A stretch of DNA of 48,336 nucleotides. It comes from Candidatus Latescibacterota bacterium. GTDB lineage: Bacteria; Latescibacterota; UBA2968. Numbering within the stretch: the stretch's first letter is position 1; each line of letters opens with the position of its first letter. Location: assembly GCA_022821275.1 (NCBI GenBank), contig JAJEDY010000044.1, positions 1 through 48,336 of the forward strand, written 5' to 3'. Under the pieces are notes generated by a model. That model searched no databases. It was not told the origin of the DNA and saw only the letters and a program-made list of their open reading frames with translations. Shown here in pieces: positions 1 through 48,336 of the stretch. The position numbers were made by a program, and so were the translations under genes.

Positions 1-1
1 T

Positions 2-211
2 GAATTAGAAAAAAACATCCATCGTTTGTCTTTAGATGAGCAATTGCTGCTTATTGAGCGAGTGAGCCACCGGATACGAACTGATATTTCTGGTAAAACT
101 GATATAGATGCTCAATTGAGTAAAATGGCCGCAGATCCTGAAATCCAAAAGGAACTTCAGGAAATTGAGCATGAGTTCTCAGCCACAGAGCAAGATGGTC
201 TAGACGATTAA
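2..211 (+). CDS. Antitoxin of a MazF-type toxin-antitoxin pair (5' partial)
   Basis: The reading frame is open to the left window edge, so the true start lies outside; an internal TTG at 26 is not a convincing start because the residues before it (ELEKNIHR) match the usual beginning of this family. The visible 69 residues are acidic and lack a clear DNA-binding motif. The C-terminal part (ADPEIQKELQEIEHEF, then a short acidic tail ending GLDD) resembles small antitoxins found next to PemK/MazF toxins, from memory of the family. The stop codon overlaps the ATG of the toxin by one base (TAATG), which indicates translational coupling. The inferred role is to bind and neutralise the downstream ribonuclease. 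The family name is uncertain; the role rests mainly on the adjacent toxin. Confidence 0.75.
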   Translation, partial: ELEKNIHRLSLDEQLLLIERVSHRIRTDISGKTDIDAQLSKMAADPEIQKELQEIEHEFSATEQDGLDD

Positions 212-558
212 TGGCTATTGAGCGTGGTGAAATATACTTTGTGGATCTCAACCCGGTGAAAGGGCGCGAGCAAGCAGGTCAACGTCCAGTATTGGTTCTA
301 TCCATAGATGCAATTAATCGCTTGCCTCTCGTCGTAACTGTTGTTGTAGGTACCAGTGGTGCTAATATCACACGGGATTATCCTACAAATATTCGACTAC
401 AGCCAGCAGAAACAGGTTTAGATTCGGAAACAGTTTTTCTTGGGTTTCAGATTCGATCATTGGATTCAAAACGCTTTCCAGACCGTGCAACAGGCCGAGT
501 TTCAAGAACAACTTTAAAAAAGGTAGAGGCGGTTGTTCGATATTGCCTTGGTCTGTAG
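211..558 (+). CDS. MazF/PemK-family mRNA interferase toxin
   Basis: This 115-residue protein has the usual length of MazF/PemK toxins. The N-terminus reads RGEIYFVDLNPVKGREQAG followed by QRPVLVLS, the family signature: the first beta strand, then the loop with the conserved arginine-proline pair. Family members are dimeric endoribonucleases with an SH3-like barrel that cut mRNA at short sequence-specific sites and arrest growth until the antitoxin is restored. The gene overlaps the antitoxin stop by one base, the standard antitoxin-first order. It converges with the P-loop kinase gene on the other strand, leaving about 30 bases between the stops. Cleavage specificity cannot be read from the sequence. 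Confidence 0.9.
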   Translation: MAIERGEIYFVDLNPVKGREQAGQRPVLVLSIDAINRLPLVVTVVVGTSGANITRDYPTNIRLQPAETGLDSETVFLGFQIRSLDSKRFPDRATGRVSRTTLKKVEAVVRYCLGL

Positions 559-589
559 GTGAGTCTGGTTTTCTCTGAATATAGAAAAT

Positions 590-1057
590 CTACCCGGTCT
601 GGATAAGCACAAAATCTTCATCATCGTTCGGTGGCTCAAAGCGGTTGATGAATTCTGTAAATGCCTGGTCGTTAATCCAAAGATAGTTCTGGTCGCCTTT
701 CGAACGAGTTAGAATCCGCTTCCGAAGTACGTCAATGGGAGCGTCGAGAAAATAAAGTTTTGTTTCCGCTCCTATGGCGGCAGCCGCTTGCCTGGTATTT
801 TCCCGATCTTTTTTGTACCAAAACCCCTTATCGAGTATGACATCTGTGCCGAGGGCGAGATTGCGCGTGGCGATGCGCCAGATCAGTTTGGAAACGCGGT
901 TGAAAAGTGTTTCAAACTGCTCGGGCGATCTTCCATAGAGTTGAATAATCCACTCGTCATAGGTATATCGCACAGCCCTGTGAGTCTTCTCAAGTTCCCG
1001 AGCAAAAGTGGTCTTACCCGAACCCGGTCGGCCACAGAGTAGGTGAACAGTCGCCAT
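590..1057 (-). CDS. P-loop kinase-like ATPase (AAA_33 / zeta-toxin-like fold)
   Basis: This is a short P-loop NTPase of about 155 residues. The Walker A motif GRPGSGKT lies at residues 9-16, directly after the first beta strand, as in nucleotide and small-molecule kinases of the AAA_33 group. A later segment (GTDVILDKGFW) fits the second strand with a substrate-binding aspartate, and an arginine-rich stretch (LRKRILTRSKG) resembles the lid. I chose the ATG at 1057 because a GAGGGGG sequence precedes it; a TTG at 1084 that overlaps the stop of the upstream methyltransferase gene is an alternative and would add nine residues. The product probably phosphorylates a small molecule or a modified antibiotic, but the substrate is unknown. 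It may be cotranscribed with the methyltransferase. Confidence 0.75.
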   Translation of the reverse strand: MATVHLLCGRPGSGKTTFARELEKTHRAVRYTYDEWIIQLYGRSPEQFETLFNRVSKLIWRIATRNLALGTDVILDKGFWYKKDRENTRQAAAAIGAETKLYFLDAPIDVLRKRILTRSKGDQNYLWINDQAFTEFINRFEPPNDDEDFVLIQTG

Positions 1058-1080
1058 TGTATTTGATCGCCCCCTCTTTT

Positions 1081-1896
1081 TCAATCGTCTGATTTTTTTC
1101 CTATGTAGAGTATGTGTCTGGATGAAGCCACCATGCTTTGTTCTGCGCTGATTTCGAGTAAGAGATCCAACCAGAGATCTCGCTGCTTTCCTTCAAGTGT
1201 GTTATAGCTTTCGTCGTCTGCGGAGATAGCTGGCTCGATACCTGCAATTTTGAGGGTGCGGAATCCCACGCGCTCATGCATGGGGGCGATTTCTTCCAGC
1301 CGAACATAATAGCCGCGAAAGCCACCTCTTGGGGCATTGGCAGGGCGGTGGCCATGTCTAACGACCGACCAAACCTCTTCCTGATTCTCAATCCACGAAG
1401 GGTTGTCCTTGATGAGGCCTCCAAGAATACCGAATCTGGAGATCATTGCAGAAAAGATCACGCCCCCTGGTTTCAGGCAGGCGTAGGCTGATCGCAGGGC
1501 TGCTGTTCGGTCTGTATCAAGTAGCAGGTGATAGAGAGGCCCCATGAGGAGAACGGCTTCGAACTCGTCTCGCGGAATTTCATTTAGTTTGCGTGCATCG
1601 CCAGTGCGGAAATCGATTTGATCAGAGATCCCAAGCTCTTCGGCTTTCGCCTTGCATCGGATGACGTACTCGTCGGCGAGGTCAATAGCCGTGATCTGGT
1701 AGCCTCGTTTTGCCAGAGGAAAGGTGTAAAATCCCGTGCCGAAACCAATTTCGAGAAGCCTGCCGCGAGGTGGGAGGTATAGATTTAAATAACGCCAGGT
1801 GATATCCGCTTCGAGTTGGTGGCGTTCCAATCTGTTTTCCTCTGCATCCCAGGCAGCATTGTAAAATTCGCGTATGTCAGTCAGGTCGTCCATCAT
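1081..1896 (-). CDS. Class I SAM-dependent methyltransferase
   Basis: The protein has 271 residues. The SAM-binding motif I is clear at residues 47-57 (LLEIGFGTGFY), followed by a second strand ending in an acidic residue (ITAIDLAD) and a motif with D at DFRTGDARKL. These are the hallmarks of a Rossmann-fold class I methyltransferase. The central VLLMGPLYHLL stretch (motif IV position) is typical of small-molecule methyltransferases of the Methyltransf_11/25 kind. The substrate cannot be deduced. It lies directly upstream of the P-loop kinase gene with a short gap, suggesting one transcript. The start is one of two consecutive ATG codons (1891-1896); no strong ribosome binding site is visible. 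Confidence 0.85.
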   Translation of the reverse strand: MMDDLTDIREFYNAAWDAEENRLERHQLEADITWRYLNLYLPPRGRLLEIGFGTGFYTFPLAKRGYQITAIDLADEYVIRCKAKAEELGISDQIDFRTGDARKLNEIPRDEFEAVLLMGPLYHLLLDTDRTAALRSAYACLKPGGVIFSAMISRFGILGGLIKDNPSWIENQEEVWSVVRHGHRPANAPRGGFRGYYVRLEEIAPMHERVGFRTLKIAGIEPAISADDESYNTLEGKQRDLWLDLLLEISAEQSMVASSRHILYIGKKSDD

Positions 1897-1932
1897 GTCA
1901 GAAGATTTCTCTATATCTCTGTGGGACTTTTT

Positions 1933-3024
1933 TTACCTCGGCTCATTGGGATATAAATCCCCTACATATTTGTCATATCCGTTGAACAGCAGGGTCGGAC
2001 GTATTTCGGGGTTCGAAGCATTGGTGGTGATAAACCGTTCCTGGGCTTGGGACCACCGGGGATGGGCGACCTTGGGATTGACATTGGCAAAGAAGCCATA
2101 TTCCCTTGGAACGAGTGTGTTCCAGAAAGTTCTCGGTTGCTCGCGGACAAATTCAATGCTCACGAGTGACTTTATGCTCTTAAAGCCGTATTTCCAGGGC
2201 GCGACCAGGCGGATGGGCGCGCCGTGCTGGTTGGGCATTTCGTGACCGTAAATCCCCGTGGCAATAAAAGCGAGTTCATTTGTCGCTTCTTCCATTGTCA
2301 ACCCTTCGACATAGGGCCAGGGATAGTGGGGGGCGTTGAGCTGACCGGGAGCCTGATTCGGGTCCAGAAAGGTGGTCATCTTGACGAATCTTGCCGTAGA
2401 AAGCGGTTGTACCAGGTCTATGAGGGCTTTCATTGGAAAACCGGTCCACGGTATCGCCATAGACCAGGCCTCCACACACCGCAAGCGGTAAAGCCGTTCT
2501 TCCAGCGGAATAGCGCGGACCAGGTCGCCAAAGTCGTACGTCTGCTCTTGCGGAACCTCTCCCTTGATTACCACTGTCCAGGGATCTGTCATGAAGTTTT
2601 CGGATAAAGGTTTTACCTGGGTCTTTCCCGTGCTGAATTCATAAAAATTATTGTACGATCCGGCTATTGACTCCTCGGTTAAAGGCCGATCCAGTTCCTT
2701 GAATTCCTCATTGAGTTGGGCCGGATAAAGTGGCTGCGGCGGCTGCGGTGGTTGTGGTGGCTGTGGCGGCTGTGGCTGCGTAGTATCCGTAGTCGGTTGC
2801 TGCGGTGGCTGTGGCTGCGTAGTATCCGTGGTTGGCTGCTGAGGCGGCGGCTCTTCAGTCGGCGTAGTGGGTGCTCTTTCAGCAGGGGTAAAAATCTTCT
2901 CATGTCCGCAGCCTGCTAACGCTCCCAGGGCACCTCCTGCGGCTACCATAAACTTTCGCCGGTTCATATAAACATCTTCTGGCGTTGCTTCTCTTTCAGG
3001 TATTTCCCAACCTCGTTTTGGCAT
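1933..3024 (-). CDS. msrP: MsrP-like molybdopterin-dependent protein-methionine-sulfoxide reductase, membrane-tethered form
   Basis: The C-terminal two thirds match the YedY/MsrP family of the sulfite-oxidase fold. The segment RLRCVEAWSMAIPWTGFP holds the molybdenum-coordinating cysteine (C183), and later pieces such as APWKYGFKSIKS also fit. Family members repair methionine sulfoxide in periplasmic proteins. The N-terminus carries a twin-arginine motif (NRRKFMVAAGG, residues 21-31) followed by a lipobox-like LAGC with C39. After it comes a proline/glutamine/threonine linker at residues 51-99, which ordinary MsrP lacks. I chose the ATG at 3024 because AAGGAGG sits seven bases upstream; an ATG at 3054 overlaps the upstream stop and is the alternative. 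No MsrQ haem subunit gene is in the window. It forms an operon with the beta-barrel gene. Confidence 0.85.
   Translation of the reverse strand: MPKRGWEIPEREATPEDVYMNRRKFMVAAGGALGALAGCGHEKIFTPAERAPTTPTEEPPPQQPTTDTTQPQPPQQPTTDTTQPQPPQPPQPPQPPQPLYPAQLNEEFKELDRPLTEESIAGSYNNFYEFSTGKTQVKPLSENFMTDPWTVVIKGEVPQEQTYDFGDLVRAIPLEERLYRLRCVEAWSMAIPWTGFPMKALIDLVQPLSTARFVKMTTFLDPNQAPGQLNAPHYPWPYVEGLTMEEATNELAFIATGIYGHEMPNQHGAPIRLVAPWKYGFKSIKSLVSIEFVREQPRTFWNTLVPREYGFFANVNPKVAHPRWSQAQERFITTNASNPEIRPTLLFNGYDKYVGDLYPNEPR
2728..2874 (-). repeat. Repeated Pro-Gln-Thr linker coding DNA inside msrP
   Basis: This low-complexity stretch encodes linker residues 51-99 of the MsrP-like protein. It contains a direct repeat: a 20-base sequence at 2771-2790 recurs exactly at 2810-2829, an offset of 39 bases or 13 codons. 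Shorter CAGCCACCG-type units follow. Such in-frame repeats expand and contract by slippage or recombination, so linker length probably varies between strains (inference). Confidence 0.85.
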
Positions 3025-3050
3025 ATCAACCTCCTTGATGAGGTTCCGGC

Positions 3051-3902
3051 TCATCTTTTAAATGCTATTCCAAACAAAAATGTATTTCCCGCAGAGGTGT
3101 TGCAACCCGCTGCGATGCGAATCATTTCCACACTCAGTTCCATCCAGTTGGTTAAACGGTAGATCACTCCAGGGGAGAGCTTTAAGACACTCTGATCACC
3201 GATCAGTTCAACTTCTTCAACCGGGTTACAAGTTCCGAAGGTACGAATACCCGAAAGATACCCTTTGAACAGGAATCGGTCCACCGTAATCCCAACCTCC
3301 AGAGCATAAAACCCTTCATTACTAAAATCTCCTCCACGGATCCGGTAACCCGCCTCTCCAGTCACATAAACCGGAGCGGGATACAGAGACTGACCCAGTA
3401 GTATCCGAACATCTGCATCTACCTTTTTGGAACTCAGGGGAACCAGCGTGCTGGGGTCTTCTTCGTACCACAGCGGAATTTTGCCTCCTACTGCAATCGA
3501 TGCGACCACGGGCTTGTTGGCCAAAAGCCAGCGCAAACGCATTTCCATGTCGCCAAAACCCCATCGGCGCTCCAGTGTTGTTCCCGTAATAACTTCATTG
3601 AGATCCCTCCAGGTGCGGGTATCCTTTAGCTGTTTGTAGGGGACGGACGATACAAATGTGAGCCGATCCAGCAAGCCGTATTCCAGGTAGGTCGAATAAT
3701 TGAGATCTCTCAGTTCTCCCATATTTGCCTTCTGAATCTGCTTACCGTTGGCATCAATATCTATGGTCGAGTTCAAATAGCTGGCTCCGACCTTAAAATA
3801 ATAGCCCCCCTTTTTCTGAGTCCAGGCACCGGCAAAGGCCGCAGATGTCAGGCCCAGATAAGTGGCGCATACAGCGAGAAAAAATAGACTTCGATATATC
3901 AT
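3051..3902 (-). CDS. Secreted outer-membrane beta-barrel-like protein of unknown function
   Basis: The protein has 283 residues from the ATG at 3902, which gives a clean signal peptide (basic start, hydrophobic core, likely cleavage after AFA at about residue 24). The open frame extends further upstream but would overlap the beta-helix gene and bury the signal, so the shorter form is preferred. The mature part is rich in alternating aromatic and polar residues and ends in FLFGIAFKR. It has many strand-turn patterns such as YYFKVGASYL and LEYGLLDRLTFVSSVPY, typical of outer-membrane barrels that resemble putative transporters. No specific function is recognised. It lies immediately upstream of msrP, so both products are predicted to act in the cell envelope. 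Confidence 0.7.
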   Translation of the reverse strand: MIYRSLFFLAVCATYLGLTSAAFAGAWTQKKGGYYFKVGASYLNSTIDIDANGKQIQKANMGELRDLNYSTYLEYGLLDRLTFVSSVPYKQLKDTRTWRDLNEVITGTTLERRWGFGDMEMRLRWLLANKPVVASIAVGGKIPLWYEEDPSTLVPLSSKKVDADVRILLGQSLYPAPVYVTGEAGYRIRGGDFSNEGFYALEVGITVDRFLFKGYLSGIRTFGTCNPVEEVELIGDQSVLKLSPGVIYRLTNWMELSVEMIRIAAGCNTSAGNTFLFGIAFKR

Positions 3903-3948
3903 TGGTTTACCCCATATTTCGAGAGGTTTTATTGATCGTGCGGTCAGC

Positions 3949-3977
3949 ATTATAAAGCCTATAATAAATTTAAGTTC
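3949..3977 (-). promoter_or_regulatory. Possible promoter for the beta-barrel/msrP operon
   Basis: On the minus strand a perfect TATAAT lies at 3954-3949, about 47 bases ahead of the ATG at 3902. The matching -35 position holds a poor match (GAACTT with 17-base spacing), so this is only a candidate. Confidence 0.3.
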
Positions 3978-3985
3978 CCCTTCCC

Positions 3986-5479
3986 TCATTCCTCTTCGAT
4001 CACGGCCGTGTGAGCAGTCATCGTCGCACTGGACGAAAGTCGCGGCCTCAGGCCGCTGGCAGTCGTCAGACCCCGGAGCCTTACTTGCCGGCAAGGGGTG
4101 TATGGGAAAGGGCGTTCCTCAGACGCGGAGGCCTGTTCGACGCCATCGTGGAAGTCGTCCGGATTGGTGAAGAAGTACATGCCCTGGTAATTCTCGGACG
4201 TATTGGAATCATCTACGAATAGTCCGTCAATAACGACTTCTTCGGGCATAGAGCAGGGATATCCAAAATCGTGCATACCGTCGTTGGCAACATTGATCAG
4301 GTGAGGTTGGCAGATGTCTCCACAGGCCGGAATCCATTGGCAGTTGCGGATATTGAGTGCTCCCTCCCAGGTGCTGCCATAGTCGCGCCGAAAGGAGACC
4401 AGGCTACTTCCGTACAACGTAGAATCCTCGAGTGTTAGCTGGCCTCGGCCGATCGCGTTTAGCCCCATATGGCCCAGGGTGCAGCGACGGATAACGTAGG
4501 TGCCAGAAACGCCCATGTGCGTGTCCATTCTGGAGAGATGGCAGTCCTCGAGCAGGATGTCCTTGCAGAAGTTGGAGCCGATCACGCCCCAGCGCGTGCG
4601 GTCGGTGATGTGGTTCATCCGACATCCAATCATTGTGAATCCCACGACGTTGTTCGCATTGTAGTCGTAGGTGCCCATGCTGACCGGCTTACCCGCCGCG
4701 CCGATGGTCGAATAGATTTTGTGCCCGGTGGCGAAGCAGTTGCGCAGCGTGATGTGGGCACACTGTTGCACGCTAATGAATCCGGAATAGGGACAGCCCA
4801 CGGCTGTCTCGCCGACGACATAGTGGGTTAGACCTTCGACTTCTGTGTTTGAGCGGGAGATCACAATGTTTCGATTCCAGTAGTTGTAACCGTTCGGGTG
4901 GTGTTCGCGGTTGGCAAATGTGGTAAAGATGCCGCCGCGCAAGTATAGCGTCTGATCGTCAATCGGCCGCGCCTCCACCCTGGTGACCTGATCGTATTCC
5001 CAATCGATGTCGGCCTCCACTGAGCCGTCTCGACGCAGAACGAAGCAGTCGTGCTGGGGAGCGCCGTCGTTCTGGTTGAGTCCCCGCCGGATATACAGCC
5101 TCTTGTGCGCGTTTTCCACGAGGACGTGGCAGTCGCGTTCCGGCCGTGCATCCACCTGTCTCTGGTCTCTCGTGAGCCGATCGATCTGCAACTCTTCCGG
5201 CTCCAACAGCGAGCGTACCTCAAAGAGGTGTGCCTTGTGGTCTTCAACCTGTGTGTCATCGACCGTGAAACGGGAGGTGTTCCAGTCGGTATTGGTTGCG
5301 ATTACGGCGGTCAGCGCCTGGCCGCCGAGATGGTAGGTCGCATCCGGCTTTGTCCTGACACTCAGGCCGTGTGCGTTGGCGTAGGCGTGTGCCTCGCAGA
5401 TCGCCGGCATGTCATCCGTGACACCGTCGCCCTTTGCACCGAAAGCCTCGTAGTCTATCAGGCCGTCTTTGAAGTCCAT
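3986..5479 (-). CDS. Right-handed beta-helix protein, pectate-lyase-3 type N-terminus
   Basis: The protein has 497 residues. It begins with the hallmark of the pectate-lyase-3/GH28-like superfamily, IDYEAFGAKGDGVTDD at residues 8-23, and continues with many short helix-coil repeats (for example ITLRNCFATGH, FTMIGCRMNH, ILLEDCHLSR, YVIRRCTLGH, ALNIRNCQWI) that stack into a beta-helix. Such proteins bind or cleave polysaccharides. No signal peptide is seen, so either it is cytoplasmic or its export is not obvious. Catalytic residues cannot be assigned by eye. It is followed downstream by the beta-barrel gene and preceded by the PNPOx-fold gene, all on the same strand. The ATG at 5479 has an AAGGAG sequence just upstream. 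Confidence 0.75.
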   Translation of the reverse strand: MDFKDGLIDYEAFGAKGDGVTDDMPAICEAHAYANAHGLSVRTKPDATYHLGGQALTAVIATNTDWNTSRFTVDDTQVEDHKAHLFEVRSLLEPEELQIDRLTRDQRQVDARPERDCHVLVENAHKRLYIRRGLNQNDGAPQHDCFVLRRDGSVEADIDWEYDQVTRVEARPIDDQTLYLRGGIFTTFANREHHPNGYNYWNRNIVISRSNTEVEGLTHYVVGETAVGCPYSGFISVQQCAHITLRNCFATGHKIYSTIGAAGKPVSMGTYDYNANNVVGFTMIGCRMNHITDRTRWGVIGSNFCKDILLEDCHLSRMDTHMGVSGTYVIRRCTLGHMGLNAIGRGQLTLEDSTLYGSSLVSFRRDYGSTWEGALNIRNCQWIPACGDICQPHLINVANDGMHDFGYPCSMPEEVVIDGLFVDDSNTSENYQGMYFFTNPDDFHDGVEQASASEERPFPYTPCRQVRLRGLTTASGLRPRLSSSATMTAHTAVIEEE

Positions 5480-5498
5480 AGATGTCTCCTTTTAAATG

Positions 5499-6005
5499 CT
5501 ATCTCGGTCCTTTGTATTTGCGTCCGCGATCAGCTACACGGCGCTCTCTGACCAGCGCCATGATTGGAACCCCGTAGCCACAACTCGTTTGCGTTTTTTC
5601 TATGTTCACTTCAATCACTTGCCGAGGTTTCTTCAATTCTTGAGCAGGTGTTTCGAGCATCTGGCGCGCGAGAGGTGAGTCGTCAAGCTCAGCGATCCGC
5701 GCATGTCCATAGAGTCGAACAATGCCCGCATCACCTTCCTCGAAGGAGCACACCATGATCGTGATAGGACCTCCAGAGATCGCATGACGCGCTGTCTCGT
5801 TCCCGCTGCCGGGATAGTCGAGATAAGCAACGCGATTTGGTGTGAGAATATGCAAGGGCGTTCCTCCCTTTGGCGACAAATTTAAAGCACCTGTCCCATC
5901 AGGTCCATTTTTCAAATTTGGATCGGCTGTCGCTACAAAGAATAGGGGAGCGTTCCTGATGAGGGCGGCCTGCTCAGCCGTTATAGAAGTGTAGTGCGTT
6001 GCCAT
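5499..6005 (-). CDS. Pyridoxamine 5'-phosphate oxidase-family protein (flavin-binding split barrel)
   Basis: The 168-residue protein resembles the PNPOx-like group. The early segment FFVATADP, followed by LNLSPKGG and VAYLDYPGSGNETARH, is the strand-turn pattern that binds FMN in this family. The next part, IVRLYGHARI, is also typical. Many such proteins oxidise or reduce unknown small molecules, and the pyridoxamine phosphate activity itself is not implied. The ATG at 6005 is preceded by AGGAGA at a suitable distance; an upstream start at 6056 would overlap the neighbouring gene. It lies 20 bases upstream of the beta-helix gene and downstream of the toxin-antitoxin operon. Confidence 0.8.
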   Translation of the reverse strand: MATHYTSITAEQAALIRNAPLFFVATADPNLKNGPDGTGALNLSPKGGTPLHILTPNRVAYLDYPGSGNETARHAISGGPITIMVCSFEEGDAGIVRLYGHARIAELDDSPLARQMLETPAQELKKPRQVIEVNIEKTQTSCGYGVPIMALVRERRVADRGRKYKGPR

Positions 6006-6024
6006 TTTGCTTATGTCTCCTTTT

Positions 6025-6279
6025 TTATACAGGCTGCGACATGGCTTCAGTTTCAATTTCCGCGCGCGCTACTTCGTAACCTGCCGATTTTACATTTGCT
6101 ATGGCTGAACAAATAGCAGCTTCCAGGGAATCTTCCTCTCGGTGAAAATCAATCGAAAAGACACCGTTGCATATCCCTGGTGTTCCATCGTCACAACCGG
6201 CTTCGAACAATTCATCTGCAATTTCTTCTGTTAGTTCGAATTGTCCTTTGAGGATTAAGGTAAATTCGTATTTGGTCAT
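6025..6279 (-). CDS. Small protein of unknown function, third gene of the toxin-antitoxin operon
   Basis: This 84-residue acidic protein has a compact start (YEFTLILKG), the conserved-looking centre CDDGTPGICNGVFSIDF with two cysteines, and a helical C-terminus. I recall similar proteins annotated only as hypothetical or DNA-binding, often next to small toxin genes. Its ATG overlaps the stop of the preceding toxin gene by one base, so the two are translationally coupled. It could be an additional antitoxin, a chaperone or an unrelated regulator; the sequence does not decide this. Confidence 0.7.
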   Translation of the reverse strand: MTKYEFTLILKGQFELTEEIADELFEAGCDDGTPGICNGVFSIDFHREEDSLEAAICSAIANVKSAGYEVARAEIETEAMSQPV

Positions 6280-6548
6280 TATATTCGTTTGAGAAGTTGA
6301 TCGTATTCATGGTGTGGACCAATCCAGAACCACACGATGTCGTCTCCATCCAGTACGCCGAGGGCACGATAGTCAATGCTTACGCGCACCGAGTACACCA
6401 GGCGACGCTGACTCACGCGCTTGAAATCCAAACTTGGGTGGCGAGAATCTGACACGAAGAACCGATAGGATTCGCGTGCTTGCCGCTGTATATGTTCTGG
6501 GAGGCGGTGATATGCATCCCAGAAGCTCGGCTGTGTAAACGAACGCAC
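6279..6548 (-). CDS. RelE/ParE-superfamily toxin-like protein
   Basis: The 89-residue protein matches the compact RelE/ParE toxin fold. It has an N-terminal helix pair (LPEHIQRQARESYRFF), then HPSLDFKRV, then beta strands YSVRVSIDYRALG and DIVWFWIGPHHEYDQLL. The tail with a histidine and a tyrosine is typical of this subgroup. Family members either cut mRNA at the ribosome or poison gyrase. The start is GTG, two bases after the stop of the antitoxin gene, and it overlaps the downstream small gene by one base. The order antitoxin, toxin, third gene indicates one operon. The target cannot be inferred. Confidence 0.8.
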   Translation of the reverse strand: MRSFTQPSFWDAYHRLPEHIQRQARESYRFFVSDSRHPSLDFKRVSQRRLVYSVRVSIDYRALGVLDGDDIVWFWIGPHHEYDQLLKRI

Positions 6549-6550
6549 GC

Positions 6551-6775
6551 TTATAATTCTTCTATATTAAGAGGTTTTGTCCGTCCTGCTTTGTGTGCTA
6601 CAATGGCCTCATCGGCCCACCGCTCCAGTAAATCCTCGGACTCAGGGCGGCTAAACAACTCAGCCCATCGCTGGTCCGACTCGAGTTCGGTCAGCAGGAA
6701 ACGCGCGAATTTATCTTGTTCCTCTTGCGGGAGTTCGGTGGCTCTCTCAAAAGCCTTTTGAAGAAGTGGGGTCAT
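6551..6775 (-). CDS. Antitoxin partner of the RelE/ParE-like toxin
   Basis: The 74-residue protein is highly charged and predicted helical: LLQKAFERATELPQEEQDKF, then an LTELESDQRWAELF segment and a C-terminal tail containing HKAGRTKPL. This pattern (leading helix, acidic linker, AGRT near the end) occurs in antitoxins placed directly upstream of RelE/ParE-like toxins. The ATG at 6775 has a strong GGAAGGAG site, so it should be the best-translated gene of the operon, as expected for an antitoxin that must exceed its toxin. No DNA-binding domain is evident. Confidence 0.75.
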   Translation of the reverse strand: MTPLLQKAFERATELPQEEQDKFARFLLTELESDQRWAELFSRPESEDLLERWADEAIVAHKAGRTKPLNIEEL

Positions 6776-6798
6776 TTGTTTTTCTCCTTCCTAAAGAA

Positions 6799-7272
6799 TC
6801 AGGCTGAATCTCTGAACAGTAGATCATCCCTAATTTTTGTGCAAATTTCATTCATTTGATCTTCACTTACTCTTTCTTCTGGAGGGACTCCCAAATAGCC
6901 AAATACTTGGGCACTTCGCCGGTCGGCTGGTTGATTAGCCATTCGTGGCACAATATGGAAATGCACATGCGGGTGATCCTCGTGTTCGGCAAACTGAATT
7001 ACGTATGTTTTCACGGATCCGATTACACTTTTGAGGGACAAGGAAACACGGCGAATCAGGGTCCCTAACTCAGCAGCTTCCTGCTCAGTAAGCTCATCAA
7101 GAGATTCGATATGTCGTTTCAGAACCAACACTAGCCACCCGGGTAAAGCGGTGTTATATGCATGTGCCACATCCCAGTAATCGGTCTGGTAAATGCAGTC
7201 CCAAAGTGGCACCTTACCCAGTCTTCTTTGCGTCGTTAATTCACACGTTTTGCAGGTACCATTATCTTTCAT
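6799..7272 (-). CDS. HIT-family nucleotide hydrolase or transferase
   Basis: The 157-residue protein carries the histidine triad HPHVHFH at residues 100-106, the catalytic signature of HIT enzymes, which hydrolyse or transfer nucleotide monophosphates from dinucleotide or nucleoside phosphoramidate substrates. A CKTC pair at residues 7-10 may bind zinc, as in Hint-like relatives. The preceding segment GWLVLVLKRHIESLDEL is the conserved HIT strand-helix unit. The start ATG at 7272 follows an A/T-rich leader. It stands alone between the toxin-antitoxin operon and the TIM-barrel gene. The natural substrate is not known. Confidence 0.9.
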   Translation of the reverse strand: MKDNGTCKTCELTTQRRLGKVPLWDCIYQTDYWDVAHAYNTALPGWLVLVLKRHIESLDELTEQEAAELGTLIRRVSLSLKSVIGSVKTYVIQFAEHEDHPHVHFHIVPRMANQPADRRSAQVFGYLGVPPEERVSEDQMNEICTKIRDDLLFRDSA

Positions 7273-7368
7273 TTTTACAGTATTTTTGTACTTCTCTCTA
7301 ATTGATGGAACCTATGCTGAGAGAGCTACTTCCTTAGCTACAAGATCCGTTATGTCCTCAAGTAATCC

Positions 7369-8733
7369 TCAGAGTTTGTGTGTAGCGATTTCGTACATTT
7401 CGTCTGTGCAGGTCTGGAGGACTTTCAAGAGTTCGGGATATGGTTCGCCGTAGCCGGTGAGCAATCCGGAATGCTGGCGGTCCTGTTTTTGGGCGATCAG
7501 GTTAGAAGCGTCGATCAGGCCGCAATAGTGCCAACCGACAAATTCTGGACGCGCAAAGGCGTTTCGGAAGAACTCATCGGTCCATTCGGCTCGCTGTTCG
7601 ATGTTGTCGGCCACAGGACCGTAGGGACGCGGCATAGTGTCTGTAATCATCGTGAAAGCAGAATCGCCATTGATCAGCGGTTTGTCGGCGATCCTGTACC
7701 AGCGATCTAAACCGGGTTTTTGCACCTCGTATCGCGCATACATCTGATAGAACACGATGTCGGTAAACTGGCTTGTAATGGGCAATAGGGTATCCAGCGC
7801 ATCTGTGTTGGCGTTGATTTTGTCGCCGACGAACAGATGGTTTGGATCGTATCGGCGGATTGCGTCCCGCGTTGTCTGGTAGTATTTTGCGACGACTTTT
7901 TGAAGGAATTCAATATTGTCGCGGGTTTCGTTTCCATTGGAAAGATCGGTGTGTGGTCGCCAGTTCTCAGCTGTTTGGAGCGCGTCAAACGAATCGAATT
8001 GCGTGCCATAAGTGGCGTTGAAATCGCTGATTTGTCCGCGATAGATATCGCGCATGATCTGAACATAAGCCTTTTTGCCCGGTGCATTGGTCCCCAAATT
8101 GCGCAATCGTCTCGGCCAGCCGATTCGCGCTTCCCGTCGTGCGCCGCCGATTACATCGGGGCGTTCCCGGCAATCTTCTTCTGTAAACAGAGGACAGTCG
8201 GTCATGGCATAACCGAGCAGGAAGGGATCATCTTTTGCAGGCGCGGCAAACTCCTTTGCCATCTGATCGCAGTGTGAGGCAAACGCTTCTGAAAAGACAT
8301 CCAAAAAATTGCTGTCGGGTATTTCTTGCTGCCAATGCGGGATATCGACAAAGTGAATCGACTGCATATAGGGGAGAGATGGCTGTGGGCGATTGACGGC
8401 TGAGAGCTCTGTGTGTACGCCTACTGTGTTGAAGCCGTATTGACGACATGTTTGCAGGAACCAGGTTTTGAGGGCAGGTGTGAATTCGCGGCTGTCCAGA
8501 TTGTCTATGCCCAATCGCTTTTTCCAGGCTTCGCGATTGTAGTCCTGCTTCCACAGATGGGGATGCAGGTGGTTTATTCCGAAGCTCAGAAACGCATTCC
8601 CCTCGGGCGTTACAAGCCACCATCTTTCGTCTTTTTCTACGCGAAAAAAGCCAGTTGCCTCAAATTTTTTGCCCGTCCAGCCCCCGTATTGATCGCGTTC
8701 GGCGGTGTCCCGGTGAGATTTATGTCTGTTCAT
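7369..8733 (-). CDS. Agarase-like glycoside-hydrolase-fold protein lacking the usual catalytic glutamates
   Basis: The 454-residue protein looks like a TIM-barrel glycoside hydrolase of the beta-agarase-like type. The start WWLVTPEGNAFLSFGINHL is the typical first strand with its companion, and FNTVGVHTEL and TDIVFYQMYARYE fit later barrel strands. In related families the acid/base lies in an NE motif at the end of strand 4; here that place reads LLGYAMTDCP (residues 173-181). The nucleophile in the KP...E motif is replaced by KPLINGDSAF with D357. It may therefore use aspartates, use a different mechanism or be inactive. No signal peptide is seen. It lies 31 bases downstream of a phytanoyl-CoA-dioxygenase-like gene. 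Confidence 0.65.
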   Translation of the reverse strand: MNRHKSHRDTAERDQYGGWTGKKFEATGFFRVEKDERWWLVTPEGNAFLSFGINHLHPHLWKQDYNREAWKKRLGIDNLDSREFTPALKTWFLQTCRQYGFNTVGVHTELSAVNRPQPSLPYMQSIHFVDIPHWQQEIPDSNFLDVFSEAFASHCDQMAKEFAAPAKDDPFLLGYAMTDCPLFTEEDCRERPDVIGGARREARIGWPRRLRNLGTNAPGKKAYVQIMRDIYRGQISDFNATYGTQFDSFDALQTAENWRPHTDLSNGNETRDNIEFLQKVVAKYYQTTRDAIRRYDPNHLFVGDKINANTDALDTLLPITSQFTDIVFYQMYARYEVQKPGLDRWYRIADKPLINGDSAFTMITDTMPRPYGPVADNIEQRAEWTDEFFRNAFARPEFVGWHYCGLIDASNLIAQKQDRQHSGLLTGYGEPYPELLKVLQTCTDEMYEIATHKL

Positions 8734-8764
8734 TTGGGTACCTTTGAATAGTTATCAGAGTGTT

Positions 8765-9607
8765 TTACTCAGCGGGAACAACTTCTCGTGTAACCTCTTG
8801 AACTTTGCCGGGGAAGGTTTGCCCTCTTATCCACATGATGGGCTGACCCTTGCCGGCATTTTCAGGATTCATCCATTCTGCTTGCGCGCTCAGGTAATGC
8901 GATACATAGCTGCGTCTAAATCGCTGGCTGTGGTTATTTGTGCTTTTGTGCAACAGGTGGGAGTGAAACCAGATGACCGCTCCAGGGGGCGCTTCCACGG
9001 GAATGCCGTCCTCATCGCGGGCATTGCGCGCGAGTTTGAATTCATTTTGCTGTGATCCCTCAATGTCGTCGTGTTCGGAGATTGCCTGTTTGTGACTACC
9101 GGGGATTACGTAGAGGCAGCCGTTTTCGCGATCTGCTGGGTCGATTGCCGTCCAGGTGCCGACAGTTGTCGCTGTTTTGAACCGCCTGCCAAAGTAAAAT
9201 TTGTCCTGATGCCAGGGGAATCCCAATCCGATTTTCGGGGCTTTCCAGATGAAGAGGTTGTTGATGCCCAGAATATCTGGACCGAGTATATCGGCAACCG
9301 GGTCTGTCAGGCGTGGATCGCGCACTCGGGAGAGGAATTCCGGGATGTAGCAACTGGGGTGGTGAATCTTGTGCATGGCGTAGATACCCGATTGTTTGTG
9401 TTTGCCGTCCCGGACAAGGGCATTGCGATCAATGTGAGCCATTGGCATTTTACGTTTTCCAGCGACAATGTCTTCGGCGACCTGTCGCAGGTCGTCGTTT
9501 TCTTTATATGAAAAGACGTTTTCGCGTACAAAATATCCATTGCGTTCCCAGTGCTGAATTTCGTCGGGTGTCATGCGATTGGTATTTATTTTTGATGGGT
9601 TTCCCAT
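8765..9607 (-). CDS. Phytanoyl-CoA dioxygenase (PhyH)-family Fe(II)/2-oxoglutarate oxygenase
   Basis: The 280-residue protein has the metal-binding facial triad of the PhyH family: H133 and D135 in PWHQDKF and a distal histidine, H220, in SHLLHKS. An arginine about ten residues later (RFRRSYVSHY) would anchor 2-oxoglutarate. The central text ENGCLYVIPGSHK is the PhyH signature. Members hydroxylate diverse small molecules, and phytanoyl-CoA itself is an unlikely substrate. The ATG at 9607 has AGGAGA seven bases ahead. The gene overlaps the VOC gene by 22 bases and precedes the TIM-barrel gene, so VOC, PhyH and TIM-barrel probably form one operon. Confidence 0.9.
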   Translation of the reverse strand: MGNPSKINTNRMTPDEIQHWERNGYFVRENVFSYKENDDLRQVAEDIVAGKRKMPMAHIDRNALVRDGKHKQSGIYAMHKIHHPSCYIPEFLSRVRDPRLTDPVADILGPDILGINNLFIWKAPKIGLGFPWHQDKFYFGRRFKTATTVGTWTAIDPADRENGCLYVIPGSHKQAISEHDDIEGSQQNEFKLARNARDEDGIPVEAPPGAVIWFHSHLLHKSTNNHSQRFRRSYVSHYLSAQAEWMNPENAGKGQPIMWIRGQTFPGKVQEVTREVVPAE

Positions 9608-9990
9608 ATACGGTCTCCTGAGTTTAAAGAGGTATCGGGAGCCTCACGCGCGCCGGTCCAGACCTGATTGCCATCGGGATCGCGAACTCGAAATTCTGTC
9701 ATGCCATAAAAGGTTACACGGATAGGATCGGGGTCGAAACCAGCCGCGATCACGCGGTCTCTTAACTTTTCAATATCGGATGTATAGTAGTAAACGACGG
9801 TTGAGGCGTTCGATTCCGTGCGAATGGATCGGTCTATCATCACCTGGCAACCGTGTTCACCTTCCAGCAGGGCGTGGCCCCATTCGTCTTTACGTTGGAT
9901 AACTTTGAGACCCAGGCCTTGTGAGTAGAAGGTTATGGCCTGATCCAAATCGGTTATTGGAATCATTGCAGTGATACGATGTATGTTCAC
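9586..9990 (-). CDS. VOC-superfamily (glyoxalase/bleomycin-resistance-like) protein
   Basis: The 134-residue protein has the beta-alpha-beta-beta-beta repeat of the VOC fold. Strand one contains MIPITDLDQAITFYSQGLG, the standard opening, and the end has FRVRDPDGNQVWTG, the family's closing motif with a metal-ligand-like position. VOC proteins bind metals and act as isomerases, dioxygenases or antibiotic-binding proteins; which applies here is open. Translation probably begins at the GTG at 9990 with GGGAG upstream; an ATG at codon 9 is possible but would clip the first strand. The end overlaps the PhyH gene. Confidence 0.85.
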   Translation of the reverse strand: MNIHRITAMIPITDLDQAITFYSQGLGLKVIQRKDEWGHALLEGEHGCQVMIDRSIRTESNASTVVYYYTSDIEKLRDRVIAAGFDPDPIRVTFYGMTEFRVRDPDGNQVWTGAREAPDTSLNSGDRIWETHQK

Positions 9991-10151
9991 GGTTTTGTCT
10001 CCCTAATGATCAATCGGAAGTCGAAAACTGCCTTGTAGTGCTTTGTTATCAAACTCTGGTATTTATGATATCTGAGATTCCTTTAGACTCGACTTTCCCC
10101 ATTTTAAGGGATATATTCGAGTTGAGGATGAGTAAAAGCAAAGAGTGTATT

Positions 10152-10181
10152 CTTTAATATCCGCAAAAAATAAATATAATG
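10152..10181 (+). promoter_or_regulatory. Candidate promoter for the second PhyH gene
   Basis: The 222-base divergent gap between the VOC and PhyH genes contains a perfect TATAAT at 10176-10181, giving a leader of about 25 bases before the ATG at 10213. The -35 region (TCTTTA at 10152-10157, 18 bases upstream) is a weak match. Nothing else was recognised in 9991-10212. Confidence 0.4.
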
Positions 10182-10212
10182 CAATTCTCTGTGAGAGATT
10201 GCGTTTTAGTAC

Positions 10213-11064
10213 ATGGAGCAGGAGATGGCAAATGCAGGTGTGAGGTCGAAACGGGAGGTTTTGCTCGATACCGGATATTTTGTAGAAAAGGGTATCCTGA
10301 GCGATTCGGATATTGAGATTTGTAAGGATCGATTGCGAGAGATTGCGCGCCGTATTGATTTTTACCGCGATAAGATTCGGGCAATTATAGATGTGCAGGA
10401 TGAGGCATACCAGAACCATCCCGATCCTCTGTTGCGATTTGATTGGATCAATGAGATTTCGTTTCGAGATCGGGTATTGTGGAAATATTCTGCTGCACAC
10501 CCCAGGCTTATCGCATTGGCTATGCAAGTGTTGGGTCCCGATATTTATCCACTTAATGGCGGCGGGTTCTTTATGAAGCCTCCCAGTTGTGGCGGTGAGG
10601 TACCGTGGCACCAGGATGCGAGTCCTTTCGATGGTTCAGAGGATATACCTGTGCCTGTGCTTTTTGATTTCTGGCTGGGGCTGGATGCGGCAGATGTTGA
10701 AAATGGATGTATGGAACTGATTCCTGGATCTCATACTCTGGGGCGTTTGGAGCACGAGCATACGGGTAAGATTTTGCGGGAGATGGATCCGTTTTCGCAC
10801 GGATTTACCGAGAATGATGTGGTGCGTATTGAGACAGATCCTGGCGATGTGATTGTGTGGCATCAAGATTTGATCCACCGATCTTCCGCTAATTTCTCGG
10901 ATCGTCCGCGGATTGGCAAAGCGAGTGTTTATATGTCCAAGGCCGATGAAGAGACGATACGGCAAATGTCCGATCCCTGGGGAATGAATCCAGATCGACC
11001 ACCGATCTGTTTGGACGGTAAAATCTGTGAGTTGACGCATTTTATTGAAGCACCGGGGCTGTAA
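10213..11064 (+). CDS. Phytanoyl-CoA dioxygenase (PhyH)-family oxygenase
   Basis: The 283-residue protein carries the PhyH triad: H133 and D135 in PWHQDAS, and H222 in DLIHRSS, with an arginine in SDRPRIG for 2-oxoglutarate. The signature ENGCMELIPGSHTLG is present. It is only distantly similar to the other PhyH protein in the window and stands alone on the plus strand, so it is probably a separate specificity rather than a recent duplicate. Substrates are unknown. I used the first ATG (10213); a second ATG four codons later is also possible, but its ribosome binding site would be too close. Confidence 0.9.
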   Translation: MEQEMANAGVRSKREVLLDTGYFVEKGILSDSDIEICKDRLREIARRIDFYRDKIRAIIDVQDEAYQNHPDPLLRFDWINEISFRDRVLWKYSAAHPRLIALAMQVLGPDIYPLNGGGFFMKPPSCGGEVPWHQDASPFDGSEDIPVPVLFDFWLGLDAADVENGCMELIPGSHTLGRLEHEHTGKILREMDPFSHGFTENDVVRIETDPGDVIVWHQDLIHRSSANFSDRPRIGKASVYMSKADEETIRQMSDPWGMNPDRPPICLDGKICELTHFIEAPGL

Positions 11065-11245
11065 GTGCTGGCAGTTTTTTCATCTGAACATGTGTAGAAT
11101 CTTCATCGACGATTGAAAATCCCAGTCTCTGATAGAAGGCGATGCCGCGGATGTTGATCTTTAGTACTTGCAGGTTCACAGCCTTTCCCGCAGCATCAGC
11201 GAGAATGCGTGTCATGCACGCTGACCCAATGCTCAACTCTTCCAC
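11042..11245 (-). pseudogene. GNAT acetyltransferase C-terminal fragment
   Basis: The visible frame encodes the last third of a GNAT acetyltransferase: SACMTRILADAAGK, then VNLQVLKINIRGIAFYQRLGF, the typical strand-helix-strand that ends the fold (Q/RxxGxG-A helix followed by N...A..FYxxxGF). The N-terminal half with the acetyl-CoA loop is missing. The frame runs upstream to a stop at 11306 without recognisable GNAT sequence, and the AAC(3) gene occupies that region. The end overlaps the end of the convergent PhyH gene. It therefore looks like the remains of a gene cut by a deletion or insertion event, though a short expressed peptide cannot be excluded. Confidence 0.65.
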
Positions 11246-11288
11246 GATAAGACCTCCATTGCCCTGCTGGTCGCTACAACGTGACCAG

Positions 11289-12101
11289 CTAACCGAAATG
11301 CTCCTCTAACCATGCAACGGCAAAATCGGTCAGATTCCTGGCGTCGAACAAATAAGAGTCTGCGGCTCCAACCTGCCCCGTTGCATAGCTTGCCTGGGTC
11401 ATATACTCCTCTACAATACGAAGGAAATAGTCGCCATCGGGCCAATCGACAATGCCATCAGAAGTGTCAAACTGCTCGAATTCTATCCATTCGCACTTGC
11501 CATCACGTAAGATGGGCCACCGATAACGCTCGGTTTTTTTGTTGGGCACGTCGGCAATATGCTCTGCGTGATGTAGAATTGTCAGGCTATCAAAAAGCGG
11601 TCCAAGCAGTAGTATTCGCCCCCTGACTTTGCACAACTTTGCGAGAGGGGAGCCTGCGCCATAACCAAATTGGAGGGGATGATCTGATGTTATCCACTTC
11701 GCTTTTGCGCCAACTGCCGCCATTCTTGCCTCGGGATGGTTGCTGCAATACGCATCGGGCCATGTTCGCAGGTACTCGGTGAGGATACCCCACTTGCGGA
11801 AGGCGCGTGTCCGTTTGGGATCAAACGGTGGACATTCTGCCAGATATGCTTTTTGCCAGTTCTCCGGCCAATCTTCAATTTCGTTCAGAGGCTCCTCACA
11901 TTTTATGTACATCATCAAGGTGCCTGCAGGTCCAATCACGTCCAAAATTGCCTGGATTACCATATCAGGTCCGCCGCCGATCCAGCCGACTGCCTTGACA
12001 GAAGCGTGCAGCATCAGGGTGTCGCCCGGGACAAGTCCCAGTTTTGATAAGTCAGATATCAGCCTGCTGCGTGTAATTACCGGCAAATCAGTTTTCGCCA
12101 T
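11289..12101 (-). CDS. AAC(3)-family aminoglycoside N3-acetyltransferase-like protein
   Basis: The 270-residue protein aligns by eye with AAC(3) enzymes: LGLVPGDTLMLHASVKAVGWI near the start, VIGPAGTLMMY, a CSNHPEARMAAVG segment and the HHAEHIADVP motif that follows LLLGPLFDSLTILH. In characterised members these enzymes acetylate the 3-amino group of aminoglycosides with acetyl-CoA; many environmental members have unknown substrates. The gene begins five bases after an ArsR-like regulator gene, so both are likely cotranscribed. This pairing suggests regulated expression. Whether it gives resistance cannot be judged from sequence. Confidence 0.85.
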   Translation of the reverse strand: MAKTDLPVITRSRLISDLSKLGLVPGDTLMLHASVKAVGWIGGGPDMVIQAILDVIGPAGTLMMYIKCEEPLNEIEDWPENWQKAYLAECPPFDPKRTRAFRKWGILTEYLRTWPDAYCSNHPEARMAAVGAKAKWITSDHPLQFGYGAGSPLAKLCKVRGRILLLGPLFDSLTILHHAEHIADVPNKKTERYRWPILRDGKCEWIEFEQFDTSDGIVDWPDGDYFLRIVEEYMTQASYATGQVGAADSYLFDARNLTDFAVAWLEEHFG

Positions 12102-12106
12102 GCTGA

Positions 12107-12721
12107 TTACTCCGATGCCAGGCGCTCTTTAGTTTCAGAGTCCTCAAGAGGATGGAGATCAATCGGTGTGAGGATCCCGTAAAATCCGTATTTGATGCCT
12201 GACCGATCTCCTTTTCCGGGCGGAAAGTATTCTTCTATAAGTGCCAATAATTGACGACCAAATTCGGATGCCTGTTCTTCAGATAGCCGCGTGCGGTTGT
12301 GATTGACTGATGTCTGGAATGTCGAACCGTACAAGCCTTCGGCAGCTTCGCGGAATGCTTGATTGAACTGGTTGACAACATCAGTCGGCAGGGCCTCTAC
12401 AATCTGGTTGTTAGCCAGGAGGTCCTCCTGAACGCGAATCTTATCCGCTACTGGCGAACAACGCCATTCATGGAGGCCAGTTCCATCTTTTTCCAATTGT
12501 ACGACACCTGTTTCTGCCAGCTTTTTCAAGTGGTATAGCACCCGGGCATCGGTAATTTCCAATGTCTGTGAAATTTCTGCAACCGACTTTCCGTCTCCAA
12601 GGGTTTCGAGGATGAGCCAGCGAAGTGGATCGGCAAGTATGTTCGCACGATCATCCTCAATAACGATTACCGTCTCATTTAAGGCGTTGGTCGGGAATGT
12701 CAATTCGCGCCATGTATTCAT
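12107..12721 (-). CDS. ArsR-type winged-helix transcriptional regulator
   Basis: The 204-residue protein has an N-terminal winged-helix domain at about residues 27-90: LADPLRWLILETLGDGKSVAEIS, then the recognition-helix region TDARVLYHLKKLAETGVV, which is the ArsR/HTH_20 pattern. The remaining 110 residues form an extra domain without recognised metal-binding cysteines, so it is probably a ligand sensor rather than a metal sensor. It sits directly upstream of the AAC(3) gene and is likely to control that operon and itself. A GGAGAG site precedes the ATG at 12721. No operator could be assigned in the 76-base gap upstream. Confidence 0.8.
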   Translation of the reverse strand: MNTWRELTFPTNALNETVIVIEDDRANILADPLRWLILETLGDGKSVAEISQTLEITDARVLYHLKKLAETGVVQLEKDGTGLHEWRCSPVADKIRVQEDLLANNQIVEALPTDVVNQFNQAFREAAEGLYGSTFQTSVNHNRTRLSEEQASEFGRQLLALIEEYFPPGKGDRSGIKYGFYGILTPIDLHPLEDSETKERLASE

Positions 12722-12797
12722 TCAGACTCTCCAGTTGTATAATTGAAGGATCTCTCTTTGAGACGGGGAAGCACGTCTTGTGATTATTAAAGATTGT

Positions 12798-13568
12798 TCA
12801 ACTTTTGATCAAAATCACGTAGGTCCTGCGGGAGACCTCTCGAAAGCCGAGTTTTGCCGCAACTCGCAATGAGGCAAAGTTGTCCTCTCCCGTGCTCCAA
12901 ACCGGAACTCGTCCTTGTTTCTGAAGCCGATTCGATACTATCGATGCAGCGGCACTACACAGGCCTCTTTTGCGCCAGGGTTCGAGAGTGCCGACACCAA
13001 TCTCGCCATGAAGATCAGTGACGCCGCTTGTGTGAGATATGGACACCAGTCGCCCCGCATCAATAGCGCCCGCCACAATTCCCTCTGAGAGCATTGTTTC
13101 CATATCCTCGTAACCACCACCCTGTATTTCAGTGGGGGCAGAGGCAATCAAGGATTGGTCCTGAGTGGTCAATTCGCGGACATGGCCATTGGTGAACAGT
13201 TGGACTGGCCTCGTCAACGAATGATAAACGTCGTCATAGTAGCGTACTTTTGCTCCGTTGGAATTTTCTATCAGATCACCAAGCGATTTGGCGCATTGTC
13301 GGTTCACACTTATACAATCCCAACCCTCCACCAACTGAAGTAATTCCCACAGTGCTCGCGCCTCGGTCCCAAATCCCATGGGTTCTTCTGAATCGAAGTG
13401 GCCCTGGACGATAGCTGCGCTGAAGGAGGTGGGACTTCCCGCGACAAAAGCCTTGCACAGTTTCTTTTTTAGAAGGTGTACTGACACTACGGTCTCGGGA
13501 GTATCACCCAGTGTATCCGCGAGTTCGGCAAAATCCTCTGGATTCAGTTGCGCGACGATGTGTGCCAT
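12798..13568 (-). CDS. GNAT-family acetyltransferase with N-terminal extension
   Basis: The 256-residue protein has a C-terminal GNAT domain (about residues 160-256): EIGVGTLEPWRKRGLCSAAA is the acetyl-CoA-binding loop (here V/L-x-P-x-x-R-x-x-G-L), followed by a helix and NFASLRVAAKLGF, the usual FR47/GNAT ending. The N-terminal 150 residues look like the divergent companion domain seen in related enzymes. It is the last gene of a tightly packed series of serine hydrolase, a 41-residue protein and this GNAT. The ATG at 13568 is chosen; a GTG at 13577, directly after the small gene's stop, is an alternative start. Confidence 0.8.
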   Translation of the reverse strand: MAHIVAQLNPEDFAELADTLGDTPETVVSVHLLKKKLCKAFVAGSPTSFSAAIVQGHFDSEEPMGFGTEARALWELLQLVEGWDCISVNRQCAKSLGDLIENSNGAKVRYYDDVYHSLTRPVQLFTNGHVRELTTQDQSLIASAPTEIQGGGYEDMETMLSEGIVAGAIDAGRLVSISHTSGVTDLHGEIGVGTLEPWRKRGLCSAAASIVSNRLQKQGRVPVWSTGEDNFASLRVAAKLGFREVSRRTYVILIKS

Positions 13569-13577
13569 TGAAATCAC

Positions 13578-13703
13578 TCAGGTCAGTTTTTCGACCAGAT
13601 CATCGAAGTCAGATGCGTTTACATCAAAGGTCTCAAGGGGCAGGGTAGGCTCATCAGTCGGAAACCCCCTGAATGTAAGCGCTTTTACACCCGGATACTT
13701 CAT
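13578..13703 (-). CDS. 41-residue protein between serine hydrolase and GNAT
   Basis: This short gene encodes a 41-residue acidic peptide beginning MKYPGVKALTFRGFPTDE and ending DFDDLVEKLT. It has a strong AAGGAG site seven bases before its ATG. The ATG overlaps the stop of the serine hydrolase gene (ATGA) and its stop lies immediately before the GNAT gene, so all three are probably translated in succession. No family is recognised and there is no membrane segment. A conserved acidic helix-like end suggests protein binding, but this is speculation. Confidence 0.6.
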   Translation of the reverse strand: MKYPGVKALTFRGFPTDEPTLPLETFDVNASDFDDLVEKLT

Positions 13704-15013
13704 TGTTGACTCCTTGTGTCTTCGACTCGAAGGGCGTCCGTTATTTGCCCCTCTCTCTCAGCTCGAAAGCTTATAGATTTACCATATTTAACTGTGAAAG
13801 TCACCGTGTAATACGGATCGGTAGAAAAAACAAAGGTGTGATTTCCTATGGCTCGAAGTGGACGACCACTTACTCTGAGTGTACCTTCTGCAACTGATAC
13901 TGGGAATGGTACGGGTGCCATGGTTGACCTCCACTTGTAAGTTCCCGTATAGATTGCGAGGTTATCTTCTGACACATAGATTTCATCAATTACGATTTCA
14001 GGAATCCCCAGCATCAGGCGAGAAATCTGACTTTCAAGCTGTGCCTGTGGGGCAGAGTTGTGGTTGCACAATACAGTGACTGTAAGACCTTCGTCAGGGT
14101 AAGTAGATAATTGGGCACGAAATCCGTTTATGGTTCCGCCATGCTCAATTTTGCGATGTCCATTGAGGTTGCTCATGAAAAAACCATATCCGTATGTCGT
14201 ATGTTTTCCTCCTGTCAAAAGTCCTGGCTCAATCATCTTATTATAGCTTTGTCGTGATATGAGTTGATTCTCGTTTAATGCAGTCTGCCATTTCAGCAGG
14301 TCTAATACACTGGAACCCAATGAGCCGCCAGAGAATGGATTATCCATACCGAGGGGGCGCGCCAGAACAAATTCATTATCCTTATGGTCATAACCCGTTG
14401 CAATATTTTTGACGTTTTTGGTTTTCCCCAAATAGTGGGTGTCAAACATTTCCAGAGGTTGCCATACGTTCGCTTTGAGAAAGTCAGCATAGCTCATGCC
14501 AGATACATTTTCGATTATCATGCCCAGGAGGTAATACCCTGAGTTATTGTACTGGTAATTTTCACCTGGTGAAAATTCAACGGGTTCTGATGAGAATAGA
14601 TCAACGATCTCCTCTCGAGAAAGATCGCGTTCAGATATTTCCCAAAATTTTTCGATATCTGTATAGCTCTTGATGCCCGATGTATGGTTGAGAAGCTGAT
14701 CAATCGTGACTTTATGATCTCTTTGGAGATAATTGGGCAGATAGTCCAGCATAATATCATTCAAGTTCACCTTGTCCTGTTCAACGAGAATCATGATGGC
14801 GAGGGCCGTAAACTGTTTCGTTATTGAGCCAACCTGGTAAACCGTATGTTCAGTAGCTTCTACTTTGTTATCTAAATCTGCATAGCCATATCCCCGTGCA
14901 AAAATGACCTCATTGTGGCGCATAACACCCACTGATGCTCCCACCAATTGGGTCTCATTTATCGCATTTTCTATTATCGCATCAATCTGATCTTGAATGG
15001 TTACGTCTGGCAT
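13700..15013 (-). CDS. Serine hydrolase, beta-lactamase class C/PBP-like (cytoplasmic)
   Basis: The 437-residue protein has the three catalytic motifs of the class C beta-lactamase/D-alanyl carboxypeptidase fold: SITK at residues 63-66, the YNN motif at 155-157, and HGG at 291-293. The SxxK serine would be the nucleophile. No signal peptide is visible, in contrast to the second hydrolase of this fold in the window, so it probably acts in the cytoplasm as an esterase or peptidase rather than on cell wall. The C-terminal 110 residues (from about 325) resemble the lipocalin-like tail found in many such hydrolases. It is the first gene of a coupled series ending in a GNAT. Confidence 0.85.
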   Translation of the reverse strand: MPDVTIQDQIDAIIENAINETQLVGASVGVMRHNEVIFARGYGYADLDNKVEATEHTVYQVGSITKQFTALAIMILVEQDKVNLNDIMLDYLPNYLQRDHKVTIDQLLNHTSGIKSYTDIEKFWEISERDLSREEIVDLFSSEPVEFSPGENYQYNNSGYYLLGMIIENVSGMSYADFLKANVWQPLEMFDTHYLGKTKNVKNIATGYDHKDNEFVLARPLGMDNPFSGGSLGSSVLDLLKWQTALNENQLISRQSYNKMIEPGLLTGGKHTTYGYGFFMSNLNGHRKIEHGGTINGFRAQLSTYPDEGLTVTVLCNHNSAPQAQLESQISRLMLGIPEIVIDEIYVSEDNLAIYTGTYKWRSTMAPVPFPVSVAEGTLRVSGRPLRAIGNHTFVFSTDPYYTVTFTVKYGKSISFRAEREGQITDALRVEDTRSQQ

Positions 15014-15028
15014 GAATTCTCCATTTTT

Positions 15029-15835
15029 TTAATTCATACGACGCGTTCTTGCGACAAGAATCGGTGGAATTTCGCCAAAATTTGTCCAGGAGAGTGATCG
15101 TTTTTCATTGGGTTTTGATTCAAATACCGGTTCTTCTATGCCATCGATTACAAATCCAGCGTCAAAGCAACTTTGAAAAAGCTGACTCAATGGTCTGTGA
15201 AAATAGCGTGTGGGTACCGGCTGACCTTTTATACCAATACCACGATACGTGGTGGGTGTGATATAAGTTGAAATTTTGATTGAGTGACGAACCGCGATTT
15301 CACCGTCACAGTCTTCTTCCTCAACCATTTTGATTGCTCCTGGTGATTGAAAACAAGGATGTGCCAATGTGAAGACGAAACGTCCCTGCAATTTCAATAT
15401 GGAACTCAGGGCGGCAAATAGAGGCTGGAGGGTGGCCATATCCATAAAAGCCTGGTTGCATACCACAGCGTCAAAATGACCTTCACCGAGACCGAGTAAT
15501 TGGGTCCTATCAGTTGCATCAATGATTCGATATGTGATTCTGTCAGCCTGATTGGTCGTTCGCTTCTTAGCCTGAGTAACAAATGTCTTGCTAAAATCAA
15601 TTGCCACAACTTCTGCACCTAATGTGGCAAGTCGTCGAGAAAAATTGCCGTTTCCACAAGCAACATCCAGAACCACTTCCCCTGGCTTTATGGCAAGCAG
15701 CCTTTCGACGGTCGGCCGAATAAGCTGATAGTGGAAGTGGTTGCCTTCCCTCATATACTCATCCCAAAAGGCAGCATTCTGATCCCAAATCTCACATGTT
15801 TCAGACGTTAGCTCTGGCCATTCTGAAGTGCTCAT
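15029..15835 (-). CDS. Class I SAM-dependent methyltransferase
   Basis: The 268-residue protein has motif I as VVLDVACGNGNF (about residues 54-65), then GAEVVAIDFSKTF, the usual acidic end of strand two, and DAVVCNQAFMDM at motif IV. It belongs to the Methyltransf_25/11 group with small-molecule or unknown substrates. It lies 15 bases upstream of the serine hydrolase gene on the same strand, so it may be part of that operon. No further function can be inferred. Confidence 0.85.
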   Translation of the reverse strand: MSTSEWPELTSETCEIWDQNAAFWDEYMREGNHFHYQLIRPTVERLLAIKPGEVVLDVACGNGNFSRRLATLGAEVVAIDFSKTFVTQAKKRTTNQADRITYRIIDATDRTQLLGLGEGHFDAVVCNQAFMDMATLQPLFAALSSILKLQGRFVFTLAHPCFQSPGAIKMVEEEDCDGEIAVRHSIKISTYITPTTYRGIGIKGQPVPTRYFHRPLSQLFQSCFDAGFVIDGIEEPVFESKPNEKRSLSWTNFGEIPPILVARTRRMN

Positions 15836-15858
15836 AGTTTATCCTTTTAGTTGTTATT

Positions 15859-16980
15859 CTATTCGCCATCTGTCTCGTTGACCGCAGGTAACACATGATC
15901 AATCGCGATCCGGAACGCCTGATTGGCCACAGACGAACCGTAGTTGCCACCTGTGAAGACGATGACCAGAGACAACTCTGGGATGGCGAAGATGAACTGA
16001 CCGCCGTTTCCTTCTGCAGCAAGAACGTCAACAGATCGCCCGCGGTATGGAAAATGGTCAAGCCACCAGCCGAAACCATATCGGTCGTTGCTGTAATGCC
16101 CCTTCGCAGATTCGCTGATCCAGGCTGCCGATACAACCTGTTTGCCTTGAAAACGCCCGTTATCTACATAGAGTTGGCCGATCCTGGCCATATCGCGCGG
16201 CCTGAGTCGCAAGCCAGCATGCGTTTGGGGCAAACCACTTTTGGTGTACCACCATTCAGAATGATTGATTCCGAGCGGAGCAAAGAGGTGGCTATCTGCG
16301 AATTTGTCCACATGCATACCCGATGCCCGCTTGATTACGCCAGCGAGCAAGATGTAGCAACCGCTGTTGTAATTGAACCGTGAACCTGGTTCGTCCGACA
16401 GTTCTCTGGAAAGCACATACGCTATGAAGTCGCTGGCGTTCTCCATTTGCGCTTCAGAATTGAGGGAACCCGGCTCGGAGTTATGTGCGCCAGATTGATC
16501 CCAGTTGAATCCAGCGGTCATCGTCAGTAGATGCTTCAGGGTAATTTGCCCTTCCCCCTCCTTCAGGTGGTGGGCATACTCAGGGAAAAAACGAGCCATA
16601 GGCACATCTACAGAGTCGATATATCCACGATCAATGGCGATGCCGATTAGTGTAGCTGTGATGCTCTTGGTAACGGACCGTGTATCATGCAGGGTTTGCT
16701 CGCCGAACTCGACCACGCCCCTCGAACCATCTGTGCCGGTGTAATACGCTTCGAATACCAGCTTGCCATTTCTGACGATCAGAAAGCCGTGGATGTTCTC
16801 ATACTCCTGGCTGCGTATCTGATGTGCAACCTGGACAATCGGTTCTGGATCGATTCCCTCAGACTCAAGTGTTGATAAGGGCCAGTCATCGAGTAGGGTA
16901 GATTCTCTGGTTTCTTCCGCCATTACGACGCTGGGAAGGCAAAAGAACCATAGGAATAGGATTAAGGCTGGCTTCAACAT
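15859..16980 (-). CDS. Secreted serine hydrolase, beta-lactamase class C-like
   Basis: The 373-residue protein begins with a signal peptide (hydrophobic residues 5-20, likely cleavage after VMA at 21). Catalytic motifs of the class C beta-lactamase fold follow: SVTK at residues 102-105 and YNS at 204-206. The third motif appears as GNGG near residue 325, where classical enzymes have KTG or HGG. It resembles broad-specificity esterases/beta-lactamase-like proteins of environmental bacteria; whether it cleaves beta-lactams is unknown. The gene lies 12 bases downstream of a Nudix hydrolase gene, on the same strand. Confidence 0.85.
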   Translation of the reverse strand: MLKPALILFLWFFCLPSVVMAEETRESTLLDDWPLSTLESEGIDPEPIVQVAHQIRSQEYENIHGFLIVRNGKLVFEAYYTGTDGSRGVVEFGEQTLHDTRSVTKSITATLIGIAIDRGYIDSVDVPMARFFPEYAHHLKEGEGQITLKHLLTMTAGFNWDQSGAHNSEPGSLNSEAQMENASDFIAYVLSRELSDEPGSRFNYNSGCYILLAGVIKRASGMHVDKFADSHLFAPLGINHSEWWYTKSGLPQTHAGLRLRPRDMARIGQLYVDNGRFQGKQVVSAAWISESAKGHYSNDRYGFGWWLDHFPYRGRSVDVLAAEGNGGQFIFAIPELSLVIVFTGGNYGSSVANQAFRIAIDHVLPAVNETDGE

Positions 16981-16992
16981 GTGGAATCTCTA

Positions 16993-17559
16993 CTATTCTT
17001 GAGTCAGGACATCGGGCGACAGTTTGAGCAAAAGGACGGTTAGTGAGAATCCATCCCTGAGTTTTCTTTCCTTGATCAGTTGACTGACTTCATCACGCGT
17101 AAACCACCTCACACTTCTCACTTCATTCCTGTCAAACTCCCCCTGGGACCCTGTTGCCAAACACTTCGCAATGTGGAACACCTGGTTTGAAATACCATTG
17201 GAAGGATGAAAAGTGTAGAGCACTTCCATATTACTCGAATCATACCCTGTCTCTTCGATGACTTCGCGCCTGGCTGCTTCCAGAACAGACTCTCCCTTTT
17301 CAATCCCTCCTGCTGGAATCTCCCACTCGATAGAGTCGGTTGTGTATCGGTAAGATTCGATCATCAGGATCTGTCCATCATCGTTTTCAACGAGTACAGC
17401 CACTGCCTCCTTCTTAAAATCCAGGAAGTAATGGCGATCAATTATCCTGCCTTGAGGAAACTCTACCTTATCGGCATAAAGATTCATCCACGAACTCTCG
17501 TAGATTACCTCCCGAGATAACCGACGTGGCTTTCGCGGTCCATGGCTATCTGTAGTCAT
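16993..17559 (-). CDS. Nudix hydrolase, ADP-ribose pyrophosphatase-like
   Basis: The 188-residue protein has the complete Nudix box (G-x5-E-x7-R-E-V-x-E-E-T-G) within AGGIEKGESVLEAARREV followed by IEETGYD. This binds the divalent metals used to cleave a nucleoside diphosphate linked to another group. The upstream segment EWEIPAGGIE is typical of ADP-ribose pyrophosphatase-like members, so ADP-sugars are a plausible but unproven substrate. The ATG at 17559 is preceded by GAGGAAG; a further upstream start at 17619 would overlap a HigA-like fragment. It is probably cotranscribed with the secreted serine hydrolase. Confidence 0.88.
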   Translation of the reverse strand: MTTDSHGPRKPRRLSREVIYESSWMNLYADKVEFPQGRIIDRHYFLDFKKEAVAVLVENDDGQILMIESYRYTTDSIEWEIPAGGIEKGESVLEAARREVIEETGYDSSNMEVLYTFHPSNGISNQVFHIAKCLATGSQGEFDRNEVRSVRWFTRDEVSQLIKERKLRDGFSLTVLLLKLSPDVLTQE

Positions 17560-17566
17560 TTCTTCC

Positions 17567-17722
17567 TCACTTTTGGCCAATTTTCTTCTGGGATCGGCTC
17601 TCGTTTTCCCGAGTCTCAAAAATCTTCAAAGACAGCTCTGCAATTTGTCTCTCTTCTTCATAAAGTCTTCTAAATTGATCATTCTTGAGCTTTTTATTCA
17701 GGTGTTTTCTAAAGGTCCTCAT
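17567..17722 (-). pseudogene. HigA-like antitoxin N-terminal fragment
   Basis: A 51-codon frame with an excellent GGAGG site encodes a peptide resembling the N-terminal helices of HigA/XRE antitoxins (FRRLYEEERQIAELSLKI, then the start of a helix-turn-helix with SQKK). The rest of the helix-turn-helix and the toxin gene normally before it are missing. It is followed directly by the Nudix gene (stop at 17567, ATG at 17559). It is most likely a truncated antitoxin, but it could be a short expressed protein. Confidence 0.5.
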
Positions 17723-17760
17723 CCATTGCCTCCTTCAATCCAATCAGTAGCGGCCAGTCT

Positions 17761-18399
17761 TTACCGCTCCTCAACTCGAAAACCACTAACGAATTCACGA
17801 ATCACCCAAAGATGTTGATCTGGTTTATAAAGCGTTTGAATGTATCCTGTATCTCCAAAGGAAAATTCAATCCCCTGGCCACTGACCGCTGGTTGTGCAC
17901 CAACTATGCATCGCAACGCGGCATTTAAAATACCTCCGTGTGCGACCACCAGATAGTGCCCGCTTCCCCGTCTGATCACTTTCTCCAGCGCCTGTGCGGC
18001 TCGACAGTGAAATGCCCAGGCACTTTCTCCTGCATCTGCACTTACAACATGGGGTTGAAAGGGATTGTGAAAAGCAGGTAATGGATACCTGGATCTGGCG
18101 ACCTGATGTGGCAAACCTGCAATTGGACCATTATCCTTTTCCATCCAGTCATCATCGAACTCGACACCTACACTCAGGATGTTACCTGCAATTTGGGCTG
18201 TCTCGCGGGCACGCTTTAATGGGCTTGCAATAAGCCTGTCAAATTTGATCTTTCTCGCCTTCAGTTCCTTTGCTCGGACTGTAGCTTGTTCACGCCCCAC
18301 GTCTGTAAGAGGTGCATCATATCGGCCCTCAATGACATTCTCATCATCTGCGCGAGAGCGTCCGTGACGCATGAACATAATCTTGATATCACCATTCAT
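17761..18399 (-). CDS. Histidine phosphatase-family protein (phosphoglycerate-mutase-like)
   Basis: The 212-residue protein has the catalytic signature RHG at residues 11-13 within FMRHGRSRAD, where the histidine becomes phosphorylated. The segment PLTDVGREQA follows as usual, LIASPLKRARETA carries the second arginine, and VVAHGGIL has the second catalytic histidine. The family includes broad-specificity phosphatases such as alpha-ribazole phosphatase and phosphoglycerate mutase; the substrate here is unknown. It is upstream of the HigA-like fragment and the Nudix gene, all on the same strand with short gaps. Confidence 0.88.
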   Translation of the reverse strand: MNGDIKIMFMRHGRSRADDENVIEGRYDAPLTDVGREQATVRAKELKARKIKFDRLIASPLKRARETAQIAGNILSVGVEFDDDWMEKDNGPIAGLPHQVARSRYPLPAFHNPFQPHVVSADAGESAWAFHCRAAQALEKVIRRGSGHYLVVAHGGILNAALRCIVGAQPAVSGQGIEFSFGDTGYIQTLYKPDQHLWVIREFVSGFRVEER

Positions 18400-18432
18400 A
18401 AAATAACTCCATTTTCGTTCTTTAGAATAATG

Positions 18433-19029
18433 CTACCGTGCAGTGAATATCTGCACATCTTTTATCTGATCAAAATGCAACTTCCAGAACGTGGCTTGGA
18501 TTTGCTTTTTAGCGTAGGGTTCTGAAATCTCCTCATCAACCCAATCAAGGTCAAATATACGATTCCAACTATCTTCTATGCGTTGATGATATGCACGAAC
18601 TGGTATAGGCTTCATCTTGTAAAAAGACAGATTGTGATCAGATAACTCGGCCTCGAATGCTTCTCCATCAGCCACGGTTTGAGGCAGATACCAGTAATTG
18701 AGGACATAATGCCATAGATCAAAATCGGATAACAAAACTCCTTTGTCTAATTGCTCGAATTCGATCCTTACACCGCGTTGACCTTTGGGTAAATGACCAC
18801 TGCTGCGTAAATCGGGTTTACGTCTTTCAATACCATCCCATTGATACCAGGCCCATAAAGGCAAAGACATAATCTCAGATTTAGATACTATTCGGTGCTT
18901 CATTTGCTTTGTCATCCACCTGTAAGCATCGAGAAACAGATCCTCTGAATATCTCTGATCGGCGAAGAGCACTTGTTCCCGCTGCAAGATTTTCCAGGCA
19001 GCAATAGATTGAATCGTCCAAAGCGTCAT
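18433..19029 (-). CDS. DUF3841-like protein
   Basis: The 198-residue protein begins LWTIQSIAAWKILQ and contains LPLWAWYQWDG followed by RRKPDLRSSGHL, features I recognise from the DUF3841 family of uncharacterised proteins, which have an N-terminal LWTIQ and a central WAWYQW motif. No enzymatic motif is known. It lies divergently from the isochorismatase-like gene and ends 33 bases before the phosphatase gene. The family assignment is from memory. Confidence 0.7.
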   Translation of the reverse strand: MTLWTIQSIAAWKILQREQVLFADQRYSEDLFLDAYRWMTKQMKHRIVSKSEIMSLPLWAWYQWDGIERRKPDLRSSGHLPKGQRGVRIEFEQLDKGVLLSDFDLWHYVLNYWYLPQTVADGEAFEAELSDHNLSFYKMKPIPVRAYHQRIEDSWNRIFDLDWVDEEISEPYAKKQIQATFWKLHFDQIKDVQIFTAR

Positions 19030-19093
19030 AATTTTTGGAATGATAGATGGGTTTTTAGAGGTTTTTCCTTGACTCTTTACTTGTTATAGAGTT

Positions 19094-19112
19094 TATCTTT
19101 TTTCTAAAGATA
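19094..19112. promoter_or_regulatory. Small inverted repeat in the divergent gap
   Basis: TATCTTT at 19094-19100 is mirrored by AAAGATA at 19106-19112 with a 5-base spacer. It lies between the divergent DUF3841 and isochorismatase-like genes and may be an operator. No convincing promoter was found near it, so the role is a guess. Confidence 0.25.
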
Positions 19113-19139
19113 CCATTAATATATCATGTGGAGAGAGCT

Positions 19140-19946
19140 ATGGCTGGATTTACTTTGAATACACGCATACGTGCGAAAGCTGACGATAGCACGGACACAT
19201 TCGAAATCGCGATAGAAACAGTAGAATGGGTTCCTGCGAAAGCCGCTGTTATCATCTGTGATATGTGGGATACCCATCACTGCATTTCGACTGCCGAACG
19301 GGTCGCTGAAATGGCACCTCGCATGAATGAAGTCATAGCAGGCATTCGAAAAGAAGGTGCGTTGATCATACACGCTCCCAGCGGCTGTATGGGATTCTAC
19401 GACGAGACACCGCAACGCAAACGCGCCCAGGAAGCACCCTTTGTAGAGGCTTCTGTTGAATTCAGATGGAACGGGTGGGACCAACCCCGCGAGATTTGTC
19501 AACTCGAAGAATCACCATTACCGATTGGAATCACCAATCCAGGACCGTGCTCATGCCATACCCCAGAGCCTTGTTGTAAGGAGGGGGTTGCTCTTTGGGT
19601 TCGCCAGATTGAGACGATTGATATTGCTGAGGAGGATGCGATCAGCGATGATGGTCAGGAAGTATATAATCTGCTTCAACGCATTGAGAACGTAATCGTG
19701 ATGGGTGTTGCTGCGAACATCTGCGTACTCGGTCGTCCATTTGGTATTCGTCAACTCGTCTATCTGGGTAAGAAACCATTGCTGTGTCGCGATCTGACCG
19801 ACTCCCATCACTGTGATCACGGAGGTCATTTCCAGGGCACGGACCTCACGCTCGAACACATCGAAAAGTACTGGTGTCCAACCGTTACAAGTGATCAGAT
19901 AGTAGGAGGCAAAGCATTTCGGTTTCGCGATGACAAACGTGAGTAG
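19140..19946 (+). CDS. Isochorismatase-family cysteine hydrolase
   Basis: The 268-residue protein shows the isochorismatase/nicotinamidase fold. AAVIICDMWDTHHC is the first strand with the catalytic aspartate, VIVMGVAANICVLGRPFGI holds the nucleophilic cysteine, and KKPLLCRDLTD follows as usual. An insertion around residues 100-160 contains several cysteine and histidine residues (CSCHTPEPCCK). I started at the ATG at 19140 because GGAGAGAG lies directly upstream. Members hydrolyse amides or vinyl ethers; the substrate is unknown. It faces away from the DUF3841 gene and converges on a methyltransferase gene. Confidence 0.85.
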   Translation: MAGFTLNTRIRAKADDSTDTFEIAIETVEWVPAKAAVIICDMWDTHHCISTAERVAEMAPRMNEVIAGIRKEGALIIHAPSGCMGFYDETPQRKRAQEAPFVEASVEFRWNGWDQPREICQLEESPLPIGITNPGPCSCHTPEPCCKEGVALWVRQIETIDIAEEDAISDDGQEVYNLLQRIENVIVMGVAANICVLGRPFGIRQLVYLGKKPLLCRDLTDSHHCDHGGHFQGTDLTLEHIEKYWCPTVTSDQIVGGKAFRFRDDKRE

Positions 19947-20019
19947 GATTGATGTTTTTTTACTTGCACCTGATTCATGCGTGCCGTAGCTGGAACCACG
20001 CTATTAGCCCAAGGCTCAT

Positions 20020-20682
20020 CTACAATTCCTCTCTTTTGATGGCGAAGAAAAATGGGTGAACTTCCTCCGGTGCATCAATGCTTCCGGATCCCCCTCCTAC
20101 AATACCATCCTTTTCAATCTGAAACCCAGTCTCGGTAAGAAACTTCTTGTAGGTCGAGGGACCAAAATTGCTCCAGTACATGGTCTCGCCGAAGAAGTCA
20201 TCTTCAGTATATCCAGGTCCATCGTCGTACCTTGCAACCGTAAACAGAAGGAGGCCGCCGGGCCGAAGCCATTGTGCAAATCTACGAAAGAGGGCTTGGT
20301 GCTCCTGTCTCGGGATATGGAAAATGGCGTAAAAACTGACAATTGCATCGAATCTGCCTGCGGGGAATTCGGTCTCCATTACATTAGCGATGATGAATTC
20401 GGCTGTGGGGACGTTTTTCTTAGCGAGAGCTATCATATTGGAGGAGATGTCGATCCCAGTAAGGTTGAACATCCCTGCAAGGTGTTGTGCGACCGGGATA
20501 CCAGCACCGCATCCAACGTCAAGGACCTTTGAACCAGGTGCCAGATGTTCAGTTATCAAGTTGAGTTCTGGTTCAGGTGTGGTACGCCTTTGCCCAGCGT
20601 AATCCCTCGCACACCGATTATAGGCGGTCCTTACCAGTTCCCGATAATTGGTTTCTGGATCGTCAGCGATTTTGAATGGCAT
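20020..20682 (-). CDS. Class I SAM-dependent methyltransferase
   Basis: The 220-residue protein has motif I as VLDVGCGAGIP (about residues 53-63), an acidic end to strand two (LTGIDISSNM), and FDAIVSFYAIFHIP at motif IV. It is a small Methyltransf_25-type enzyme, substrate unknown. It is upstream of nothing recognisable on its strand: the 78-base gap to the pyrophosphatase gene contains no clear ORF. The DIS motif and the length suggest small-molecule methylation. Confidence 0.85.
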   Translation of the reverse strand: MPFKIADDPETNYRELVRTAYNRCARDYAGQRRTTPEPELNLITEHLAPGSKVLDVGCGAGIPVAQHLAGMFNLTGIDISSNMIALAKKNVPTAEFIIANVMETEFPAGRFDAIVSFYAIFHIPRQEHQALFRRFAQWLRPGGLLLFTVARYDDGPGYTEDDFFGETMYWSNFGPSTYKKFLTETGFQIEKDGIVGGGSGSIDAPEEVHPFFFAIKREEL

Positions 20683-20760
20683 AGGTCTCCTTTCTGATCT
20701 GAGTTATGCGTTTCCTCTAACGTTTTCAGATGGCCGATTGCCGAACTTGCTCAGCGGTCT

Positions 20761-21126
20761 TCATGGGATGATCGCTTCACGTGTTACGGACGATTCGAAA
20801 AACCGCTCTTGGAATTCCGTCAAGGCGAGAATCTGTTCATCGGAGTAATCCTGGCCGGCAGGAACTACAATGAGTTTATCATCATCGTCGTCAGATCGTT
20901 GAATGACGGCGATACACCTGCCTGTGAACGTCTCTATCGGTTTGAAGACGCCGAGGATATAGGCATCGAGGTCTTCGCCATCAGGTGCCGGTACATTCGA
21001 GAGAAATCCGTAATTGACTGGATAGATGAAGCCTGCTTCAGGATGCATAGAGCCAAGAGGTCGATCTATAGTAACATCGACAGTTTTCCCGATGAACGTC
21101 CTTGCATCTATAAAGTCATCCGTCAT
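20761..21126 (-). CDS. Short inorganic pyrophosphatase-like protein
   Basis: The 121-residue protein resembles family I inorganic pyrophosphatases. It has PLGSMHPEAGFIYPVNYGF, the substrate-binding YPVNYG, then DGEDLDAYILGV, equivalent to the catalytic D-x-D-P-x-D loop (the second Asp of the usual motif is Glu here), and RSDDDDDKLIVVPAG. It is shorter than the usual 175 residues and resembles small variants seen in other bacteria. The activity on pyrophosphate is likely but the altered signature leaves room for a different phosphoanhydride substrate. A possible short frame overlaps its ATG. Confidence 0.75.
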   Translation of the reverse strand: MTDDFIDARTFIGKTVDVTIDRPLGSMHPEAGFIYPVNYGFLSNVPAPDGEDLDAYILGVFKPIETFTGRCIAVIQRSDDDDDKLIVVPAGQDYSDEQILALTEFQERFFESSVTREAIIP

Positions 21127-21224
21127 GGTCGATTTCCAGTTTTTGACCCGAAACTCATCCAGGCCAGAACCTCGCTCTTCAAGTCGTCAAGACTGCGACA
21201 ACCATCCAGGATAAGATCGCTCAC
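21123..21224 (-). other. Possible 33-codon frame overlapping the pyrophosphatase start
   Basis: A GTG-started frame of 33 codons ends in TGA that overlaps the ATG of the pyrophosphatase gene (ATGA). The peptide includes LDDLKSEVLAWM and has no recognised family. It could be a leader peptide or the end of a degraded gene. Confidence is low because frames this short occur by chance. Confidence 0.2.
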
Positions 21225-21266
21225 CTCTTCATTTCGTGACCATCTCCCATACAAATTGAACTACCG

Positions 21267-22175
21267 CTATCCAGTTCCGACAAGAACAAGCCCTGTGAAG
21301 ATGACGGCGACCCCAAGGTATTTGGGTGTGTAGCCGGGTTCTTTGAGCAGGAGGATGCCGAAAACAGTGCCCAGGGGAATGCTGATCTGGCGAAAAGTAA
21401 CGACATAGCTGACGTTTGAGACAAAGGCCAGGCTGATCAGGACCAGAGTATAAGCGGTGGCCATGCCAGCGCCTGCCAGCAGGGCGCGAGGTGCTCGCGT
21501 TTTCAGAATTTCCCGCATAAGAATGCGGCCGCGTTTTTGAAATAGAACCCAAATGCCCAGCCAGAGAGAGGTAATGAGGCCTTCGAAAAAGGCGTAGATC
21601 ATCGTAGCCTGCCAGCCCGCAATGGGGAGGGCGGGAGAATCTCTGAGGAGACGCAAAGCCTCGTCGTCGATAATCGAATAACCGGCTGAGGCAAAGGCGG
21701 CCATCAAGGCAAACAATACCGATGAATTCAGGTAGTTGTCAATATGGAAATCACTCAAATGCTTCATGGGCAGGATAAACATTCCAACGGCAACCAGGGC
21801 AATGCCCCAAATGCACTGTGAGGTGACCTGATCGGCGCGATCAAAAAAAAGCGTCACGATAATGACCACGATGACCGGGGATGACCTCGCGATGGGGTAG
21901 AGGATGGACAGGTCGCCTCTCTGGTAGGCGTTGGCCAACCCGAGGATGTAGATGGTCTGAAAAATACCTGTCACGACAAGCAAGATCCATACGGAGGTAG
22001 GGAAAGTGGGAATTGCCGAGCCGAACAGGATGAGTGCGGGAATCAGACACAGAGTCCCCAGTGTGTTGACCAGGAGGAAGAAGGCAGAGGACGGATGTTC
22101 TCGTTTACACAACAGGTTCCAGCCCACATGAGTGAAGGCGGAGATGAGGATGAGGATGACGGCGGTGAGGGTCAA
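21267..22175 (-). CDS. EamA/DMT-superfamily transporter
   Basis: The 302-residue protein is a membrane protein with about ten hydrophobic segments, the layout of EamA (DMT) transporters. A first half (residues 1-135) and a second half (150-300) each carry the repeat typical of the family, for example YPIARSSPVIVVII and VSYVVTFRQISIPLGTVFGI, which match the conserved PxxxxP-like segment of the fourth helix. The start is TTG at 22175. It lies 31 bases downstream of a sulfatase gene and could export or import a product of that pathway. Its substrate is unknown. Confidence 0.85.
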   Translation of the reverse strand: MTLTAVILILISAFTHVGWNLLCKREHPSSAFFLLVNTLGTLCLIPALILFGSAIPTFPTSVWILLVVTGIFQTIYILGLANAYQRGDLSILYPIARSSPVIVVIIVTLFFDRADQVTSQCIWGIALVAVGMFILPMKHLSDFHIDNYLNSSVLFALMAAFASAGYSIIDDEALRLLRDSPALPIAGWQATMIYAFFEGLITSLWLGIWVLFQKRGRILMREILKTRAPRALLAGAGMATAYTLVLISLAFVSNVSYVVTFRQISIPLGTVFGILLLKEPGYTPKYLGVAVIFTGLVLVGTG

Positions 22176-22206
22176 GGCGACATTTCTCGAATTTAATCAG
22201 GATTAT

Positions 22207-23472
22207 TCAGACCTCCGCCAACTCGAACTCACTCTCAAACGCAGTCAGAGATGTCTGCATTTCACTTGTCAGTGCCCTTGAGTCGGACGATTCCGCCAGG
22301 TTCCTGGTCTCCCAGGGATCCGCTTCCATATCAAAGAGCTGGATTACTGGATCACCCTCATAGGTAATGAGCTTATGTGTGTTGGTGCGGAGCATTTTAC
22401 CGCCTCCGGTGGCGTGTGCTACCATAAAATCCCGCCAAGCTGGATTTTTACCCTCAGCAATCGCACGCAGGCTGTATCCGCGCATCATAGGGGGCGGCGA
22501 GATCCCGGCATAGTCACAAACTGTCGGAAAAATATCCACGCCCGATACGAGATGCTCCCGGTCTATTACCTGTTCCTCGATGTGACCGGGCCAACTCATG
22601 ATAAAGGGCACCCGTGCGGCTTCATCGTATAGAAAGCTCTTAAAGACCATTTTGTGTCGAAGATGTCCGTCTCCATGGTCGGACGTAAGGATTACGACCG
22701 TATTGTCCTTAAATGCTGAGTTCTCGAGTGCGTCTATGATCAAGCCGATCTGCCCATCCACCTTTTCAATGTAGCGGTAGTAGGTCCAGATATAGTACCG
22801 GTAGAGTTTCTCTTCCCACTTTTCCATACCTGATTCTTCACCTCGGTCTGCCATTTTCTGATTCCGGGAGCTTCTGACTCTTTCCGGCTCCGCCATGTCT
22901 GTCTCGAAATTGGGCGGCAGTGGAGGCAGGTCGTCAATCTCGGGGAACGGCATCTTTCCATCGTGCATCGTATGCGTCAGGACAAAGGAGCAGATATCGT
23001 GCGGATTCAAGAGTCCGACTGACAGGAAGAAGGGGTCTTTCTCTTTGTAGTTCTGGAGAAACCCGATTGTACTGCGGGTCGAAGCAATGTCTCCGGTCTC
23101 AGCCGTATTCCGCGGATCGGGACAGATATGGTGGAAACTCTGTGCAACATCTCTACCGGGAATATGCCATTTTCCGCTGTAGTAGGCGTTGTAACCATTT
23201 TTGTTCAGCCATTGTCCCAGGTCCGGCATGGACGGAACCATGTTGGCACCATTGGCCACGACGCCGTTTTCGGGTGTATGGCGCCCGGTAAACCAGCTCG
23301 CCCGCGCTGGACAGCAGACTGGATTCGCGCTATAGGAGTTTGCAAAGCTGATTCCCCTTGCTGCAAGTCGGTCCATACCGGGTGTCTTTACGTCATTACA
23401 CCCCAGATGTCCAAGGGCTTCCGCGCTATGCTGGTCGGTCGTAATCAGAAGTATATTCGGTCTTTGTTCCAT
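22207..23472 (-). CDS. Type I sulfatase (formylglycine-dependent)
   Basis: The 421-residue protein has the sulfatase signature C-x-P-x-R at residues 53-57 (CCPAR). C53 should be converted to formylglycine by a maturation enzyme, whose gene is not in the window. The metal site appears as ITTDQH near the N-terminus and TSDHGDGHLRHK in the middle. No signal peptide is visible, so the enzyme is predicted to be cytoplasmic and to act on small imported sulfated molecules. The ATG at 23472 has a strong AAGGAGG site, just after the stop of the unknown protein (four bases). It is in one operon with that gene and the EamA transporter. Confidence 0.88.
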   Translation of the reverse strand: MEQRPNILLITTDQHSAEALGHLGCNDVKTPGMDRLAARGISFANSYSANPVCCPARASWFTGRHTPENGVVANGANMVPSMPDLGQWLNKNGYNAYYSGKWHIPGRDVAQSFHHICPDPRNTAETGDIASTRSTIGFLQNYKEKDPFFLSVGLLNPHDICSFVLTHTMHDGKMPFPEIDDLPPLPPNFETDMAEPERVRSSRNQKMADRGEESGMEKWEEKLYRYYIWTYYRYIEKVDGQIGLIIDALENSAFKDNTVVILTSDHGDGHLRHKMVFKSFLYDEAARVPFIMSWPGHIEEQVIDREHLVSGVDIFPTVCDYAGISPPPMMRGYSLRAIAEGKNPAWRDFMVAHATGGGKMLRTNTHKLITYEGDPVIQLFDMEADPWETRNLAESSDSRALTSEMQTSLTAFESEFELAEV

Positions 23473-23475
23473 CGC

Positions 23476-24195
23476 TTATGACACCTCCTTCTTGAGAATC
23501 ACCGTCCTGCGCGTACTCACCACCAGAAATAATCGCCCATTCCCATCTACATAATAACAGGTGGGGATAACGGATTCTCCGTAATGGCAATACACATCTG
23601 CAATTATAGCACTCTGATCTGTTGTTATTTCCGATGTCCCGCGATAAATTAGAAACTGATTTTCCCGGATCATTGAGAACTCTTCTATCAGGTCAAATGT
23701 GTGCTTTGTCGTGTCCTTTTCGGCACTTAGTCGCTGGACGGCGTCAAAAAGACACCAGTCGGCGGTATAGGGTCCAAGCGTCTTTGAATGCGCAGGCTCT
23801 TTGCCATCCATCAAAAGTCGGCTATTTCGGATTTCCCCTTTCTGGGTGTATTCAACCAGTCCTTTTCCCGCCTGGCTCCCGTTGGAATACTTTAGCGTCC
23901 AGGTCTTTGGAGATGTGAGTGCGTTGTTCTCGCATTGTGCATCGATCTCTGTCGTGTTGTCGAACTTCAGGTCCGAGCAGGTAATTCCCAAATGGCGGTC
24001 TTCACCCTCATTTCTGGCGGAAATCCTGAGTGTAGCTTCAGGTTCGTGAGACCTGCTCCCTCGCCTCGTCCGAATGTTCATCCAGTAGATGTCGTATGTC
24101 TGCTCTCCCGGTGCCTCCGGATCAAAGGCTCCGGCAGGCAAACCGTATTTGTTCAATACCCTCTTTGTGTGGATATATTCCCATGGCTCAGCCAT
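23476..24195 (-). CDS. Unknown protein, first gene of a sulfatase operon
   Basis: The 239-residue protein has no family I recognise. It contains alternating hydrophobic strands (for example ATLRISARNEG and WTLKYSNGSQAGKGLVEY), which suggest an all-beta fold such as a lipocalin or DUF3108-like barrel. No signal peptide or transmembrane segment is visible. The ATG at 24195 has GGAG seven bases ahead and is preferred over a GTG at 24201. The stop lies four bases before the sulfatase start, so the two are tightly coupled. It may bind or process the sulfatase substrate, but this is an inference from position only. Confidence 0.65.
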   Translation of the reverse strand: MAEPWEYIHTKRVLNKYGLPAGAFDPEAPGEQTYDIYWMNIRTRRGSRSHEPEATLRISARNEGEDRHLGITCSDLKFDNTTEIDAQCENNALTSPKTWTLKYSNGSQAGKGLVEYTQKGEIRNSRLLMDGKEPAHSKTLGPYTADWCLFDAVQRLSAEKDTTKHTFDLIEEFSMIRENQFLIYRGTSEITTDQSAIIADVYCHYGESVIPTCYYVDGNGRLFLVVSTRRTVILKKEVS

Positions 24196-24240
24196 TTTCA
24201 CGCTCCTTTCTGAGGAAGTCTCTCAATGAAGGGCATTCAG

Positions 24241-24269
24241 ATTCTACGACATACTGAAGGGAAGTGCAA
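24241..24269 (-). promoter_or_regulatory. Candidate promoter for the sulfatase operon
   Basis: On the minus strand, TTGCAC (24269-24264) and TAGAAT (24246-24241) are separated by 17 bases, giving a leader of about 40 bases before the ATG at 24195. The -10 box fits well and the -35 box moderately. A short imperfect inverted repeat, ATAGAG/CTCTAT, lies nearby at 24292-24315. Confidence 0.35.
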
Positions 24270-24333
24270 GTACCATCTGGTAGAGATTTCGATAGAGTGT
24301 TAGAAAACGCTCTATGATTCACTTTGATGGGGA

Positions 24334-24362
24334 TTGATTTACAAAAGCCAAGTCGCTATATT
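24334..24362 (+). promoter_or_regulatory. Candidate promoter for the large repeat protein gene
   Basis: TTGATT at 24334-24339 and TATATT at 24357-24362 are spaced by 17 bases, a standard sigma-70-like arrangement. Transcription would start near 24369, leaving a leader of about 55 bases before the ATG at 24424. Confidence 0.45.
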
Positions 24363-24423
24363 AAATTGAAAGAATGTCTTGGACATTTTACAATCTTTTA
24401 CGTCACAACTCGGGTTATTGATA

Positions 24424-27357
24424 ATGATTGGTCTAGACCAATATCCGAAATTTCGTCTATCCACGCTCAGTATCACCGGTTTGCTGAGCCTTCTGCTCTT
24501 GATTTCCCCTTTGTTCCTTTTTTCCCAGGATAGTAGCCCGCCCTCTTCGGACTTTGATGGCAATGGAACTGTCGGGGTCTCTGATTTTTTACTTTTTCTC
24601 GATGTGTTTGGATCAAAGGAAGGTGATGAGAAGTATGAGTCAAAATACGATCTGGATGGAAATGGCGAGATAGGGATTAGTGATTTTCTGATTTTTGGGG
24701 ATAATTTTGGCACTGTGATCCCAAAGGTGAGTATATCTGCGGGCACTACGCCTGTGACTGAGGGCACGTCAGCGACGTTTACGATTACCGCGAATCCTGC
24801 ACCTACAACAGCATTGACAGTGCGTGTGAGCGTGAGCGAGACTGGCAATGTTAAGGGGACATCGTCTTCAAGTGTGACCATCAAGGCTACCGAGACCACC
24901 GCTACGTTGACAGTTACTACGGTAAATGATGATGTAGATGAGTCCAATAGCGTGATAACTGCCAAAGTGCAGGGTGGGACAGGCTACACGGTGGGTAGTC
25001 CTTCTTCTGCGAGTGTGACAGTTGAGGATAACGATGAGCCTGCGCCGCCACCACCGCCACCACCGCCACCACCACCGCAGACGCCAAAGGTGAGTATATC
25101 TGCGGGTACTACGCCTGTGACTGAGGGCACGTCAGCGACGTTTACGATCACAGCGAATCCTGCCCCTTCAACAGCCCTGACAGTGCGTGTGCGTGTGAGC
25201 GAGACTGGCAATGTTAAGGGGACATCGTCTTCAAGTGTGACCATCAACGCCAATAATACCACCGCTACGTTGACGGTTACTACGGTAAATGATGAGGTAG
25301 ATGAGTCCAATAGCGTGATAACTGCTGAAGTGCAGGGTGGGACAGGCTACACGGTGGGTAGTCCTTCTTCTGCGAGTGTGACGGTTGAGGATAACGATGA
25401 GCCTGCGCCGCCACCACCACCACCGCCACCACCACCGCAGACGCCAAAGGTGCGTATCTCAGCGGGTACTACGCCTGTGACTGAGGGCACGTCAGCGACG
25501 TTTACGATCACAGCAAATCCTGCCCCTTCAACAGCCCTGACAGTGCGTGTGAGCGTGAGCGAGACTGGCAATGTTAAGGGGACATCGTCTTCGAGTGTGA
25601 CCATCAATGCCAATAATACCACTGCTACGTTGACGGTTACTACGGTAAATGATGAGGTAGATGAGTCCAATAGCGTAATAACTGCCGAAGTGCAGGGTGG
25701 GACAGGCTACACGGTGGGCAGTCCTTCTTCTGCGAGTGTGACGGTTGAGGACAATGATGAGCCTGCGCCACCACCACCGCCGCCACCACCGCCACCACCG
25801 CAGACGCCAAAGGTGAGTATATCTGCGGGTACTACGCCTGTGACTGAGGGCACATCAGCGACGTTTACGATTACCGCGAATCCTGCACCTACAACAGCAT
25901 TGACAGTGCGTGTGAGCGTGAGCGAGACTGGCAATGTTAAGGGGACACCGTCTTCGAGTGTCACTATTGATGCGACTAAGACCACTGCTACGCTGACGGT
26001 TACTACGGTAAATGATGAGGTAGATGAGTCCAATAGCGTGATAACTGCTGAAGTGCAGGGTGGTACAGGCTATACGGTGGGCAGTCCTTCTTCTGCGAGT
26101 GTGACAGTTGAGGATAACGATGATCCTGCGCCACCGCCGGTGACGCCAAAGGTGAGTATATCTGCGGGTACTACGCCTGTGACTGAGGGCACATCAGCGA
26201 CGTTTACGATTACCGCGAATCCTGCCCCTTCAACAGCCCTGACTGTGAGTGTGAATGTGACCGAGACTGGCCCCGTCATCAATGGGACACCGCCTTCGAG
26301 TGTCACTATTGATGCGACTAAGACCACCGCTACGCTGACAGTAGCAACGGATGATGATGATGTGGTTGAGTACGATTACAGGGTAACCGCTGAAGTGCAG
26401 GGTGGTACAGGCTACACGGTGGGCAGTCCTTCTTCTGCGAGTGTGATCGTTTTGAACAATGATGATCCACTGCCAGTGGCTTCAGTGGAGATCAGTCCCA
26501 GTTCGATAAAATTAACGAAGGTGGGCAACTCTGACATCTTAACGGCACGCATCCTTGACAAAAACGGCAAGGAGACTCGGGTCACGAGTTGGGGGTGGTC
26601 GTCAGCCAATGAGGAAGTGGCGGCAGTAAGTTCACTGCAGACTTCTAATCGACTAAAAGCGCGGGTGACGGCTATTGGAGACGGGACGACCACGATAACA
26701 CTAAGCGCAAGTGGGCAAGGAGGAACGGCAACTGGGACAGCCACAGTGACGGTAACAGTATCCGGACCTCGAGTGGAGATCTCACCGCGTTCGTTGACCT
26801 TTGAAGCACTGGGTAGCACGGCTACGGTGACGGTCCGAGTCCTGGATGAGAATGGTGTGGAGGACACTGACGCGTCGTTTATTTTGGTTGGCCTATTCTC
26901 CCCCGGCAGTGAAATAGTCATAAAGAGGGTGGATGGTGGCTTCACGGTCACGGGAAATGCAACATCACGCGGACGTATTGAGATAAGTTCGGGCGATGCA
27001 CGTGCCACTCTACCCATAAGAGTGTACCAAAAACCGGCGTCCTTGACGCTTTCACCGAGCTCGGTGGCCCTGACGGTAGGCGGAACGGCGACGTTGAGTG
27101 CGGCGATCAAGGACGCGAACGGGCACGAAATCAAGGTGGATCAAAACGACGGTAAAGGTGGTCTCGCGGTGTATTGGGAAACGAACAACTCTGCGGTGGC
27201 GACGGTTGATGGTGCTGCTAAAAGAAGCGAGACAGATAATAGGGGCGGCACTGCTAAAGTTACTGCGAAGGACACCGGTACAGCCACGATCACGGGGCGC
27301 TGGAGCACAGGGACGAATAGCGTTGCAGGTACGGCCACGATCACGGTGACGGACTAA
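24424..27357 (+). CDS. Large secreted repeat protein: dockerin-like pair, five Calx-beta-like repeats, BIG-like domains
   Basis: The protein has 977 residues from the ATG at 24424 (a TTG at 24379 is an alternative that would bury the signal). A signal peptide covers about residues 12-35. Two dockerin-like calcium loops follow (DFDGNGTVGVSDF and DLDGNGEIGISDF, about residues 42-98). Then come five Calx-beta-like repeats of about 115-120 residues, each with VTEGTSATFTITANPAP and closing in VxDNDEP or a variant, joined by poly-proline linkers of differing length. The C-terminus has two or three bacterial Ig-like (BIG_2-type) domains (for example VEISPSSIKL and SLTLSPSSVALTVGG). It probably acts outside the cell in adhesion or calcium-dependent matrix contacts. 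No sortase or type IX signal is evident. Confidence 0.8.
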   Translation: MIGLDQYPKFRLSTLSITGLLSLLLLISPLFLFSQDSSPPSSDFDGNGTVGVSDFLLFLDVFGSKEGDEKYESKYDLDGNGEIGISDFLIFGDNFGTVIPKVSISAGTTPVTEGTSATFTITANPAPTTALTVRVSVSETGNVKGTSSSSVTIKATETTATLTVTTVNDDVDESNSVITAKVQGGTGYTVGSPSSASVTVEDNDEPAPPPPPPPPPPPQTPKVSISAGTTPVTEGTSATFTITANPAPSTALTVRVRVSETGNVKGTSSSSVTINANNTTATLTVTTVNDEVDESNSVITAEVQGGTGYTVGSPSSASVTVEDNDEPAPPPPPPPPPPQTPKVRISAGTTPVTEGTSATFTITANPAPSTALTVRVSVSETGNVKGTSSSSVTINANNTTATLTVTTVNDEVDESNSVITAEVQGGTGYTVGSPSSASVTVEDNDEPAPPPPPPPPPPPQTPKVSISAGTTPVTEGTSATFTITANPAPTTALTVRVSVSETGNVKGTPSSSVTIDATKTTATLTVTTVNDEVDESNSVITAEVQGGTGYTVGSPSSASVTVEDNDDPAPPPVTPKVSISAGTTPVTEGTSATFTITANPAPSTALTVSVNVTETGPVINGTPPSSVTIDATKTTATLTVATDDDDVVEYDYRVTAEVQGGTGYTVGSPSSASVIVLNNDDPLPVASVEISPSSIKLTKVGNSDILTARILDKNGKETRVTSWGWSSANEEVAAVSSLQTSNRLKARVTAIGDGTTTITLSASGQGGTATGTATVTVTVSGPRVEISPRSLTFEALGSTATVTVRVLDENGVEDTDASFILVGLFSPGSEIVIKRVDGGFTVTGNATSRGRIEISSGDARATLPIRVYQKPASLTLSPSSVALTVGGTATLSAAIKDANGHEIKVDQNDGKGGLAVYWETNNSAVATVDGAAKRSETDNRGGTAKVTAKDTGTATITGRWSTGTNSVAGTATITVTD
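24721..26463 (+). repeat. Five tandem coding repeats with poly-proline linkers
   Basis: Repeat units begin at 24721, 25084, 25444, 25807 and 26146, spaced 363, 360, 363 and 339 bases. Neighbouring units are near-identical in DNA sequence. Linkers differ in the number of CCA/CCG codons, and the last lacks the long proline run. The first three spacings differ by a single proline codon, which fits slippage. The closeness of the units suggests recent duplication or gene conversion. On the opposite strand these runs give glycine-rich frames that are not genes. Confidence 0.9.
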
Positions 27358-27412
27358 ATGATGTGATCGGTTCAGCACGAATTGTACTGCAGGAGCGACT
27401 GATGGAGTACGG

Positions 27413-28735
27413 ATGATGTCGAATGAAAAGCCGAATGTGCTGGTGATTCAGCCCGATCAGCACCGCGGAACGGTGATGGGTTGTGCAGGTGACTCGCAGG
27501 TGAAAACGCCGAATCTGGACCGCCTTGCGTCGGAGGGGATCCGGTTTTCGCGCTGCGCCTCGTCCAGCCCTGTGTGTTCCCCATTTCGGGGGACGATGCA
27601 GACCGGATTGTATTGCCATACCCACGGTGTGGATGTGAACAATATTCTGCTGAATCCCGAACTGATCACGTTTGCCGACCTGTTTGCGGACGCGGGATAC
27701 GCCACAGGCTATATTGGGAAATGGCATTTAGATGGGGGCAAGCCCAGGGGATGGGGTGGATTTATTGAGCCTGGTCCAGGGCGAGCGGGATGGCAGGAAT
27801 GGCACGGATACCAGAAAGGGCACGAGTTTTTCGATGTCTGGGACTACAACGAGAATCGCGAGAGGGTGCGGATCGAAGGTTACGACTGGGAGCCAGCGTG
27901 GCATACGGATATGGCTCTGGACTTTGCAAAACGAAATCGCGACGCCGGTCGTCCCTGGCTCTACTATTTGGGATATGGTCCGCCGCACAAGCCCGAACAG
28001 TGCCCGCAGAAGTATCTGGATATGTACGATCCCAATACCTTTGAACTGCCAGATGATGTGAAGGGACGGTTCGGAGAACGGGAACGCGAGCTTCGGGAGC
28101 TTTATCAGATGTATTACGGGCAGGTAACGGCGGTGGATGTGGAGATCGGACGTGTGATGGCTGGCCTGGCGGAACTGGGAATTGCAGACAATACGATCGT
28201 GGTCTATGTAAGCGATCACGGCGACAAGCTGGGCAGTCACTGCGAACCCGATGAGCGCAACTTTCGAGGCAAAGGAAGTCCCTTTGCGACCGCGTTTCGC
28301 ATTCCGTTCATCGTGCGATGGCCCGATCGCATCAAGCCAAATCAGGTGTGTGACGCGCTGGTGAGTAGCGTGGATCTTACGCCCACGATTCTGGACCTGG
28401 CGGGATTGGAGGTTCCCGATGTGATGCAGGGCGACAGTATGGCGGGCTGGTGTCTGGAGGGAAAAGGCGTGGAGAACGACTGTGTATATATGGGACTCCG
28501 CGGGGCAACCCAGCCCGGTGGATGGCGTGCCGTATGGGATGGTCGCTATGTGTTTTCACCAGGGATTTACAATGTCCTGTATGACCACGAATCCGATCCG
28601 CTGGAGATGGAAAATCTCATCAACGCGCCGCAGATTTCGGGTGAGAAGAAGCGGTTAGCAGGGCTACTCGTACAGATGGCCGAGAAGACGGAAGATCCGG
28701 TGCTGCAGGAGGTGAAGGGCCTTTGCGGTATGTGA
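27413..28735 (+). CDS. Type I sulfatase
   Basis: The 440-residue protein has the sulfatase signature CSPFR at residues 55-59, where C55 is the formylglycine precursor. Metal ligands are suggested by VIQPDQH near residue 15 and VSDHGDKLG in the middle. No signal peptide is seen. It lies 55 bases after the repeat-protein gene on the same strand, so it may share its transcript; it converges with the next sulfatase, the two stop codons being adjacent. Two ATG codons in tandem (27413 and 27416) are equivalent starts, with GGAG just upstream. Confidence 0.88.
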   Translation: MMSNEKPNVLVIQPDQHRGTVMGCAGDSQVKTPNLDRLASEGIRFSRCASSSPVCSPFRGTMQTGLYCHTHGVDVNNILLNPELITFADLFADAGYATGYIGKWHLDGGKPRGWGGFIEPGPGRAGWQEWHGYQKGHEFFDVWDYNENRERVRIEGYDWEPAWHTDMALDFAKRNRDAGRPWLYYLGYGPPHKPEQCPQKYLDMYDPNTFELPDDVKGRFGERERELRELYQMYYGQVTAVDVEIGRVMAGLAELGIADNTIVVYVSDHGDKLGSHCEPDERNFRGKGSPFATAFRIPFIVRWPDRIKPNQVCDALVSSVDLTPTILDLAGLEVPDVMQGDSMAGWCLEGKGVENDCVYMGLRGATQPGGWRAVWDGRYVFSPGIYNVLYDHESDPLEMENLINAPQISGEKKRLAGLLVQMAEKTEDPVLQEVKGLCGM

Positions 28736-30034
28736 TCATCCCTGACCGTCATCGCGGTCATACGCACTTTCCCACGCCTTCACCCGTTCAAACAGCACGC
28801 CTATGCGTTCTTGATATCTTGTATCCTCAATCCGGTTATAAAACTCCTTTGGATCCTCCGCCAAATCAAAATACTCTCCTGCTTCACCCTGATATACATT
28901 CAATTTTTCCGTCTCCGTCCGAACCATCTGAGTATCACCAATCTGGCTGAATACCGCATCCCGCCAATCATCAGGGGCTGGCTCTCCATCTAACAACGGT
29001 TTCAACGACCGTCCGTGTACAGAGTCAGGGACCTCAGCCCCAATCAAATCACAAATCGTCGGGAACAAATCAATGTGTTCTACCAGTTCATCCCGTACTC
29101 CTGATCGTATTCTTGGATCAGAAATCAACAGCGGCACATGCGCCGAAGCCTCTCGCATATTAAACTTCAAAAACATCTCGTGTTCCCACATCTGGTCGCC
29201 GTGATCTGCCGTCCAGATCACAATGGTCTCGTCCCTGATCCCCAACCGATCCAACGCATCTAAAACCATTCCACAATACCCATCCACAAGCTCTATCATT
29301 CCATAATATCCCGCAATTACCTGCCGCAGTTCCACAGGTGTCAAATGCGCCCATTCTTTTCGTTTCCTCAAAATATCACTGTGGGGCAAGGGCGCATCAG
29401 CAGGTGCTTGCTCTGGTAATTCGATCTTTGACTGGTCGATCTTTTCATAAATTTCTTTGGGCGGATAAAACGGGGGATGAGGCTCTGTAAAACTCGTCCA
29501 GGATAGAAATTTCTCCCCTTTGCTGACGGCTTCTTCAATCTGCCGAATTGACTCTGTCGCAACATGATATCCCCAATACTGCTCCCGACTTCGCGGACTT
29601 GGCCCCCCAGATGACCGCCGCAATACGCCCTCATTTTCCCAATCGTATCGGGCCAGCATATCCTCAGGCATTGTCTCGCGCCACATCTGTTGCGTAATCT
29701 CTGGCTCATAGCCATTGTCCATATCGGGATCTTTCCAGTGCATATGGCCCAGGTGGAACCGACGATAATTCAAGGGTTGTACAGCATGTGCAATTGTGTA
29801 CATCCCCGGATAAGGCATTGCGTTATTGGTAAAGACGCCATGTGCGTGGACATATTTGCCGGTTGCCAAACTGTGCCGCGCTGGCGAACACACTGGCGAC
29901 TGTGTATAACACTGGTCAAATCGCACACTCATTTCGGCCAGACGATCGAGATTGGGCGTATGAGCCAGTGGATTTCCCAGACACCCCAACGCATCAAATC
30001 TGTGATGATCACTCATCAAGACAAGTACATTCAT
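28736..30034 (-). CDS. Type I sulfatase, last gene of the DUF1552 operon
   Basis: The 432-residue protein has CSPAR at residues 49-53 as the formylglycine motif. MSDHHRFDALG at the N-terminus and WTADHGDQMWEHE in the middle provide the usual metal and active-site residues. No signal peptide is seen. The ATG at 30034 has AGGAGA at a good distance; an upstream start at 30052 would overlap the preceding gene's region. It starts 18 bases after the stop of the other sulfatase gene of this operon. The C-terminal region (FDLAEDPKEFYN) has the conserved sulfatase D-P-E/K-E-x-x-N motif. Confidence 0.88.
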   Translation of the reverse strand: MNVLVLMSDHHRFDALGCLGNPLAHTPNLDRLAEMSVRFDQCYTQSPVCSPARHSLATGKYVHAHGVFTNNAMPYPGMYTIAHAVQPLNYRRFHLGHMHWKDPDMDNGYEPEITQQMWRETMPEDMLARYDWENEGVLRRSSGGPSPRSREQYWGYHVATESIRQIEEAVSKGEKFLSWTSFTEPHPPFYPPKEIYEKIDQSKIELPEQAPADAPLPHSDILRKRKEWAHLTPVELRQVIAGYYGMIELVDGYCGMVLDALDRLGIRDETIVIWTADHGDQMWEHEMFLKFNMREASAHVPLLISDPRIRSGVRDELVEHIDLFPTICDLIGAEVPDSVHGRSLKPLLDGEPAPDDWRDAVFSQIGDTQMVRTETEKLNVYQGEAGEYFDLAEDPKEFYNRIEDTRYQERIGVLFERVKAWESAYDRDDGQG

Positions 30035-30052
30035 CAATAAATCTCCTTTCAA

Positions 30053-31300
30053 TCAACTCCTCGTTCGATTTCTCCATTGGTTGAGCGCGATGAGCATGCT
30101 GTCTCTGGTTTTGTCGTCCAGGCTCTGAGCCAGATTATTGAGTTCATACGGATCGTTCGCCAGATCAAAGCAATGCGTAATGTCATTCTCGTTCTGCCTG
30201 GTAACCAGCTTTACGTCGCCCCTGATAATGCAATCATCTTTGTGCTCAATGAAGACATCGGTTGAGATATCTGGCTCTCCGGTCAGGCAGGGGAGCAGAG
30301 AGCGGCCTTCAGTTTCTCCTGAATTTTCAGCATGGGCCAGATGGAGAATCGTGGCGAATAGATCTACTGTAGATACTGGGCTTTCAATAGCGCGTTGTGC
30401 TGTTCCGGGTACGCGGATAAGCAGGGGCACGCGAACAGACTCATCGAACATAACGCCCTTTCCGAACAAGCCATGACAACCGGCCATATCGCCATGGTCA
30501 GATGTGAAGATGACGACAGTATCATTTGCCAGTCCAGTCTTTTCCAGTGTTTTCAATATGCGGCCAAACGCGGTGTCCAACTGAGAGATTTCCCCGAAGT
30601 ACCGCTTCCTGAATTCTTCAACACCGTAGTCCGCATTCCAGCCTGTGTTCTTGAACCAGGCGTCGCGGTCCGTGCTGGAGGGACCATCCATTACGGACTT
30701 ATCATATCGCTGCAGGTCGTCCAGAGGGGGGGAACAGGGAGGGTGGGGGGCTTGATACGATACTGCCATGAAGAATGGGGACTCCGGGGAGGATAGAGAT
30801 GCCAGTTCATCGCAGACAATATCTGTTAGACCATCAGTTTCGTGCCCACGAAGCTTTACGGGGGTGTCGGGATCGTCGCGCCAGATCAGTCCGGCATTGT
30901 GATCTACATGGTGGCTTTCCCACCCAATGAAGTGTTGAAAGCCTCCCCGCAGTTCTGGCGGGACCCATCCGTTCTGTTGTTTACCGCTCAAATGCCATTT
31001 CCCGATATAGTGCGTGTCATAACCCGCCTGGTTCAGATGATGAGCAATGGTCGGCTGATTCACGGGGAGGCGCATACCATTCCCCGTAACGCCGGTCTGA
31101 CTCGGGTATTGTCCGGTGAGCAGGCAAGCTCTGTATGGGGTGCATATCGGTACATTTGTATAGGCGCGATTGAATTGCGCGTTTTGTGCGGCGAATTGTG
31201 ATAGGTTGGGGGCGTGAACGATATGGTTCCCGTAGAACGGCAACCATCTGGCGCTAAGCTGATCGGGAAATATGAATAGGATATTTGGTCTGTGTATCAT
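30053..31300 (-). CDS. Type I sulfatase, third gene of the DUF1552 operon
   Basis: The 415-residue protein carries CTPYR at residues 53-57 as its modification site. ILFIFPDQLSARW near the N-terminus and FTSDHGDMAGCHG in the middle give the metal-site and active-site pattern. The ending FDLANDPYELNNLA is the family C-terminal motif. No signal peptide is present. It lies 37 bases downstream of the DUF1592 gene and 18 bases upstream of another sulfatase gene. The ribosome binding site is weak, so its translation may depend on coupling (inference). Confidence 0.88.
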   Translation of the reverse strand: MIHRPNILFIFPDQLSARWLPFYGNHIVHAPNLSQFAAQNAQFNRAYTNVPICTPYRACLLTGQYPSQTGVTGNGMRLPVNQPTIAHHLNQAGYDTHYIGKWHLSGKQQNGWVPPELRGGFQHFIGWESHHVDHNAGLIWRDDPDTPVKLRGHETDGLTDIVCDELASLSSPESPFFMAVSYQAPHPPCSPPLDDLQRYDKSVMDGPSSTDRDAWFKNTGWNADYGVEEFRKRYFGEISQLDTAFGRILKTLEKTGLANDTVVIFTSDHGDMAGCHGLFGKGVMFDESVRVPLLIRVPGTAQRAIESPVSTVDLFATILHLAHAENSGETEGRSLLPCLTGEPDISTDVFIEHKDDCIIRGDVKLVTRQNENDITHCFDLANDPYELNNLAQSLDDKTRDSMLIALNQWRNRTRS

Positions 31301-31337
31301 GTGTTTGGGGTAGGGGAGAGGTCAATTAATCCTTTTT

Positions 31338-33800
31338 TTAGTTGCTTTTGAAAGGGTCGCTCAAAATGACGAGGGTGATAAGATCGCGCAGGCTTTTATT
31401 TTTTTCCTGTACATCCTGGACTATTGCATCAATCGCCGGTCGATCAGAAATGCCCAACTCGCGACCAATTGCGTAGGTCAGCAATTTTTCTGTCAGACAA
31501 CGCGTGAACTCTGCGTGACGCTTTGTCATGAGCTCGCGAAATTCGACGAAGGATTGAAAGGTCTCGCCACTCGGCAATTGTCCCGAAGGATCAATCGTTG
31601 CGCTTCTGGTATAGTGAGTTCGCCAACCGCCGATTGCATCAAAGTTTTCCAGCGCAAAACCAGGCGGATCAATTTTGCTATGACATTGGGCGCAGGTCGG
31701 CATCTCGCGGTGCTTGACCAGTTGATCTCTGATGGTTGTTGCTCCGCGCGTGTCTGGCTCAATCTCAGGTACATCGTCCGGCGGTGGCGGCGGTGTGTAT
31801 CCCAGCACATTTTCCAGCACATAAATCCCGCGCACCACAGGCGAAGTATCTACGCCATTGGCCGAAGCCATGAGAAAACTGCCCTGGCCCAGCAGACCAC
31901 CGCGTGGTGTTCCTGTGAGCGGAACCCGGCGAAAGTGATCTCCTTCAATACCTTCTATCCCATAATGCCGGGCGAGTTCTCGATTGAGAAAGGAATAATC
32001 AGCAGAAAGAAATTCGCGGGGCGAGAGATTGTTGTCGAGTACGTGCCGAAAAAACGTCTCTGTTTCAGTCACCATAGCAGGGCCGAGATTGTCGCGGAAA
32101 TAGACTCTAAAATCCGGGGAGGGTGGCATCTCGCCAATGTTGTCATAGTTGAGCCATACGCGAATGAAATTTTTAACAAAGCGTTGCGACTTTGCGTCTT
32201 TGAGCATGCGATGGATCTGATTATCGAGTGTAGCAGGATCGCTGAGTTTCTTTTGCTGTGCCAGTGCTATCAGTTCATCATCTGGCGCTGCAGACCACAG
32301 AAAATAGGATAGCCGGGCAGATAGAGAATAGTCGTCCAGAGCGCCTTCGCCTTCGTGTAAAAACAGAAAAGCTGGCGCATTGAGAATGGCCTGGAAGCCC
32401 AGTTGTAATGCGGACAACGGCGCCATGCCATTGCTGAGTTTTTCATGTACAAGCGACTCAAATGGTGCGAGTTCGCCCGGGCGCAAGGGCCTGCGAAAAG
32501 CGGCTGTGGCAAATGCACGCAAACGCTCTGAAATACGCTTTTGATCCAGATCCTCGGGTTTTAGGTCGCCATACATCAACTGATGTCCGCGTGGAGGCCA
32601 GTCTTTTTCTTGAGGACCGCTAACCTGAATTTCCCAAACCCTTAGCTTAGGCCCGCGGTAAACCTTGAGCAGCGCGTGATTTCTTATATTTCCCGCTTTC
32701 TGGTCCACGAAGGGCAGGATTTCGGGTTTTGGATCTTTTGCCTTAGTAAGTTTGCGAACCAGGGCTTTGGTTGCCAGCGTTCCATTGCGGAAACGAACCT
32801 CTGGCTCAAATCCCTTTTCCAGATAAACATCCCATTCAAACCACTGAGGCTCTTCACGGGTCAGTTCAACAGTTGCAAGCGTGTATTCGCGAGAAATGTT
32901 GCCCGTACTCTGCACACTGCCTTTGCGATCTACAGCCGCCAGTTCCAGCACAAGCGGGTCGCCTTTGGGAAAATCGTTGAGTTCTCTGTCATAATGGTGA
33001 TTGCGATCAATTGCTGCCGCCCGCACCCTTATGGTGTAGGTACCACTGACAGGGGCGCCACCATTCGCCAGCGGATAAAAGCCAATATGACCACCGCGGT
33101 AATGACGTCCAGTGAGATCATCGTATCCCGTATCTGACACAAACCGAAAGCGATCCTCTCTAAAAACCTTGGGCAAGGACAAGGAATTGGCCTGTTTGTT
33201 TGTAAAATAGAAGGGCGATTTTTGCACGTAATTTTTGGCTTCGGGTCTGGCTTCAAAATGCGTGGCGCGTGTGACGGCTTCTTCAGCGACACGCAAATAG
33301 TGATCGAGCAACAGGCCCGACGTGACAAGCCCGGCAGCATTGTTATCAAAGCCTTTGACTTTCACTTCGGGCGGAAAATCCTCCGTAGGATCCCAGGCTT
33401 CCATATTCAGGCCGAGTAAATCGCCGAGTGTCTGGCGATATTCCCAGGCGTTGAGCCGCCTCAAAGGTGTGTGCTGTCTTTTGCCCGACAATCGCATACG
33501 CGCTTCGGCAATCGATGCTGTAATTACCTGAACAGTGGCGAGCACCTCATCTTTACCCGGCTGCATCTGGCGCTTTGGTGGCATCGATTGCAGGTTGAGC
33601 TGATCGACAATATCCTGCCAGAGTTCTAATTCTTTGAAGTTGGCAATTGTCTCGGAAAACTGATCAAAGCGCCGATCGGCTTTTTGCACACTTGAACCGT
33701 GACACTTTACGCAATATTGTGTGAGGAATGCCCTGGGCAGTTCTGCCCAGACAGAATGCGTGCATAGCGTGAAGATAATAATCAGCAAGATCCGTTTCAT
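31338..33800 (-). CDS. DUF1592-family protein with c-type heme motifs (planctomycete-type)
   Basis: The 820-residue protein has a signal peptide (residues 1-19, ending VWA) and two CxxCH heme-binding motifs: CVKCH at residues 30-34 and CAQCH near residue 687, the second followed by SKIDPPGFALENFDAIG. Between them the order matches the DUF1587, DUF1595, DUF1592 and DUF1588 blocks, followed by DUF1585. The signs are LRRLNAWEYRQTLGDLLGL (DUF1587) and GQGSFLMASANGVDTSPVVRG (DUF1588). The function is unknown; redox chemistry in the periplasm is inferred from the heme sites. The ATG overlaps the stop of the DUF1552 gene by four bases (ATGA). These two genes are usually found together in planctomycete-type genomes. 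Confidence 0.88.
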   Translation of the reverse strand: MKRILLIIIFTLCTHSVWAELPRAFLTQYCVKCHGSSVQKADRRFDQFSETIANFKELELWQDIVDQLNLQSMPPKRQMQPGKDEVLATVQVITASIAEARMRLSGKRQHTPLRRLNAWEYRQTLGDLLGLNMEAWDPTEDFPPEVKVKGFDNNAAGLVTSGLLLDHYLRVAEEAVTRATHFEARPEAKNYVQKSPFYFTNKQANSLSLPKVFREDRFRFVSDTGYDDLTGRHYRGGHIGFYPLANGGAPVSGTYTIRVRAAAIDRNHHYDRELNDFPKGDPLVLELAAVDRKGSVQSTGNISREYTLATVELTREEPQWFEWDVYLEKGFEPEVRFRNGTLATKALVRKLTKAKDPKPEILPFVDQKAGNIRNHALLKVYRGPKLRVWEIQVSGPQEKDWPPRGHQLMYGDLKPEDLDQKRISERLRAFATAAFRRPLRPGELAPFESLVHEKLSNGMAPLSALQLGFQAILNAPAFLFLHEGEGALDDYSLSARLSYFLWSAAPDDELIALAQQKKLSDPATLDNQIHRMLKDAKSQRFVKNFIRVWLNYDNIGEMPPSPDFRVYFRDNLGPAMVTETETFFRHVLDNNLSPREFLSADYSFLNRELARHYGIEGIEGDHFRRVPLTGTPRGGLLGQGSFLMASANGVDTSPVVRGIYVLENVLGYTPPPPPDDVPEIEPDTRGATTIRDQLVKHREMPTCAQCHSKIDPPGFALENFDAIGGWRTHYTRSATIDPSGQLPSGETFQSFVEFRELMTKRHAEFTRCLTEKLLTYAIGRELGISDRPAIDAIVQDVQEKNKSLRDLITLVILSDPFKSN

Positions 33801-35050
33801 GAAATCTCCATCGCAGAAAAGGTCCTTGTGCTTTTGCCAAAACTATCCCGCTCTACACCAAACCACTGCAAGACGGAAAGCCAGAGATTTGACAGGGGAA
33901 TCCGTTTGTGTGCCTCAGCAGGACACACGAGATGTCCTTGATGTTTTAAACCGCCCCCCGCGAGAATTACTGGCAAATTCCTATTGGAATGCCTTGAGCC
34001 ATCGCCCATGCCACTTCCCAGAACGACCAATGTGTCGTCAAACACCTTGGCTTCTTTGAGACGATCCAGAAACCGACTAAACTGGGTCAATAAATATTTT
34101 TCCACAATCTGCAGGTCTTTCAATCGTCCCTCCTCCTGGCCGTGATGCGAAAGGCCGTGATATCCACCAAGATTGAGTTCGGACGTCTTAAAGCCCATGG
34201 GGATTTCAAAGGTCACAACCCGTGTCGAGTCTGTCTGTAATGCCAGTGTTAGCAGATCGTAAAAAAGCGGCATTTCCTCAATTTGCATCCGTTCGAGGTC
34301 TTCCACAGGTTCAATTGGGGATTCTGGCTTGGGTTTGTCGAGCCATTCGCGCGACATTTGCAGGCGACGCTCGACATCGCGCACCGAAGTCAGGTATTGG
34401 TCCAGCTTACCGCGATCCGCCGCATTTAACTGCCCATCGAGTGTCTTTGCCGACGCGAGCAAGGCGTCAAGTACGCTGCCCCGATTTGATAATGTGCGAC
34501 GCTCTGCGCTTTGCGTAGCTGCATCATTCTGTACAAACAAAGCCTGGAAAATGCGGGCGGGATTGTTAATCGGTGCCACATTTACGCCCGACCGCGTCCA
34601 TACCATGTCTGTACCTCCGCCCAGCCCTGCAGTAATTGAGGGAAAGCGCGTTGTGCTGCCCACATGCTCAGCCGCGACCTGATCCAGCGTCATATTTTTT
34701 TCGGGGAAACCCGCGGCTTCTTCCTTGCGTATGCTGCTCAGAAATACATGTACGCCGGAGTGCCCTCCGCCCGTACCGTGATCGAGATTTGAAAAGATAG
34801 TAAAATCATCCCGATGTGAATCGATATATTTCAAGCTCAGGCTCGTCTCATAGTCCTTTCCGGACTGCTCGGGGAAAAATCCACCAGGCCAGAATCCCAG
34901 ATGATTGCCCACGCAGACCAGACGCCTCGGATTTGTCGCACCGTACACCATGTTGCTTTCTAAGAAGGGCAAAGATAGGGCTATGCCTGCGCCCTGTAAA
35001 AAGTGTCTGCGATTAACTCTTGCTTGCAAAAGTTCAGAAATGACGTTCAT
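33797..35050 (-). CDS. DUF1552-family protein with twin-arginine signal
   Basis: The 417-residue protein has a twin-arginine motif, NRRHFLQGAG, at residues 13-22, indicating folded export. The remainder resembles the DUF1552 family: RRLVCVGNHLGFWPGGFFPE, a HGTGGGHSGVH segment, and later VLGSGMGDGSRHSNRNLPVILAGGG near the end, which recalls the alkaline-phosphatase-like/sulfatase core. The function is unknown. It is the first gene of an operon with DUF1592 and two sulfatases. The ATG at 35050 has GAGG at a suitable distance, and a strong promoter lies upstream. Confidence 0.88.
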   Translation of the reverse strand: MNVISELLQARVNRRHFLQGAGIALSLPFLESNMVYGATNPRRLVCVGNHLGFWPGGFFPEQSGKDYETSLSLKYIDSHRDDFTIFSNLDHGTGGGHSGVHVFLSSIRKEEAAGFPEKNMTLDQVAAEHVGSTTRFPSITAGLGGGTDMVWTRSGVNVAPINNPARIFQALFVQNDAATQSAERRTLSNRGSVLDALLASAKTLDGQLNAADRGKLDQYLTSVRDVERRLQMSREWLDKPKPESPIEPVEDLERMQIEEMPLFYDLLTLALQTDSTRVVTFEIPMGFKTSELNLGGYHGLSHHGQEEGRLKDLQIVEKYLLTQFSRFLDRLKEAKVFDDTLVVLGSGMGDGSRHSNRNLPVILAGGGLKHQGHLVCPAEAHKRIPLSNLWLSVLQWFGVERDSFGKSTRTFSAMEIS

Positions 35051-35100
35051 GTCTTATCCTCTTCTATATAAGTTGGAATCTCTACGCCAAAATCCGTTCT

Positions 35101-35130
35101 AATATAGCAGACGCCAAAGTCTTTTGTCAA
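35101..35130 (-). promoter_or_regulatory. Strong sigma-70-type promoter for the DUF1552/DUF1592/sulfatase operon
   Basis: On the minus strand a perfect TTGACA (35130-35125) is separated by 18 bases from TATATT (35106-35101). Transcription would start near 35094, leaving a leader of about 44 bases before the ATG at 35050. The genes from 35050 to 28736 follow with gaps of at most 37 bases, so this probably drives all four. Confidence 0.6.
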
Positions 35131-35164
35131 GCTGGTGATAGGTGTCAAGGAGAACAGGACTGAA

Positions 35165-36052
35165 TCACTCTAAGTGGTTGTCCAGGAATTCCAATACTCT
35201 CGCGAAGGCGGCTTTCACTTGAGGATTCCACCAGCGTCCGTCGAATCCGTGGCCACCTCCCTCAAGCGTGACCATCTCGTGATCTACGCCCGCCTCCTTC
35301 AGGCGGTTCTGCATACGCACAGACAGTTCGTACGGAACGTCGGTGTCGTCTGTCCCGTGTAGCAGTAGCGTTGGTGGATAGTTCGCGTCAACATTCTGGT
35401 CTGGACAGTACCGGGTAAAAAACGCGGGGTCCTTCGCGGGATCGAAGCCGCTGACCTCGATCGGCCAGATGCCCTGCTGCCGCGTGTACAGATAGAATGT
35501 GCCTGGACGTCTGCCTTCCGAAATCGCTCTCGACTCGATCTGCTCCATCGCCGCTTCGCGCCCGATGTGCCGCTGCGCCAGGTAGAACGGGGATGGTTTT
35601 GAATACCACGAACCGATCAGGTCTCCATATCCATAAAAGGATACCAGAGCCCTAGGCTTCGAATCGAACGTGCCCGACATCAACGCCAGATAACCGCCCG
35701 CGGAATGTCCGACAGCACCAATTCGCGCAGGATCGACACCGAGTTCATCTGCGTTCGACCGAATCCACCCAAACGCATCGCGGACGTCTGCTATGATCTC
35801 TGGTAGTTTGGTCTCAGGGGCGAGCCGGTAGTCGATCGAGATGACTTTGTATCCCGCATCCACGTAGCGAGCCGCGTGGCCCTGACCGTTTTCTCGACTG
35901 CCCATTATGAGTGCACCACCGTGAATCCACACTACGGCGGGGGATATTTCGGTCATCGCTTCTGATGAATACACGTCGAGATGGATGTCGCAGTCTGCCG
36001 TCTTCTTGAAGGCGTAGGTTCGGCGTAAGAGTGTGAAAATGGGTTCTGGCAA
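35165..36052 (-). CDS. Alpha/beta hydrolase, carboxylesterase (BD-FAE-like)
   Basis: The 295-residue protein has the alpha/beta hydrolase fold. VVWIHGGALIMGS carries the oxyanion-hole HGG, GAVGHSAGGYLALM holds the nucleophile serine in GHSAG, and the C-terminal TLLLHGTDDTDVPYE and EGGGHGF provide the catalytic aspartate and histidine. This places it with the esterase/BD-FAE group. The start appears to be TTG at 36052, with GAGGA just upstream, and no in-frame ATG precedes the core. It lies 10 bases downstream of the HAD gene. The substrate is unknown; no signal peptide is visible. Confidence 0.85.
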   Translation of the reverse strand: MPEPIFTLLRRTYAFKKTADCDIHLDVYSSEAMTEISPAVVWIHGGALIMGSRENGQGHAARYVDAGYKVISIDYRLAPETKLPEIIADVRDAFGWIRSNADELGVDPARIGAVGHSAGGYLALMSGTFDSKPRALVSFYGYGDLIGSWYSKPSPFYLAQRHIGREAAMEQIESRAISEGRRPGTFYLYTRQQGIWPIEVSGFDPAKDPAFFTRYCPDQNVDANYPPTLLLHGTDDTDVPYELSVRMQNRLKEAGVDHEMVTLEGGGHGFDGRWWNPQVKAAFARVLEFLDNHLE

Positions 36053-36062
36053 AGTATCCTCG

Positions 36063-36671
36063 TTATTGAAGAAGATCCAGATGATTCAGCTTCTGCCGAA
36101 GACCGTCGGCTCCAACATAGGTGTGCCCACTTATACCCAATCTGGTCGCCGCTGCCACATGCCCGGCGTTGTCGTCTATGAACAGAGCCTGACCCGGAAC
36201 TGCGCCTACGGTATTTAGGGCTGCGAAGTAGATGTTGGGATCGGGTTTTGCGTATCCCACTTCTGAGGAGTTGATGATGTAGTCAAAATTCTCGGCGATG
36301 CCCAGTCGCCGAAGGTCTGAGAGTAACCTCGATGTCGCATTGCTGATGAGGACTAACCTCGCCCTCTTTCGACAAGTCTGCAAGATCTCCAGGACCTCCA
36401 AATTGACCTCTCCTGGCGATGCGGACCAGAGTTCAACCGCACGCTCCGCGTTGGCTTCTGGAAAGTCTTGGCTGAGCAGGTCCGCAATTCTCCTACGCCA
36501 CTCATCGTCAGAGATTTTTCCCGTGATTACCAGGGGGAGCAAGTCATCGGAGAACGCAGCCCCTGGGATGGCTCCTTCGGGAAGCCCGGTTGCTCGCTCT
36601 GCCTTCCGATGTATTTCAGGGGACCAGATCCGAATCACCCCATCGAGGTCTGTCAAGATTGCGTTTGTCAT
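36063..36671 (-). CDS. HAD-like hydrolase
   Basis: The 202-residue protein begins ILTDLDGVIRIW, the first HAD motif with the nucleophilic aspartate and the second aspartate two residues on (DLDG). LVLISNATSRLL gives motif II (the asparagine-containing S/T-N) and KPDPNIYFAAL motif III (K). FIDDNAGHVAAA is motif IV with its acidic pair. The HAD-IA cap region is between residues 15 and 85. It probably dephosphorylates a small metabolite. It lies upstream of the esterase gene and diverges from the LamG/propeller gene, which has its own promoter candidate. Confidence 0.88.
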   Translation of the reverse strand: MTNAILTDLDGVIRIWSPEIHRKAERATGLPEGAIPGAAFSDDLLPLVITGKISDDEWRRRIADLLSQDFPEANAERAVELWSASPGEVNLEVLEILQTCRKRARLVLISNATSRLLSDLRRLGIAENFDYIINSSEVGYAKPDPNIYFAALNTVGAVPGQALFIDDNAGHVAAATRLGISGHTYVGADGLRQKLNHLDLLQ

Positions 36672-36703
36672 TGTAAATCTCCGGGGACGAATAGACGAAT
36701 CAT

Positions 36704-36732
36704 TTGATAATTCGGCTTGTGGGACGTATCTT
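36704..36732 (+). promoter_or_regulatory. Candidate promoter for the LamG/propeller gene
   Basis: TTGATA at 36704-36709 and TATCTT at 36727-36732 are spaced by 17 bases. A leader of about 43 bases would precede the ATG at 36782. Confidence 0.4.
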
Positions 36733-36781
36733 TGATTATAGATCTCACTCAGCTTTTAACCGCCCAAACCGAGGAAAAATC

Positions 36782-38395
36782 ATGCTGCGAGTCAGCGACC
36801 CCGACCTGATCGCCCACTGGCCATTCCGGGAAGACCTGGAAGACCATTCCGAAAGCGGCCTGTCCATCCAAAATCACGGCGTTGAGATCGGGGAATCAGG
36901 CGGACAAAGAAGCGCCCAATTCAACGGGGCGGAAACCTTTCTGGAAGTTCCCTGCAACCTGTCTATAGGGACAGGCGATTTTTCATTCGCCGGATGGATC
37001 CACACGGATGAATCCGAAGTGGTCGGCGACATCCTCAGCCAATTCGATCCGGAAACCCGCCAGGGGTGGCAGGTCTCAGTCCTCACCCAAACTGGCATGA
37101 CTTCCACCGCGCAATCGAATTACCGCAATCTCCATTTCGGCATCGACAACGGGTATCTCGGGTCCTGGACCGATTGTGGTCGTCCCGGTCAGGCAGTCAA
37201 GATATCTGCACTTTCGACAATAGGTGGACACCTGTACGCGGGCACTTTCGAGAACGGTGAAGAAGAGGTCGGCCATCTGTGGTGCTACGAGGGGGAAGAA
37301 CGCTGGACCGACCTGGGCAATCCAGTCGGATGCAATAGCGTCAACGCCGTTGTCGAATTTCAAGGTGCGCTCTACTGCGCCCTTGGTCGGTATAATTCCA
37401 GCGGATCCGCCCTGGGCGATCCTCTGAATACCACACCCGGCGGTCAGGTCTATCGGGTCGATGCCGATGGCCAATGGACTTTTTGCGGGCATCCTGGCAT
37501 CGAAGACGCCACACCCGAAGAAACACCTACCACGGGACATAACACGGGCAAAGCCGACAACGCCACCGCCCTCACAGTCTATCAGGGCCGGCTCTACGCC
37601 ACCAGCCTCTATCGCGAAGGCGCCTTTGTCTATGATGGCGGCACCACCTGGACGCCCATAGGTCCAGACGTGCGGCTGATGAGTTTCACCATCTATCGGG
37701 ACCGGCTCTACACCCTCGTCAACGGCGGCCCGGTTCTTCGCTACGAAGGCAACGCCGAATGGACCGACTGCGGCTGCCCCGAAGCCTCTACTCAGACCTA
37801 CTCGGCGGTCACTTTTAAGGGCCAGTTCTATGTCGGCACCTGGCCCCAGGGCGAAGTCTATCGATATGACGGCAATACGACCTGGACGTGTCTGGGCCGG
37901 GTCGGGTACGAACGTGAAATCATGGCCATGGGACTTTACAACGGCAAAGTCTATATCGGCTCGCTCCCAATGGCCAATGTCTGGCGGATGGACGGCAATC
38001 GGTTTACATTCCTGGCGTCTCTGGACCGAACGTCCGCGCCTCTGCGGCGGGTCTGGTCCATGTCCGTTTATCAGGGCCGCCTCTATGCCGGCACCCTGCC
38101 GTCCGGGCATGTCTATTCGGTCGAAGCCGGAAAAGTCGCTACCTGGGACCACGCATTTCCCGAAGGATGGCGACACGTAGCCGCCGTCAAGCAAGGCGGT
38201 GTTCTGACCCTGTACGTCGATGGAACCCCCGTCGCTACAACAGACAGCTTCAATCCAAGACGCTACGACCTCAATCCCAACTGCCCCCTCTTAATCGGAT
38301 TTGGTGCCCACGACTATTTTAAAGGCGCTCTGCGGGACCTCCGTATCTATCGTCGGGGTCTCACACCACGGGAAATCCAGAACCTCGCCAGATGA
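36782..38395 (+). CDS. LamG-like (concanavalin-fold) protein with a seven-bladed propeller inserted
   Basis: The protein has 537 residues from the ATG at 36782, preceded by GAGG. Residues 1-124 look like the first half of a LamG/concanavalin-like sandwich (LIAHWPFREDLEDHSE, then FSFAGWIHTDE, then NLHFGIDNG). At about residue 456 the sandwich resumes with EGWRHVAAVKQGGVLTLYVDG and ends FKGALRDLRIYRRGLTPREIQ. Between them, seven repeats each contain a W-T-x-x-G-type element (SWTDCG, RWTDLG, QWTFCG, TWTPIG, EWTDCG, TWTCLG, RFTFLA), the pattern of a kelch-like seven-bladed propeller. No signal peptide is seen. The base composition is richer in G and C than in the neighbours. The function is unknown; a sugar or protein-binding role is likely. 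Confidence 0.75.
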   Translation: MLRVSDPDLIAHWPFREDLEDHSESGLSIQNHGVEIGESGGQRSAQFNGAETFLEVPCNLSIGTGDFSFAGWIHTDESEVVGDILSQFDPETRQGWQVSVLTQTGMTSTAQSNYRNLHFGIDNGYLGSWTDCGRPGQAVKISALSTIGGHLYAGTFENGEEEVGHLWCYEGEERWTDLGNPVGCNSVNAVVEFQGALYCALGRYNSSGSALGDPLNTTPGGQVYRVDADGQWTFCGHPGIEDATPEETPTTGHNTGKADNATALTVYQGRLYATSLYREGAFVYDGGTTWTPIGPDVRLMSFTIYRDRLYTLVNGGPVLRYEGNAEWTDCGCPEASTQTYSAVTFKGQFYVGTWPQGEVYRYDGNTTWTCLGRVGYEREIMAMGLYNGKVYIGSLPMANVWRMDGNRFTFLASLDRTSAPLRRVWSMSVYQGRLYAGTLPSGHVYSVEAGKVATWDHAFPEGWRHVAAVKQGGVLTLYVDGTPVATTDSFNPRRYDLNPNCPLLIGFGAHDYFKGALRDLRIYRRGLTPREIQNLAR

Positions 38396-38420
38396 CCGCG
38401 AGAGAATTAGTGGCATTTCT

Positions 38421-39221
38421 CTACCTGGTTACCGACCAGTAGGTATTGGTGATATGTGGTGAACCCACGTAGGGTTTACCGTCGTGGCTCCCGTATAATT
38501 CCCACTGGTCAAATCCACTCAACCGTAGTAGCAACTGAAATTCCTCCTTGTGAATCCATCGAGCCTGCATTGGCACTTTGGCCTTCTCCCCGTCATACTC
38601 AAAGGTCCAGGTGTAGGTTTCCGTCTGCGATGTCAGGTCACATATTTTCGAGTAATTAACCTGAATCGGCCTTCCTGTCTCGGGGTGCATGCACTCACCG
38701 AATTCCTCCTCTGCTGGCGGGGTGTCCTGGTGAAGGAGTATGTCTTCTGTGTAGGAGGGAATGTAGAAGTTCAGGAGCAGGCGTCCTCCTGGCTGCAGAT
38801 GCTCATAGACACGTCGAAGGCAGTCGATTTGGCTTTGCTGAGTCGGCAGCATCATGAAGGAACTGGCAGGTATGAGAACCGCTGCAAATTGGCGGTCATA
38901 GATAAAATTGGCAAGATTCTGTTGTGAGATTCGAGCATCTATATCTGAAATTCCCGAATCTATTGCCTTGTGTCTGAGCACTTCCAACATGGGAAGCGAA
39001 ATATCAAATCCAAAGATATCAAGCCCATCCAGCAGCAGAGGCAGCATTTTACAACCCGTTCCACAGGCAGCCTCCAATATCGCACCACGCGTGTTCTGCA
39101 ATTGATTTCGGTAAAAATGTAACTCCCGTTCATTTAGTTCAGACCGACCGCCAGTCTCGTTCCATTGGTCATAGATTAGTGCCCACCAATGGGTATCATA
39201 GTTTTTTCCAGTCTCTTGCAT
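38421..39221 (-). CDS. Class I SAM-dependent methyltransferase
   Basis: The 266-residue protein has motif I as ILEAACGTGCKM (about residues 48-59) and an acidic strand-two end (IFGFDISLPM). FAAVLIPASSFMML is motif IV. It is of the Methyltransf_25 type and similar in layout to the methyltransferase at 45295-46101, so the two may be distant paralogues. It converges with the propeller gene (25-base gap) and diverges from the APH-like gene. The substrate is unknown. Confidence 0.85.
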   Translation of the reverse strand: MQETGKNYDTHWWALIYDQWNETGGRSELNERELHFYRNQLQNTRGAILEAACGTGCKMLPLLLDGLDIFGFDISLPMLEVLRHKAIDSGISDIDARISQQNLANFIYDRQFAAVLIPASSFMMLPTQQSQIDCLRRVYEHLQPGGRLLLNFYIPSYTEDILLHQDTPPAEEEFGECMHPETGRPIQVNYSKICDLTSQTETYTWTFEYDGEKAKVPMQARWIHKEEFQLLLRLSGFDQWELYGSHDGKPYVGSPHITNTYWSVTR

Positions 39222-39310
39222 GAGTACCCCTATGCAAAGATAGGTTTGTTTTTTTTATTAAACGAATGCGATTAGCCTCAGTTTTTTTCTGTGTTTTTTA
39301 CACACTATGC

Positions 39311-39338
39311 TTGCTGTCACTTATCCCTTCGCTATATT
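39311..39338 (+). promoter_or_regulatory. Candidate promoter for the APH-like kinase gene
   Basis: TTGCTG at 39311-39316 and TATATT at 39333-39338 are spaced by 16 bases, about 97 bases ahead of the ATG at 39435. A small hairpin, GGCAT/ATGCC at 39353-39368, lies in the leader. The 213-base divergent gap holds nothing else recognisable. Confidence 0.35.
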
Positions 39339-39434
39339 CCGCTGACAATTATGGCATTTTTTTATGCCTTGTGCATCCATATTTGTTGAATAGAAAGGCT
39401 TTCAAACATAATTCTATCGATAAACAGGCAGCGT

Positions 39435-40457
39435 ATGCAAACATCTGAACGGACGAAGACCAACCTGAAGAGTTACGATTCCCTCACCCAAAGAGGCCAG
39501 GCTCGGCGTCTGCGGGAACTCGCGAAGTCCGCACTGCGTCAATTCGGCATTCGCGTCCATCGCCTCGAACTCATCAAGCACCTGGTCAACACGACATTCA
39601 GACTCCGAGCAGATGAAGGAGAATTTCTGGTTCGCGTACACCGGGAAAAAAATTACACTGTTCACCTGGTCGAATCAGAACTGGCGTGGCTCCTGGCGCT
39701 ATCCAAAGAAGCCGATGTTACAGTCCAGACGCCTTATCTCGCCCCAGACGGCAGAATGGTTGTTTTGGCGGAAGCAGCCGGTGTGCCCCAAGCTTATCCC
39801 GTCACCGTGCTTTCCTGGATCAAAGGAAGGATCGTGCCTCAGGTGCGTCGGACAATTAGGCATTACGAAGGCCTCGGGCGCCTTGTTGCCACACTGCACA
39901 AACACGCGATACAGTGGGATCCTCCTGACGATTTCGAACGCCCTGTCTATGATGCCATTCATCAACTGGGAAAGCTCTCAGTCCGACCCTTGCCCGAGTT
40001 AGGGCCTCGATACCTGCCCGCGTACGTCTTGAGGGACATGGAAGCCGTCTATGAACGGCGTCAAGAAGCCGAAAAGGTGTTGGGTACTGGTTGTGAGCAT
40101 TTTGGCCTGATCCACTTTGATCTCAGTTTCAGCAACATCCTGTTCTATGGCGGGGAAGCACTACCGATTGATTTCGATGCGTGTGGCTTCGGTTTTTATG
40201 CCTACGATCTCGGTGTTGCACTGACAGGTCCCTTTGCCTACGAGAACTTTATGGCCCGATGTGAGGCTGTTTTCCGAGGCTATCGCCAGGTCCTACCTCT
40301 CAAGCGCGAATGGATCGAGTACCTCCCGACCTTCATGGCCTCTCGCACGGCTTCCTATATCTTACATGTCGCAGCGGATCCGAAGGCTGTAGAGTCACAG
40401 TGGCGCTCCCTCCTGCGTCCCCTTCTTAAGGCCACTCTTGATCAGTTTCCCCCCTGA
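39435..40457 (+). CDS. APH-family phosphotransferase (aminoglycoside/choline-kinase-like)
   Basis: The 340-residue protein has the kinase-like fold of the APH family. The active-site motif HFDLSFSN at residues 227-234 carries the catalytic aspartate (D229) and the metal-binding asparagine (N234), and IDFDACG at 245-251 supplies the metal-binding aspartate. The N-terminal GEFLVRVHR resembles the lysine-containing strand, with the usual lysine replaced or shifted. Members phosphorylate aminoglycosides, homoserine, choline or fructosamines; the substrate is unknown. It is alone on its strand and converges with a Nudix gene. Confidence 0.85.
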   Translation: MQTSERTKTNLKSYDSLTQRGQARRLRELAKSALRQFGIRVHRLELIKHLVNTTFRLRADEGEFLVRVHREKNYTVHLVESELAWLLALSKEADVTVQTPYLAPDGRMVVLAEAAGVPQAYPVTVLSWIKGRIVPQVRRTIRHYEGLGRLVATLHKHAIQWDPPDDFERPVYDAIHQLGKLSVRPLPELGPRYLPAYVLRDMEAVYERRQEAEKVLGTGCEHFGLIHFDLSFSNILFYGGEALPIDFDACGFGFYAYDLGVALTGPFAYENFMARCEAVFRGYRQVLPLKREWIEYLPTFMASRTASYILHVAADPKAVESQWRSLLRPLLKATLDQFPP

Positions 40458-40524
40458 TGGCCTTACATCATAGAGCATCCGGGTTTTGTTTTTTTGCGGA
40501 CACGCATAGAAAGGCCGCTTTGAA

Positions 40525-41049
40525 TTACGTTTGGAGCTTTTGAAAGGCTTTAAGAGTTGATGGATCAGTGACTATTTCCCTTGCGGCTTCAATCGTCAAC
40601 CATTTGGCGGTATAAAATTCCTGAAGGTCAATGTTGAAATTACTTCCATCTGTAAGAAGCAAATACCAGATGTCATAATGAGAGTGACAGGGTTGCACAG
40701 GATTGTCTATTGATGTAATGGTAAGCAAAAACGGTTGTGGCTCGGATTTGAAAAAGTTCCATATTCCCAATTCTTCACCTATCTCACGGTTCAAAGCTGC
40801 CAAAAGCGTCTCATCTTTATCTATGTGACCACCAGGAGAAAGCCAAAGGCCAGATTTTTTATGGTGGATGACAAATACCTGTTTGTTCTGGGAATCATAG
40901 GGCAGAAAATAGACACAAAAGTGGGTATCCGGATTTTCATCTCGCGTTGGTTTTCCTTCTTTCACCCTTTGTTTATAGCGATCATAGGTTTCCCCATTGT
41001 CACATATATCACGGTCGATAACTTTTGCAATTGATTCTTGTGTTTTCAT
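40525..41049 (-). CDS. Nudix hydrolase
   Basis: The 174-residue protein has a full Nudix box, beginning GGHIDKDETLLAALNREIG and ending EELGI, at the position expected after the first strands (VFVIHHKKSGLWLSPGG). This coordinates the metal for cleaving nucleoside-diphosphate-linked substrates. The lead segment and length are typical of small house-cleaning or ADP-sugar hydrolases, and the substrate is not determinable. It is unrelated in detail to the other Nudix protein in the window. It ends 67 bases from the convergent kinase gene. Confidence 0.88.
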   Translation of the reverse strand: MKTQESIAKVIDRDICDNGETYDRYKQRVKEGKPTRDENPDTHFCVYFLPYDSQNKQVFVIHHKKSGLWLSPGGHIDKDETLLAALNREIGEELGIWNFFKSEPQPFLLTITSIDNPVQPCHSHYDIWYLLLTDGSNFNIDLQEFYTAKWLTIEAAREIVTDPSTLKAFQKLQT

Positions 41050-41102
41050 ATTCGCTTCTTCACCTTACCGTCCGGCAGGGGAGGGACTCTGATTCTCAGA
41101 CT

Positions 41103-43079
41103 TTAACGTTGCTCTGGCGACTTTATTCGTTTCACGACGGGCGCTCTCTTCCTTGGAGGATAATCTGGGTGCAACCCGGCCATTCGCGGCGTCTGGGGAC
41201 GGATCGGTCCCCAGTTGATCGCATAGGGGTGATCCTTACAGAGTTGCTCGATTTTTTCCCAGGCGGCGAGTACGTTCGCCTGTTCGCTTTTGTCTCCGTT
41301 CCAATACCGGGTCATGCCAGCGCGAATGTCGATCATGTGGCGGGTGTGATCCAGGCCTGTGCGGACGAAATCGATCCGCGCCCCGAATCGCTTCGGTTCG
41401 TCCGCAACCTTGCGTGACGCCTGGTCGAGTAGCGCGTAAGCGCGGTCGAAGAAGGCCTTGTCATAGACATCCGGGTATGCTCGTTCACTTGCCCAAAAGA
41501 TGTTGCGCGTCTCCTCCATCAGATTCCAATAAGCCTCGAGTTCCGGGGCTGCTGGGCCGAATGCACGTTGATAGTAATTCTGTAGAATCGCCTGCCCATC
41601 CTGCGACGGATCCCATAAGAGATGCGCCATGAGATAGTATTGTGGTCCGTGCGTTGCCCAGTGTTCCCATACCATATCGACAAAGATGCCCATCGCTTTT
41701 TCGCCGATCAGTTTGAAGTCCTCGGTTGCTTGTATGAGAGCCACATCCGGCTGTCCCTGAGGCCAGCCTGCGGGGTCACCGACATTGGGTCGCCACATCA
41801 TGTGTTTCGCGGCCTTCGACCACGCGATGTATTGCTCTTTGTGTGTGGAACCCCTGGTCGAACCACGGTCAATCAGGCCGTCCCGGTTGAGGAAATTCGC
41901 CACGCTCGCCACAATGACATTCTCCGCGGGAACTTCGCGAATCGGAGCAGGCCGGGAATGCCCGTAGGCCAGCATCATGACATAGTAGTCTCGATCCGGA
42001 TAGCGCTGCTTGAGTAGCCGCGCACATGTGTTGGCAAACCGGACGTGCCGATCGGATAGTGCGGGCAGTTTCTGCGTGGTCCCTTTCCAGTGAAACGAAC
42101 GGATCTCGCCATCCGGATGGTCCCAGGCGCGACAGGGTTCACAAACACAATGCCCGCTAGCCCAGCCGTCGTTAGGCGACGCATTGAAGACGCGTTGATT
42201 TGGGTTTTGTCTTAGTGCTTCCTCGACATCCGCGAGCCATTGCTGCGGCACCTCCGGATTCGATTGGCACAGCTTGGCGTTTTTGGGTTGTGGAAATCCG
42301 ATCCGCGTTCCATCAGGCTGAAGTGCGAAGTATTCGGGGTGTGTTTCGTGAAATCGCGCCCACCAGTCGCGGAATCCATGCCCCCCTTCCATTTCGAGGG
42401 AACCCAACTGCAGCCGTTGGCGACGTGTCCACGTCTGGGATCGACCGTATGATCCCCTGGGCGCCAGCCTGGAGTAACTGAACAGTCCGGCCCGGAAACG
42501 AAGAGTGGGATGGTAGCGATATCTGAAGGTCGCGAAGCGGATGGATTCCTGCGGAACGATATCTTCGCCGAGATCGCCGGGCCAGAGCCAACGCACGCCG
42601 AGTTGATCGTGCAGAAACGTATAGATCGCATTTACAGTCCCATACTCTTGCTGGATTCCCTCGATCCGTTTCCCGTTGATCTGTGCAATCAGGTGGTTGG
42701 GATCCCAATGGTCTCGCCCCGCGATTACGAGGTGCTTTTCGCTCGCCGCGATGACGATTTCCTCGGGGTATTGGAAGTCGAAGTCGATCTTTGGAAACAG
42801 CGAATCAAGTGCCGGTTGGTAACCCACCCAGATGGCCCGATCTGGGAATTGGCGGGGGGGACCGTCGATCCATTCCGGCCGAGTGCCACAGATTTTCTCG
42901 ATGTAATCGGCAAGATCAATCGCGGCTTTGCGCGTGAATGGTGGTGCATCTGGAAAGAGGATCAGCGGTGCCGGTTTGATCCCGGCTTTTTTATCGACGA
43001 GGGTGAACTCGGCGGTATCGGCTGCTGAAATCGAGGTTAGCACGATGGAAATGGTGTGGAGCAGCTTGTTTTTTAACAT
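41103..43079 (-). CDS. Secreted DUF4838-family protein
   Basis: The 658-residue protein probably starts with a signal peptide (hydrophobic residues about 8-20, cleavage near AADTAEF). The N-terminal part (LILFPDAPPFTRKAAIDLADYIEKICG) resembles the small alpha/beta domain that precedes carbohydrate-active enzymes of the GH20/GH115 type. The central part, including HPEYFALQPDGTR and CVCEPCRAWDHPDG, fits DUF4838, which has a TIM-barrel fold of unknown activity. It is likely a periplasmic or surface glycoside-processing protein, but the catalytic residues are not identifiable. An inverted repeat GACAG-ACAC-CTGTC (43101-43114) lies upstream of the gene. Confidence 0.8.
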   Translation of the reverse strand: MLKNKLLHTISIVLTSISAADTAEFTLVDKKAGIKPAPLILFPDAPPFTRKAAIDLADYIEKICGTRPEWIDGPPRQFPDRAIWVGYQPALDSLFPKIDFDFQYPEEIVIAASEKHLVIAGRDHWDPNHLIAQINGKRIEGIQQEYGTVNAIYTFLHDQLGVRWLWPGDLGEDIVPQESIRFATFRYRYHPTLRFRAGLFSYSRLAPRGSYGRSQTWTRRQRLQLGSLEMEGGHGFRDWWARFHETHPEYFALQPDGTRIGFPQPKNAKLCQSNPEVPQQWLADVEEALRQNPNQRVFNASPNDGWASGHCVCEPCRAWDHPDGEIRSFHWKGTTQKLPALSDRHVRFANTCARLLKQRYPDRDYYVMMLAYGHSRPAPIREVPAENVIVASVANFLNRDGLIDRGSTRGSTHKEQYIAWSKAAKHMMWRPNVGDPAGWPQGQPDVALIQATEDFKLIGEKAMGIFVDMVWEHWATHGPQYYLMAHLLWDPSQDGQAILQNYYQRAFGPAAPELEAYWNLMEETRNIFWASERAYPDVYDKAFFDRAYALLDQASRKVADEPKRFGARIDFVRTGLDHTRHMIDIRAGMTRYWNGDKSEQANVLAAWEKIEQLCKDHPYAINWGPIRPQTPRMAGLHPDYPPRKRAPVVKRIKSPEQR

Positions 43080-43100
43080 GTTTCATTCCTTGATAGGGGC

Positions 43101-43114
43101 GACAGACACCTGTC
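43101..43114. promoter_or_regulatory. Palindrome upstream of the DUF4838 gene
   Basis: GACAG and CTGTC with a 4-base spacer lie 22 bases ahead of the DUF4838 start. On the minus strand they overlap a TTGACA, which has a TATCAA 15 bases further on. This may be a regulated promoter; the spacing is shorter than ideal. The rest of 43080-43245 holds nothing recognised. Confidence 0.3.
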
Positions 43115-43245
43115 AAGCTATTGTAATAAACTTCCTCAGTTTCCCTGATCACCAATGACGTTGCCACCCATTTTTCGCTTCACAGCAATCGTCCAGATCA
43201 AGTACGAATCCGTGTGTTCCATCTGCCGTCGTCCTGCCTGATTGC

Positions 43246-44109
43246 CTAAGGCCAGTCAAAATCGGCTATCACCGGATAGTGGTCTGAAAGATAGTCTGTC
43301 GCGGAATTCTTTACGATCCTGGCTGATATGCACTTCTTGGCCAGTTGGGCAGAAGCCAGGATATAGTCGATGCGCCAGAATCCCCATCGGTTTTCTTTGA
43401 TGAGAGACGGCACACTCATCTGCTTCTCAGTAATTTTGCCTTGATGCTGATACACCAGGTCAATCCAGCCCCTGTTTAGATACTGATCCATGACCTTGTA
43501 CTTGGGTTCATAGCTGGATTTGAGTTGATAGTAGTCATTGTCGAGGCGGGAAGCTGAATTGAAATCCCCCAACAGAATAGCGGGTCGGTCAACAGACAGA
43601 ATACTTTGAATTTCGCTCAACACAATTTCTGTCTCTGGAAGGCGAACATCTTCCGGCTTTGGAGCCAGGTGCAGCACAAAGAAATCGATCCCGTGGGTTT
43701 GGCCGTGAATGATACCGTGCCACAGACCTTTCTTGGCAACGAGATGGACCTTCTCGATTGGTTTTCGCGACGTAAGCCCCAGATGAAATCCCGATTTTAC
43801 TTTGCACAACTGCACATATGGGTGACCCCATGAATGTGCATCTTCTTTAAGTTTTTCTTCTGTGTATCTGTTAAGCTCTTGAAGGGCCACGACATCCGGC
43901 TTCTGAGCTGCGATCCACGCCACCACCTGTTCATGCCTGTTGTCATCATTTTGAAATCCGCGCAACACATTGTACGTGAGCACGCGAAGTTTTGTTTTCG
44001 ATTCAGATTCCACCGGGACGATGCAGGAGAGGCACAAGAGCGTGACAAATGCGACCATTATTGCCTTAGTGCAGAGGGGCCATTTCTGTCTGTCAGTTAT
44101 GTTCTGCAT
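43246..44109 (-). CDS. Endonuclease/exonuclease/phosphatase-family lipoprotein
   Basis: The 287-residue protein has a hydrophobic N-terminus ending in a lipobox-like LCLSC (cysteine at about residue 29), so it is probably an exported lipoprotein. The EEP fold is shown by VLTYNVLRGFQ, VVALQELNRY, LLGDFNSAS and SDHYPVIADF. The asparagine, glutamate, aspartate-x-asparagine and final aspartate-histidine are the metal and catalytic residues of the DNase-I/IPPase superfamily. It may cleave nucleic acids or phospho-diesters or -monoesters; the substrate is unknown. The ATG at 44109 has AGGAG in position. Confidence 0.85.
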   Translation of the reverse strand: MQNITDRQKWPLCTKAIMVAFVTLLCLSCIVPVESESKTKLRVLTYNVLRGFQNDDNRHEQVVAWIAAQKPDVVALQELNRYTEEKLKEDAHSWGHPYVQLCKVKSGFHLGLTSRKPIEKVHLVAKKGLWHGIIHGQTHGIDFFVLHLAPKPEDVRLPETEIVLSEIQSILSVDRPAILLGDFNSASRLDNDYYQLKSSYEPKYKVMDQYLNRGWIDLVYQHQGKITEKQMSVPSLIKENRWGFWRIDYILASAQLAKKCISARIVKNSATDYLSDHYPVIADFDWP

Positions 44110-44167
44110 ATAACATCTCCTGATTATCGATAAAGTCTGCCCTCATTCTGTGTTATAGTATAAATAC

Positions 44168-44425
44168 CTATATGGGCTTTCGTTTGGCGCGATCAATCCA
44201 AACACCAGCTATGAGTGCGAAGAGAAGTACTGGAAGATGGCTTGCCGCATTGAGGAATCCCATTTCCTTCGCGCCAACCTGAAGCGTTATCACTGCAACA
44301 AGGGAGAGCGCGAGGTTGGTGACAGAAGAGCCAAGGTCCGAAATCGTGACGCCGCCCCAGAGCTTGGCGAAGTCAGAATTGGAGCGCGCCAGCCGAAAGA
44401 AGCCCCCCTCAGATACCCTACGCAT
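44168..44425 (-). pseudogene. MFS transporter N-terminal fragment
   Basis: The frame encodes the start and first two membrane segments of an MFS transporter: FAKLWGGVTISDLGSSVT, then NLALSLVAVITL, then MGFLNAASHLPVLLFALIAGVWIDRAKRKP, which is the conserved loop after helix two (G-x-x-x-D-R-x-x-R/K-R). It then stops at 44168. The remaining ten or so helices are missing. It lies in another frame of the tail of the HIT fragment, so the two gene starts were joined by a rearrangement. The alternative of a short functional peptide is unlikely. Confidence 0.7.
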
Positions 44426-44589
44426 TCGAAATACCCTCTTACAGTTTGTGAACCCGCGATGGGAATGACGAGCGTGTGATACTCGTTAACCGGATGGATG
44501 TCGAGGAAGGCGTAGGCATAGTCGGTTTCGTAAACCTTCCACGACTTCGCCTGCCCTGACGCTATCTGACAAAATATGCAATTTTCCAT
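44290..44589 (-). pseudogene. HIT-protein N-terminal fragment joined to MFS sequence
   Basis: The first 43 residues (MENCIFCQIASG, then DYAYAFLDIHPVNEYHTLVIP) match the start of Hint-type HIT proteins, including the CxxC. The family would continue with the K-R-H stretch and reach the catalytic HxHxH about 55 residues later; here the sequence changes abruptly after VIP and the rest is the MFS gene in a wrong frame. The catalytic triad is therefore absent and the gene is probably non-functional. A good AGGAGA site still precedes the ATG at 44589, so it may still be translated. Confidence 0.7.
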
Positions 44590-44627
44590 GGTGTCTCCTG
44601 GTCACAGGTCTCAGGTCACATTTCAAT

Positions 44628-45200
44628 CTAAGACTCTTGAGATCGAAATAAGCTGTAGATCCATTTGTCCCGACACAAGAGAAATACATACCGCTCGGGC
44701 AACATGCGGTTGGCAAATTCGCCTCTGCCCGGTCCGGGCGGTACACGCTCTGCCTCCTCGAAACCCAGCCGGCGGAGTAGCCGGACAGACCGTTTGTTTG
44801 CAACAACGCATCTGGCTTCAATCTCGTCCAGGTCCAAATCTTCAAAACCTATCTGCAGAATGCTCCGGCCAGCCTCTGAGGCAAAGCCCAGACCCCAATA
44901 AACGGGGGACAATTCGTAGCCTATGTCACCTCGTCGGCTCTCAATGCTTTCTGTGCGTATTCCGCAGTTACCGAGTAATACCCCATTTGAGCGGTTTGTG
45001 ATGGCCAACTGGAACTTGCATCTGGGACTTTCTCTGGACCATGCGATGCACTGTTCTACAAATCGGACGCATTCCTCTCTGGTGTAGGCGGGGCGGTAGT
45101 AGTATTCCAGATACCTCGGGTCTCTCCTGAACTCGGTGATGGCGTCCACATCTTGTTTGGTGAACTCCCGCAGAAGCAAGCGTTCAGTCAGTTTCTCCAT
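44628..45200 (-). CDS. GNAT-family acetyltransferase (RimJ/RimL-like)
   Basis: The 190-residue protein is of the RimJ/RimL-like GNAT group. It opens TERLLLREFTKQD, the typical first strand, and contains IGYELSPVYWGLGFASEA, which is the acetyl-CoA loop region (here W-G-x-G-x-A), followed by ANKRSVRLLRRLGFEE, the conserved N-x-x-S-x-x-x-x-x-x-x-G-F ending. It probably acetylates an amino group on a protein N-terminus or a small molecule. It is located 38 bases upstream of the HIT fragment and follows the methyltransferase gene on the same strand. The substrate is unknown. Confidence 0.88.
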   Translation of the reverse strand: MEKLTERLLLREFTKQDVDAITEFRRDPRYLEYYYRPAYTREECVRFVEQCIAWSRESPRCKFQLAITNRSNGVLLGNCGIRTESIESRRGDIGYELSPVYWGLGFASEAGRSILQIGFEDLDLDEIEARCVVANKRSVRLLRRLGFEEAERVPPGPGRGEFANRMLPERYVFLLCRDKWIYSLFRSQES

Positions 45201-45294
45201 ATCAAATTCCTTGACACACTCGACTGACCATCAGCTTTTCAATTCCCTTTCTCAACTCGAACCGCCAGGTGCTGCTGTTAGCCGGATGTGGGTT

Positions 45295-46101
45295 CTAACC
45301 AGCCGGTTTCGTGGCCACGAAAATCATGTCCGTATGTTCAGCGTTCAGGGACGCGTCCGAAAAGTTGCCCTTCACCTCCACGTCGGTGAATCCTGTTAGC
45401 TGTAGCATCCAAAGCACCTCATTGCGATGATACCAGCGCGTCTGGCCTACATGCACCTCTTCCTGGGTAACCTGATCACCGTCATGGACCTCGTACCGAC
45501 GTTCCTGCATCTGGATCTGTTCAACTGGATCCTCCCCTGTGTCTCGTAGATAGACCAACAATCGTCGGCCATCTGGGAGTTCCTTGTTTGATCGCAATGC
45601 CCATTCTCCCGGGTAGGTCTTCTCTTCTTCTTGGCTGCCGTAGTAGTTCCGATTTCCCGGAGAACAGGCGAATACGAGTTGTCCTTTCGGTTTTAGGTGG
45701 GCAAAACAACGGCGCAATGTCTCCAATGCCTCGGTGCGATCCATGACACACTCAAAGCTCCCACAGGGGATGTAAATGGTACTGTAGCTGTGCGGCACGT
45801 CGAACGCCTGCATAGATTGCTCATAAAGGACCGGTTTAACTCCGACACGCTCTGCATCCTGGCGGCACACTGCCAGTTGATCGGCTGATATATCTACTCC
45901 CTCAACGTCAAGTCCATCCTGCAGATAGGCGATCAACAAGCGACCCGCGCCACACCCTAATTCGAGCGCTTTGCCTGCATTCTTCACGATTATAGAACGA
46001 TAGAATTCCTGGTCTCTACGGGGATCGGTGACCGATATTGTGGCCCAATGGACAGACGCCAGTCCTGTGTACAGATCGCGTTCGTCGTATCGCTGCTGCA
46101 T
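45295..46101 (-). CDS. Class I SAM-dependent methyltransferase
   Basis: The 268-residue protein has motif I as ALELGCGAGRLL, then DGLDVEGVDISADQ at strand two, and YSTIYIPCGSFECV at motif IV. It is of the Methyltransf_25 type. The ATG at 46101 is preceded by AAGGAC and is preferred over a TTG at 46155. Its arrangement resembles that of the enzyme at 38421-39221 (also with DGLDI/V-x-G-F/V-DIS), so they are probably related paralogues. It follows the double GNAT gene on the same strand, 80 bases downstream. The substrate is unknown. Confidence 0.87.
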   Translation of the reverse strand: MQQRYDERDLYTGLASVHWATISVTDPRRDQEFYRSIIVKNAGKALELGCGAGRLLIAYLQDGLDVEGVDISADQLAVCRQDAERVGVKPVLYEQSMQAFDVPHSYSTIYIPCGSFECVMDRTEALETLRRCFAHLKPKGQLVFACSPGNRNYYGSQEEEKTYPGEWALRSNKELPDGRRLLVYLRDTGEDPVEQIQMQERRYEVHDGDQVTQEEVHVGQTRWYHRNEVLWMLQLTGFTDVEVKGNFSDASLNAEHTDMIFVATKPAG

Positions 46102-46181
46102 TGCGTTGTCCTTGAAAAAGTAGTTAGTCCGGTCCCTATGATGTGTTGATTCCAAAGAACCGAATGTTGGATGCTCTTTAA

Positions 46182-47084
46182 CTACAGCCTTTTTACGTAC
46201 GCCGAAGAGACATCACCGATGCGGAATCCAACTTCGGTATAGAGCGAGACCGCAGCTATGTTGTTTTCGCGGCAGTTCAGAATCACGCGCTCATATCCTT
46301 CCTCTTGTGCCTCAGACAGTGCGCGATTGAGCAGATGGCGCCCGATGCCTTGCCGTCGGTGCTCCTGATCTACTCCAAGCCATCGCAAGTAGCAGCAGGA
46401 GGCGAGCCCGTCACGGTTGGCGTAAGCTTGACAACTGAACACGCGGCACGTTCCGATTCTGGAATTACCAGAGAATGCCCTCACGAATATGTTGGGCCGC
46501 TCTGCATGTGTCGGGACTTTCTCGACATTCACCTGCGCTGCAATTGGAGCCGGAATCACTCCTCTTATTCGTCGCTTCAAGGTCAGATGGGCATCGTGGG
46601 GACTATATCCATTATCACTGAAAAGTTGGCGGACGTGGACGAGCCGATCAGAAAGGATACCAACCTTATAGTTGTGAAACGAGTATACGTGATAGAGCGG
46701 AAACGCATCGATGTACCCATAGTCCGTAAGCAGGCCTTCTGCGCTCTCCAGCAACAACTGTCCGACCGCTGAAGAATCTGGTGCAAACGCCAAACAACGG
46801 ATGATTCCGCATTCGGTATCTTCGCCACGTACTTCGACCGGGCCAGCACAAATGTGCGCGAACCCAACTGGCTCGGCATCGACAGACGCAACAAGCAACT
46901 TCTGATCCTTATCTGTTGCCAGTGACTCGCTGTCTTCCAGATTCGGTATAAGGCCGCTTGCGAAGTCTTCGGGAACAACCGAATAGCTGAAGGGGGCCTT
47001 TGCCGTTGATTCCGACCAGACTTTGGAGAGACTACCCGCACGATACAGAGGCCACTCCTCAATGGCAGGTAAGCGCTTGTCCAT
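46182..47084 (-). CDS. Double-GNAT acetyltransferase
   Basis: The 300-residue protein appears to consist of two GNAT domains. The N-terminal one (about residues 5-150) is weakly conserved. The C-terminal one is clear, with YLRWLGVDQEHRRQGIGRHLL, which is the acetyl-CoA-binding Q/R-x-x-G-I-G loop, and a terminal NNIAAVSLYTEVGF, the standard GNAT ending. Such tandem arrangements are seen in mycothiol-synthase-like and other unknown acetyltransferases. The substrate is unknown. Its ribosome binding site (AAAAAGGACAG) lies inside the degraded methyltransferase scrap just upstream. Confidence 0.82.
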   Translation of the reverse strand: MDKRLPAIEEWPLYRAGSLSKVWSESTAKAPFSYSVVPEDFASGLIPNLEDSESLATDKDQKLLVASVDAEPVGFAHICAGPVEVRGEDTECGIIRCLAFAPDSSAVGQLLLESAEGLLTDYGYIDAFPLYHVYSFHNYKVGILSDRLVHVRQLFSDNGYSPHDAHLTLKRRIRGVIPAPIAAQVNVEKVPTHAERPNIFVRAFSGNSRIGTCRVFSCQAYANRDGLASCCYLRWLGVDQEHRRQGIGRHLLNRALSEAQEEGYERVILNCRENNIAAVSLYTEVGFRIGDVSSAYVKRL

Positions 47085-47087
47085 TCA

Positions 47088-47161
47088 CTGTCCTTTTTGC
47101 TAATGTCAACGCCGGTTACTTTATCGTCTCTCTCGGCCAGCGGAATCGCCAATCTACCATT
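47088..47161 (-). pseudogene. Methyltransferase motif-I scrap
   Basis: The frame just before the double-GNAT start encodes NGRLAIPLAERDDKVTGVDIS followed by KKD, which closely resembles the end of SAM-binding motif I and strand two of class I methyltransferases (G-R-L-A-I-P-L-A-x-x-G-x-x-V-x-G-V-D-I-S). The usual preceding E-L-A-C-G-T part is missing, and the following gene body is absent. The scrap begins at the end of the epimerase gene, whose stop is at 47161-47163. It is most likely the leftover of a deleted methyltransferase gene. Confidence 0.5.
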
Positions 47162-48183
47162 CAACCAGCGCTTGCCAGCGCCCGATCTTCTGCGTCATAG
47201 TCGAAGATGGACTGGTCGTATTCCTCCGGAGGGTTCTCGCGTTCCCAGGCAACCGTACGCTTCATGCCCACATTTAAATCCGTCCTGTGTTCCCAGCCGA
47301 GTTCGTCGCGGATCCTGCTGACGTCGTAGATCAGGTCTTGCGCGGGATTCGCCAGTTGTCCGAGATGGTCGGGCAGTTTGTCCTCGGGGAGGGTTCGGAT
47401 TTCGCCCTTCCAGTTCGCAGCCTTTGCAATCGATTCAACCCATTCTCGCTCCGTGCAGTAATTTCCGTCTCCTACATTGTAGATGCGTCCTGTAGCTAAG
47501 GCGTTTACTGTCGCGGCGACAATGGCCTCGGCGACATCGTCGATGTATCCGCGGATGAAACGCCAGTGCGCGCTCTCTTCACCCAGCAAAATCACCGACC
47601 GGCCGTCGAGCATCTTCTTGAGGTATCCCCAGGGACGGTGATCACCGGGACCATAAACGGCCGGCAATCTGAGAATCGTCGTGTCGAACGCCTGTGAAAG
47701 CATTCGCTCTACGGGGATCTTGTCGTAGAAATCCATGTGCTTGTGCGGGGCGTCGTCAGACCGAAGAGATTCGCCGCGGTAGGGATACAGTCGCGTTCGG
47801 AGGTCTCCGTTTTCTCGGATGGGGACCTCCTGAAGCGGACCTGTTCCGTATCCTCTCATGATGTCATAGGCGCGATAGACGTCACCGCTTGAGAGGATGA
47901 CAACTCTGGGTGCGACATCCTGCATGGTATCGACGAATATCTGTGCGGATTGCTCGTTCATGGCAATTGTGTCAAGGAGGACGTCCGCCTTCAGCGACAG
48001 GAACTCTTCGCGGAAGGCGCCCAGATCCAGTCGATTGCCGTAAATATGCTCGACGCTGTCCGGAACGAGGTCGGCGTTGTGCTTGCCCCGGTGGAAGACG
48101 GTGACGGTATGATCGGCTTCAGCCAACCTGGCGACGACATGTGCACCGATAAAGCGCGTGCCACCGACGACGAGTATGTTCAT
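47161..48183 (-). CDS. NAD-dependent epimerase/dehydratase-family protein (SDR)
   Basis: The 340-residue protein is an extended SDR. GGTRFIGAHVVARLAEAD at residues 7-24 is the NAD(P)-binding Rossmann motif (G-x-x-x-F-I-G). VVILSSGDVYRAYD contains the catalytic serine-type strand, and YDKIPVERML holds a tyrosine-lysine pair, closer than the classical Y-x-x-x-K but usual in this subgroup. TILRLPAVYGPGD is the conserved R-L-P-x-V-Y-G-P-G-D segment. It probably reduces or epimerises a nucleotide sugar or related compound. It has its own start at 48183 and no partner gene downstream other than the GNAT. Confidence 0.85.
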   Translation of the reverse strand: MNILVVGGTRFIGAHVVARLAEADHTVTVFHRGKHNADLVPDSVEHIYGNRLDLGAFREEFLSLKADVLLDTIAMNEQSAQIFVDTMQDVAPRVVILSSGDVYRAYDIMRGYGTGPLQEVPIRENGDLRTRLYPYRGESLRSDDAPHKHMDFYDKIPVERMLSQAFDTTILRLPAVYGPGDHRPWGYLKKMLDGRSVILLGEESAHWRFIRGYIDDVAEAIVAATVNALATGRIYNVGDGNYCTEREWVESIAKAANWKGEIRTLPEDKLPDHLGQLANPAQDLIYDVSRIRDELGWEHRTDLNVGMKRTVAWERENPPEEYDQSIFDYDAEDRALASAG

Positions 48184-48221
48184 GATATTATGTCCTAATG
48201 CGAATAAAGAGTTGAAAAGAT

Positions 48222-48287
48222 CGCGTTCTTGCCAGATGATTGAGTAGTCAAAGCAATCATCAACCCTTAAAAAGGAGCAAGAACGCG
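48222..48287 (+). promoter_or_regulatory. Nested inverted repeat masking the transposase start
   Basis: An 11-base arm at 48222-48232 (CGCGTTCTTGC) is matched exactly by GCAAGAACGCG at 48277-48287, directly before the ATG at 48288. Inside it, GATGATTG (48235-48242) pairs with CAATCATC (48254-48261) around an 11-base loop. The ribosome binding site AAAGGAG (48271-48277) abuts the outer stem. In an RNA read from outside the element, the stem would hide the site. It may also mark the end of the insertion sequence. Confidence 0.6.
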
Positions 48288-48336
48288 ATGGATTGGCAAG
48301 ATAGACTCATCGGTTTGTATCTGTATATATGCCAGC
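48288..48336 (+). mobile_element. Start of an insertion-sequence transposase (3' partial)
   Basis: The last 49 bases of the window begin with ATG and encode MDWQDRLIGLYLYICQ, which I associate with the starts of IS transposases of the DDE type with a helical lead-in. The gene runs out of the window. An AAAGGAG site precedes it. The family assignment is tentative because only 16 residues are visible. Confidence 0.5.

Follow-up and report, generated by a model that had tools for sequence, protein, structure and literature searches.

The window, that is, the whole 48,336-nucleotide stretch analysed (contig JAJEDY010000044.1 of the Candidatus Latescibacterota assembly GCA_022821275.1), carries a gene that runs from an ATG at 36782 to a stop codon at 38395 and encodes a protein of 537 residues. 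The product begins directly with a LamG-like sandwich, which appears to be split by an inserted β-propeller (Table 1). Differences from the relative L003 fall 28, 12, and 94 times at codon positions 1, 2, and 3, and 87 codons differ silently while 37 are replacing, indicating that the gene is real and under purifying selection.

The boundaries of the parts can be read from short motifs. The preliminary description placed FGIDNG near residue 124, and it is indeed found at residues 119-124; EGWRHVAAV, placed near residue 456, actually starts at residue 461, and the sandwich resumes at about 458-461. No signal peptide is visible by eye in the window protein, the upstream TTG start at 36704 included. 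That earlier observation holds for this protein and does not extend to the family, given that the relatives L143, L144, and L145 carry N-termini that look, by eye, like signal peptides.

Table 1. Coordinates of the gene and its predicted parts, and of a second group of LamG proteins with an inserted propeller
Feature	Position	Strand	Basis
Whole gene, 537 aa	36782..38395	+	open frame, homologues, codon-position bias
N-terminal half of LamG-like sandwich, residues 1-124, ending FGIDNG	36782..37153	+	hhalign, joined-score gain, conservation
Inserted seven-bladed β-propeller, residues ~125-457, Kelch-like repeats	37154..38152	+	AlphaFold, Foldseek, no LamG match
Outer strand, residues 126-131 around W129, just after N-terminal half	37157..37174	+	repeat register; short DSSP strand; pairing inferred
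Blade 1, residues 140-179	37199..37318	+	DSSP
Blade 2, residues 186-236; N185 immediately ahead	37337..37489	+	DSSP; conservation
Blade 3, residues 261-293; D259 immediately ahead	37562..37660	+	DSSP (both models); conservation
Blade 4, residues 299-331; R298 immediately ahead	37676..37774	+	DSSP; conservation
Blade 5, residues 338-373, starting with invariant Gln338; invariant W354-P355	37793..37900	+	DSSP; 29/29 relatives
Blade 6, residues 379-413, starting with invariant Glu379; invariant N387, P396, R402; FTFLA at 408	37916..38020	+	DSSP; conservation
Blade 7 strands a-c, residues 422-449, including invariant Arg423	38045..38128	+	DSSP; conservation
C-terminal half of LamG-like sandwich, residues 458-537, GWRHVAAV...LYVDG...RIYRRGLT	38153..38392	+	Laminin_G_3 8.4e-16, profile 70-151; hhalign
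DUF2341-LamG-propeller proteins	L148:566-2662; L149:414-2576; L150:270-2462 (-); L151:523-2595		Pfam excision

The interrupted sandwich

In the intact protein, Pfam detects Laminin_G_3 (PF13385), of the concanavalin A-like lectin/glucanase superfamily, in the C-terminal half only (residues 452-533, profile positions 70-151), at 58.9 bits against a curated cut-off of 27.6 bits. When residues ~125-457 are excised, the flanks jointly cover positions 2-151 of the 1-151 profile at 68.1 bits, a gain of 10.5 over the 57.6 bits of the C-terminal half alone, and a complete domain is attained only once the insert has been removed. Three shuffled N-terminal halves joined to the C-terminal half score 54.9-56.1 bits without extending the profile match. 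The N-terminal half alone gives nothing for the window protein, and nothing or 13.9 bits across the proteins tested. Among the relatives, the excised form scores 74.4 bits against 55.2 for L036, 69.3 against 53.0 for L038, 63.6 against 60.9 for L022, and 75.6 against 61.7 for L143.

Pieces of the family alignment were also compared by hhalign with an alignment of continuous LamG domains picked by PF13385, independently of the query. The N-terminal half falls on LamG columns 38-113 (95.5%, E 1.5e-8), the C-terminal half on columns 170-244 (98.8%, E 8e-17), and the excised whole on columns 38-244 (99.4%, E 5.5e-22); the propeller has no match to the LamG columns (2.5%). Residues 77-124 of the N-terminal half align poorly with other LamGs, and the insertion loop can therefore be placed only approximately. 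As a query, the excised sequence finds continuous LamG proteins that align across the junction in 14 of 14 cases, as against at most 3 for shuffles. The score summed over these 14 proteins is 635, compared with 509 ± 4.5 (maximum 529) for 200 shuffles of the N-terminal half and 519 when the halves are swapped. Because the 14 targets were chosen with the query, the shuffles are a partial control, and the hhalign comparison is the cleaner test. The junction is spanned only by such distant continuous LamGs (at most ~33% identity), with no close propeller-less relative to represent an "empty" site. Against the PDB, the N-terminal part of the family profile resembles the lectin-like sandwich 6hox, and the C-terminal part the LamG-type domain 4qvs. 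Within the N-terminal half, G82, R93, G95, G120, and D122 are invariant among the relatives.

Together, Pfam excision, the relatives, hhalign, and the junction-spanning alignments all agree with the preliminary proposal that the two halves make up one sandwich once the propeller is skipped, and on this sequence evidence the propeller is very probably nested inside the LamG domain. Compared with a standard Laminin_G_3, the window protein would thus carry an insert of ~333 residues immediately ahead of the W-x-H-V-A strand, and automatic annotation, which reports the C-terminal half only, can record "half a LamG" and overlook a 330-residue domain. The same split is kept in 29 of 29 non-redundant full-length relatives, down to ~31% identity, in the kind of homologue search that the preliminary description had suggested; as read from these alignments, the architecture is far beyond chance. 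A different reading, in which the propeller has an independent domain on each side (a β-rich cap at the N-terminus and, at the C-terminus, a LamG half completed in some other way, such as by domain swapping in a dimer or by a partner subunit), would accommodate the Pfam match to the C-terminal half alone in the intact protein, the N-terminal half's own score of nothing or 13.9 bits, and its unfolded state in the AlphaFold model, but it is highly improbable, since the halves occupy consecutive, non-overlapping columns of one LamG profile, the gains in joined score depend on sequence and order, and a domain-swapped dimer would still employ one propeller-split LamG fold.

The propeller and its polar ring

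Without an alignment, AlphaFold yields a poor model (pLDDT 46), and with an alignment of 12 sequences the propeller reaches pLDDT values mostly of 75-92 except in loops. DSSP finds seven a-b-c triplets plus outer strands in both models, and Foldseek agrees, in accord with the blade number given earlier. Of the seven W-T-x-x-G repeats then reported, six are strict (at 129, 175, 232, 290, 327, and 368), and the last, FTFLA at 408, is degenerate. Prediction over residues 1-537, which the preliminary description had proposed as a check for a single sandwich, resolves the propeller and not the sandwich: in the 12-sequence model most of the sandwich, including residues 12-64 and 77-125, lies below pLDDT 50, so that the mutual packing of the halves is not seen in three dimensions and we infer it.

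The outer strand around W129 precedes blade 1, and blade 7 ends after three strands, suggesting that blade 7 is closed by the N-terminal strand in a "velcro" arrangement. This closure would place both linkers to the sandwich on the same face of the propeller. Seven four-stranded blades, an outer-strand Trp, and the presumed velcro closure are shared with Kelch-like and other seven-bladed propellers (virginiamycin B lyase, 2qc5/2z2p, by structure and, weakly, the Keap1 Kelch domain by sequence). Unlike these, the window propeller falls below every Pfam propeller cut-off, has a Q/E/R ring, and is embedded in another domain. The Kelch models of Pfam do not match the window protein and give only a sub-threshold match in one relative. 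The best PDB matches in Foldseek include the seven-bladed virginiamycin B lyase (Vgb; TM-score by target 0.76-0.80, rmsd 3.8-4.5), at 8-9% identity and with no sequence match to Vgb in Pfam or the PDB. Neither the intact protein nor the propeller alone matches GH33 sialidase/BNR (Asp-box) models, and the blades number seven, not six.

Three residues, Q338, E379, and R423, are invariant in all 29 non-redundant relatives and share one register: each stands where inner strand a begins, in blade 5, 6, or 7 respectively. The equivalent register in blades 2-4 holds N185 (23/29), D259 (16/29), and R298 (23/29). From propeller topology, these six residues would lie at the rim of the central channel, and the polar ring of blades 2-7 is a putative ligand pocket; it could instead be structural. 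W354-P355, N387, P396, and R402 are likewise invariant among the 29 relatives.

The propeller also occurs in a secreted sister family, represented by L012:658-2331 in the same genome (G000:C64) and by L074:10603-12177 (-), with matches to the L012 family in 21 of the 64 genomes of the phylum. Profile comparison finds its propeller homologous to that of the split-LamG family (98.6%, E 6.6e-16), and Q/E/R is kept in 14 of 14 of its sequences. The sister family differs in having a signal peptide (by eye, a signal-peptide-like N-terminus in L012) and flanks unrecognisable as LamG, which give no LamG match in the profile comparison. The L074 gene has a member of the split-LamG family on each side, the two forming a tandem pair.

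Genomic setting and possible role

The neighbourhood in the window includes sulfatases, DUF1552 and DUF1587/1592-type proteins, an esterase, and DUF4838; at 27413-35050, three adjacent sulfatase genes are followed by DUF1587/1592/1588-type and DUF1552 genes. This gene content fits the description of Latescibacteria as algal polysaccharide degraders (PMC4454575). Among ~20 neighbourhoods, the neighbours vary between genomes, with no conserved operon beyond close relatives. Heparinase II/III genes near L079, L080, and L083 were considered as a functional link and set aside as background because such genes are abundant in these genomes (71 copies in G019, 32 in G024). The 71 Hepar_II_III_C matches in G019, a 5.3 Mb Latescibacterota genome, compare with 2-14 in several relatives.

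On these grounds we favour, with moderate confidence, a protein that binds a ligand through the polar ring, the likeliest ligand being a glycan. As the putative main role, glycan or small-ligand binding has prospects that we judge to be about even. In the mechanism we envisage, a single polypeptide would form a domain within a domain, the LamG/concanavalin-A-like sandwich being interrupted in the loop before the W-x-H-[VL]-A strand. On entering the propeller, the chain would first supply the outer strand of blade 7, and it would exit once the three inner strands of that blade were complete. Judging from the strand order, the propeller ends would then be neighbours on a single face, as suits insertion into a loop, and a double linker would join the domains. 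The opposite face would bear the polar ring, at the inner-strand starts of blades 2-7, as the ligand pocket. Here the propeller may recognise, and perhaps cleave, a carbohydrate or other small polar ligand, while the sandwich would serve as a platform and second binding surface. In this lineage, the protein would reside in the cytoplasm or be exported by an unrecognised route; the binding of glycans outside the cell is hard to reconcile with its missing signal peptide. As a whole, the account (nested fold, pocket, recognition of a glycan or small polar ligand, perhaps with cleavage, in polysaccharide degraders) could as easily prove right as wrong.

The main rival to glycan or ligand binding is catalysis, in which a lyase- or glycoside hydrolase-like propeller would have Glu379 and Arg423 in its active site and the sandwich as an accessory carbohydrate-binding module. 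The invariant Q, E, and R in one register, together with the invariant W354-P355 and N387, are consistent with this idea, as are the good Foldseek matches to virginiamycin B lyase and the retention of the triad in a secreted paralogue family with no recognisable LamG. However, no catalytic or other enzyme family is matched in Pfam or NCBIfam, the ring contains no invariant His, Tyr, or Lys, and structural likeness among seven-bladed propellers is uninformative about catalysis, and we consider a catalytic propeller unlikely. Less probable still is an intracellular scaffold whose propeller, like many Kelch propellers, serves as a platform for protein-protein interaction. Kelch-type repeats that weakly match Keap1 in sequence would fit, as would a window protein with neither a signal peptide nor a conserved enzyme partner, yet the strongest polar conservation lies at the inner-strand starts rather than across a broad surface, and other members bear signal peptides.

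Distribution and a second insertion

Relatives are present in 33 of 64 genomes of Candidatus Latescibacterota, in 16 of 291 genomes of the phylum of the Armatimonadota relative L009, and in 4 of 388 genomes of the phylum of the Verrucomicrobiota relative L008. These proteins make up a family that lacks annotation, offers a clear candidate for a functional site, and spans at least three bacterial phyla. Searches of phage, plasmid, viral-contig, PHROG, and defence collections find no full-length relative, and the PHROG matches cover the C-terminal half only. In the tree, the window protein groups with the relatives from Armatimonadota and Verrucomicrobiota (supports of 99/93 and 95/90), apart from most of those from Latescibacterota. 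This placement suggests transfer of the gene between phyla, to be read with the caution that metagenome bins require.

The folds are known and their nesting is new, in a conserved family for which the libraries searched hold no model. Above cut-off, Pfam and NCBIfam match only the C-terminal half, and literature searches likewise agree with the preliminary remark that no such family has been described. Prolyl oligopeptidase and dipeptidyl peptidase 4 also have a propeller flanked by parts of another domain that are separate in sequence; their host, however, is an α/β-hydrolase rather than a LamG sandwich, and no sequence relation to the window protein is seen. Sialidases of the Vibrio cholerae/GH33 type are also built as a domain within a domain, with the nesting reversed: a lectin-like domain interrupts the propeller of the V. 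cholerae enzyme (PMC2716378), and a domain is inserted in that of RgNanH (PMC4747158). Propellers with attached or inserted lectin domains are known already, and a whole propeller inside LamG is found neither in the libraries nor in text searches of the literature, whose reach excludes most subscription papers.

A second case occurs among the DUF2341-LamG proteins that this phylum also encodes, in which seven "DGRYVYF...LRYDT" repeats lie inside Laminin_G_3. Removal of the repeats raises the score from 66.4 bits for the C-terminal part alone to 81.2, over profile positions 6-151. Here, too, a propeller appears to be inserted in the domain, but ~45 residues before the W-H strand, compared with ~8 in the window family, and the two propellers are unrelated by profile (1.1%). 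The different loop and unrelated propeller argue that this insertion is independent, so that propellers would have entered LamG at least twice, suggesting that LamG loops are permissive insertion sites. More tentatively, the LamG sandwiches of these bacteria may tolerate whole-propeller insertion, with two or more such events involving different loops and unrelated propellers, and the Q-E-R propeller may be a new mobile, putatively catalytic or ligand-binding domain, secreted without LamG or nested in it, that acts on a polysaccharide-derived ligand.

Some individual sequences deserve comment. The N-terminal extension of L023 (a 977 aa frame) was considered as a fusion and rejected, as it reads as an open non-coding stretch ahead of the real ATG. 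Two contigs labelled Gemmatimonadota (L004, L005) have a 94% identical copy of the gene and themselves match G036, a genome of the window's own genus, so that they probably come from a misassigned bin. The Armatimonadota relative L009 has an in-frame TAG in mid-propeller (L009:6901-6903), reflecting either recent inactivation or a sequence error.
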